Made by a program: the position numbers and the translations under genes. A stretch of 39,472 nucleotides of DNA from an uncultured Phycisphaerales bacterium (lineage in GTDB: Bacteria > Planctomycetota > Phycisphaerae > UBA1845 > Fen-1342), in assembly GCA_903914415.1 (NCBI GenBank), contig CAIWOY010000424.1, positions 1-39,472 of the forward strand, given 5' to 3'. The notes under the pieces are model-generated. The model was not told the DNA's origin and did not search any database. It saw only the letters and a program-made list of their open reading frames with translations. Position 1 is the stretch's first letter. Each line of letters begins with the position of its first letter. Positions 1 to 39,472 of this stretch are shown here, in pieces.

Positions 1-207
1 AGCCGATAAACGCCGCGTCTGGAGCCGCGCTCCCGGCGCGTGAAACAGTACAGGCGTCGCCACAAACCCGGACCTTGTTCAGCCCGTTACCGCTTCCATA
101 GCATTGATAGTCAGCAAGCACGGCACGCAAGCCGCACGCGATCTGGAACACGTTTTCCGTGTTGCCATAGTGCCGCCGGCCAGGACCGGCGTCGGAAGGG
201 AGAAGCC

Positions 208-1206
208 ATGCGCTGGGACGCATTCGTTGTGACGTGCGCGCTCGCCGCCGCCGGGGCGGCCCGCGCCGGCGACATGACGGCTTCCGTACAGGCCAAGCTG
301 CTTACCGACGGCCGCTGGGCCGTGTACAAGGGGGCCGCCAACGGGGCCGACCTGGAGCTGCTCGGCACGAACGACCCGCCCTCGGCGGCCGACTTCCTGC
401 CGGTCCCCCAGCAGTGCCGCTTCGAGCTGGAAGATCAACGCTATATCTACGTCGTCGTCTGGGGCACGCCGCCCACGGACGGCGGGGTGTTGGCCGAGTT
501 CCTGTTCAACGGCATCGCCGTGCTGAGCGGCGACTCGACCTGGGAAGTGTGCCTGCCGCCGTTGCGGCTGGAGCCGGATGATCCGCCGCCGAGCACGAGC
601 GCGGTGGGCAGCCAGATTCGGCGTGCCAGCCGGCTGTTCGTGTGGCAGAAGGCGGCACTGGTCGGGGCCAACGGGTTTGGACCAGCGGGTGTAGTGCGTG
701 GAATCAGCGAGCGGGCAGCCTGGATGTGGAGCCCGGTCGACGTGAATGGGTGGCGTCCGGGGCCGCTGGCGGCGCGCAGCGGGCAGGTGCTGATCTTCCG
801 GATCAATCCCAACGAGCTGTGGCCCGAGATCGAGCTGTGGCACGAGCGGAACGTGGGCGTGGGCCCGGAGATTGGGGGAGCGATCAGTGGCGACGGGTAC
901 TATCGCTCTGGCGCAGGCTCGGCTGGCGCCGGGGGCGGCTCGGGAGTGCCTGCGATGGGCGGAACGGGCGCGGTCCGCGGGGTTCCCGACCCGTTCTCCA
1001 GCTTCGAGCCGCCGGGGGCGACGTCGCGGGTCGCGTCGGCGACGGAAAGCGGACGTTCCAGCCCGCGCCTGCCGCCGTCGCCGGTCTTATCCAGCACGGA
1101 TGACAAGCAACCTCCGGCCAATCCGCCGGAGCCGCCGGTCGTTCCCGAACCGAGTGCGGCGTTGCTGGCGTTGCTGTGCGCGGGGTGGATCCGGCCGCGG
1201 CGCTAG
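208..1206 (+). CDS. PEP-CTERM sorting-domain exported protein, function unknown
   Basis: A 332-residue exported protein. The start is taken at the ATG at 208, preceded by a GGAAGGGAG ribosome binding site; it gives a signal peptide (about residues 1-22, hydrophobic core then ARAG). The last 21 residues form a PEP-CTERM tail: VPEPS, a short hydrophobic stretch, and a terminal WIRPRR basic cluster. In known systems this tail is recognised by an exosortase and the protein is placed in the envelope or exopolysaccharide. The middle has no recognised catalytic domain; residues about 240-300 are Gly/Ser/Pro-rich and probably disordered. It converges with the ROK kinase gene, ending 25 nt from it. 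The tail is clear; the biological role is unknown. Confidence 0.75.
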   Translation: MRWDAFVVTCALAAAGAARAGDMTASVQAKLLTDGRWAVYKGAANGADLELLGTNDPPSAADFLPVPQQCRFELEDQRYIYVVVWGTPPTDGGVLAEFLFNGIAVLSGDSTWEVCLPPLRLEPDDPPPSTSAVGSQIRRASRLFVWQKAALVGANGFGPAGVVRGISERAAWMWSPVDVNGWRPGPLAARSGQVLIFRINPNELWPEIELWHERNVGVGPEIGGAISGDGYYRSGAGSAGAGGGSGVPAMGGTGAVRGVPDPFSSFEPPGATSRVASATESGRSSPRLPPSPVLSSTDDKQPPANPPEPPVVPEPSAALLALLCAGWIRPRR

Positions 1207-1231
1207 CGCGCCGCCGCCCGCCGGGCGCCGG

Positions 1232-2191
1232 TCATCCGCCGCGGGCCAGCGCAGCCGCCCCGATCGTGCCGGCGTCGGTCCCGAGCGTTGCGAACGCGAT
1301 GCGCGGTGCGTCGGGTGCGATCTTCCAACTCAAGCGTTCAAAATGCCGGCCGATCGGATCGAGCAGCCGCGCGCCGGCGTTGATCAGGCCGCCCGCAAAG
1401 ACCACCAGCTCCGGATTCAGCAGGTGCTGAATGTTCACCGCGCTCAGCGCGAGGTAAGCACACGTCTCGTCCCAGATTCGCACCGCCAGCCGATCGCCCT
1501 GCTCCATCGCCGCGACGACATCGCGCGCGTCGAAAGGCGTACCGGCTGCCACGAGGGGCTGTAGAACCGAGGATTCCCCGCCCTGCACGGCCTCACGCAG
1601 CCGCTCGGCCACGGCGTTGGCCGAGGCATAGCGCTCGAGGCAGCCGCGCTGCCCGCAGGGGCAAGGGCGACCGTCCGGGACGATCACCATGTGCCCGATC
1701 TCGCCGGCGTTGTCGTAGCGCCCGCGCCACAGCTTGCCATCCAGCACGATCCCGCCGCCAATCCCCGTTCCGAGCGTCAGCATGACCATGTCGCGCACGC
1801 CCTGGCCCGCGCCGGCCGAGTACTCGCCGAACGCTGCCGCGTTGGCGTCATTCTCCAGCACGACGGTCATGCCGGTGAGGCGTGTGAGCCGGTCGCGCAG
1901 CGGCACTTTGACCCAGCCGGGCAGGTTGGGGGCGCTATGGATGATGCCCTCCGCGTGCGACATCGGGCCCGGTGCCCCGACGCCGACACCGGCGATCTCG
2001 TCCTTGCGCAGGTTTGCCCGCCGCCGCAATTCATCGACGAGGCCGGCCATCCGGGTCAGTACGTGCTCGACGCCGCGCTCGGCCTCGGTCGGGATCGCGT
2101 GTTGCGCGACGAGCCGGAGGTCGGCGTCGCACACGCCGCCTTTGATGTTCGTGCCCCCGAGGTCGATTCCGATGGTATGCGTCGCCGCCAT
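1232..2191 (-). CDS. ROK family sugar kinase (glucokinase-like)
   Basis: A 319-residue cytoplasmic kinase of the ROK family, which phosphorylates glucose or related hexoses with ATP. Visible motifs in order: the phosphate-binding DLGGTN loop near residue 10, the LENDANAAAFGE sugar/catalytic-Asp motif near 115-127, the TLGTGIGGG second phosphate loop, EIGH, and the zinc cluster CPCGQRGC near 177-184. Length is normal for the family. No N-terminal helix-turn-helix is present, so it is an enzyme rather than a ROK repressor. An SD (AGGAG) lies 8 nt before the ATG. It is 42 nt downstream of the amidohydrolase gene on the same strand, so co-transcription is likely. The exact sugar cannot be told from sequence. 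Confidence 0.9.
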   Translation of the reverse strand: MAATHTIGIDLGGTNIKGGVCDADLRLVAQHAIPTEAERGVEHVLTRMAGLVDELRRRANLRKDEIAGVGVGAPGPMSHAEGIIHSAPNLPGWVKVPLRDRLTRLTGMTVVLENDANAAAFGEYSAGAGQGVRDMVMLTLGTGIGGGIVLDGKLWRGRYDNAGEIGHMVIVPDGRPCPCGQRGCLERYASANAVAERLREAVQGGESSVLQPLVAAGTPFDARDVVAAMEQGDRLAVRIWDETCAYLALSAVNIQHLLNPELVVFAGGLINAGARLLDPIGRHFERLSWKIAPDAPRIAFATLGTDAGTIGAAALARGG

Positions 2192-2233
2192 ATCGCCAGC
2201 TCCTGCCCTGTCCTGGCCGAGTGCGTTTCGCGG

Positions 2234-3859
2234 CTACGCATCCTCCGCCATGTGAATCTGTCCGTCCACCACGCAGCCCCGGATTCCAATGGTCAGCAAT
2301 GCCTCAGGCGCCGCGCCCAACGGGTCGTCGGTCCAGATCGTCAGATCGGCCGGTGCGCCGACCTCCAGCGTGCCCGCGGGGGCCGCGCGGCCCGTCGCGG
2401 CAGCCGCCCCGACCGTAAACGCCCGCAGAGCGTTGCCGATACTGATTCGCTGTTCGGGAAACCACCCGCCGTGCGGCTGGCCCCGCTCATCCGTCCGTAT
2501 GGTGGCCGCGAAGAGGCTCCGCCGCGGGTCGATGGACTCGACAGGCACATCCGACCCGGCAGCGAGCACCACGCCCGCGTCGAGCAGGCGGCGCAGCGGA
2601 TAGGCGTTGCGGCGAGCGCGTGGCCAGTGCCGATCCGCGGTCGCGATGTCGCCGAGGATGTGGCAAGGCTGGACCGACGCGACGATGCCGGCCCGCGCCA
2701 TGCGGCGCACGTCCGCCGGCCGCACGCACTGGGCGTGCTCGACGCGGTGGGGGAGCGTGGCCGGTTCCGGGCGCGGGGTGGCCGCGAGGGCCGCGACGGT
2801 TTCGTGCACCGCCCGATCGCCGATCGCGTGGATCCACGCGGCCCAGCCGTGTTCGACCGCCCTTCGCACCGTGGCCTTCAATTCCGCGCCCGTCAGCACC
2901 GGTACGCCGCAGTAGTCGCGGCGGCCGGGATACGGGTCGAACATGAATGCCGATTGCGAGCCGAGCGCGCCGTCGGCGAAGATCTTCACGCCGCCGATCC
3001 GCAGCCAGTCGTCGCCCAGTCCGCTGCGCAGGCCGAGCTGGCAGGCGCGGTCGAGGTCGGCGACAGCGACCGCGTGCACGATGCGCAGCCCGAGCCGCCG
3101 CGCGGTGCGGTGCCGGAGGAGGTGCGCCAGGGATGCCCCGTCATCCATTGCGTGCACGCCGGTGATCCCGAGGCGCCACGCCGCGCGGTATGCGTCCGCC
3201 AACGCGTCGTCGATGATGTGGCGCGCTGCGGCATCGGTCCGGCGGGCCACGTCGCGCAGGGGGTCGGGCAGCCGGTCGATCGCCGCTTCCTGGACGATGC
3301 CGGTCAGCCGGCCGCGCGCGTCGCGCACGTAGCGCCCGCCTTTCGGGTCCCGCGTGTGCGCGGTGATTCCGGCGGCGCGGAGTCCGGCGGTGTTGAGCCA
3401 CGTGGAGTGCCCGTCGCGGCTGTGGAGCAGGGCGGGACACCCGGGAACCGCGCGGTCCAGGTCCGCCGCCGTCGGGAATTTCACGCCCCAGCGGTTGTGA
3501 TCGAACCCGCGGCCGACGACCCATGCGCCGACACGGTGACGCTGCGCCTGCGCGCGGACACGTGCCAGGACGGCGTCGAGCGTCGTCAGGTCGGACAAAT
3601 CGATCACCAGCGCGCGCCCGAGCGCCCAGTAGAAGAAATGCGTGTGGCAGTCAACCAGCCCCGGCGTGACCACCGCGTCGCCCAGGTCCACGACGCGCGT
3701 CGCGCTGCCGCGCAAGCGCAGGACGCCGCGGCGCGGGCCGACGGCGACGATGCGTCCGTTCTGCACGGCCACCGCCTGGGCGGGCGCTGCGTGCGCCGCA
3801 AAGAGATGGCACCGTCTGGCGGAGAGTATCAGGTCAGGCGTGTTGGAGTGTGTTTTCAC
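2234..3859 (-). CDS. YtcJ-like amidohydrolase family 3 protein
   Basis: A 541-residue metal-dependent amidohydrolase of the YtcJ (amidohydrolase_3) group, hydrolysing an unidentified amide or cyclic substrate. From the chosen start the motifs are HTH at 72-74 (first metal site), HAIGD at 344-348, HRVEH at 371-375 and SDVPVE at 436-441, in the expected order and spacing. The frame stays open upstream to 4438, but that extension runs across the tRNA on the other strand and is arginine/proline-rich noise. The GTG at 3859 gives an N-terminus (VKTHSNTPDLILS) that fits the family and lies downstream of a good promoter at 4089-4117. It has no clear SD. A long rightward open frame covers this gene and is taken as antisense noise. 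Confidence 0.85.
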   Translation of the reverse strand: MKTHSNTPDLILSARRCHLFAAHAAPAQAVAVQNGRIVAVGPRRGVLRLRGSATRVVDLGDAVVTPGLVDCHTHFFYWALGRALVIDLSDLTTLDAVLARVRAQAQRHRVGAWVVGRGFDHNRWGVKFPTAADLDRAVPGCPALLHSRDGHSTWLNTAGLRAAGITAHTRDPKGGRYVRDARGRLTGIVQEAAIDRLPDPLRDVARRTDAAARHIIDDALADAYRAAWRLGITGVHAMDDGASLAHLLRHRTARRLGLRIVHAVAVADLDRACQLGLRSGLGDDWLRIGGVKIFADGALGSQSAFMFDPYPGRRDYCGVPVLTGAELKATVRRAVEHGWAAWIHAIGDRAVHETVAALAATPRPEPATLPHRVEHAQCVRPADVRRMARAGIVASVQPCHILGDIATADRHWPRARRNAYPLRRLLDAGVVLAAGSDVPVESIDPRRSLFAATIRTDERGQPHGGWFPEQRISIGNALRAFTVGAAAATGRAAPAGTLEVGAPADLTIWTDDPLGAAPEALLTIGIRGCVVDGQIHMAEDA

Positions 3860-3962
3860 GTCGTTTCGACCGGCCCTCTGTGCGCGACGGCGCCCGCCGT
3901 CGTCATCGGAAGTGGAGCTTACCACAGCCGGAGGCGGGGTTCCCGCGTGGCAGGGAAAAACG

Positions 3963-3992
3963 CGCGGGCGGCGCGGGCGGCGCGGGCGGCGC
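3963..3992. repeat. 9-bp GC tandem repeat (about three copies)
   Basis: Three consecutive near-perfect copies of GCGGGCGGC, followed by an A-run. This is a simple repeat in the leader of the amidohydrolase gene. Confidence 0.6.
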
Positions 3993-4088
3993 AAGAAAAA
4001 AAACGGAGCAGGCTGCGACGACCGGGGTGTTCGGGCCGAAGGGAGGAGGGAGGCCGTCGCTTTGTAAGCCTGCTCCGCTCTATAGTGC

Positions 4089-4117
4089 ATTATAGGGGGC
4101 GGGCGGCGTGGCGACAA
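4089..4117 (-). promoter_or_regulatory. Candidate sigma-70-type promoter for amidohydrolase-ROK pair
   Basis: Read on the minus strand: -35 TTGTCG (4117-4112), 17-nt spacer, -10 TATAAT (4094-4089). The -10 is a consensus match and the -35 matches at four of six positions. Transcription would begin near 4082, giving a leader of about 220 nt before the GTG at 3859, and excludes in-frame starts further upstream. Confidence 0.45.
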
Positions 4118-4237
4118 CAGCGATTCGTAAATCGATTCTGACAGACTCGAAATGAGTGTGCACGGCCCGCCCCGGGGCCGTTCCGCGCACTGAAGCGTCG
4201 TTTTTCTTTCCGCCATATCGGGCCTTGGATGGGCCCC

Positions 4238-4266
4238 TTGATTCCGGGCGCGTTGGAATCTAAGCT
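4238..4266 (+). promoter_or_regulatory. Candidate promoter for tRNA-Thr
   Basis: TTGATT (4238-4243), a 17-nt spacer, then TAAGCT (4261-4266). The predicted start near 4273 lies about 24 nt before the mature tRNA 5' end, a sensible distance for a tRNA leader. Confidence 0.45.
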
Positions 4267-4296
4267 TCGCAAGTTGCGCCCGCCTGCGGGTGGGAC

Positions 4297-4368
4297 GCCG
4301 ATGTAGCTCAATGGTAGAGCACGGCTTTCGTAAAGCCGGGGTTGTGGGTTCAAGTCCCTCCATCGGCT
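4297..4368 (+). tRNA. tRNA-Thr (anticodon CGT)
   Basis: A 72-nt cloverleaf. The acceptor stem GCCGATG pairs perfectly with CATCGGC (4361-4367), with discriminator T. The D arm is GCTC/GAGC with a short AATGGTA loop, the anticodon stem is CGGCT/AGCCG with loop TTCGTAA giving anticodon CGT (reads ACG, Thr), the variable loop is 5 nt, and the T arm has a TTCAAGT loop with one T-T mismatch in its stem. The 3' CCA is not encoded. Confidence 0.95.
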
Positions 4369-4643
4369 TGCACTCCTGGTTTGCGTGCGACCGCGCGAGC
4401 GCCGGTCGCCTTCCGCCGACAGATTGACTCCTCCGCACTTGCAGCGCCTGGCCGCGCGCGGAGCGCGCCGCGCCGCAGACGGTGAACGCGCGCGGCGGGA
4501 AGCACGTCGTGGCGCAGCGTGAGTCGGCGCCGAGTTCGAGCGCGCGACGGCGCGCAGCGCTGCGCCTGTGCCGGCGCGCGGGCGCGTCGTCGCGGAGCTG
4601 CGCTGCGGACTGGGCCGGGTGCGGCGGCGCGCTGGCTGGCCTG

Positions 4644-4671
4644 CGCGGCGGCGCGCCGCGTCAGTTTTTTT
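4644..4671 (+). terminator. Possible intrinsic terminator downstream of tRNA-Thr
   Basis: A 7-bp perfect GC stem, CGCGGCG (4644-4650) with CGCCGCG (4654-4660), closed by a 3-nt loop. After four bases (TCAG) comes a run of seven T (4665-4671). The gap between stem and T-run is larger than usual, so confidence is moderate. Confidence 0.45.
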
Positions 4672-4706
4672 GCAAAAAGCTCTTGCATAACTGCGCTGGT
4701 TTCGCG

Positions 4707-4833
4707 CAAGATTGTGATGCGCGCTGGCGAGCAGCCGCGCGACGACATGTTGTGTAGGGTGGTTCCGGTCGTGGAGCCGCCCGTCACGATGGAAGGTTCT
4801 TCCCGCGCCACGGCTAGACCTTCCATCTTTTTT
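4707..4833 (+). ncRNA. Candidate small non-coding RNA, no known family recognised
   Basis: The segment between two terminator-like hairpins can fold into three consecutive stem-loops. Hairpin 1 is 4719-4726 with 4732-4740 (8 bp, one bulged C). Hairpin 2 is GGGTGGTTCC (4757-4766) with GGAGCCGCCC (4773-4782): ten pairs with two G-U wobbles and a 6-nt loop. Hairpin 3 is a perfect 10-bp terminator stem with a T-run. A TTGCAT at 4683-4688 in an AT-rich patch could be a -35, but the matching -10 is poor, so the 5' end is uncertain. It does not resemble tmRNA, 6S, SRP or RNase P RNA as far as I can tell. Confidence 0.4.
4788..4833 (+). terminator. Intrinsic (Rho-independent) terminator
   Basis: Stem GATGGAAGGT (4788-4797) pairs perfectly with ACCTTCCATC (4818-4827), with a 20-nt loop, followed directly by TTTTTT (4828-4833). 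No T-run follows the stem on the other strand, so it acts rightward. The nearest rightward gene upstream is the tRNA, 420 nt away. Confidence 0.75.
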
Positions 4834-4900
4834 CAGGCGTTTTTCAGCATCTTTGCCGCCGGGCCGGCCCGGCGGTCGGCGGGGAGAATCAGCGTGCTCC

Positions 4901-5569
4901 TCAGCGCGCCGGAATCATCGCGAGCACTTGGTCGACGAGCTTGCGGATGCCCTCGAAGACCGCGGCCGGGCCGGGGCCGAGCATGTACGCCGGCGTCGTC
5001 ACCACTTTGTGGTCCGCGTCGACGGCGATGTCCGTGACCGGCTGGTTCTCGTGCCGGCCGCCCATGGCGACGATGGCACCGGCCGTGCCGGGGTCGTTGC
5101 CGATCGTGACCTTGACGGTGGTGCCACGACGACCGGCGATGCGGGCAAGGAGGGCCGGCGCGATGCAGATGGCGCCGACGGGCTTGCGCTGCGCGAGGCA
5201 GTCACTCACGAGACGGTCCACGTCCGGGTGCACCGTGCAGTTGGCGCCCTGGTCGGCGAAGCTGCACAGGTTCTTCGCGGCCCCGAAGCCGCCGGGGAGA
5301 ATTAGCGCGTCGAGCTCGGCCGCTTTCACCGCGGCCACGTCGCGAATGGCGCCGCGCGCGATGCGGGCGGCCTCCTTGAGCATGTTGCGCGTCTCGCTCG
5401 TGGGCCGGCGGGTCTCGTGATCGACGACGGCGGCCTGGTTCGCGTTCGGCGCGCAGCAGACCGCGGTCGCGCCGCGCTGGTCGAGCGCGAGCAGCGTCAG
5501 CACGGATTCGTGGATCTCGGCCCCGTCCAGAAAGCCGCAGCCGGACAGCAGCACTCCAACCTTGGGCAT
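4901..5569 (-). CDS. elbB: ElbB-like glyoxalase, DJ-1/PfpI superfamily
   Basis: A 222-residue cytoplasmic protein of the DJ-1/PfpI fold matching the ElbB group (glyoxalase-type protein linked to isoprenoid biosynthesis in E. coli). The N-terminal LSGCGFLDGAEIHE (9-22), LPGGFGAAKNLCSFA (91-105) and the nucleophile-elbow Cys135 in AICIAPALL are the group's signature; length is typical. A strong SD (AAAGGAG, 6-nt spacer) fixes the ATG start. It lies 73 nt downstream of the large secreted-protein gene on the same strand, with a repeat in between, so a shared transcript is possible. The physiological substrate is not settled for the family. Confidence 0.9.
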   Translation of the reverse strand: MPKVGVLLSGCGFLDGAEIHESVLTLLALDQRGATAVCCAPNANQAAVVDHETRRPTSETRNMLKEAARIARGAIRDVAAVKAAELDALILPGGFGAAKNLCSFADQGANCTVHPDVDRLVSDCLAQRKPVGAICIAPALLARIAGRRGTTVKVTIGNDPGTAGAIVAMGGRHENQPVTDIAVDADHKVVTTPAYMLGPGPAAVFEGIRKLVDQVLAMIPAR

Positions 5570-5587
5570 GGTTGTCTCCTTTCCGAA

Positions 5588-5622
5588 GAGCTGTCAGCCA
5601 ACAGCTCCCAGCCGTCAGCCAC
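5588..5622. repeat. Short CAGC/AGCC-type tandem repeat
   Basis: Degenerate tandem units of the form GCTGTCAGCCAACAGC / CCAGCCGTCAGCCA. A related tract occurs at 38681-38716. Such tracts are typical intergenic filler in planctomycete genomes; no function is known. Confidence 0.5.
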
Positions 5623-5642
5623 CGGAGCGTAGGCCGGCCCGC

Positions 5643-7832
5643 TCAATCGCGGAACTCGGCGGGCAGCTCGCCTTCGCGGCCGAGGCGGCGATAGGTGTCG
5701 CGCAGCGTCTTCTTGAATTCGGTGAGCGGCACAGCCTGTACATGTCCGTCGAGGAAGAGCACGTTGCGGCGGTCGTCCATGCCGTTGCGCTCGTAGGCCA
5801 GCACGTTCTGCGGATCGGCCTCGGTCGTCTGGCCCGCGACGTAGACGTACGAGACCGTACCCTCGGGATCGCGCGGGGATTGCAGCGTCTTCTCGGTAAT
5901 CGACTCGTCCTTCAGCAGAACGTCGAACGAGGGCGGAAAGCGATCGTGGTTGTCATTGGCGTAGACGTGGCACGCCATGCCGATGCCGCGCAGGTTGCTT
6001 GCGCTGGTCGCCGTCTTGGCTACCTCGCGCGCCCGGGCCAGCGAGGGCAGGAGGATCGAGGTCGCAACGGCCCCGCCGGCGACGGCCGCCGGCAGCGGGC
6101 AGCCGTCCCCGACGGTCGCGATCAGCACGCCGTCCGCGTCCTTGCTCGTCGTCCCCACGTAATTCGTCACCTTCTCGATGGCCTGGTTCACCGGCGGCAT
6201 GGTCGCCAGGTCGATCTCGCCGCCGGCCTTGGCGATCAGCGAGATCCCCAGCGTGCGGGCGGCGTTCAGGAGGGGATAGAACAGGCGGGCCAGGTAGCGC
6301 GAGTCGAAGTAGCTGAACGCCTGGATTTCCTTGGGCAGGGCGGCGCGCGCGGCCTTGACGTCGGGTTGATCCAGGAGGGTCTCGCCGCGCGTTTTCGGGT
6401 CCGCCTCCCGCAGCGCGACGGCGACCGTCTGCGGGAAGAGGCCGAACACCCAGCGGTGGTCGACAAAGCCCCACGCGGGGGCGACGGGCGACGGGACGCC
6501 GCCGATCAGAACGTAGTGGATCACGTGCTCCCCGTCTTTCGTCTGTTTGTGGAGCAACGTGGCCTTTTGCTGGGCCGCGAGCGGCGTGAGCATCTGGACC
6601 ACGCGCTCGAGAATGGCCTCGAGCTTCTCCTCGTCCGCGACGTCGACCGCCAGCACCGACCCGGTCAGCAGCAGACCGCCGTGCGCCGGCGCGTCGAACA
6701 GAGCCCAGGTGTCGCCGAACGTCGGCAGCAGATCGTCAGTGAGTGAGAAGCCGAGCACCTGCGCGCTGACGGCCAGCGCGCCCTGGACCGTGGGGGCCGA
6801 ATCGGGCGCGACCTCGTTCAGAATGCGCTGGGCCTCCTGCCACAGGCCGGACAGGTCGAGATTGCTGACGTAGGCCCAGTAGGCGTCCTTCGGCACGATC
6901 ATGAGATCGGCGTCAACCAGCGGCTGCTGGTCCCAGATCTTGAGCAGCCCCCGCATGGGCCCGTCGATGTGGGCGAACGCCGTCATGCGGGCCTTGTCGC
7001 CCTGCCGGTCGATCAGCAAGTACTTGGAGCGCACCGCGGTCAGCCCAAGCTCGTCCAGCAACTGGTTGGCGACGGGCGGCAGCGGGTGGCCGGACTCCTC
7101 GGCCACGCCCTTGACGCGGCTGATGATCCGTTGCACGTCGGCGTACACGCAGAACGACGGGATGTCCGGCTTCGCGCCGACCTTCTGCCGAACGAACTGG
7201 AACTCGCGTGCGGCGGCCAGGTTGTCTGCATTACCGTTCAGGCAGTCGATGACCTTCCCGGCCGCGACATCGCCCAAGGCCAGGAGGAAGCAGTCGCGGT
7301 GGACGCCCCAGACGAGGGACATCTGGCCCCCGGGAAGGCGTAGGGCCTCCAACGGCACGTCCCTGACTGAGTGCGGCACGTCTTTGACGGGCTGCGACTC
7401 CGCAGGGCCGGGACCCAGCTTTGTCGCGATTTCCTGCACCCGCTGGGCGAGCTTGGCCGAGTCGGCGCCGGCGGCCACCACCAGCGCTGCTTGGATGTCC
7501 GGCTGGCCGTCCACGACGGTGACGTCAAACACGCCGAGGCCGCCGGGTGCAGTCGCCAGCGTCATGAGCGCATCCACCAGCGGCGTCGCCCACTCGATGT
7601 CCTTCTGGCCGCCGTCTTCCGCATGGAGCTTCAGGACGCCGTCGATGAGCTCGCGTGCCTTCTGTAGCTCGGCGGAGTCCTTCTGCGCCCACGGCGTCCA
7701 GCCGACATAGATTGCCGTCTCGCCGGGCATGTACTTCGCTACGTCCACCGGCTCGGCCGCCTGGGCGACCGCGACGAGCCATGCGAGTGCGCCGGCACAA
7801 ACCAACCGATGAATCCACCACGGGCAAAACAT
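5643..7832 (-). CDS. Secreted protein with pseudopilin-like C-terminal segment, function unknown
   Basis: A 729-residue exported protein. A perfect SD (AAGGAGG, 6-nt spacer) precedes the ATG. Residues 1-26 form a signal peptide ending AQAA. Residues about 27-570 have no recognised enzyme motif; the overall style (substrate-free alpha/beta repeats, 'MPGETAIYVGW' opening) recalls the large DUF3352-type planctomycete envelope proteins. From about 594 the protein reads like the core of a type II pseudopilin (LLPSLARAREVAK, SNLRGIGMACHVYANDN), normally found at the N-terminus of such proteins, and ends with the VLFLDGHVQAVP motif of H-X9-DG prepilin-associated proteins, though the His is not present at its usual place. 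A minus-strand TATAAT at 7961-7956 could be its -10. Confidence 0.7.
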   Translation of the reverse strand: MFCPWWIHRLVCAGALAWLVAVAQAAEPVDVAKYMPGETAIYVGWTPWAQKDSAELQKARELIDGVLKLHAEDGGQKDIEWATPLVDALMTLATAPGGLGVFDVTVVDGQPDIQAALVVAAGADSAKLAQRVQEIATKLGPGPAESQPVKDVPHSVRDVPLEALRLPGGQMSLVWGVHRDCFLLALGDVAAGKVIDCLNGNADNLAAAREFQFVRQKVGAKPDIPSFCVYADVQRIISRVKGVAEESGHPLPPVANQLLDELGLTAVRSKYLLIDRQGDKARMTAFAHIDGPMRGLLKIWDQQPLVDADLMIVPKDAYWAYVSNLDLSGLWQEAQRILNEVAPDSAPTVQGALAVSAQVLGFSLTDDLLPTFGDTWALFDAPAHGGLLLTGSVLAVDVADEEKLEAILERVVQMLTPLAAQQKATLLHKQTKDGEHVIHYVLIGGVPSPVAPAWGFVDHRWVFGLFPQTVAVALREADPKTRGETLLDQPDVKAARAALPKEIQAFSYFDSRYLARLFYPLLNAARTLGISLIAKAGGEIDLATMPPVNQAIEKVTNYVGTTSKDADGVLIATVGDGCPLPAAVAGGAVATSILLPSLARAREVAKTATSASNLRGIGMACHVYANDNHDRFPPSFDVLLKDESITEKTLQSPRDPEGTVSYVYVAGQTTEADPQNVLAYERNGMDDRRNVLFLDGHVQAVPLTEFKKTLRDTYRRLGREGELPAEFRD

Positions 7833-7955
7833 GTGCGGCCTCCTTGGCGATGCTGGGACGAGTTGCGGCGCGTGAATCCGCGGCCCGCGGCTCGCCTTTC
7901 ACGGATTTCGAAACTACGTTCTTACAAAACCCTGTGGGTATTCGCGCCCGCGTGC

Positions 7956-7963
7956 ATTATATT
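7956..7963. promoter_or_regulatory. Overlapping divergent -10-like elements
   Basis: ATTATATT reads TATATT rightward (toward mqnA, about 40 nt before its ATG) and TATAAT leftward (toward the 7832 start, leader about 120 nt). No convincing -35 is seen for either. The ten bases GTGCATTATA (7952-7961) recur exactly at 4085-4094. Confidence 0.3.
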
Positions 7964-8004
7964 CCGGGCAGATAGGAACGGTACCTCTCGGTTAGGCGCT
8001 TTCC

Positions 8005-8823
8005 ATGCTGCGACTTGGCGTCGTTTCATTCCTGAACGCGCGGCCGCTGATTGACGGCCTTGACGCGAACAGCGGGGTCCAATGTGTCCTCGACGTGCCC
8101 TCGGCACTCCCGGCGGGCCTGGAGCGCGGCGACTTCGACGCTGCGCTGATCCCGATCGTGGACGTGCTGCGCTCCGCCGGACGCTTCCGCGTCGTGTCGG
8201 ACGCCTGCATCGGGTGCGACGGTGAGACGATGACCGTGCGCGTTTTCGCACGCGTTCCACCGGACCGCATATACACGTTGTGGGTGGACGCGGACTCGCA
8301 TACGTCCGTGGCGCTGGCCGTGGTGCTCTGGCGGGAGCTTTTCGGGCGGCAGCTTACGTTGCGTCCGCTGGACGCGCGGACCGAAGACGTGGACGAGGCG
8401 GAGGCGGTGCTGCTCATCGGGGACAAGGTCGTGGACCCGGGCCGGGAGAGCTTCGGCTACGAGGTTGACCTCGGCGGCGCGTGGCGCGAGCACACTGGGC
8501 TGCCGTTCGTGTTCGCGGTCTGGGCGCGCCGCGCCCAGGAGTGCTCCGACGGGCAGCTCGGCGAATTGCTGTCGGCTGCGCGGGACCGTGGGGTGGCGCG
8601 GGCGGCCGAGATCGCCGCGACGGACGGCCCCGCGCTCGGGTGGCCGGTGGAGGCGGCCCGGCATTACCTCACGCATTGCCTCAGGCACAAGCTCGACGGG
8701 CGGGCCATCGAGGGGGCCGATCTGTTCGCACGGCTCTGCGCCGCCGGCGGGTTGGTCCCGCGCGGCGCGGAAATCGCGTGGCCGGAGGCGCTGCGGGCGC
8801 TGGGTGCGAGTGCCGCCCCATGA
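8005..8823 (+). CDS. mqnA: Chorismate dehydratase MqnA, futalosine menaquinone pathway
   Basis: A 272-residue cytoplasmic enzyme that dehydrates chorismate to 3-enolpyruvyl-benzoate, the first step of the futalosine route to menaquinone. The N-terminus (LGVVSFLNARPLIDGL) is the family hallmark, and the periplasmic-binding-protein-like fold is evident from the GDFDAALIPI and LLIGDKVVDPG segments. Length is normal. The start is the first ATG; no strong SD is seen. Its stop overlaps the next start (ATGA at 8820-8823), so it is translationally coupled to mqnC. The remaining pathway genes mqnB and mqnD are not in the window. Confidence 0.92.
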   Translation: MLRLGVVSFLNARPLIDGLDANSGVQCVLDVPSALPAGLERGDFDAALIPIVDVLRSAGRFRVVSDACIGCDGETMTVRVFARVPPDRIYTLWVDADSHTSVALAVVLWRELFGRQLTLRPLDARTEDVDEAEAVLLIGDKVVDPGRESFGYEVDLGGAWREHTGLPFVFAVWARRAQECSDGQLGELLSAARDRGVARAAEIAATDGPALGWPVEAARHYLTHCLRHKLDGRAIEGADLFARLCAAGGLVPRGAEIAWPEALRALGASAAP

Positions 8824-10094
8824 CGGCTGTCGCTGCGCCGCGGACGGGCTTTTCCCGCTTGAGCGACGCCGACGCGCTCGATGTTTACGCCACGCTTTCG
8901 ATTCACGAGCTGGGCCGCCGGGCGCTGGCTCGCACGCAGCAGTTGCACCCCGAGCCGTATCGCACGTACGTCGTGGACCGCAACATCAACTACGCGAACG
9001 TGTGCACGGCCGCGTGCACGTTCTGCAATTTCGCCCGCGTCCCCGGCCACAAGGAAGCGTACGTCCTCGCGTACGAGCAGATCGGGCGGAAGATCGAGGA
9101 GCTGCTGGCGATCGGCGGGACGCAAATCCTGATGCAGGGCGGGCTCGTGCCCGACGCCAGCCACCGCAGCGGGCAGGGCCTGCCGTTTGCGTGGTATCTC
9201 GATCTGCTGCGCTTCATCAAGCGGAACTACCCGGCCGTCCACGTGCACGCCTTCAGCCCGCCGGAGATCTGGGCGTTCCACCGGGTCTTTCGGATGCCGC
9301 TGCGCGACGTGCTCGAGCGGCTGCGCGCGGCGGGGCTGGACACGATTCCCGGCGGCGGGGGCGAGATCCTGGTCGAGCGCGTGCGGCGGGAGATCGGCCG
9401 GGGCAAGGCCGGCACCGAGGAGTGGCTGGCCGTCATGCGGAGCGCGCACCAGATCGGGATGAAAACCAGTTGCACGATGATGTTCGGGCACATCGAGACG
9501 ATCCCGGAGCGCATCGAGCACCTGCGCCGCCTGCGCGATCTGCAGGACGAGACCGGCGGCTTCACGGCGTTCATCCACTGGCCGTTCCAGCCGGAAGGCA
9601 CGCGGCTGGCACGGCAGAAGCGGCTTGTGCTGGAACGCGAACGGCGGGAGGGCGAAACATGGGAGGGCCAGACACGGGAGGGCGAAACGCGGGAGGGCGA
9701 AGCTCCTGCTGAGCCGCTGCGATCGGCAGGCGTATGCCCGGCTCAGCAGGAGCTTCGCCCTCCCAGTGTGCCGGACGGCCGGCACCTCGCCCTGGCCGAC
9801 GCGCACGAGTACTTGAAGCTGCTCGCCGTTGCGCGGCTGTACCTGGATAACATTCCGAACATTCAGTCAAGCTGGGTCACGATGGGGCCGAAGATTGGGC
9901 AGCTCGCGCTGTTCTTCGGGGCCAACGACATGGGCTCGGTGATGATGGAGGAAAACGTCGTCTCGTCCGCGGGCACGACCCACCGGCTGTCCGAGGCGGA
10001 GATTCGGCGGCTCATCGCCGACGCCGGCTGGACGCCGCGGCAACGCGACCAGCACTACCGGCCGATACCTCACGCCAAGACGCAACGTCGCTAA
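8820..10094 (+). CDS. mqnC: Cyclic dehypoxanthine futalosine synthase MqnC with repeat-derived insertion
   Basis: A 424-residue radical SAM enzyme that cyclises dehypoxanthinylfutalosine. The cluster-binding motif is C62-x3-C66-x2-C69 followed by NFAR. GGTQILMQGG (99-108), HAFSPPEI (143-150), GGGGEIL and the C-terminal DNIPNIQSSWVTMG, GANDMGSVMMEENVVSSAGTTHR match the family. Residues about 265-325 are extra: a 5-residue repeat (REGET, WEGQT, REGET, REGEA) and a palindromic DNA element, inserted in frame after FQPEGTRLA and before the conserved EYLKLLAVARLYLDN helix. Without this the length would be close to normal (about 365-370). The last residues (HAKTQRR) also come from a common intergenic repeat. 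All catalytic motifs are intact, so the enzyme is probably active. Confidence 0.92.
   Translation: MTAVAAPRTGFSRLSDADALDVYATLSIHELGRRALARTQQLHPEPYRTYVVDRNINYANVCTAACTFCNFARVPGHKEAYVLAYEQIGRKIEELLAIGGTQILMQGGLVPDASHRSGQGLPFAWYLDLLRFIKRNYPAVHVHAFSPPEIWAFHRVFRMPLRDVLERLRAAGLDTIPGGGGEILVERVRREIGRGKAGTEEWLAVMRSAHQIGMKTSCTMMFGHIETIPERIEHLRRLRDLQDETGGFTAFIHWPFQPEGTRLARQKRLVLERERREGETWEGQTREGETREGEAPAEPLRSAGVCPAQQELRPPSVPDGRHLALADAHEYLKLLAVARLYLDNIPNIQSSWVTMGPKIGQLALFFGANDMGSVMMEENVVSSAGTTHRLSEAEIRRLIADAGWTPRQRDQHYRPIPHAKTQRR
9646..9705 (+). repeat. 15-bp tandem repeat, four copies, inside mqnC
   Basis: Four consecutive 15-nt units starting GGGAGGG at 9646, 9661, 9676 and 9691, each close to GGGAGGGCGAAACGC. 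The unit length is a multiple of three, so it encodes a 5-residue repeat without breaking the frame. The fourth unit is also the start of the left arm of the palindrome at 9691-9764, suggesting local amplification of the arm end. Confidence 0.9.
9691..9764. repeat. Palindromic element inserted in frame in mqnC
   Basis: Perfect 25-bp inverted arms at 9691-9715 and 9740-9764 with a 24-nt loop. The arm begins GGGAGGGCGAAGCTCC and ends GCTGAGCC. The encoded EGEAPAEP string is one I recognise as a frequent product of a repeat family in planctomycete genomes. No transposase is nearby. Confidence 0.9.
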
Positions 10095-10142
10095 GAAGAG
10101 GGGCTAGTGTAGTAGCTCAGAAATAACCGCACGTTACGGACC

Positions 10143-10206
10143 GGGGAGCATGGGCCTCCGGCCCGTGCGAATCGCTGTGGAAACGGGCCAGAGGCCCATG
10201 CTCCCC
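10143..10206. repeat. Intergenic palindromic element
   Basis: Arms of 24 nt at 10143-10166 (GGGGAGCATGGGCCTCCGGC...) and 10183-10206 match with one difference that would be a G-U pair in RNA; the loop is 16 nt. The wider gap 10095-10330 between mqnC and the phosphatase holds no gene. Its two edges carry inverted CGCCAAGACGC-type repeat sequence (10072-10094, and 10297-10318). Confidence 0.85.
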
Positions 10207-10330
10207 AGGCGATTACGTTCACGTCTTTGTGAGCCAGTACACTAGCAGCCGAACCGCGCCGGCAGGCGCCGAAGGATGTGCGCCGTTTTTCCACCTTGGC
10301 GTCTTTGCGCCTCTGCGCGAGAAACTCGGG

Positions 10331-11575
10331 CTACGGGGAGCGCCGGATCAGCACGGCTGTCAGGTCGTCGCCCTGTGGGGCGCCGTGGCTGAAGCGGCCG
10401 ATCTCGGCATAGAGTTCCTCGATCAGCGGTTCGAGCGGCAGCGTGGGGTTCTTCTGGAGGAACTCGATGACCCGCTCTTCGCCGAACAAGTCGCCCGCGG
10501 GATTGACAGCTTCGTAGAAGCCGTCCGTCAGCAGCACGACGGTGGCGCCGGGCGCGAAGTCGAACTGCTCCGGCGTGCAGTCCAGCTTGTCCACGATCGC
10601 GAAGGGCAGGCCGGTTGCGTTGCGCATCTCAACGCCGTTGGCGGAGACCAGCAGCAGCGGCCCCTGCCCGGCGGCGACGTATCGCAGACAGTGCGTATGG
10701 GGATTGAGCACGCCCACGAACGCGGTCACGAAGCGGTCGTCGCTCAGGTCGTGCGCGAGGATCGTGTTGACCCGGCTGGCGACGATCGCCAGGTCCTGCG
10801 TCACCGAGAGCATCGCGCGGCACAGCGACCGGCACTCCGCAATGATCAGGGCGGGCCCGATGCCGTGCCCGGTGGCGTCGGCCAGCAGGATCGCATGGTT
10901 CCCGTCGTCGAGCGGGGTGAAATCGTAGCAGTCGCCGCCGGTCTCGTCGGCCGAGCGGTTCCAGCCCGCGACTTCGTAGCCGGGGACGGTGGGGTTGGCC
11001 TTGGGGAACGAAGCCTGCTGGATCTTCCGCGCCAACTCCAGGTCGCGGGCCATGCGCTGCTTCTCGGCGAAGCCCTCGAGGAGCGCCTGGCGGTGCAGGG
11101 CCACGCCCGCCTGGGCGCTGAGCACGCGGGCCAACTCCTCGTCATCCGCGCCGAAGGCTCCGTCCGATTTGTTCAAGGCCTGCAGGACGCCCATCAGCTC
11201 GCCGCTCAGGTTTTCGAGCGGAAAGGACAGGATATTGCGCGTGCGGAACCCCGTCTTCCGGTCGATCTCGCGATTGAAGCGCGCGTCGGCGTAGGCGTCC
11301 GGGACGTTGATGACCTGCCGCTGCGCCGCGGCGGCGCCCGCGATCCCGCGGTCGGCCGGGAAGCGAATAGACTCGACGCCGGTCGCGACGCGGCTGAACA
11401 GCTCGTGCGTGCCTTTGTCGTAGAGGAAGATGGTGGCCCGCTCACAGCCGAGCACGGCGCGGGCCGCGTCGACGATGGTCTCCAGCAGGCGGGTGAGGTC
11501 GATCGTCGCGGCCATTTGCCGCGTCACGTCCAGCAGGCGGCGCAGGTTCTCGATCTGTCGCGCGTCCGTGCTCAT
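10331..11575 (-). CDS. GAF-domain PP2C-type (RsbU/SpoIIE) serine phosphatase
   Basis: A 414-residue cytoplasmic signalling protein. Residues about 20-165 are a GAF sensor domain (LLETIVDAARAVLGCERATIF, then ILSFPLENLSGELMGVLQALNK). A short coiled linker (LELARKIQQASFPK) leads to a SpoIIE/PP2C phosphatase domain (about 195-412) with the metal-binding DETGGDCYD, LLADATGHG and GDDLTAVL motifs. Such proteins dephosphorylate an anti-anti-sigma factor in partner-switching pathways. No STAS protein or anti-sigma kinase is adjacent. No clear SD precedes the ATG. Transcribed divergently from the ABC operon. Confidence 0.88.
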   Translation of the reverse strand: MSTDARQIENLRRLLDVTRQMAATIDLTRLLETIVDAARAVLGCERATIFLYDKGTHELFSRVATGVESIRFPADRGIAGAAAAQRQVINVPDAYADARFNREIDRKTGFRTRNILSFPLENLSGELMGVLQALNKSDGAFGADDEELARVLSAQAGVALHRQALLEGFAEKQRMARDLELARKIQQASFPKANPTVPGYEVAGWNRSADETGGDCYDFTPLDDGNHAILLADATGHGIGPALIIAECRSLCRAMLSVTQDLAIVASRVNTILAHDLSDDRFVTAFVGVLNPHTHCLRYVAAGQGPLLLVSANGVEMRNATGLPFAIVDKLDCTPEQFDFAPGATVVLLTDGFYEAVNPAGDLFGEERVIEFLQKNPTLPLEPLIEELYAEIGRFSHGAPQGDDLTAVLIRRSP

Positions 11576-11719
11576 GGCCGGATAAGCGTACGTCGCGGCC
11601 CGCGGAAAGGCAACGGCCGCCGCGCCGGCGGGGGTTAGTCGGGTGCGTCACGCCCCCGGCGTCGTGTGCCGGCTGCCCCGCCGGTTGTGCGCGTTGTCGC
11701 GGCGGCCTACACTGCGGGA

Positions 11720-12541
<822 letters not shown>

Positions 12542-15296
12542 GCGGGTCCGGACCGCGGGGGCCGTGCTGGCGATCGCGCTGGGCACGGGCGCGGTCGTAT
12601 GGGTGACCTGCTGCTATGAATCGGTCCGCCGCACGGTCCTCGAGTGGGCGGCGAGCTACGTCGGGGCGGCCCAGATCACCATCCAGTCGCCCCTGGGGCG
12701 CTTCGACACCCTCCCGCAGCGAATCCAGAAATCCGTCGAGCAGGTCAACGGCGTCACGCACGTCGCCCCGCTGCTGGTGCAGCGCTTGCCGGCGGCACTG
12801 CTGCACGGGCGCGCCGCCGCGGCGATCGGCGACTCGCGGCCGGCGCCCTGGGTGGGGGAGCTGGACCTGCACGGCATCGACCTGGAGCGCGAGTTCGCGG
12901 TTCGCGACTGGCAGAAGATGCTCTCCGCCGGCCGGATGCTGACCGAGGACGACGAGCTGGCCTGCGTGCTGGAGGCGTCGATCGCGGAGGAGTGCGGCGT
13001 CGGCGTCGGCGATCGTGTGGTGGTCTGGGCGGCCGGCCTTACCGGCGAATCGGTCGAGCTGGACATCGTGGGCCTGATCGAGAAGCGCCGCATCGCGCGT
13101 TTCCTGAAGGGCGTGGCGCTGGTGCGCCTGCCCGTGTTGCAGCAGATGTGCTCGAAGCAGGCGCTGGTCACGTCCGTCGACGTGGTGGTCGCCGATCGCA
13201 CGAGGCAAGGCGTGGAGCGAACCGCGGCACAGATCCGCGCGCTGCTCCGCGGGGCCGTGCCGAACGCGCAGGTCCGCAGCGCCGCGGCCCGCCTCGCGCA
13301 GGTGCAGAAGGCGCAGGAACAGCAGGAGGTTGTGCTGGTCCTGCTGAGTTGCGTCGCCATGCTCACCGCGCTGTTCATCATCCTCAGCACGCTCAGCATG
13401 GGCATGGTCGAACGCGTCTCCCAGATGGGTCTGTTGCGCTGCGTCGGCATGACCCGCCGGCAGTTGGCTTGGCTGACCTTGGCGGAGGTGCTGCCGCTCG
13501 GGGTCGTGGGGATCTTGCTGGGGGTGCCGATCGGGCTCGGGCTCGCCGCGCTGACCGTGTGGCTCGTGCCCGAGTACGTCGGGACGTTCACGATCAGCTA
13601 CCGCGGCATTCTTTTGGCGTGCACGGCCGGGCTGGCGACCGGGCTGGTGGCCGCGTTCCTGCCTGCCGTGGCCGCCGCGACCGTCTCGCCGCTGGAGGCG
13701 ACGCGTCCGCGTGCCCGGCGGCCGCGTTTCGTGTTCCTGGTCATCACGTTCGCGCTGGCGGCGGCCGGCTTGGGCGCGCAGGTGTACATCATTACGCGCT
13801 GGGTGCAGCGCGACCTGCAATTCGTCAAGTGGTCGGCGACGTCCGTCGTGTTGTTGTACGTGGTGTACGCGTTGGCGGCCCCGCTGCTGGTCTGGTTGGT
13901 CAGCCGCGTCGCCGTCCCGATCGTCGCGCTGCTGGTCGGCGTGCGGTTGGCGGTGCTGCAAGACCAGGTGGGGCGGGCGGTGTGGCGGTCGGCGGGCATC
14001 TGCTGCGGATTGATGGTCGGGCTGTCGCTGATCGTCGGGCTGGTCGTCTTCAACTCGAGCTTCCGCGCCGGCTGGCAGTTTCCCAAGCAGTTCCCGGAGG
14101 GCTACATCTGGAGCCTCGAACAGATCAATGCGGACGTGGCGGCGGCCGTGCAGGACGTCGGCGGGATTCGCGAGTATACGGCGGCGAACGCGATCAACGT
14201 GATCGTCGAAGAGCGGCCGGTGTTCATGGAGCAGATCCTCCTGTCCATAACGTGGTTCCTGGGCATCGACGCCGACTCGTTCCTCGACATGGTCAAGCTC
14301 AAATTCGTCGACGGCGATGAGGACACCGCGCGCGAGCTGCTCAAGCAGGGGGGCTACGTGCTCGTCGCGGCCGATTTCGCCAACACCCGCCACAAGGGCG
14401 TCCGCGAGGTTAAGGATGCCCAGGGCAACGTCCTGATCAGCAACCAGGTCCACATCTGGTTCAACGACCGCTGGACGGTGTTCCGGGTCGCCGGTGTGAT
14501 CGACTCGCCCGCGCTCGATATCGCCGCCAGCTACTTCCAGGTCGAGTCCGAAGCGCACGTTTCCGCGACCGGATCGGTGATCGGGACGAACACGGACTTG
14601 CAACGGCTGTTCAACGTCGGCGGCAACAAGCTCATTCTGCTCAACTTCGATTTGCCGCCGGCGCAACCGCCGCCGGATTGGGAGCCGCCGGCGTCGGCGT
14701 CCCCGCGCGGGCGGCCGACGGACGATTACTTCAATCGCAAGTTGTCGCGGGCCAGCCGGTACGAGTTCTATCGCGAGAGTGCCCTGCTCGAGCAGTTGCG
14801 CGACCGCCTCGGCGTTCGCGGGGCGAACTACGGCACAGCCCGCGAGCTGAAAGACCAGATCGACAACGAGCTGACGCGCATGACGTACCTGCTCTCCGCC
14901 GTGCCGGTCGTCGCGCTGCTCGTCGCGGCCATCGGCGTAGCGAACCTGATGACCGCGAACGTCGCGAGCCGCACGCGGCAGATTGCGATCATGCGGGCGA
15001 TCGGGGCGACGCGCGGACAGGTGCTCCGCATGGTGGTCGGCGAGGCGCTGGTGCTCGGACTGCTCGGCAGCGGCCTCGGGCTGGCGCTCGGGCTGCACCT
15101 GGCCTGGAACACGACCACGATGACGCGGCGCATGTGGGGCTTCCCGATTCCGTTCGACGTGCCGTGGCTATTCGTCGGGGCCGCCGCGGCCATGACCGTG
15201 GGGCTGTGCATTCTGGCCGGGATTCTGCCGGCGCGGCACGCAGCGCGCACGAACATCATCGATGCGCTGCATGTCTCCTGACGTGAGGCCCGCAGG

Positions 15297-16298
15297 ATGA
15301 AGCTGCTCGTCGGCGTCGGCGTGGCGTGCGTGCTGATGCTGGGCGTGGTGGTCTGGCAGGTCTGGGGATTATGGTCGTCGCACGCAGCCACGCCCGGCAA
15401 TGTCGCGGCCGACCCCCGTGTCGGCCGTGGGCTGTCGGACGGTCTTCCACGGCCGGCAGGGGGGTCGGCCGCTACAGATGCCGTTCCGGCTGCTCCAGAG
15501 GCCGGGCAGGCGTTCGCCGACGCGAGTGTCCACTGGCCGGAGGACCCCAAGCAGGCCGATGCTTTGCGGCGCCTGGACGCGGCACGGGCCGCGCTGCGCG
15601 ACGATCCGGACCACGAGCGGGCGCTACGCGACGAGTTGGCCGCGCTGGCCGAGCTGAACCGCTGGCCGGAGGCGGCGCAGACGCTGGCGCGGCTCCGACG
15701 CCTGCGGCCCGACGACCTCGACGTGGATTTCGACTACGCGGCGGTCCTGTTGCGTCTGCACCGCTCCGTCGAGGCCATCACGCTGCTGAACGAGGTGGTG
15801 GCCCGGCAGCCGGAGCACGCGCGGGCGTGGTTCAACTTGGCGGTGGCCCATCAGTCGCTCGGGCATCTGGCGGAGGCCCGCCGCGCGTGGGACCAAGCGA
15901 TCACGCTCAAACCCACGCTGCCGGCGTACGCGCAGCGCGGCACCGTGCTCCTCGACCTGCACGAGTGGGAGGCGGCGGCAACCGACTTCGAGACCGTGCT
16001 GAAACAGCAGCCCGACGCGGCGGACGCCACGCTCAACCTATCGCGCGCGTTGTGGAAAAGTGGGCGTAGCGACCAAGCGCGAGAGCGTCTCCGCGCGCTT
16101 CTGGAGCGCCACCCGGAACACATACCGGCCCTGAACCGCCTCGCGGAGATGGCCTGGGACGCTTATCAGGCCTCGCCGGCCGGCAACGCCGCGCTGCGCG
16201 ACGAGGCTCTCGACTGCTGGCGCCGCTCGCTGCGTGCCGACGCCACGCAGTCCGAGATACAGGCGCGCCTCGCCGAAGCGCAGGCTCCCTCCCCGTAA
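15297..16298 (+). CDS. Membrane-anchored TPR protein with repeat-derived linker
   Basis: A 333-residue protein with an N-terminal membrane anchor (about 4-24) and at least five tetratricopeptide-like helical repeats (about 75-325; WFNLAVAHQSLGHLAEARRA is the clearest). Residues about 37-58 between the anchor and the TPR array are encoded by a palindromic DNA element inserted in frame. It starts 15 nt after the permease stop, in the same operon, and so is a good candidate for a partner or adaptor of the transporter on the outer face of the membrane. The TPR fold is clear; the partner is inferred from position only. Confidence 0.85.
   Translation: MKLLVGVGVACVLMLGVVVWQVWGLWSSHAATPGNVAADPRVGRGLSDGLPRPAGGSAATDAVPAAPEAGQAFADASVHWPEDPKQADALRRLDAARAALRDDPDHERALRDELAALAELNRWPEAAQTLARLRRLRPDDLDVDFDYAAVLLRLHRSVEAITLLNEVVARQPEHARAWFNLAVAHQSLGHLAEARRAWDQAITLKPTLPAYAQRGTVLLDLHEWEAAATDFETVLKQQPDAADATLNLSRALWKSGRSDQARERLRALLERHPEHIPALNRLAEMAWDAYQASPAGNAALRDEALDCWRRSLRADATQSEIQARLAEAQAPSP
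15406..15471. repeat. Palindromic element inserted in frame in the TPR gene
   Basis: 25-nt arms at 15406-15430 and 15447-15471 that are complementary at 23 of 25 positions, with a 16-nt loop. The outer arm reads CGGCCGACCCCC and the inner part CGGCCGTGG. Architecture is like the elements at 9691-9764 and 10143-10206, but the sequence is different. It falls in the linker between membrane anchor and TPR array. Confidence 0.85.
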
Positions 16299-16358
16299 GG
16301 TGGCCCGCGGGCGTACGTCGCCGGCCCGTTCCCCGCCCGTCGCACATGACGTGCCCGC

Positions 16359-18056
16359 TTATCTTCGCGTCTCGCTTGGCTCCGGCGGTTCTGGGAATGC
16401 CGCCGGCGGCTCGGGCCTTCGCAAATGCACCTGATACACCCCGATGCTGCCGCGCGCCGAATACGCCTGCCACAGCCGTTCAAACCGCGGGTCCCGCCGG
16501 TAGTACGCCAGGTAATCGAAGGACGTCTGCCCAAAGAACGGTTTCTTCGGCTTGGCGTCCACCACGACCACGTCCGGGCGGTGCCGCGCGAAGTCCTCGA
16601 CCATCCACTCGACCGCGAGCTTCTCCGTGTCGTCCATTTCCGCGCGCGGGCGATACGGCGTGCCGTCCGGGCGCACCGGCGCATCTCGATAGAGCGCCGG
16701 CAGCAACCACTGGCAAGCCGTACGCGAGGCCCAGCCGGCACCGGTGTAATTGACCATCGGAAACGCCGGGGCAACGTCCGCGGAAAGCACCAGAATGCAC
16801 CCATGCGGTGCTTCGGCTCTGACCACGTCGCACAACTGTCCGAGGTCGGAGGTCTTCTGCCAGTCCGAGTCCCTCCAACCCTCGTAAAGCCGCCCGGCGC
16901 TCACCACCACAGCCAGCGTGGCCAGAATCGCGGGCGCCATTTGCGCGCCGCGCCGGAAGATCGCGCGCGCCGCCGCGCGCGGCGTCCAACCCAGCAGTAC
17001 CGCCGTCAGCAGCAGGCTGCCCACGGCTCGACACGGATAACAGTGGTAGGTGAAGCCCCGATTCTGCACGAAATACACGACAGCTAGACCCAGGGTCAGC
17101 AGCAGCAGCACGCGGCGGAGTGGCCGACCCTCTGCCGTCGTCCGGACGAGTCCATACGCCAGGACGCCCAACCAGGCGGCGGGCGCACCCGCGAGGAACG
17201 CCAAGAGCATCGGCAGCGGGCCCGGCGAGTATGCGGCGTACACCTGCGCGGCCAGGCGCGCTACGCCAAAATACTGCGGCGTAAGAAGCAAGACGACGGC
17301 GCCGTACGCCGCATGCACCCCCAACACGCACAGCGCCTCGGGCCGTCTCCAGAACCAGCCCTTTCGCTGCGCCGCCAGGTAGCCCTCGACAACCAACCAC
17401 ACCAGGAAGAAGAACGGCTTGAGCGCCAGGCCCACGCCGCCGAACAGCCCGATCGTGACCGCCAGCCACAAAGGCACGCGGCGTGCTTCGGCCCGTGCCG
17501 CCGCCACCAGCGCGTACGGCAGGAACATCGCCAGCATGAGATGGTCCCGTTGGCCGAAATCGTAACCCGGCCCCATCATCAGGCAGACCGCCGCAATCAG
17601 CAGATACGTCCAGCGCGCGGTCGCATCGGGCAGGAGCCCGGCTCGTCGCAGCACGGCCCAGCACAAGAGCAGTGACAGCCCCATCAAGCCCACCGCGTAG
17701 AGATTCCACGCCGCGATGGTTGGGAGACCCAGAACGCCCGCCACGTACGCCGGCGGGACCGCCAGAAAGACGGCCAGCGGCGGGTTGAACTCCACCAGAT
17801 CGGTGTACAGCCGCGCCCCAGCGAGGCTCGCCCGCGCCTCATACAGGAAGACCCCCACGTCGTGATTCAAAGGAGTGACGAGTAGACGTACTGCCCCGGC
17901 CACGACAATTGCGCACACACCCAGTCCGAGCAGCGTCGGCCCCCGCGACGTAGGCCGCGTGCTCGAATCACCGGGACGACACGGCGTTTTGTCAGGTGGA
18001 CGCATGTCTGGCGCAACCGTCTTGCGCGGCTCATCATCGGTCGGGAGAACCGCCAT
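16359..18056 (-). CDS. Polytopic membrane protein, GT-C/ArnT-like glycosyltransferase candidate
   Basis: A 565-residue integral membrane protein with about ten hydrophobic helices (from about residue 40 to 415) and a soluble C-terminal domain. The first extracytoplasmic loop carries NHDVG followed by FLYEARASLAGARLYTD and FNPPLAVFL, the arrangement seen in GT39/GT-C glycosyltransferases, where an acidic residue in the first loop is catalytic and the sugar donor is a lipid-linked sugar. The frame stays open to 18113; the ATG at 18056 has a GGTGAGG upstream, and an ATG at 18005 is an alternative. It follows the FtsB-like gene by 100 nt on the same strand. GT-C identity is probable, the acceptor is unknown. 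Confidence 0.7.
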   Translation of the reverse strand: MAVLPTDDEPRKTVAPDMRPPDKTPCRPGDSSTRPTSRGPTLLGLGVCAIVVAGAVRLLVTPLNHDVGVFLYEARASLAGARLYTDLVEFNPPLAVFLAVPPAYVAGVLGLPTIAAWNLYAVGLMGLSLLLCWAVLRRAGLLPDATARWTYLLIAAVCLMMGPGYDFGQRDHLMLAMFLPYALVAAARAEARRVPLWLAVTIGLFGGVGLALKPFFFLVWLVVEGYLAAQRKGWFWRRPEALCVLGVHAAYGAVVLLLTPQYFGVARLAAQVYAAYSPGPLPMLLAFLAGAPAAWLGVLAYGLVRTTAEGRPLRRVLLLLTLGLAVVYFVQNRGFTYHCYPCRAVGSLLLTAVLLGWTPRAAARAIFRRGAQMAPAILATLAVVVSAGRLYEGWRDSDWQKTSDLGQLCDVVRAEAPHGCILVLSADVAPAFPMVNYTGAGWASRTACQWLLPALYRDAPVRPDGTPYRPRAEMDDTEKLAVEWMVEDFARHRPDVVVVDAKPKKPFFGQTSFDYLAYYRRDPRFERLWQAYSARGSIGVYQVHLRRPEPPAAFPEPPEPSETRR

Positions 18057-18156
18057 CCGCCTCACCGCCCCCGCGCGCCGCTTGGGCGTGCGTCGCGTGC
18101 GGCGGGGTCGCACGTCATGGGAGCGTGTGCCGCCAGCGTTCGTACCACGGCCAAGC

Positions 18157-18669
18157 CTACCTCTTCAGGCCAGCGCGCCCGAGCAATACGGCGGCGGTGA
18201 GCAGTAGGGTGCCGCCGATGCCCATCAGGACCGGTCGTGTTCGGCCGTGGACGAAGTAGTAGGCGTAGGGGTAGCGCTGGACGACCTGTTCGAGAAAGGC
18301 GGACAGCTCGGGGATGATCTCGTCCGAGCTGTTGGGGTCGGCGGAAACGGCCGGGGCCGGGGGTCCTACGACGCCTTCGTCGGGGCTGGGCTCGATGAGG
18401 ATCGTCTCGCTCTTGGACGCGTCGATGCCGTGCCCGAATTCCTGCTGGGCCAGCCGCATCACGTAGGCCGGGTCGTTGCGTAGATGCTCGATCTGCTTCT
18501 GCACGGTGTCGACGCGGAACTGGAGGGCCGCGGCGTACGTCTGGGCGGCCAGGCGGCGTTCGAGCTGGGCCTGATGCTCCAGCCAGGCCGGCAGGATCAG
18601 GCACGGGGCGAGTGCGGCGGCGCCGGCCACCATCATCAGCCAAAACAGGAGCGTTTCCAAGCTGCGCAT
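18157..18669 (-). CDS. FtsB/DivIC-like septum formation initiator family protein
   Basis: A 170-residue membrane protein. An N-terminal helix (about 5-27) is followed by an extracytoplasmic coiled coil (EHQAQLERRLAAQ...VDTVQKQIEHL) and the family's DPAYVMRLAQQEFGH segment, which in FtsB/DivIC proteins follows the coiled coil. Unusually, a second hydrophobic helix is present near the C-terminus (VLMGIGGTLLLTAAVLL), so both ends would be cytoplasmic, and a Pro/Ser linker of about 25 residues lies between. FtsB proteins bridge FtsL and FtsQ at the division site. The position directly after enolase is the same as for ftsB in many proteobacteria, which supports the assignment. Confidence 0.7.
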   Translation of the reverse strand: MRSLETLLFWLMMVAGAAALAPCLILPAWLEHQAQLERRLAAQTYAAALQFRVDTVQKQIEHLRNDPAYVMRLAQQEFGHGIDASKSETILIEPSPDEGVVGPPAPAVSADPNSSDEIIPELSAFLEQVVQRYPYAYYFVHGRTRPVLMGIGGTLLLTAAVLLGRAGLKR

Positions 18670-18691
18670 CCGCGCGGCTCCGTGGTTTCTC

Positions 18692-18771
18692 GTGCCACTG
18701 CTCTTGAGCAGTGCTCTGGCACCCGCGCGTGCTCGCGCCGGCGCGGGCGCCCCAACCTCCGCGGGTTGGGG
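18692..18771. repeat. Two intergenic hairpin repeats after enolase
   Basis: First hairpin: CACTGCTC (18696-18703) with GAGCAGTG (18706-18713), enclosed by GTGCC (18692-18696) and GGCAC (18718-18722). Second: CCCCAACC (18750-18757) with GGTTGGGG (18764-18771), 6-nt loop. Neither is followed by a T-run, so they are not simple intrinsic terminators. The GTGCCACTGCTC type is common in planctomycete intergenic DNA. Confidence 0.65.
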
Positions 18772-18778
18772 ACCGTGC

Positions 18779-20514
<1,736 letters not shown>

Positions 20515-20605
20515 TGCCACCACCGCCTGGTTCCGAAGATCACACGGCCGAAGGGAGATTCTACCGGTACAGACGGCCGCGTGTAAGCCACGGAACACTT
20601 GGGAC

Positions 20606-20714
20606 AGGGGCTTTCAGTTCTGCCGCAGCGCCGGCCCTCGTCGCACAGGTGGGTAGTGCGAAGTTCAACTTCGCACTACCACACGCGCGCACGGCCGAGA
20701 ATTGAAAGGCCCTG
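20606..20714. mobile_element. MITE-like element with terminal inverted and flanking direct repeats
   Basis: About 109 bp. Terminal inverted repeats AGGGGCTTTCAGTTCT (20606-20621) and AGAATTGAAAGGCCCT (20698-20713) match at 14 of 16 positions. Identical 11-bp direct repeats ACACTTGGGAC flank it (20595-20605 and 20715-20725), resembling a target duplication. It contains a near-complete palindrome (20652-20680) and no gene. It lies between divergent genes (lipoprotein-eno and htpX). Confidence 0.5.
20652..20680. repeat. Perfect 14-bp palindrome inside the MITE-like element
   Basis: GGTAGTGCGAAGTT (20652-20665), one central base, then AACTTCGCACTACC (20667-20680). The sequence type is one I recognise as recurring in planctomycete intergenic regions. 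Confidence 0.85.
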
Positions 20715-20871
20715 ACACTTGGGACCGCCGGGACCGCTACCGCGGGCACGCGGGCATTCTGAATGGGCGCGGTTCGTCCGGTCGAACCTGGGCGCGGGCG
20801 AGACGAATAGTAAGATAGAATGAGGCCTGGGTGGCAGCGGGTGGGTGGCCGCCGGACGGAGGTAACGTGCG

Positions 20872-21723
20872 ATGCGTTGGTTGAACAATGCGAAGACGGC
20901 GGTGCTGCTGGGGGCGCTCGTAGCGCTGTGCATGGCCATCGGGTATCTTGTGGGCGGTCCGTACGGCATGGGCCTCGGCCTCGCGTGCGGGGCGGTGAGC
21001 AATCTGCTCGCCTACTACTTCTCCGACAAGATCGCCCTGCTGACGATGGGCGGACGCGAGCTGGGGCGCGACGAGTTGCCCTGGCTGCACGAGATCGTGG
21101 CGCGACTTGCGGCCCGCGCGGGCCTGCCGACGCCGCGCATCTACGTGTGCCCGCAACCGGCGCCGAACGCATTCGCCACCGGGCGAAACCCGCAGCACGC
21201 GGCCGTCGCGGTCACCGAGGGGATGCTGCGCCTCGTGCCGCCGCGCGAGATCGAGGGCGTGCTGGCACACGAGCTGTCGCACATCAAGCACCGCGACATC
21301 CTCATCAGCTCGGTGGCGGCCGTGCTGGCCGGGGCCATCAGCTATGCCGGGTACATGCTGATGTTCTTCGGCGGCGGGCGCAACTCGCGCGACAATCCGC
21401 TGGCCGGCGTGGGCGGCGTCATCATGATCATCCTGGCGCCGCTCGCCGCCGGGTTGATCCAGATGGCGATCTCGCGGCAACGCGAGTACGCGGCGGATTC
21501 CTACGGCGGAGAGCTGTGCGGCGACCCCCTGAAGCTGGCCGGGGCGTTGGCGCGGCTGGAGGCCGGCAATGAGCGCATCCCGACCGAGACCCACCCTGCA
21601 TTTCACAACTTGTACATCGTGGAGCCGTTCTCGGGCGGCGGCGTCATGTCACTCTTCAGCACCCATCCGCCGATCGAGCGGCGGATTGCGGCTTTGCGTG
21701 AGCAGGCCGCCAACTTGCCTTGA
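20872..21723 (+). CDS. htpX: HtpX-type membrane zinc metalloprotease
   Basis: A 283-residue M48-family protease of the inner membrane, which degrades misfolded membrane proteins. Two N-terminal helices (about 9-50) are followed by NAFATGR (99-105), the zinc motif HELSH (133-137) with downstream REYAAD supplying the third ligand, and two further helices (about 145-165 and 178-200). STHPPIERRIAALR near the end is characteristic. A strong SD (GGAGG, 9-nt spacer) precedes the ATG. TAGAAT at 20816-20821 could be a -10 but no good -35 is seen. It is a single-gene unit, divergent from eno. Confidence 0.93.
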   Translation: MRWLNNAKTAVLLGALVALCMAIGYLVGGPYGMGLGLACGAVSNLLAYYFSDKIALLTMGGRELGRDELPWLHEIVARLAARAGLPTPRIYVCPQPAPNAFATGRNPQHAAVAVTEGMLRLVPPREIEGVLAHELSHIKHRDILISSVAAVLAGAISYAGYMLMFFGGGRNSRDNPLAGVGGVIMIILAPLAAGLIQMAISRQREYAADSYGGELCGDPLKLAGALARLEAGNERIPTETHPAFHNLYIVEPFSGGGVMSLFSTHPPIERRIAALREQAANLP

Positions 21724-21811
21724 CCTGATGCGTAATATCAACTGGAGTGTCCACTCGCTCCGGGTTGGCGAGGCGGCGTCCGGCCACTGGGATCCGCCCC
21801 GCCAGCTTTCT

Positions 21812-21840
21812 CGAAAAAACGGCTCCTGACACCGTTTTCG
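21812..21840. repeat. Intergenic inverted repeat downstream of htpX
   Basis: CGAAAAAACGG (21812-21822) and CCGTTTTCG (21832-21840) surround CTCCTGACA. The reverse reading encodes RCQEPFF-type strings seen in spurious planctomycete frames. It could form a hairpin between the convergent htpX and cysE genes. Confidence 0.6.
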
Positions 21841-21857
21841 CACGGCCCCCGTTTCGA

Positions 21858-22823
21858 TTACTCCGTTGGCGGGGCGGGCTGAACGTCCACCTGCTGCGCC
21901 TGGGGCGGGTGGACGCGGAGGACGGGCGGCGTGATCGACACCTGGTGGCCGGGTTCAACGCTGTGCGTCAGGAAGACGGAGCCGCCGATCACGCTGCCGT
22001 CGCCGAGGCGGGTTTCGCCGCCTAGCACGATGGCGTTGGCATAGATCGTGACGCTGTTCCCGACGGTCGGGTGGCGCTTGTGGCCGCGAATGAGCCGCCC
22101 GCGCTCGTCCTTGGCGAAGGAGAGGGCGCCGAGCGTGACGCCCTGGTACAGCTTGACGTTTTCGCCGATGTCGGTGGTCTCGCCGATGACGACCCCGGTG
22201 CCGTGGTCGATGAAGAAAGAGCGTCCGATGCGGGCGCCCGGGTGGATGTCGATGCCGGTAAGGTAATGCGCGTGCTCGGTCATGATGCGCGGCATGAAGG
22301 GCACGTCCATCTGGTACAGCTCGTGGGCGTAGCGGTAGATGGTGATCGCGAGCACGGCCGGATAGGCGAGGATCACCTCCGCGGTGCCGGTGGCGGCCGG
22401 GTCGCCGTCGTAGGCGGCCTGCACGTCGAGGGCCAGGGCGCGGCGAACCTCCGGGATCTTCTCCACGAACGCGCTGGCCAGGGAGGTGGCCTTGTCGCGG
22501 CACGCCGGCAGCGCCGTCGGATCGCACGGGCGCCGGGCCTCGCACTCGTGGCACAGGCACTGCATGATCTCGGCGGCGAGCAGTTCCCAGAGCCTGGGGA
22601 GCCGCTCGCCGACGTGGAAGCTGATGTTGTGCTGGGTCAGGCCGCGCCGGCCGATGTACCCGGGGTAGGTCAGCTCCAGCAGCAGGTCGCAGATCTCGAT
22701 GATCACGCGGCGCGACGGGAGGTACTCGCGGTCGATGTGCTGGGTCCGCGCGTCGGACTGATAGCTCTTCACGATGCGCGCGACCAGCCGGGGCAGCGCT
22801 TCGCCCAGGTGCTTGGAGTCCAT
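21858..22823 (-). CDS. cysE: Serine O-acetyltransferase
   Basis: A 321-residue cytoplasmic enzyme that acetylates serine with acetyl-CoA, the first step of cysteine synthesis. The C-terminal half is a left-handed parallel beta helix (about 205-300) with GIDIHPGARIGRSFFIDHG, VVIGETTDIGENVKLYQGVTLG and GHKRHPTVGNSVTIYANA; the catalytic Asp-His pair is in FFIDHG. The N-terminal helical domain (about 1-190) is longer than in E. coli CysE, as in the EpsC-type enzymes. A good SD (AAGGAG, 5-nt spacer) supports the ATG. It lies 85 nt downstream of the ribonuclease gene on the same strand. The C-terminal tail (about 300-321) is Pro/Gln-rich. Confidence 0.92.
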   Translation of the reverse strand: MDSKHLGEALPRLVARIVKSYQSDARTQHIDREYLPSRRVIIEICDLLLELTYPGYIGRRGLTQHNISFHVGERLPRLWELLAAEIMQCLCHECEARRPCDPTALPACRDKATSLASAFVEKIPEVRRALALDVQAAYDGDPAATGTAEVILAYPAVLAITIYRYAHELYQMDVPFMPRIMTEHAHYLTGIDIHPGARIGRSFFIDHGTGVVIGETTDIGENVKLYQGVTLGALSFAKDERGRLIRGHKRHPTVGNSVTIYANAIVLGGETRLGDGSVIGGSVFLTHSVEPGHQVSITPPVLRVHPPQAQQVDVQPAPPTE

Positions 22824-22908
22824 GTCCGCTCCTTGTCAGCGGACGGCCCGGCGGTCCCGGCGCTCCGGGATCGCCCTCCCGCCGCACAATTCTGACGGGC
22901 TCTACGCG

Positions 22909-25650
22909 CTACATGTGCGGGACCAGCCGCCCGCGGGGGTCGGTGCAGCGGATCTCCACCTGGTCCAGGCTGAAGGCCGGATCGGGCCGGATGGAGATGA
23001 TCCGCCGGTTCCGCGATTCCAGCTCGTGGAGCAGCCGGCGTTTGCGGTTCTGGAGCAGGAAGGCCACCTCGGGCGACACGGCGACCTCGATCGTGTGGAT
23101 GTGCTCGCGCGTGACGGCCAACTGGACGAGGCGCATCACGTCGAGCGCCACCGACTCGATGGTTTTGACGAGCCCGGTGCCGCGACAATGGCGGCAATCC
23201 TGGTACACGCTCCGCGTCAGGCTGGCCCGTTGCCGCTGGCGCGTCAACTCGATGATCCCAAACTCGCTCATCCGCAGGACCTTCGCCCGCTCCTTGTGCT
23301 CCTTGAGGTGGCGGGCCATGCGGCGCTCGATGTCGCGGCGGTGGGACTCCTGCCGCATGTCGATGAAGTCGCACACGACGACGCCGCCCAGGTCGCGCAG
23401 CCGCAACTGCCGGGCGATCTCGTCGGCCGCTTCGACGTTGATCTTATACGCCGTCGTTTCGGCATCGTCCTCGGCGCGAAACCGGCCGCTGTTGACGTCG
23501 ATGGCGACGAGGGCTTCGGTCGGCTCAATCACCAGCGAGCCGCCGGACTTGAGCGGGACGCGGCGGGAGTGGAGGCGTTCGAGCTCGGCCTCGATGCCGT
23601 ACTTGTGAAAAATCGGCTCCGGGTCGGTGTACACGGCGACGATGTCGTTGTAGCGCGGGCTGAAGATGGAGAGGAAATCGCGGGCCCGCGCGGCGACCTC
23701 GGGGTCGTCCACCAGGATGCGCTCCACGTCGCCGGTGAACACGTCGCGGATGGTGCGGATCACCAGGTCGGATTCGCGATACAGCTCGGCCGGGGCCGGG
23801 TCGTTCTTGGTCCGGGTCTCCACGGCGCGCCACAGGCGCGTCAGGTACGTCAGGTCGCCCTGCAGCTCGCGTTTCGTCCGGTCGAGGGCCGCCGTCCGGG
23901 CGATGAAGCCCATGCCCTCGGGCAGGTCGAGCTCCGCGAGGATCGAGCGCAGCTTCTCGCGCGACATGTCGTCCTCGATCCGGCGGGAGACGCCGAGCCG
24001 CCCCATCCCGGGCATCATGACCAGGAAGCGGCCGGGGATGCTGAGGTACGTGGACAGCGTCGGGCCCTTGGTGCCGATGCCCTCCTTGATCACCTGGACG
24101 ATGACCTCCTGGTTGCGGCGCAGGCAGCGCTGAATCGGCGGGCGGCTGTGGCGCGGCATCTTGTGTCCGACGTTCTCAGTCTGTCCACCCCCGTTGGGGA
24201 AGTACTGGGGGTGCAGGTCGGAAATGTGCAGGAACCCGTTCTTGCCCTGTCCGAAGTCGATGAAGGCGGCCTGAATGCTGGGCTCGACGTTGGTGACGAC
24301 ACTCTTGTAGATGTTGCCCACGTGGCTTTCGGCCGTGGCACGCTCGAGATAGATCTCCTCGAGCCGCCCGTTCGCCAGGATGGCGATGCGGCATTCCTCG
24401 CGCGGGACGGTGTTGATGATCATCTCCCGCACCGCCGCGCCGGGTTTGCGGGCGGCGGCGGGCGCGGCCGCTTCCGCGGGCGCGGGTTCAACGGCGACGG
24501 CCGCGGGCCCGCCCTCCTCTTCGCCGCGCGTTTCCGCTAGCGCCTCATGGCGCGACGAGCGGCGACCGCGGCGACGACGACGCCGGCCCTTCTCCGGTGG
24601 CGGCGCTGCGGCGGCCGGCGGAGACGGCGCGGGCGCTTCCCCCGCCGTTGGCTCCGGGGGCAGGGCCTCAACCGCTTCTTGGGGCTCAGGCTCGACCTCC
24701 GCGACGGGCTCGCTCAGGCTCGCCTTGATCGCGGAGGCGGCCTCGAGCCACGGCGTCGGATCGTCGGCTACCGGTAGCGGTGGGCTCCCCGGACGGCCGC
24801 GCAAGTCCTGGTCGATCGGTTTCCCGGCGGGTTTGACCGCGGGTTTCGCGGCGGGTTTGGCAGCCGGTTTGGCGGCGGGCCTGGCGACGGGCCTGGCGGA
24901 GGGCGTGGCGACGGGCGGGCGTGTCTCCGCGGGGGGGCCACCCTGCCTGTCGCGCCGGCGCTTGCGGCGCAGTCGCCGCTTCTGGCTGGGCGAAAGGTCA
25001 GCTTCGGCCGTGTCCGCGGCCGGCAATTGCGGGCCCGCCGGCTTCTTCACCTCCCTCTTCTCCGGCGGCGCCTCGGCGGCTGGAGGAGGCTCGGTTTCAA
25101 GCCATTCCGGGGGCTCGAACGCGACGGCCTCACGCTGCGGCGCGTCCACGACTGGAACGGCCGTGCGATCCGCCGGCAGCTCCGCTCTGCTCGTCGCCGC
25201 AGTGGGGGCGGGCGGTGCCACGTCCGGGGGGGCCGGTTTCGGCGACGGCGCGAATGGCGACGGGGCGGCAGGCGGAAACCGGATCACGACGCGCCCGCCC
25301 TCTTCTGCGACACTGGCGGTGGCCGAGTACGGCTTGATACTCGGATGCGTCGGCGGTCCGGCGAATTCCTGCTCCGCAACGGACGGGCCGGCAGGTGTGC
25401 CGGGCACAGGCTTGCGGCCGTGTCCCGGGCCGGCCGGCGTCCCGCCCCCTCTGCGCCGCCGGCGCCTGGCCTTCGGCAGGCCCTGTTCCGCGGCGGATTC
25501 CGGGGCGCCGCGGACCGGCGCTCCCGTGGTGTTCTTGGCGCTGGTGGCCGGGGTGTCCAGCTCGGGTTTTGGGCGCCGCGACTTCCGCCCGGCGGCCGCC
25601 TTCTTCGCGGCTCCTCTCGAGGTCTTCTTCGACGTTGCTTTGTCTACCAA
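22909..25650 (-). CDS. rng: Ribonuclease E/G family protein with long N-terminal extension
   Basis: A 913-residue endoribonuclease of the Rne/Rng family, acting in mRNA decay and rRNA processing. The catalytic part starts near residue 410 (MIINTVPREECRIAIL) with an S1 domain (SVVTNVEPSIQAAFIDFGQ, GFLHISDL), the DNase I-like domain with the metal ligands in AIDVNSGRF and VVCDFIDM, and the Zn-link CRHCRG. Residues 1-409 are low-complexity Pro/Ala/Arg, with basic patches (RRRRRGGG, KRRLRRKRRRD, RRRRRRGRRS). The start is placed at the TTG at 25650, with AGGA 6 nt before it; the stop of the DUF2344 gene overlaps it (TTGGTAG). An ATG at 25707 is an alternative without SD. Whether it is RNase E or G proper is undecided. 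Confidence 0.9.
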   Translation of the reverse strand: MVDKATSKKTSRGAAKKAAAGRKSRRPKPELDTPATSAKNTTGAPVRGAPESAAEQGLPKARRRRRRGGGTPAGPGHGRKPVPGTPAGPSVAEQEFAGPPTHPSIKPYSATASVAEEGGRVVIRFPPAAPSPFAPSPKPAPPDVAPPAPTAATSRAELPADRTAVPVVDAPQREAVAFEPPEWLETEPPPAAEAPPEKREVKKPAGPQLPAADTAEADLSPSQKRRLRRKRRRDRQGGPPAETRPPVATPSARPVARPAAKPAAKPAAKPAVKPAGKPIDQDLRGRPGSPPLPVADDPTPWLEAASAIKASLSEPVAEVEPEPQEAVEALPPEPTAGEAPAPSPPAAAAPPPEKGRRRRRRGRRSSRHEALAETRGEEEGGPAAVAVEPAPAEAAAPAAARKPGAAVREMIINTVPREECRIAILANGRLEEIYLERATAESHVGNIYKSVVTNVEPSIQAAFIDFGQGKNGFLHISDLHPQYFPNGGGQTENVGHKMPRHSRPPIQRCLRRNQEVIVQVIKEGIGTKGPTLSTYLSIPGRFLVMMPGMGRLGVSRRIEDDMSREKLRSILAELDLPEGMGFIARTAALDRTKRELQGDLTYLTRLWRAVETRTKNDPAPAELYRESDLVIRTIRDVFTGDVERILVDDPEVAARARDFLSIFSPRYNDIVAVYTDPEPIFHKYGIEAELERLHSRRVPLKSGGSLVIEPTEALVAIDVNSGRFRAEDDAETTAYKINVEAADEIARQLRLRDLGGVVVCDFIDMRQESHRRDIERRMARHLKEHKERAKVLRMSEFGIIELTRQRQRASLTRSVYQDCRHCRGTGLVKTIESVALDVMRLVQLAVTREHIHTIEVAVSPEVAFLLQNRKRRLLHELESRNRRIISIRPDPAFSLDQVEIRCTDPRGRLVPHM
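24826..24921 (-). repeat. Degenerate 12-bp repeat encoding KPAA/RPVA units
   Basis: About seven degenerate 12-nt units within the ribonuclease extension, translated as ARPVARPAAKPAAKPAAKPA. It is in frame, and codes a Pro/Ala/Lys linker. Confidence 0.6.
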
Positions 25651-26393
25651 GTGTCTTCCTTTCTTGAGACGCGGGCCGCGGTGGGCCCTGCGAGCTCGAT
25701 GTCCCATTGGACTGCCACGCGCCGAACCCGATGGTTGTAGGTCTCGGCGGTCAGCCCCAATTCCGTAAGAATCTCTGCGGGGCGTGCGGTGCGCTGGCTC
25801 TCAATGGCCAGGTGCAGCCGAAGTACGCGCCCCTCCAATTCCACTTCCCGTATGTACGGGCGAATGTCGATGTGTTGCGTGGGTTTGCCCGGCCGCTGCG
25901 ACCGTTCCACGACCCAGGTCGTGCGGTCGAGCAGCCGCGGCAAACGAGCCTGAACCGGCCCCACGTCCTCCGGGTCAAGCGCGACCTCGTATGTAACCGC
26001 GCGGGCGTGTGGCATTCCGGCGGGAGCCGGAACGACGCGTTGCAGGCGGCAGCCGGCGGGCAACGCCGCGTGCAGACTGTGGAACAGCTCTTCCGTGGGT
26101 CGCTCCCCTTCGAGGTCCACCAACGCCAGTTGCGCCGCCGCGGCGATGCCGAGGCTGCGCGGCAGCGGCAGCACGAGCCGCGGCAGGGGGTTGTAGCCTT
26201 GCGTGTAGGCGACTGGCCAGCGCGCCCGAACGAGCGCGCGGGCCAACATGCGTAGCTCGTCATGGTGCGACAGGAACCGCAGATCTCCCTCCACGGCGAA
26301 CTCCAGCGCGACGCGAAACCGTCGCTCCGCCGCCGCGCCCCCCGGGGCGGTCCCCACCTCAGCGGTCGAAGCTGGACGAGGCTGGGCGGCCAT
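25644..26393 (-). CDS. DUF2344 (radical SAM-linked) protein
   Basis: A 249-residue protein of the DUF2344/TIGR03936 group. The N-terminus after a Pro/Ala-rich tail reads RFRVALEFAVEGDLRFLSHHDELRMLARALVRA and QGYNPLPRLVLPLPRSLGIA, which is the family signature. In many bacteria this domain is fused to, or follows, a radical SAM protein of the TIGR03960 type and precedes an Rne/Rng gene; here only the DUF2344 part is present, directly before the ribonuclease. The start ATG overlaps the ptsI stop by one base (TGATG), and its stop overlaps the ribonuclease TTG, so all three are coupled. The molecular role is not known. Confidence 0.85.
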   Translation of the reverse strand: MAAQPRPASTAEVGTAPGGAAAERRFRVALEFAVEGDLRFLSHHDELRMLARALVRARWPVAYTQGYNPLPRLVLPLPRSLGIAAAAQLALVDLEGERPTEELFHSLHAALPAGCRLQRVVPAPAGMPHARAVTYEVALDPEDVGPVQARLPRLLDRTTWVVERSQRPGKPTQHIDIRPYIREVELEGRVLRLHLAIESQRTARPAEILTELGLTAETYNHRVRRVAVQWDIELAGPTAARVSRKEDTW

Positions 26394-28135
26394 CAGGTCT
26401 CGTCCTCCGGGTCGAGCCCCCGGAACTCGTCGCGCAGGTAGTTCAGCACCTGGCGGTCGCCGTCGAATTGCATCACCTTGCGGGCGATCGTCTGGCAGCG
26501 CTCCATCGTCGTGGAGCGGATCACCCCCTTGATCAGCGGGATGTTCGCGGGCGCCATCGACAGGCGCTGCAGGCCGAGCCCGAGCAGGAGCTGGCAGTAG
26601 ATCGGCGCGCCGGCCATCTCGCCGCACAAATTCACGGGCACGTCGCGGCGGCGTGCCGCACGGACGACCTGGTGGATCAGGCGGATGACGGCGGGGTTGT
26701 GGGCGGAGTACAGGTGCGCGACGCGCTCGTTGGCCCGGTCGACCGCGAGCGTGTACTGCGTCAGGTCGTTCGTGCCGATGCTCAGGAAGCCGGCCTCGCG
26801 TGCGAAGATCGACGCGAGCATGGCCGCCGCGGGGGTTTCGACCATGATGCCGATGGGCACGTCGCGGCGGAAGGGGATGCCTTCCTCTTCGAGATCCTCC
26901 ATGACGTCGGCGAGCGTCGTCTTGGCTTGGCGCAGCTCCAGGAGGGTGGCGATCATCGGGAACATGATGCGCATGTCGCCCTCGACCGAAGCCCGGAGGA
27001 TGGCCCGCAGGTGGACCTTGAACATGTCCAGGTGCAGCAGGCAGTAGCGCAGCGACCGCAGGCCCAGGGCCGGGTTGTGGTCGTGCTGTCCGCCCATCGT
27101 CGGGGCCAGCTTGTCGGCCCCCAGGTCGATGGTGCGGATGATGACCGGACGGTCGCCGGCCGCCCGCATCACCGTGCGAAACGCCTCGTACTGCTGCTCC
27201 TCGGTCGGCGGCCGCGGCGACGAGAGGAAGAGCAGCTCGGTGCGGAAAAGCCCGATGCCCTCGGCGCCGAACTCGAACGCGATGCGCGCCTCTTCGGGCA
27301 CCTCGATGTTCGCGAGCAACTGGGCCGGCACGCCGTCGCGCGTGATGGCCGGCTGGTCGCGCAGGGCGCGGAGGCGCGTGGTCAGACGTTCGTACTCGTG
27401 CTGGCGGGCCTGGTAGCGGGCCAGGGATTCGGCGTCGGGGTTCGCGATGACGATGCCGTTGGTGCCGTCGATGACGAGCGTCTCGCCGCCCATGACGTCG
27501 GCGGTAATGTCGCCCAGCGCGACGACCGCGGGGATGCCCAACATGCGGGCGATGATCGCCATGTGCGAGGTCTGGCCGCCGACGTTGATGGCGAAGCCGA
27601 GGACGTGCCGCCGGTCGAGCGAGATGGCCTGCGACGGCGTGATGTCCTGGGCGACGATGACGACGGGCTCGGTGAGCCGGGCGACGTCTTCCCGCGCGCG
27701 CCCCAGGATATGCCGCAGCACGCGGCGCTCGATGTCGAACAGGTCGCGCACGCGTTCCTTGAGGTAGGGGTCCGGCACGTTGCGGAACAGCCGTTGGCGC
27801 TGGTTCATGATCTGGGCGAACGCATACGCCCCCGTGTGGCGCTGTTGCTCAATTGCGTCGACGACGCTGGTGCGGAGCTTGGGATCGGCGATGAACTGCT
27901 CGTGAAACGCGAAGATGACCGCGGTCTCGTCGCCGAGCTTGCGGGCCGCCGCGGCGCGCAGCTCGGCCACCTCCTGGCGCGCGGCGTCCAGGGCCGCGTC
28001 CAGGTTGCGGATCTGCGCGGGAATCTGCGCCGGGTCGATCGTCCGCTGCGGGATGCGGTACTCTTCCGTGTCCAGCACGAAAGCAGGACCGATCGCCACG
28101 CCGGGCGAGGCGTTGATGCCTTTCTTGGTGATCAT
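26393..28135 (-). CDS. ptsI: Phosphoenolpyruvate-protein phosphotransferase (enzyme I)
   Basis: A 580-residue cytoplasmic enzyme that takes phosphate from PEP and passes it to HPr. The phosphorylated residue is His191 in GGQTSHMAIIAR. The C-terminal PEP-binding barrel contains EGIGLFRTELLFL, GIMVETPAAAMLA, IGTNDLTQYTLAVDR and the catalytic Cys in NLCGEMAG. There is no N-terminal GAF domain, so it is an EI of ordinary build rather than EI-Ntr (PtsP), although its neighbour is ptsN. No sugar permease gene is near, which argues for a regulatory rather than transport system. No SD is visible at the ATG; it starts 63 nt after ptsH. Confidence 0.95.
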   Translation of the reverse strand: MITKKGINASPGVAIGPAFVLDTEEYRIPQRTIDPAQIPAQIRNLDAALDAARQEVAELRAAAARKLGDETAVIFAFHEQFIADPKLRTSVVDAIEQQRHTGAYAFAQIMNQRQRLFRNVPDPYLKERVRDLFDIERRVLRHILGRAREDVARLTEPVVIVAQDITPSQAISLDRRHVLGFAINVGGQTSHMAIIARMLGIPAVVALGDITADVMGGETLVIDGTNGIVIANPDAESLARYQARQHEYERLTTRLRALRDQPAITRDGVPAQLLANIEVPEEARIAFEFGAEGIGLFRTELLFLSSPRPPTEEQQYEAFRTVMRAAGDRPVIIRTIDLGADKLAPTMGGQHDHNPALGLRSLRYCLLHLDMFKVHLRAILRASVEGDMRIMFPMIATLLELRQAKTTLADVMEDLEEEGIPFRRDVPIGIMVETPAAAMLASIFAREAGFLSIGTNDLTQYTLAVDRANERVAHLYSAHNPAVIRLIHQVVRAARRRDVPVNLCGEMAGAPIYCQLLLGLGLQRLSMAPANIPLIKGVIRSTTMERCQTIARKVMQFDGDRQVLNYLRDEFRGLDPEDET

Positions 28136-28198
28136 GGGCCGCGCTGACCGCGGCGTCGGCGGCTGCCGCGCAAGCCGCGTAATGCCGTCTTACTTTGC

Positions 28199-28480
28199 CT
28201 AAAGTTCGCCGAAGCCTGACTCCACGAGGCCGGCGAGCGCCTCGATGCATGCCTGGGCGTCCGCGCCCTCGGCCACCACGCGCACTTTTGTGCCGTGCGT
28301 GGCGACGAGCATGAGCATCTCCATCGGGCTGCGCCCGTCGGCCCGCCGGTCTTCACAGTGCACGGTGACCCCCGCGTGAAAACGCTGGGCGATGTCCACG
28401 AACTGCATGATGGGCCGGAAATGCAGGCCCTCCTTGTTCGGGATCGGAATCTCTCGTTCCACGACCACGCGTGCGCCCAT
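28199..28480 (-). CDS. ptsH: HPr family phosphocarrier
   Basis: A 93-residue phosphocarrier between enzyme I and EIIA. The active-site His20 is in KEGLHFRP and the regulatory serine equivalent is Ser51 in GRSPMEML, so phosphorylation by an HPr kinase is possible; none is encoded here. The ATG at 28480 gives a normal N-terminus; a TTG at 28492 would add four residues. No clear SD. It lies between ptsI and ptsN, 37 nt from the latter. Confidence 0.9.
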   Translation of the reverse strand: MGARVVVEREIPIPNKEGLHFRPIMQFVDIAQRFHAGVTVHCEDRRADGRSPMEMLMLVATHGTKVRVVAEGADAQACIEALAGLVESGFGEL

Positions 28481-28517
28481 CCATTCCGTCAATCACAGCC
28501 GAACGCCGGCGGACGGG

Positions 28518-28997
28518 TCACGCCACCAGCGTTTTCTCGTCGGCCTCCTTCAGCACATCGTAAATCCGCTCCGTCGTGTCGAGCTGCCGCAGGAACTTGC
28601 GGAAGCGCTCCTGCTGCAGGTGCCGAAAGATCAGGTCCATCGCCCGCAGGTGCTCGTCCGGCTGGTCCAGCGGGCTGACGATCAGGAAGACGATATGCAC
28701 CGGCTGACCGTCCAGCGAGGCGAAATCGACGCCGGCCGAGCTGCGGCCGATCGCGGCGACGATCTGCCCGAGCCCCTCCACCTTGGCATGCGGGACCGCG
28801 ACCCCCTTGCCGAAGCCCGTGGTCCCGCGCGTCCGCTCGCGCGTCACGATCGAGCGGACGATCCCGTCGATCGCGCTCGTCTGAATCAGCTTCGCGTCCC
28901 CCAGAACCTGCACCAACTCACGGATGACGCCGTTGCGGTCGGTGGAGGCCAACTCCGCCACAATACAATTGGGCCGGACCAGATCGAGCAACTTCAT
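28518..28997 (-). CDS. ptsN: PTS EIIA-Ntr-type regulatory protein
   Basis: A 159-residue EIIA domain of the mannitol/fructose/Ntr class. The phosphorylated His70 lies in GKGVAVPHAKV, and TTGFGKGVAVPHA plus VHIVFLIVSP are the class signatures. It has no attached EIIB or EIIC domains and lies in the hpf-ptsN gene order typical of the nitrogen-related PTS, so regulation of target proteins rather than sugar uptake is likely. SD GGAGA upstream of the ATG. It is 33 nt downstream of hpf. Confidence 0.93.
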   Translation of the reverse strand: MKLLDLVRPNCIVAELASTDRNGVIRELVQVLGDAKLIQTSAIDGIVRSIVTRERTRGTTGFGKGVAVPHAKVEGLGQIVAAIGRSSAGVDFASLDGQPVHIVFLIVSPLDQPDEHLRAMDLIFRHLQQERFRKFLRQLDTTERIYDVLKEADEKTLVA

Positions 28998-29030
28998 ACA
29001 GGTCTCCGGTCTCCCCGCGCTAAGCGCCGG

Positions 29031-29360
29031 CTACGGAGCCAGCACCTCGCCCGTGCCCCGGGGAGGATGCTTGCGGTTGCGGTGCTTTTCCTTGTACCGG
29101 CGCAACTGTTCCTCAATTTTGTCCATCAGCAGGTCGACCGCGGCGAAGGCGTCCTGGTGCTGCTCCGTGGCGACAAAGGGCGGTGCGCCCGCGGAGTGCA
29201 CGATGACCTCCGCGCCGTGCAGGCCGTCCTTCCCGTCCAGCACGACTTCGACCAACTGGATCCGGTCGAGGAAACGCGGCAGGCGATCGGCCTTCTGCTG
29301 GCAGTATTCCTTCAGGGCTTCGCTGACGCCCATGTGGCGGCCGGTGACAGTAACTTGCAT
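29031..29360 (-). CDS. hpf: Short ribosome hibernation-promoting factor / RaiA family
   Basis: A 109-residue ribosome-associated protein. The N-terminal domain MQVTVTGRHMGVSEALKEY with later VEVVLDG and GAEVIVHS, then DAFAAVDLLMDKIEEQLRRYKEKHRNRKHP, is typical. The long C-terminal dimerisation domain of long HPF is absent, so it is the short form, which in other bacteria pairs with RMF or acts alone. A good SD (AGGAGAGGG) precedes the ATG. It heads the leftward hpf-ptsN-ptsH-ptsI-DUF2344-rng-cysE run. A sigma-54-like element lies about 160 nt upstream. Confidence 0.93.
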   Translation of the reverse strand: MQVTVTGRHMGVSEALKEYCQQKADRLPRFLDRIQLVEVVLDGKDGLHGAEVIVHSAGAPPFVATEQHQDAFAAVDLLMDKIEEQLRRYKEKHRNRKHPPRGTGEVLAP

Positions 29361-29517
29361 GAAACCCTCTCCTGTCAGGCCCGCACCGCACGCTCGCGGT
29401 CAGGCGACGCACGGACGGCTTCGGTCCTGGGCGCACGGCTCACCAGGTCAGACACACTCCGGCCCGCTCCGGCCGCCGCCACATAAGCGATCAGCCGGGC
29501 AGGAAGCGCCGCCGGAG

Positions 29518-29533
29518 GCTCTGCCTGTGCCAA
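29518..29533 (-). promoter_or_regulatory. Candidate sigma-54 (RpoN) promoter for hpf-ptsN operon
   Basis: Read leftward, TTGGCACAGGCAGAGC: the TTGGCAC -24 block is a full match, followed by the required GG-N10-GC spacing with GC at -12; the TT before GC is missing. Predicted start is near 29506, giving a leader of about 145 nt before hpf. One match to a short pattern; treat as a weak candidate. Confidence 0.25.
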
Positions 29534-29734
29534 ACCTTTCACGATTACAGCGGAACTGTATCCGATCGCCCGCGCGGCCGTCAAGGCGGCCGTCTGCGTT
29601 CCGGGGAACGTTGGCGAACCCCGTCGCCGCGAATGGTTGCCCGGGAGTGTGCGCCGGGGCCGTGGGCCCGGACCACCCCTGGAAAACGCCCAGTGTACTC
29701 GCTCGCAAATACTGCGCCGTATTCAAGCTGGAGC

Positions 29735-29752
29735 CGCGGCCTTCAGGCCGCG
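29735..29752. repeat. Short palindrome CGCGGCCT-TC-AGGCCGCG
   Basis: Perfect 8-bp arms with a 2-nt centre in the hpf-lacI intergenic region. The sequence type recurs in planctomycete intergenic DNA. Confidence 0.6.
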
Positions 29753-29816
29753 CAGACGGACCGCGCGACATAAGTGTCACGGCTCAGATAAGCTGCGATT
29801 CCAACGAGGCAGTACG

Positions 29817-30803
29817 CTAGGAGAGCCGCGTCGATTCGCGCACCACGAGCACAGGCGAAACCAGCGTTTGCTGGGGCGCGTCCTGGCGGGTCTTCGTGAT
29901 CCGCTGCAACGCAGTCTCGATTGCGCGGCGGCCAATCTCCTCGCCGCAGAAATCCACCGTCGTCAGCCCCGGCGTGAGCCGCGCGCCGAGCGCCTCGTTG
30001 CCCTGGCCGGCGATGGCGATGTCCCGGCCCGGGTGCCGCCCGGCGGCGAGGGCCAGGAGCATCAAGTCGACGGCGAGGAAGTCGTCGTCGGCGATGATCG
30101 CACGCAGCGCGCCCAGCCGCGCCGGCACGGCCGCGAGGCCGTCGCCGGGCCTCAGGGTGAGCGTGGCGCTGTCCGCATCGACGTGCTTCTCGCGACAGAC
30201 TTCGCGGAACCCGGCCAGACGCTGCTCGGCCTCCGGCGTCCCGGCCTGATGCACGTAAAGGACATCCGTGGCGCCATCGCGCAGGACGTGGCGGCCGATC
30301 AGACGGCCGGCTTCAACGTAATCGGGCCCGAAGGTGTCGCAGGTACTTGCCGCGCCGGGATCGCAGGCCACCATCGGCCGCGCCTCCAGCGCGGCGCGCA
30401 GTTGCGCCATGGCGTCCGGGGGCAGGGGAGCGCCGAGCAGCACGCCGTCGACGCGCTCGTTGGCCAGCGTGCACAGGGCTTCGAGCGCAGCCTGTGGGTC
30501 GGCCGCGAGCTCGGCCACGTGCACGGCGTATCGTTCGCGCGCCGCGCGTGCGACGACCCCGCGCACATAGGCGGCCGCGAAGGCCGAGCGGAAATTGTCG
30601 ACCACGACGGCGATCGCGTACCGGCGCCCGGTGGCGAGGGCGCGCGCCGCATGGCTCGGGACGTAGCGCAGCTCCTGACAGGCGTCCAGGACGCGCTGCT
30701 TGGTCTGCGCGCTGATGTCGGGTTTGTTGTTCAGGGCTCTGGAAACCGTCCCGCGCGACAGACCCGTATGCCGGCTGATGTCTTCGATCGTTACCTTACC
30801 CAT
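29817..30803 (-). CDS. LacI family transcriptional regulator
   Basis: A 328-residue DNA-binding regulator. The N-terminal helix-turn-helix and hinge are intact (VTIEDISRHTGLSRGTVSRALN, residues about 3-25, then YVPSHAARALATG), followed by a periplasmic-binding-protein-like effector domain (about 60-325). No characteristic sugar signature shows the ligand. The ATG at 30803 gives a standard N-terminus; an alternative start four codons upstream is less likely. It lies alone between hpf and the PKD-WD40 lipoprotein gene on the same strand, with 250 nt of repeat-containing spacer before it, so the regulated genes cannot be named. Confidence 0.92.
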   Translation of the reverse strand: MGKVTIEDISRHTGLSRGTVSRALNNKPDISAQTKQRVLDACQELRYVPSHAARALATGRRYAIAVVVDNFRSAFAAAYVRGVVARAARERYAVHVAELAADPQAALEALCTLANERVDGVLLGAPLPPDAMAQLRAALEARPMVACDPGAASTCDTFGPDYVEAGRLIGRHVLRDGATDVLYVHQAGTPEAEQRLAGFREVCREKHVDADSATLTLRPGDGLAAVPARLGALRAIIADDDFLAVDLMLLALAAGRHPGRDIAIAGQGNEALGARLTPGLTTVDFCGEEIGRRAIETALQRITKTRQDAPQQTLVSPVLVVRESTRLS

Positions 30804-30937
30804 GGCCCGGTCCAACCCGTTTCTGGTCCCCGCGCAGGCGGGGGCCGCTCCGGACTCCGACCAGTGTCCGCAAACTCCCTGCCGACTATTCTACCCCACC
30901 TGGAGGCCCGTTCAATCATCAAGCGGGGCTGTTTTTT

Positions 30938-30994
30938 GGTGCCAGCCACGCCTTTCCTCTTGGCCGGCGCCCCACCGCCGGGGGGGCTGGCACC
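30938..30994. repeat. Inverted repeat GGTGCCAGCC / GGCTGGCACC
   Basis: Perfect 10-bp arms (30938-30947 and 30985-30994) with a 37-nt loop, in the spacer between the LacI-type and PKD-WD40 genes. GGTGCCAGCC-type arms are frequent planctomycete repeats. Confidence 0.65.
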
Positions 30995-31053
30995 CCCATT
31001 GCGACGCCGTCTGGGCCGGTGGAGGCCGGCTGCCGCCGCCGGTCCGGTGTTTT

Positions 31054-34038
31054 TCACCTGTGGAACAGATCGTCGAGCATCACCGGCGCATTCTGCTGGC
31101 CGATCGCGGCGTGGCCCGGCAGGGCGGTCAGCGGGGCGGTCGTGAAGTTCAGCAGGCTGGAGTTGGCCCGGCTCGTGTCGCTCGTCATGATGTCGGTGAC
31201 CACGCCGGTCGTGTCGCGCAGCCCCGCCATCAGACCAATGTGGTGGACGGCGGCGTTTCCGATGGAGGTGCCGCGGGGCCCGGTAGCCGGGTCATTGGGG
31301 TGGAAGGCCGCGATGATCTCGGCGACGGCAATCGCTGCCCGCCCGGAGACCGTCTCGTTGCGCGGGTCGACGAAGTTCGACAAGCCCCAGAACTCCAGAT
31401 CGTTCGGATCGACCACGAAGTCCCCGTTGCGATCCTGCGCGGCGTTGAGCAACTGGCCGGTCGTGTCGAAGTAGACCGTGTTATGCGGCCCGGTCGGCGG
31501 CACATCCCCGGCATTGGACGACAGGACCTGGAAGTTGTACGGCAAGAGCAGGTCCTTGACCCGGTTGACAATCGTGGTCATCAGGACGCTGTCTGTGGCG
31601 GCGACAACGCTGAAGGGCTGGAGCACGAACTTGGGCGTGTCGGCCACGCTGATCGAGCCGGGGGTAGTTCCGCGGAAATCGAGGTAGACGATCTGCTGCC
31701 GCGGCTGGGAGTTCGTGAACGCCCCGCGCTGAATGCGGACGCGCACGTCGGGCAGCATCGCGGACCCCAACGCATCCAAGACCACGTAGAAGCTGGCGCT
31801 GGGGTGGCCGATGACGAGCTTGGAGTCGGGCGAGAAGAACACCAGGCCGTCCTCGTACCACGCGTACAGCTCCTGCTGCCCGTCGAGCAGGAGCACGCTG
31901 AACCCGGCCTGCGTGTAGCTTTCCATGTACCCGGGCACCGACAATAGGCTGATGAACAACCGATCGCCGACGTTGACCGCCCCGAGGTCGACGATCTGGC
32001 GGTTGTTCGGCGCGGGCAGCGGCGCGGCGATGACCGACGCGTCGTCCTGGCCGCTCGCGTTCCGCAGGAGCGGAATCACCGGCGGCGGCCCGCCCGTGAA
32101 CGAGCCGGGGAAAGAACTGAGCACCTGGATCGTGGCATTGGCGTACTTCCGCACGGGGGCCGTCTGGTCGGTGCGCACTTCCGTCCACAGCGCGTACTGC
32201 TGGCCGCTCGCCGCGGTCGTCAGGGTCGGGTCCCGCAGATCCAGTGGCACCGGCAGCCGCAGATTCAGATCGTTGATGAGCACGCCATCGAGAGCGTTGG
32301 CGTCCAGCGGAATGTCGTTCCGCGCCGCCACCGCCGCCAGGATGAGCTGCCCGTTGGGAGCAAAGGCCACGGCGGTGACCGGCGAGGCGCAGGGTTGCAG
32401 CGTGCGCACCAGCGCGCCGTCGACGGTGTTCCAGATCCGGGCGGTGGTGTCATCGCTCCCGCTGATGACCTGCTTGCCGTCCGGCGAGAAGCCGACCGAG
32501 TTCACGCGCTGGGTGTGCCCGCTAAACCGGCGTGGCTGGGCGCCGCTGGCGTTCTGCCAGAGGATGACGAGCTTGTCCGCCCCGCCGGTGAGGACCTGCG
32601 TGCCGTCCGGCGAGAAAACCGCCGCGGTGATCGCGTCGGAGTGACCGGCCACCTGGACGCCGAGGTTGAAGACCGGGGCGAACTCCTGGAGCACCTGCCC
32701 GCTCACGTTCCAGAGCCGCGCGGTGTGGTCCCGACAGCCGGTCAGCAGTTGGCTGGCCTGAGTCGGCGAGAAGGCCACCGATGTCACGCCGTCGCCGTGC
32801 ACGAACCGGCGCACTTCGGTCCCGTCGGCCGCGTTCCAGAGAATCGCGACGCCGGCACCGTCGCCGGACAGCGCCCGCGTGCCGTCGGGCGAGAACGCGA
32901 CCGAGGCCACGGCCGCGGCGTGCCCGGCGAACGTGCGGACGATGGTGTTATCGCCAGTCTTCCGCAGCTCGACCGTGCCATCACTGCGTCCGAGGACGAA
33001 GGTGGCGCTGTTCGGGGCGAAAGCCACCGACCTGACCGGCTGCACGTTCAGGCCCTTGTAGGTGTGCAGCAGGTCGCCGCTGCCGACGTCGTACAGGTTC
33101 ACTGTCCCGTCGTCGCTGCCGGAGAGCACGTAGTTGCTGTCGGCGGAGAAGACCGCGGTGGCGACGGGTTGGGAGTGGCCGAGCAGCCGCCGCGGGTCCG
33201 TGTCCGGCGTGGCGCTGTACACGGCGGTTTGGGCGTCGCAGATATCGCGGTCGCCGTCCAGGCCGGCCCGGGTCGTGAAGGGCACTCCCGGCGTGACGAC
33301 CGAGACCGCTTCGACCCATAACGGCGAGTCGGTCGAGCAGACGATGTTGACCTCGTCGACGGGCGGGCTGCGCAGGTCGATCGTGGGCTGGGTGATCCCG
33401 ACCTGGACCATGCGCTCGGCGGTTCCAATAATGCCGGAGGTGTTCGTCACGGTCAGGATAACGCGATACGTGCCCGACGAGGCGAAGGTGTGGAGGAGGA
33501 CGGGAATGACCTCGCGGGAGCCGTCGCCGAAATCCCAGCGGTACAGGAGCGCCGCGTTCGGATCGTCCGGGTCATACGACGCAGTGGCGTCGAACTTGAA
33601 CGTCGCGGGGGCGCTCTCCGCCACGGCGGAATGCGGATCAACCGCGATGAAGGCGACGGGGCGGCTGGTCACCGTCACCGTCCGCGTGTTGGAGGCTTGG
33701 GTGCCTCCGTCGTCCGTAAGCGTCAGCCGTGCCGTGTACACGCCCTTGGTCTGGAAGACGTGCAGCGGGGCAATGTCGTGGCTCGTGCCTCCGTCGCCAA
33801 AGTCCCAGAATCGGTCGACGATCACGCCGTCGTCGGAGCTCCCCGAGGAGTCGAACTGGACCGACAGGGGTGGAACGCCGCGCGCCGGATCGGGAACGGA
33901 TGTGATCACGACGTTCGGCGGGAGGTTGAACCCCGAGCTCCCGCCGCCCGTCATGCTCGGGCAGCCGGTGAGGCTCAGTGGGAACAACAGCAGCAGCAGG
34001 GCTACTCCGAGCAGGGCGACCGGAAGCGGTCTACGCAT
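31054..34038 (-). CDS. Lipoprotein with PKD, WD40 and metzincin-like C-terminal domains
   Basis: A 994-residue lipoprotein: SD (AGGAG, 6-nt spacer), then MRRPLPVALL... with lipobox LTGC (Cys26). Two PKD domains follow (about 40-125 and 130-215, each with WDFGDG), then about seven WD40 repeats (about 285-580; VAFSPDGTRALSGDGAG, SVGFSPDGKQVISGSDD, IWN endings). The C-terminal third (about 600-994) contains IVYLDFRGTTPG and a matrixin-like end: residues 930-940 read AVHHIGLMAGL followed by a DIM Met-turn at 949-951. In active metzincins this would be HEIGHLLGL; here Glu and the second His are replaced, so zinc-dependent catalysis is unlikely. Probably a cell-surface binding protein derived from a protease. 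Confidence 0.82.
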   Translation of the reverse strand: MRRPLPVALLGVALLLLLFPLSLTGCPSMTGGGSSGFNLPPNVVITSVPDPARGVPPLSVQFDSSGSSDDGVIVDRFWDFGDGGTSHDIAPLHVFQTKGVYTARLTLTDDGGTQASNTRTVTVTSRPVAFIAVDPHSAVAESAPATFKFDATASYDPDDPNAALLYRWDFGDGSREVIPVLLHTFASSGTYRVILTVTNTSGIIGTAERMVQVGITQPTIDLRSPPVDEVNIVCSTDSPLWVEAVSVVTPGVPFTTRAGLDGDRDICDAQTAVYSATPDTDPRRLLGHSQPVATAVFSADSNYVLSGSDDGTVNLYDVGSGDLLHTYKGLNVQPVRSVAFAPNSATFVLGRSDGTVELRKTGDNTIVRTFAGHAAAVASVAFSPDGTRALSGDGAGVAILWNAADGTEVRRFVHGDGVTSVAFSPTQASQLLTGCRDHTARLWNVSGQVLQEFAPVFNLGVQVAGHSDAITAAVFSPDGTQVLTGGADKLVILWQNASGAQPRRFSGHTQRVNSVGFSPDGKQVISGSDDTTARIWNTVDGALVRTLQPCASPVTAVAFAPNGQLILAAVAARNDIPLDANALDGVLINDLNLRLPVPLDLRDPTLTTAASGQQYALWTEVRTDQTAPVRKYANATIQVLSSFPGSFTGGPPPVIPLLRNASGQDDASVIAAPLPAPNNRQIVDLGAVNVGDRLFISLLSVPGYMESYTQAGFSVLLLDGQQELYAWYEDGLVFFSPDSKLVIGHPSASFYVVLDALGSAMLPDVRVRIQRGAFTNSQPRQQIVYLDFRGTTPGSISVADTPKFVLQPFSVVAATDSVLMTTIVNRVKDLLLPYNFQVLSSNAGDVPPTGPHNTVYFDTTGQLLNAAQDRNGDFVVDPNDLEFWGLSNFVDPRNETVSGRAAIAVAEIIAAFHPNDPATGPRGTSIGNAAVHHIGLMAGLRDTTGVVTDIMTSDTSRANSSLLNFTTAPLTALPGHAAIGQQNAPVMLDDLFHR

Positions 34039-34131
34039 GCGCAACTCCTGGGCATCGTCCCACAAGGCATCAGGGCAAGTTCGAGATAAGTATGTGGGGG
34101 AGAGGGAGTCGCATCAAGGGGCCGTTTTTGG

Positions 34132-34137
34132 TATACT
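34132..34137 (+). promoter_or_regulatory. Candidate -10 element for the CAP-domain lipoprotein gene
   Basis: TATACT preceded by a T-run (TTTTTGG). The -35 at the expected distance (TCGCAT) is poor. Transcription would begin about 50 nt before the start codon. Confidence 0.3.
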
Positions 34138-34193
34138 GGCGCCAACGCCGATCTGCGGGCAGATCCAGTTATCCGGTCAGCATGGGTGACACG

Positions 34194-34892
34194 ATGCGTC
34201 CTGGGGCTCTTAGCGTGTTTTTGATCGCCAGCGCTCTACTCCTGGGCGGATGCCCGACCCTCACGTCCGAGCAGGGGGCGCAAACCCCGGCCGGCGGCCC
34301 GAGCAGTGGCACGCCGCAGACGACGCCGGCCAGCAGCGGCGGCGGTGCCTCCACCACGCCGGCGGCGACCAACCCCGGCGGGACCACGCAAACGGCGGGG
34401 GTGAGTGGAACCAACGGCGGCGGTGCCAGTCCGTCGACGACTGCCGCGCAGACCTGCCAGAAGCCGCTTCAGGACGACACATGGAAATCGGATGTCTTCC
34501 GTCTCGTCAACCAGGAGCGCGCGAAGTACGGGGCTGGCCCGGTGGCGTGGAACGCGGCGCTTGAAAGCGAGGCGGTCGAGTACGCCTGCGAGTTGATCGA
34601 CGACGACTTTTTCGCGCACGTGAACCCGCGCACGGGGTCCACCCTCGCCGACCGGACGGAGCAGGCCGGCTATCAGTATTGGATCGTCGGCGAGAACCTG
34701 GCCGCCGGCCAGCCCGACCCCCCCAGCGTGGTCGACGCCTGGATGAACAGCCCGGAACATCGCGAAAACCTCCTCAACTCCGCCTTCACGGAAATGGGCG
34801 TCGGCGTGCGCAACGGCGGTGAGTACAAGATCTACTGGGTGCAGGAACTCGGGCGCCCGCAGTCGGCCGAACCGTACCGCACGCCGCAATAG
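34194..34892 (+). CDS. CAP/SCP-domain (YkwD-like) lipoprotein
   Basis: A 232-residue lipoprotein. MRPGALSVFLIASALLLGGC is a lipoprotein signal with lipobox LGGC. A Gly/Thr/Ser/Pro-rich linker (about 21-85) separates it from a CAP (SCP/PR1) domain (about 95-228). Conserved features: FRLVNQERAKYGAGPVAWN, the His in FFAHVNPRTG, GENLAAG, WMNSPEHRENLLN and the closing YWVQELG. YkwD-like proteins are secreted and of unclear role. The start is the ATG at 34194 with GGGTGA upstream; an ATG at 34182 would add four residues. It is divergent from the PKD-WD40 lipoprotein. Confidence 0.88.
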   Translation: MRPGALSVFLIASALLLGGCPTLTSEQGAQTPAGGPSSGTPQTTPASSGGGASTTPAATNPGGTTQTAGVSGTNGGGASPSTTAAQTCQKPLQDDTWKSDVFRLVNQERAKYGAGPVAWNAALESEAVEYACELIDDDFFAHVNPRTGSTLADRTEQAGYQYWIVGENLAAGQPDPPSVVDAWMNSPEHRENLLNSAFTEMGVGVRNGGEYKIYWVQELGRPQSAEPYRTPQ

Positions 34893-35246
34893 GGCGCTGT
34901 CGTAGTTATCGGAACAACCGCCACAACGCGGTGGGGGTTCCCAGAATGCACGCCTCCGGCCCGTCAGCGGGCAGCGCGCCGTGCGCACGCTGGAAACGGT
35001 CCCGCCAGCGGGCTATGACCTTGTAGCGGGCAATCGCGACAGGATGCCTGCTGGCTGCGACCGGTGGTCGTGCGTCGGAGCGCCTGAGGAGGCGGAAAGA
35101 TGCTGTTCCTCTGGACCCCCCAGAGAATTCGTATTGCCGTCTACTTCCTGGCGGCGTATCTCGCCCTATGCTGAAAGACCGTGCGCGGGCCGACGCAGCG
35201 CTGCATTGAGCGGCTCCTCGGCCCGCGGCGGCCCAGGGGCGCGGCC
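34893..35246. other. Intergenic region upstream of arfB
   Basis: 354 nt. Apart from a probable small open reading frame (35100-35174), nothing is supported. A stretch at 34935-34970 weakly resembles the arm of the palindromic element at 10143-10206 but lacks the second arm. Confidence 0.4.
35100..35174 (+). CDS. Probable 24-residue hydrophobic peptide
   Basis: ATG at 35100 preceded by a perfect SD (GAGGAGG, 7-nt spacer) and a short frame ending in TGA at 35172-35174. The 24 residues begin MLFLWTPQRIR and end IAVYFLAAYLALC: one short basic-flanked hydrophobic segment, consistent with a small membrane peptide or a leader peptide for arfB, which starts 72 nt later. The SD is among the best in the window, but a peptide this short could occur by chance. 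Confidence 0.4.
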   Translation: MLFLWTPQRIRIAVYFLAAYLALC

Positions 35247-35657
35247 ATGCAGCCTGCGCGACCGTCCGATCTCGAACCGTGGATCGAAGTCCGCTTTGAC
35301 CGCGCCGGCGGTCCCGGGGGGCAAAACGTCAACAAGGTCAACACGCGCGTCACGCTCGTCTTTGACTTTCAGGCCTGCGCGCTGCTGACGGACGCGGAGC
35401 GGGCCCGCATCGGCCGGCGGCTCGCGGCGCGCCTGACGCACGACGGCCGGCTGCGCGTGGTCGCACAGCAGGAACGCAGCCAACGCGCCAACCGGTCGCG
35501 AGCTGCGGCCCGCCTGCTGGAGCTGCTGGCCGCGGCTGTACGCGTCCCCCGGACCCGCCGGGCGACACGCCCGACGGTCGCATCCCAACGGCGGCGCCTG
35601 GCGGCCAAGAAGCGGCGGGGGGAGATCAAGCGGGAACGACGCGGGCGAGGCGACTGA
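35247..35657 (+). CDS. arfB: Peptidyl-tRNA hydrolase ArfB (class I release factor-like)
   Basis: A 136-residue protein rescuing stalled ribosomes by hydrolysing peptidyl-tRNA. The catalytic GGPGGQNVNKV (GGQ at 24-26) is present, followed by the family's helical part and a C-terminal basic tail (RRRLAAKKRRGEIKRERR) that enters the ribosomal mRNA channel. Length matches ArfB (YaeJ) and not full release factors. The ATG at 35247 is the closest to the fold; an in-frame ATG at 35181 would add 22 residues. Confidence 0.92.
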   Translation: MQPARPSDLEPWIEVRFDRAGGPGGQNVNKVNTRVTLVFDFQACALLTDAERARIGRRLAARLTHDGRLRVVAQQERSQRANRSRAAARLLELLAAAVRVPRTRRATRPTVASQRRRLAAKKRRGEIKRERRGRGD

Positions 35658-35702
35658 ACGGCGGAGCGTGCCCCGCGGCGGGCGCGGCGGCGCGCGGGCG
35701 GC

Positions 35703-37019
35703 TCAGGCGTCGATGTTGAGGCAGAGTACGGTCAGGTCGTCGAGGGGATAGCCCATGCGGCGCAGCGCCCGCTGTCGGCCGGCGATTTGGGCCAGGGCCG
35801 CGGTGGGTCCTTCGGTCTGGAACGTGCCGAGCCAACTCGAATTGGCCACCGGGCTGGCCGCGGCGGGCCCGGGCGGCTCCAGCAGAGCCGTTGTCGCGGC
35901 GTCCGGTTCCTCCGCGCTGGAGCGGACGCGATACGCCGCGCGGCGGGCGCGTGCCAGACGACGGGCAGCGCGACGGACCTCCGGCGGTACGGCGCGTGCG
36001 GCGGACTCGGGCGCCACGATGCGCTCCAGTCCGTCCGAGTAAAAGAGGACACTGTCGCCGGGCCGTAGTTGGAGCGTGCGCACTTCGAACCGCACCCCGG
36101 GCGAAACGCCGACGATGGTCCCCTGGGACGTCAGGATGCACAGCTCGCCGGCGCCGCTGCGGTGGATGGGGAAGGGTGCTCCGCCGCGGGCCAAAGTCAG
36201 CTCGTACGTCTCGATGTTGAGCACGGCATACACGGCGGCGACAAAGGGACACTCGGTGAGCTGGGCGTCGAGAATGTCGTCATTCAGGCGCGCGAGCACC
36301 TCGTCCGGCGACAGGATGCGGTACGACCCGTTCTCGATTTCCTTCCCACGCAAAGCACGCTTGATGTACACGGTGAGCAACGCGGCGGGAATGCCGTGCC
36401 CGGTGGCGTCGGCCAGCGCGATGCCGACGTGGGTCTCGTCCAGGCGGTGCACGTCGTAAATGTCGCCGGAGACGTAGTCCACCGGGCGGAACACGAGGTC
36501 GAATGAAACGGGGCCGAAGCGCGGCAGCTCCTCGGGCAGGAATTCCCGCTGCACCTGGCTGGCCAGCCGGAGCTGATTCGCGTAACGCTTGGCGATGGTC
36601 TCCCCGTTGCGGCGATGTGCGACCGCGTCGCGTTGGAGCGATTCGAGGCAGGGTCGCATCGCCAGCATCGCGTTCAGGCGGCCGGACAGATCGTGCTCGT
36701 TGTGCCCGCTGAAGAACGTGACCGGGAGCGTCGGCGGGAACGACAGCGGCGGCAGCGCGGCGCCGCCGGCTCTGAGCACGATCGTCGCGCGCGGGCTCTC
36801 CGCCAGCCGGTCAAACAGCCGCCGCAGCGGACCGGCGAGGTGCGTCGGATCGTCGGGCACGACGACCACGACGACGTCCGCCGCCGGCGTGCGGCCGGGC
36901 CGCACGGCCTCGGACAGTGGCCAGAAGGCGGCGGTGGCGGCCGTCCGCTGCAGGGCGGAATGGAGGCTGTCGGGGATGCTCTCGTCCGCGAGGATGACCT
37001 GGATGTGGGGCTGCGCCAT
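35703..37019 (-). CDS. PP2C-type (RsbU/SpoIIE) phosphatase with receiver-like N-terminus
   Basis: A 438-residue signalling protein. Residues about 5-120 look like a degenerate receiver-like domain: IQVILADESIPDS and ADVVVVVVPDDP are present but not the complete phospho-acceptor set. A coiled segment (AKRYANQLRLASQVQREFLPEELP) leads to a SpoIIE/PP2C domain (about 195-430) with VDYVSGDIYD, ALADATGHGIPAALL and the closing LDDLTVLCLNIDA. The C-terminal half has a long Ala/Arg-rich insertion (about 335-390). The ATG at 37019 is preferred over upstream in-frame starts. No anti-sigma factor partner is adjacent. With the protein at 10331-11575 this is the second PP2C phosphatase in the window. Confidence 0.85.
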   Translation of the reverse strand: MAQPHIQVILADESIPDSLHSALQRTAATAAFWPLSEAVRPGRTPAADVVVVVVPDDPTHLAGPLRRLFDRLAESPRATIVLRAGGAALPPLSFPPTLPVTFFSGHNEHDLSGRLNAMLAMRPCLESLQRDAVAHRRNGETIAKRYANQLRLASQVQREFLPEELPRFGPVSFDLVFRPVDYVSGDIYDVHRLDETHVGIALADATGHGIPAALLTVYIKRALRGKEIENGSYRILSPDEVLARLNDDILDAQLTECPFVAAVYAVLNIETYELTLARGGAPFPIHRSGAGELCILTSQGTIVGVSPGVRFEVRTLQLRPGDSVLFYSDGLERIVAPESAARAVPPEVRRAARRLARARRAAYRVRSSAEEPDAATTALLEPPGPAAASPVANSSWLGTFQTEGPTAALAQIAGRQRALRRMGYPLDDLTVLCLNIDA

Positions 37020-37254
37020 GCTGCACCCGCTCCGCGAACCGGACCGCGTCGTGGCCTGCGAATCCGCTTGTAAGATCGGACGTTTTCGACCCCGACTTGC
37101 CCAACGCGGGCAGACGGTGCGCGGACGAGAAATCACGGGTCGCCTCCGGCCAGATGGTCGTGAACCGTGCCGGGATGATTGGTGTGGGTCATCAACCGCG
37201 CGGCCGAGTCACGGCGGATGCTCTGGTCCGCCGCCGGCCGCCTTTGTCACCTGG

Positions 37255-38034
37255 CTACCCCGGCGTGGCCGACGGCAGGTCCTTGATCTTGCGGGCCGGC
37301 ACACCGCCCCACGCCTCGTTTTCGCCGACCACTGTATTGGGAGGCACGACGGCGCCGCCGTAAACGACCGCCCCGCGTCTGATCGTGCAGCCGCTGTAGA
37401 TGAGCGCGTGGGCGCCGATCATCACGTTGTCCTCGATAACCGTCTTCCGCAGCTCGAAATGGTCGCGGTACTGCGTGTGCGCGATGATCGAGGTCATGTT
37501 CCCGACCACGACGTTGCGGCCGATCTCGGTCAGGTGCGGATCGGGCATCGGCGGATCGAGCACGAGCACCGACTGGCTGCGCGGACCGAAGACCCGCGCC
37601 ACCAGCCAGCACATCGGCGGCAGGTTGGCGACGTGAAACAACAGGAACGCCGGGAAGGGCGGCTGCCCTTTGGCCTTCACGAGCACCCCAAGCAGGGCCA
37701 TTGCGAGCATCCGCCGGTCGGGGCGCTGTCCGGGCACCAGCGCATAAGTCCCCTCCCGCGGCGTCGGCAGCAGCGCCCGGAAGACCAGCAGCTCGCCGAG
37801 GTAAACGAAGTTGTAGACGATCAGGAACCGCGCCAGCAGCCCGCTCCACTGCACGGCGACGTCCAGGTCGGCCCCGACCAGCGCCTGGTGCGGCCACGCG
37901 CGCACGGCCGTCAGAATCGCGATCGTGAGCGCGAACGACGAGTTCCAGAGGAACAGCCGGACGACGGCTTCCAGGAACAGGAAGCCGCGCAGGCCGGGGG
38001 CGGAGTCAGTTGGGCGAGCGGGTGCGACGGACAT
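37255..38034 (-). CDS. Membrane protein with left-handed beta-helix acyltransferase domain
   Basis: A 259-residue protein. Three or four hydrophobic segments occupy the N-terminal part (about 15-160, e.g. FALTIAILTAV, LARFLIVYNFVYLGELLVF), and the C-terminal 90 residues (about 170-250) are a hexapeptide-repeat beta helix (IGRNVVVGNMTSIIAHTQYRD, IEDNVMIGAHALIYSGCTI, GAVVYGGAVVPPNTVVGENEAWGG) ending PARKI. The arrangement resembles the C-terminal part of the Pls-type proteins (poly-lysine synthetase end domain) and membrane O-acyltransferase-like carriers. The substrate is unknown. Confidence 0.7.
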   Translation of the reverse strand: MSVAPARPTDSAPGLRGFLFLEAVVRLFLWNSSFALTIAILTAVRAWPHQALVGADLDVAVQWSGLLARFLIVYNFVYLGELLVFRALLPTPREGTYALVPGQRPDRRMLAMALLGVLVKAKGQPPFPAFLLFHVANLPPMCWLVARVFGPRSQSVLVLDPPMPDPHLTEIGRNVVVGNMTSIIAHTQYRDHFELRKTVIEDNVMIGAHALIYSGCTIRRGAVVYGGAVVPPNTVVGENEAWGGVPARKIKDLPSATPG

Positions 38035-38091
38035 GCGTCAATCCTCCGATGACGGAGCGCTGCGCCGGCGCCGCGCGGGGCGCAGGGCGAT

Positions 38092-38515
38092 GTTCCGGAT
38101 AAAAACGGTCGCGGCGATACGCGGCGGCGAAGATTGCCAACGCGATCATGGCGCGCTACCCCCCCCTTGGCAATCCCGGCGCGCCGGGATCGGCCGGCGG
38201 CGTGAAAACGCAACCGCCAAGACGCCAAGAGCGCCCGGGACGCCGAGACTTGGCACAGTTCCAGATAAAAAGGCCCGGGGCGATGCCGAAACGTCAAGGA
38301 TGCCAACAATGCCATGTTTTGACGGGGCGCAAATGGCACTCTTGCCACGGGGCCGGGGGGCGCGCGGGCGTGCGCGGGCACGGGAGGCTGGCAGGCAGGC
38401 CAAGGGTATCGGCGCGGGGCGATAAAAGCGCCGCTCGGAGCGGCAGAAGGCAAGGGTATCAAGAGTATCACGATTGTACGGGGCGCAAATGAGACTCTTG
38501 AAACGGGGTGCGACG
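38092..38515. repeat. Three diverged ~160-bp tandem units
   Basis: A GTTCCGGATAAAAA-like start recurs at 38092 and 38258, and GATAAAAG at 38421, i.e. spacings of about 166 and 162 nt. Within units 2 and 3 a conserved 30-nt block (38323-38352 and 38479-38508) matches at 26 positions, and a preceding stretch is about 70% similar. The last unit contains CAAGAGT and ACTCTTG, which could pair. Copies are too diverged for a CRISPR array and no cas gene is present. Confidence 0.4.
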
Positions 38516-38544
38516 TGTGAAGATGGGCGGGCGGCGGGAATAGT

Positions 38545-38573
38545 CAATGGCAAATGGCAAATGGCGAATGGCC
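38545..38573. repeat. ATGGCAA(ATGGC) tandem tract
   Basis: CAATGGCAAATGGCAAATGG and following variants. A simple tandem repeat of the kind scattered in planctomycete genomes. Confidence 0.6.
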
Positions 38574-38680
38574 AAGCCGGGACGGGACGAGCGTGGGCGC
38601 GGCGCATGGGGCGTTCTCCCGGCCGGGGGCGGGGTCCGCGGCTATAATAGCACAGGATTATAGAAAAGCAAGTACAGGGG

Positions 38681-38716
38681 CAGCTATCAGCCGTTAGCCG
38701 TCAGCTTTCAGCCGGC
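38681..38716. repeat. CAGCC-type tandem tract
   Basis: CAGCTATCAGCCGTTAGCC followed by GTCAGCTTTCAGCC; related to the tract at 5588-5622. No function known. Confidence 0.55.
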
Positions 38717-38726
38717 GGGGGGGCCG

Positions 38727-39472
38727 TCACGGTGCGTATGTGTGCTGGTAGGCCGCGAAATCCGCCAGGTCCGCGTCGGCGTCCGCGTTGTCGTCCAGGG
38801 CTGCGCAGCCCGAGCCGTAGGCTATGTTGGGGCCGTGCATGCAGGTCGCCCAGAGGCTAAGCGGCGGCGGACACGGATTTGGGTCGCACACGCCGAACAT
38901 GGTCCAGACGCCGGTGCAATCAGCCTCGAGTGTCACCGCGCAGGTGCCGGAGGGATAGCAGCATGAGCCCGGCGTACATTGGGCCACCGCGCAGTCTGGC
39001 CACTCGGCGTGCCAAACGCCCGTGCAGTACGCCTGCGTTGTCACCAGGCACGACCCGTCGGCGAAACAGCATGCGGCCGTCGTTGGTGGATCGCCCTTCA
39101 GCCCCAGGCTGTGGGAAAACCCCGCCGCGACGGCCGCGAAGCCACTGTTCGGCGCCGGGATGTCGCATTGGCCGGAGGAGTTGTCTCCCCACGCCACGAT
39201 CGAGCCGTCGGCCTTCAGGCCCAGGCTGTGGTAGTAGCCCCTTGCGACGCCCACGAAGCCGCTGTTCGGCGCCGGGACGTTGCATTGGCCAAGATCGTTG
39301 TTTCCCCACGCCACGATCGAGCCGTCGGCCTTCAGCCCCAGGCTGTGGGAAAAGCCCGCCGCGACGGCCACGAAGCCGCTGTTCGGCGCCGGGACGTTGC
39401 ACTCCCCGTCCTCGTTGTCTCCCCACGCCACGATCGAGCCGTCGGCCTTCAGGCCCAGGCTGTGGTAGTAGC
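38727..39472 (-). CDS. Secreted RCC1-repeat protein with dockerin-like end (5' end outside window)
   Basis: The last 247 codons of a gene that continues beyond the window. Its start is not seen. Three near-identical 39-residue RCC1-type repeats (GSIVAWGDNSSGQC, then GFSHSLGLK) are followed by two cysteine-rich modules (CCFADGSC...CTGVW and CCYPSGTC...CTGVW) and a C-terminal motif with DDNADADADLADFAAYQ, the dockerin-like or GC-type ending of many planctomycete secreted proteins. RCC1 repeats form beta propellers, so a partial propeller on the cell surface is expected. The stop is at 38727. The repeats are highly similar at DNA level, so assembly errors in copy number are possible. Confidence 0.85.
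   Translation of the reverse strand, partial: YYHSLGLKADGSIVAWGDNEDGECNVPAPNSGFVAVAAGFSHSLGLKADGSIVAWGNNDLGQCNVPAPNSGFVGVARGYYHSLGLKADGSIVAWGDNSSGQCDIPAPNSGFAAVAAGFSHSLGLKGDPPTTAACCFADGSCLVTTQAYCTGVWHAEWPDCAVAQCTPGSCCYPSGTCAVTLEADCTGVWTMFGVCDPNPCPPPLSLWATCMHGPNIAYGSGCAALDDNADADADLADFAAYQHTYAP
39105..39472 (-). repeat. 117-bp tandem coding repeat
   Basis: Units repeat with a period of 117 nt (for example at 39196, 39313 and 39430 for the CACGATCGAGCCGTCGGCC block). They run off the right end of the window. Recent duplication or gene conversion is likely. Confidence 0.85.

Follow-up and report, generated by a model that had tools for sequence, protein, structure and literature searches.

The gene at this locus, mqnC (positions 8820..10094, + strand), encodes a cyclic dehypoxanthinyl futalosine synthase of 424 aa, an enzyme of the menaquinone (vitamin K) pathway, and runs uninterrupted from an ATG at 8820 to a TAA at 10094 of the window, which is the whole 39,472-nt stretch of DNA that was analyzed. 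An HMM search supported the identity of MqnC (TIGR03699, 452.5 bits against a cut-off of 428.1), and the stop codon of an upstream open reading frame (8005-8823) overlaps the mqnC start codon. Between the FQPEGT and HEYL motifs, the protein has a variable linker (9603..9809, + strand) that was delimited using orthologue linker lengths and AlphaFold pLDDT values. Within this linker lies a repeat-derived insertion of 120 nt (9645..9764, + strand) that reads REGETWEGQTREGETREGEAPAEPLRSAGVCPAQQELRPP. Codon arithmetic places the block in frame at exactly codons 276-315 (40 codons), and an alignment with 29 relatives shows that the catalytic core is intact despite the insert. The original prediction, made from the letters alone, was thus right that both the frame and the catalytic motifs are kept. 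Just 3' of mqnC is a palindromic MITE-like element (window 10103-10246) with 64-nt arms that are 78% complementary and 16 nt apart, the core of which (GGGGAGCATGGGCCTCCGGCCCG) recurs at two other loci examined (L045 and L049).

The block is composed of a tandem array that runs into an inverted repeat. In the array, a 15-bp unit, CGGGAGGGCGAAACA, is repeated 3.8 times (9645..9701, + strand; tandem-repeat search and repeat family D1), and each copy resembles the 5' head of the repeat unit that follows and reads as REGET-type pentapeptides. The left repeat unit, GGGAGGGCGAAGCTCCTGCTGAGCCG (9691..9716, + strand), has a GGGAG tag followed by the hairpin GGC-GA-AGC-TCCT-GCT-GA-GCC and reads EGEAPAEP. 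It is separated by a 22-nt spacer (9717..9738, + strand) from a right unit (9739..9764, - strand) that is its perfect reverse complement and that reads AQQELRPP in mqnC. The inverted repeat was originally described as perfect, which it is, although its arms measure 26 bp, with 100% complementarity, and lie 22 nt apart, as against 25 bp and a 24-nt loop in that description; similarly, the 15-bp tandem units are real, but number 3.8 rather than four. Allowing up to three mismatches, a 24-nt arm occurred twice in the window and in none of 100 dinucleotide shuffles. The 74-nt palindrome folds as DNA with a z of about -10.5 versus shuffles, and the corresponding RNA hairpin has a predicted energy of about -66 kcal/mol (z about -10.7). 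Chance or slippage as the origin of the palindrome was excluded by the shuffles together with the dispersed copies described below. Elsewhere in the window, 15401-15476 holds two inverted copies of a different dispersed repeat, GGCCGACCCCCGTGTCGGCCG (13 matches in the own-genome sequence examined; reversed control, 0), and a 117-bp tandem repeat of 3.2 copies lies at the contig end (39091-39465).

A search of the organism's own genome recovered 94 arm matches on both strands, falling in 73 clusters, while the reversed-pattern control gave none. This bears out the proposal that the palindrome is a mobile-like element. A further 55 arm copies are present in a genome of the same genus (G001) and 444 in one from another genus of the family. 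At least one arm was found in 19 of the 61 genomes searched, counting the organism's own, and in a sample of the phylum the arm had a patchy distribution (12 of 392 genomes). The conserved unit derived from 291 arms in three genomes is 26 nt long, GGGAGGGCGARGCTCCNGCYGAGCCG. At one hairpin pair, 205 of these arms have GC and 73 have AT, with only 10 half-changed; at the neighboring pair, 272 have GC and 16 have CG. These covarying pairs are compensatory evidence for a hairpin, GGC-GA-RGC-TCCN-GCY-GA-GCC, preceded by a GGGAG tag that stays unpaired. The ViennaRNA fold of a single unit, .....(((..(((....)))..)))., corresponds to exactly this tag and hairpin.

In several respects, the family behaves as repetitive extragenic palindromes (REPs) do. 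Its 26-nt unit falls within the 20-40 nt of REPs and forms an imperfect hairpin, its copies are dispersed and grouped (single, tandem and inverted-pair forms), and they are mostly extragenic, in that only 17 of 66 classifiable clusters in the organism's own genome lie within one coding phase. The others have coding sequence on one side (27 clusters), on opposite strands, out of phase, or on neither side (12 clusters), and in a further genome, G007, nearly all arms are outside genes. Its tag sets it apart from the GTAG and CGTC superfamilies of REPs, the conserved 5' end of the 291 arms being GGGAG. The arm family has REP anatomy, and REPIN/BIME anatomy when paired. Because its units combine the 5' GGGAG tag with a covariation-supported hairpin, the mqnC copy is an inverted REP pair of the REPIN/BIME type. 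Given that the GTAG/CGTC tag is absent and that neither the arm sequence nor GEAPAEP was found in the literature searched, the repeat family is new, although of a kind already known. At eight loci (L052, L065, L070, L081, L083, L084, L090 and L099), the REP unit is embedded in a larger palindromic element that has TAGAGCGGATTCA and TGAATCCGCTCTA as its ends; the terminal inverted repeat of this element had 10 matches in the sequence examined.

The mqnC copy is not alone in being read in frame. Coding sequence was called with a heuristic codon model trained on the fetched stretches rather than from gene annotation. By this measure, 21 clusters in the organism's own genome are flanked on both sides by coding sequence on one strand, and 17 of them keep phase (16 open) where one third would be expected; the resulting p of about 1e-5 is indicative only, given the heuristic model and the counting of one sequence family many times. 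Of 17 non-redundant sense arms, 14 use the EGEAPAEP frame even though one other frame is free of stops as well; in antisense orientation, the usual readings are GSAGASPS or xQEPRPP. Hosts identified by HMM are ileS, dnaX, nuoC, proS, uvrA, leuS, an OPT transporter and a heptosyltransferase, together with secA, aspartate-semialdehyde dehydrogenase (ASD), VKOR-DsbA and, in G001, kdpA. The EGEAPAEP-type peptide thus occurs in more than 10 unrelated proteins, as was anticipated when the encoded string was said to resemble others in planctomycetes. Five insertions (in proS, leuS, uvrA, nuoC and the heptosyltransferase) occupy the same positions in the two species of the genus, and therefore copies can persist through speciation. 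In having 16 open, in-phase clusters in unrelated conserved proteins and a preferred reading frame, the family also resembles the Rickettsia palindromic elements (RPEs).

Among 61 distinct planctomycete MqnC linkers, the modal length is 22 aa and the range 9-91, as compared to 63 aa here. The flanks of the block are consequently not nearly adjacent in relatives, as had been supposed, and the gain is about 41 aa over the mode, close to the size of the 40-codon block, instead of the suggested 55 residues. An alignment of 29 relatives gives the linker frame PLGRWK..P....PDGxHLxLADAHEYL, and the MqnC studied here retains PDGRHLALADAHEYL 3' of the block. Linker extensions are frequent among homologues and differ in nearly every genus. 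With 30 orthologues, AlphaFold assigned residues 259-314 pLDDT values below 50 and 200 core residues values of at least 90. MqnE (6xi9), the nearest solved relative, has only a short connection at the matching place. The block lies in a hypervariable linker that is predicted to be disordered and is away from the radical-SAM core.

The orthologue in G001, with 94% nucleotide identity over the aligned mqnC, has a linker of only 9 aa that leads directly into LVLADAHEYL and is without the PDGxHL motif of nearly all relatives. Its joint, CTCGTCCTGG, maps between CTTGTGCTGG and CTCGCCCTGG of our mqnC, which are 10-bp matches. We considered G001 as an ancestral empty site and ruled this out, since a longer linker with PDGxHL is retained by almost every other relative; for the same reason, its short linker is best read as a probable deletion between CTTGTGCTGG and CTCGCCCTGG. 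No true empty site for the mqnC copy was found among the orthologues compared. Nor was a clean target-site duplication seen at this copy; its left and right flanks match at only 7 of 10 bp, at the place where the G001 deletion was joined.

The linker DNA of four other genera also contains inverted repeats that clearly exceed dinucleotide shuffles, with arms of 35 bp (5 mismatches) in G021, 32 bp (4) in G002, 34 bp (6) in G008 and 16 bp (0) in G017. None is the same as the arm in our mqnC, and three are made of different 7-bp units. The G021 palindrome is dispersed, with 45 matches in its own genome and 2 in the genome of the window (G000), as judged with a 60-nt query whose 3' end was partly back-translated from protein and which matched its own locus at 98%. 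For the G002 palindrome, the dispersal signal was weak. Long hairpins of 7-bp units (GCGAATA, GATTGGA and GAGAAGT types) were observed in the linkers of L133, L115 and L119, where they give 7-residue protein repeats in the MqnC of other genera. Far from the same insertion appearing in all distant homologues without palindromic DNA, which was to count against the original prediction, extensions differ in sequence and five of the linkers examined are palindromic with unrelated sequences.

In REPIN/BIME systems, the repeats are mobilized by REP-associated tyrosine transposases (RAYTs). RAYT-like genes are present in the organism's own genome, and none of the RAYT loci fetched from 16 genomes was flanked on both sides by this arm. 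One-sided proximity was seen only in G425, at about 165 bp and 630 bp, and two family searches with flank inspection did not find a cognate transposase for the arm family. RAYTs nested within host enzymes were also observed, published descriptions of which were not found in the literature searched. The organism's own IleRS (L044/L294; G000:C18:23188-23805, minus strand) contains an in-frame RAYT domain (NF047646, 78.8 bits; cut-off 80) that is flanked by a different inverted REP, GGTGGGGTGGGC.../...GCCCACCCCACC. A RAYT occurs at the same IleRS site, just before KMSKR, in G011 (L159/L295, G011:C23; 89.4 bits), a second genus, and the two RAYT parts are 57% identical versus 79-91% for the IleRS flanks. 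In-frame RAYTs also occur at a second IleRS site, before SLLVWTTTPWTL, in G009 (L296) and G017 (L298) and, by reading of the sequence, in G018 (L300). By HMM, RAYTs are nested in PurH of G009, G013, G017 and G025 (L301, L302, L321 and L322), as well as in an AAA ATPase/RarA-like protein of G003 (L304). Reading of the sequences suggests that PurH of our genome (L323, G000:C228) and of G014 may carry one too, and L303 likewise. The RAYTs nested in PurH and the RarA-like protein are bordered on either side by peptide strings of REP-like type. In the nested copies that were read, HxH and Y..N motifs can be recognized, and the HxH and Tyr motifs look intact in the two IleRS copies just before KMSKR.

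We propose, with a probability of about 0.8, that the block is an inverted REP pair of a dispersed family with an expansion of its 15-bp head, tolerated in the flexible linker of MqnC. A RAYT-type HUH transposase, working in trans on the hairpin in its single-stranded form, would have mobilized the pair, which inserted into the flexible, variable linker, and the 15-bp units would have arisen by slippage on the 5' head of the REP unit. The block may have survived there because it contains no stop codon, has a length (120 bp) divisible by three and is hydrophilic in this frame, and because it would form a disordered loop at a distance from the radical-SAM core. The pattern of persistence would then be set by purifying selection against other frames and sites, and not by gain of function. 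Family membership, hairpin covariation, the in-frame state, recurrence in other genes and linker variability are supported directly. Transposition of the mqnC copy itself is a candidate event, and translation of the insert as a protein segment is predicted.

Tolerance fits better than the exaptation that was originally suggested, in which the EGEAPAEP-rich peptide would be useful to MqnC in regulation, localization or interaction and be kept by positive or purifying selection. The five in-frame copies shared by both species would accord with such a role, but neutral inserts are also expected to be retained over one speciation. Nothing supports a function of the peptide; the linker is predicted to be disordered and varies in nearly every genus, that of the same-genus orthologue is only 9 residues long, and the same peptide occurs in more than 10 unrelated proteins, so that we regard exaptation as very unlikely. 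We also think it quite unlikely that the nucleic acid is what matters, with the hairpin modulating how the mqnA-mqnC mRNA is translated or degraded and the peptide being a by-product. The RNA fold is very stable, and REPs elsewhere have been proposed as post-transcriptional elements (PMC3733652). However, the hairpin is situated two thirds into the open reading frame, its position and sequence are not conserved in relatives, and the other palindromes in the same linker fit passive tolerance equally.

A preference of the repeat machinery for coding loops or for the mqnC site, with essential genes as a favored niche, would account for five different palindromes in one linker and for RAYT genes nested in frame in IleRS, PurH and RarA, with IleRS being entered at one site in our genome and G011 and at a second in others. 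Yet the majority of arms lie between genes, at their ends or in sequence without an assignment, and the same pattern is expected if copies simply survive in permissive loops; targeted insertion is therefore improbable in our estimation. An artefact of assembly or binning, in which a chimeric join placed the repeat in mqnC, was weighed because the assembly is MAG-like (464 contigs) and repeats are prone to misassembly. It is scarcely credible when the frame is kept, the ancestral VPDGRHLALADAHEYL motif follows downstream, identity to G001 is sustained across the aligned mqnC, and in-frame copies occupy the same sites in two independent assemblies. Beyond the mqnC copy, we tentatively raise a broader scenario, plausible but short of an even chance, of an in-gene life style of the REP/RAYT machinery in this family of Phycisphaerae. 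Palindromes would repeatedly colonize permissive loops of essential enzymes, as in the MqnC linker of five genera, and transposases would reside in frame inside IleRS, PurH and RarA in an intein-like but unspliced manner, so that the element is both expressed and protected by its host gene.

Returning to tolerance of an inverted REP pair, its closest parallels are several known repeat systems. RPEs (Ogata 2000/2002, as cited in PMC10969869, PMC2229807 and PMC3733652) lie in frame in many unrelated conserved proteins and are also intergenic, and activity was retained in a rickettsial guanylate kinase that carries an RPE (PMC2229807). The family described here shares both locations. Compared by description, RPEs are about 105-150 bp and come from an alphaproteobacterium, whereas these are 26-nt units (single, inverted or tandem) from Planctomycetota. 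Intragenic REPs with GTAG/CGTC tags encode 20-82 aa where they lie in open reading frames, among them uvrA, tRNA synthetases and DNA repair genes, and recB of two Xanthomonas species has different REPs at about the same site (PMC3733652). Our family likewise has short hairpin units with a tag, forms clusters and inverted dimers, and has occasional copies in open reading frames, with uvrA and tRNA synthetases as hosts, but its tag is GGGAG and its arm is absent from the text of that study. The Xanthomonas recB case is a precedent for different palindromes at one MqnC linker. With REPINs and BIMEs, the family has in common the inverted pair, the short spacer, the many copies and the solitary units; the difference is that no RAYT flanked by the unit was seen in the loci from 16 genomes. 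MITEs are similarly non-autonomous, palindromic and dispersed, and some copies of the unit do lie inside the longer element ending in TAGAGCGGATTCA, whereas such terminal repeats are missing from the mqnC copy, whose arms are inverted but which has no clear target duplication.

The case combines a broad housekeeping host range of the family with the convergent colonization of one enzyme loop. Strings derived from repeats, such as EGEAPAEP and GSAGASPS, are carried by planctomycete proteins and are to be treated with caution, as they are not conserved domains. Selfish protein-coding palindromes of the kind known from Rickettsia occur in planctomycetes as well, through a different repeat family, and one enzyme loop with unrelated palindromes in several genera offers a naturally replicated test of whether such inserts are tolerated or used.
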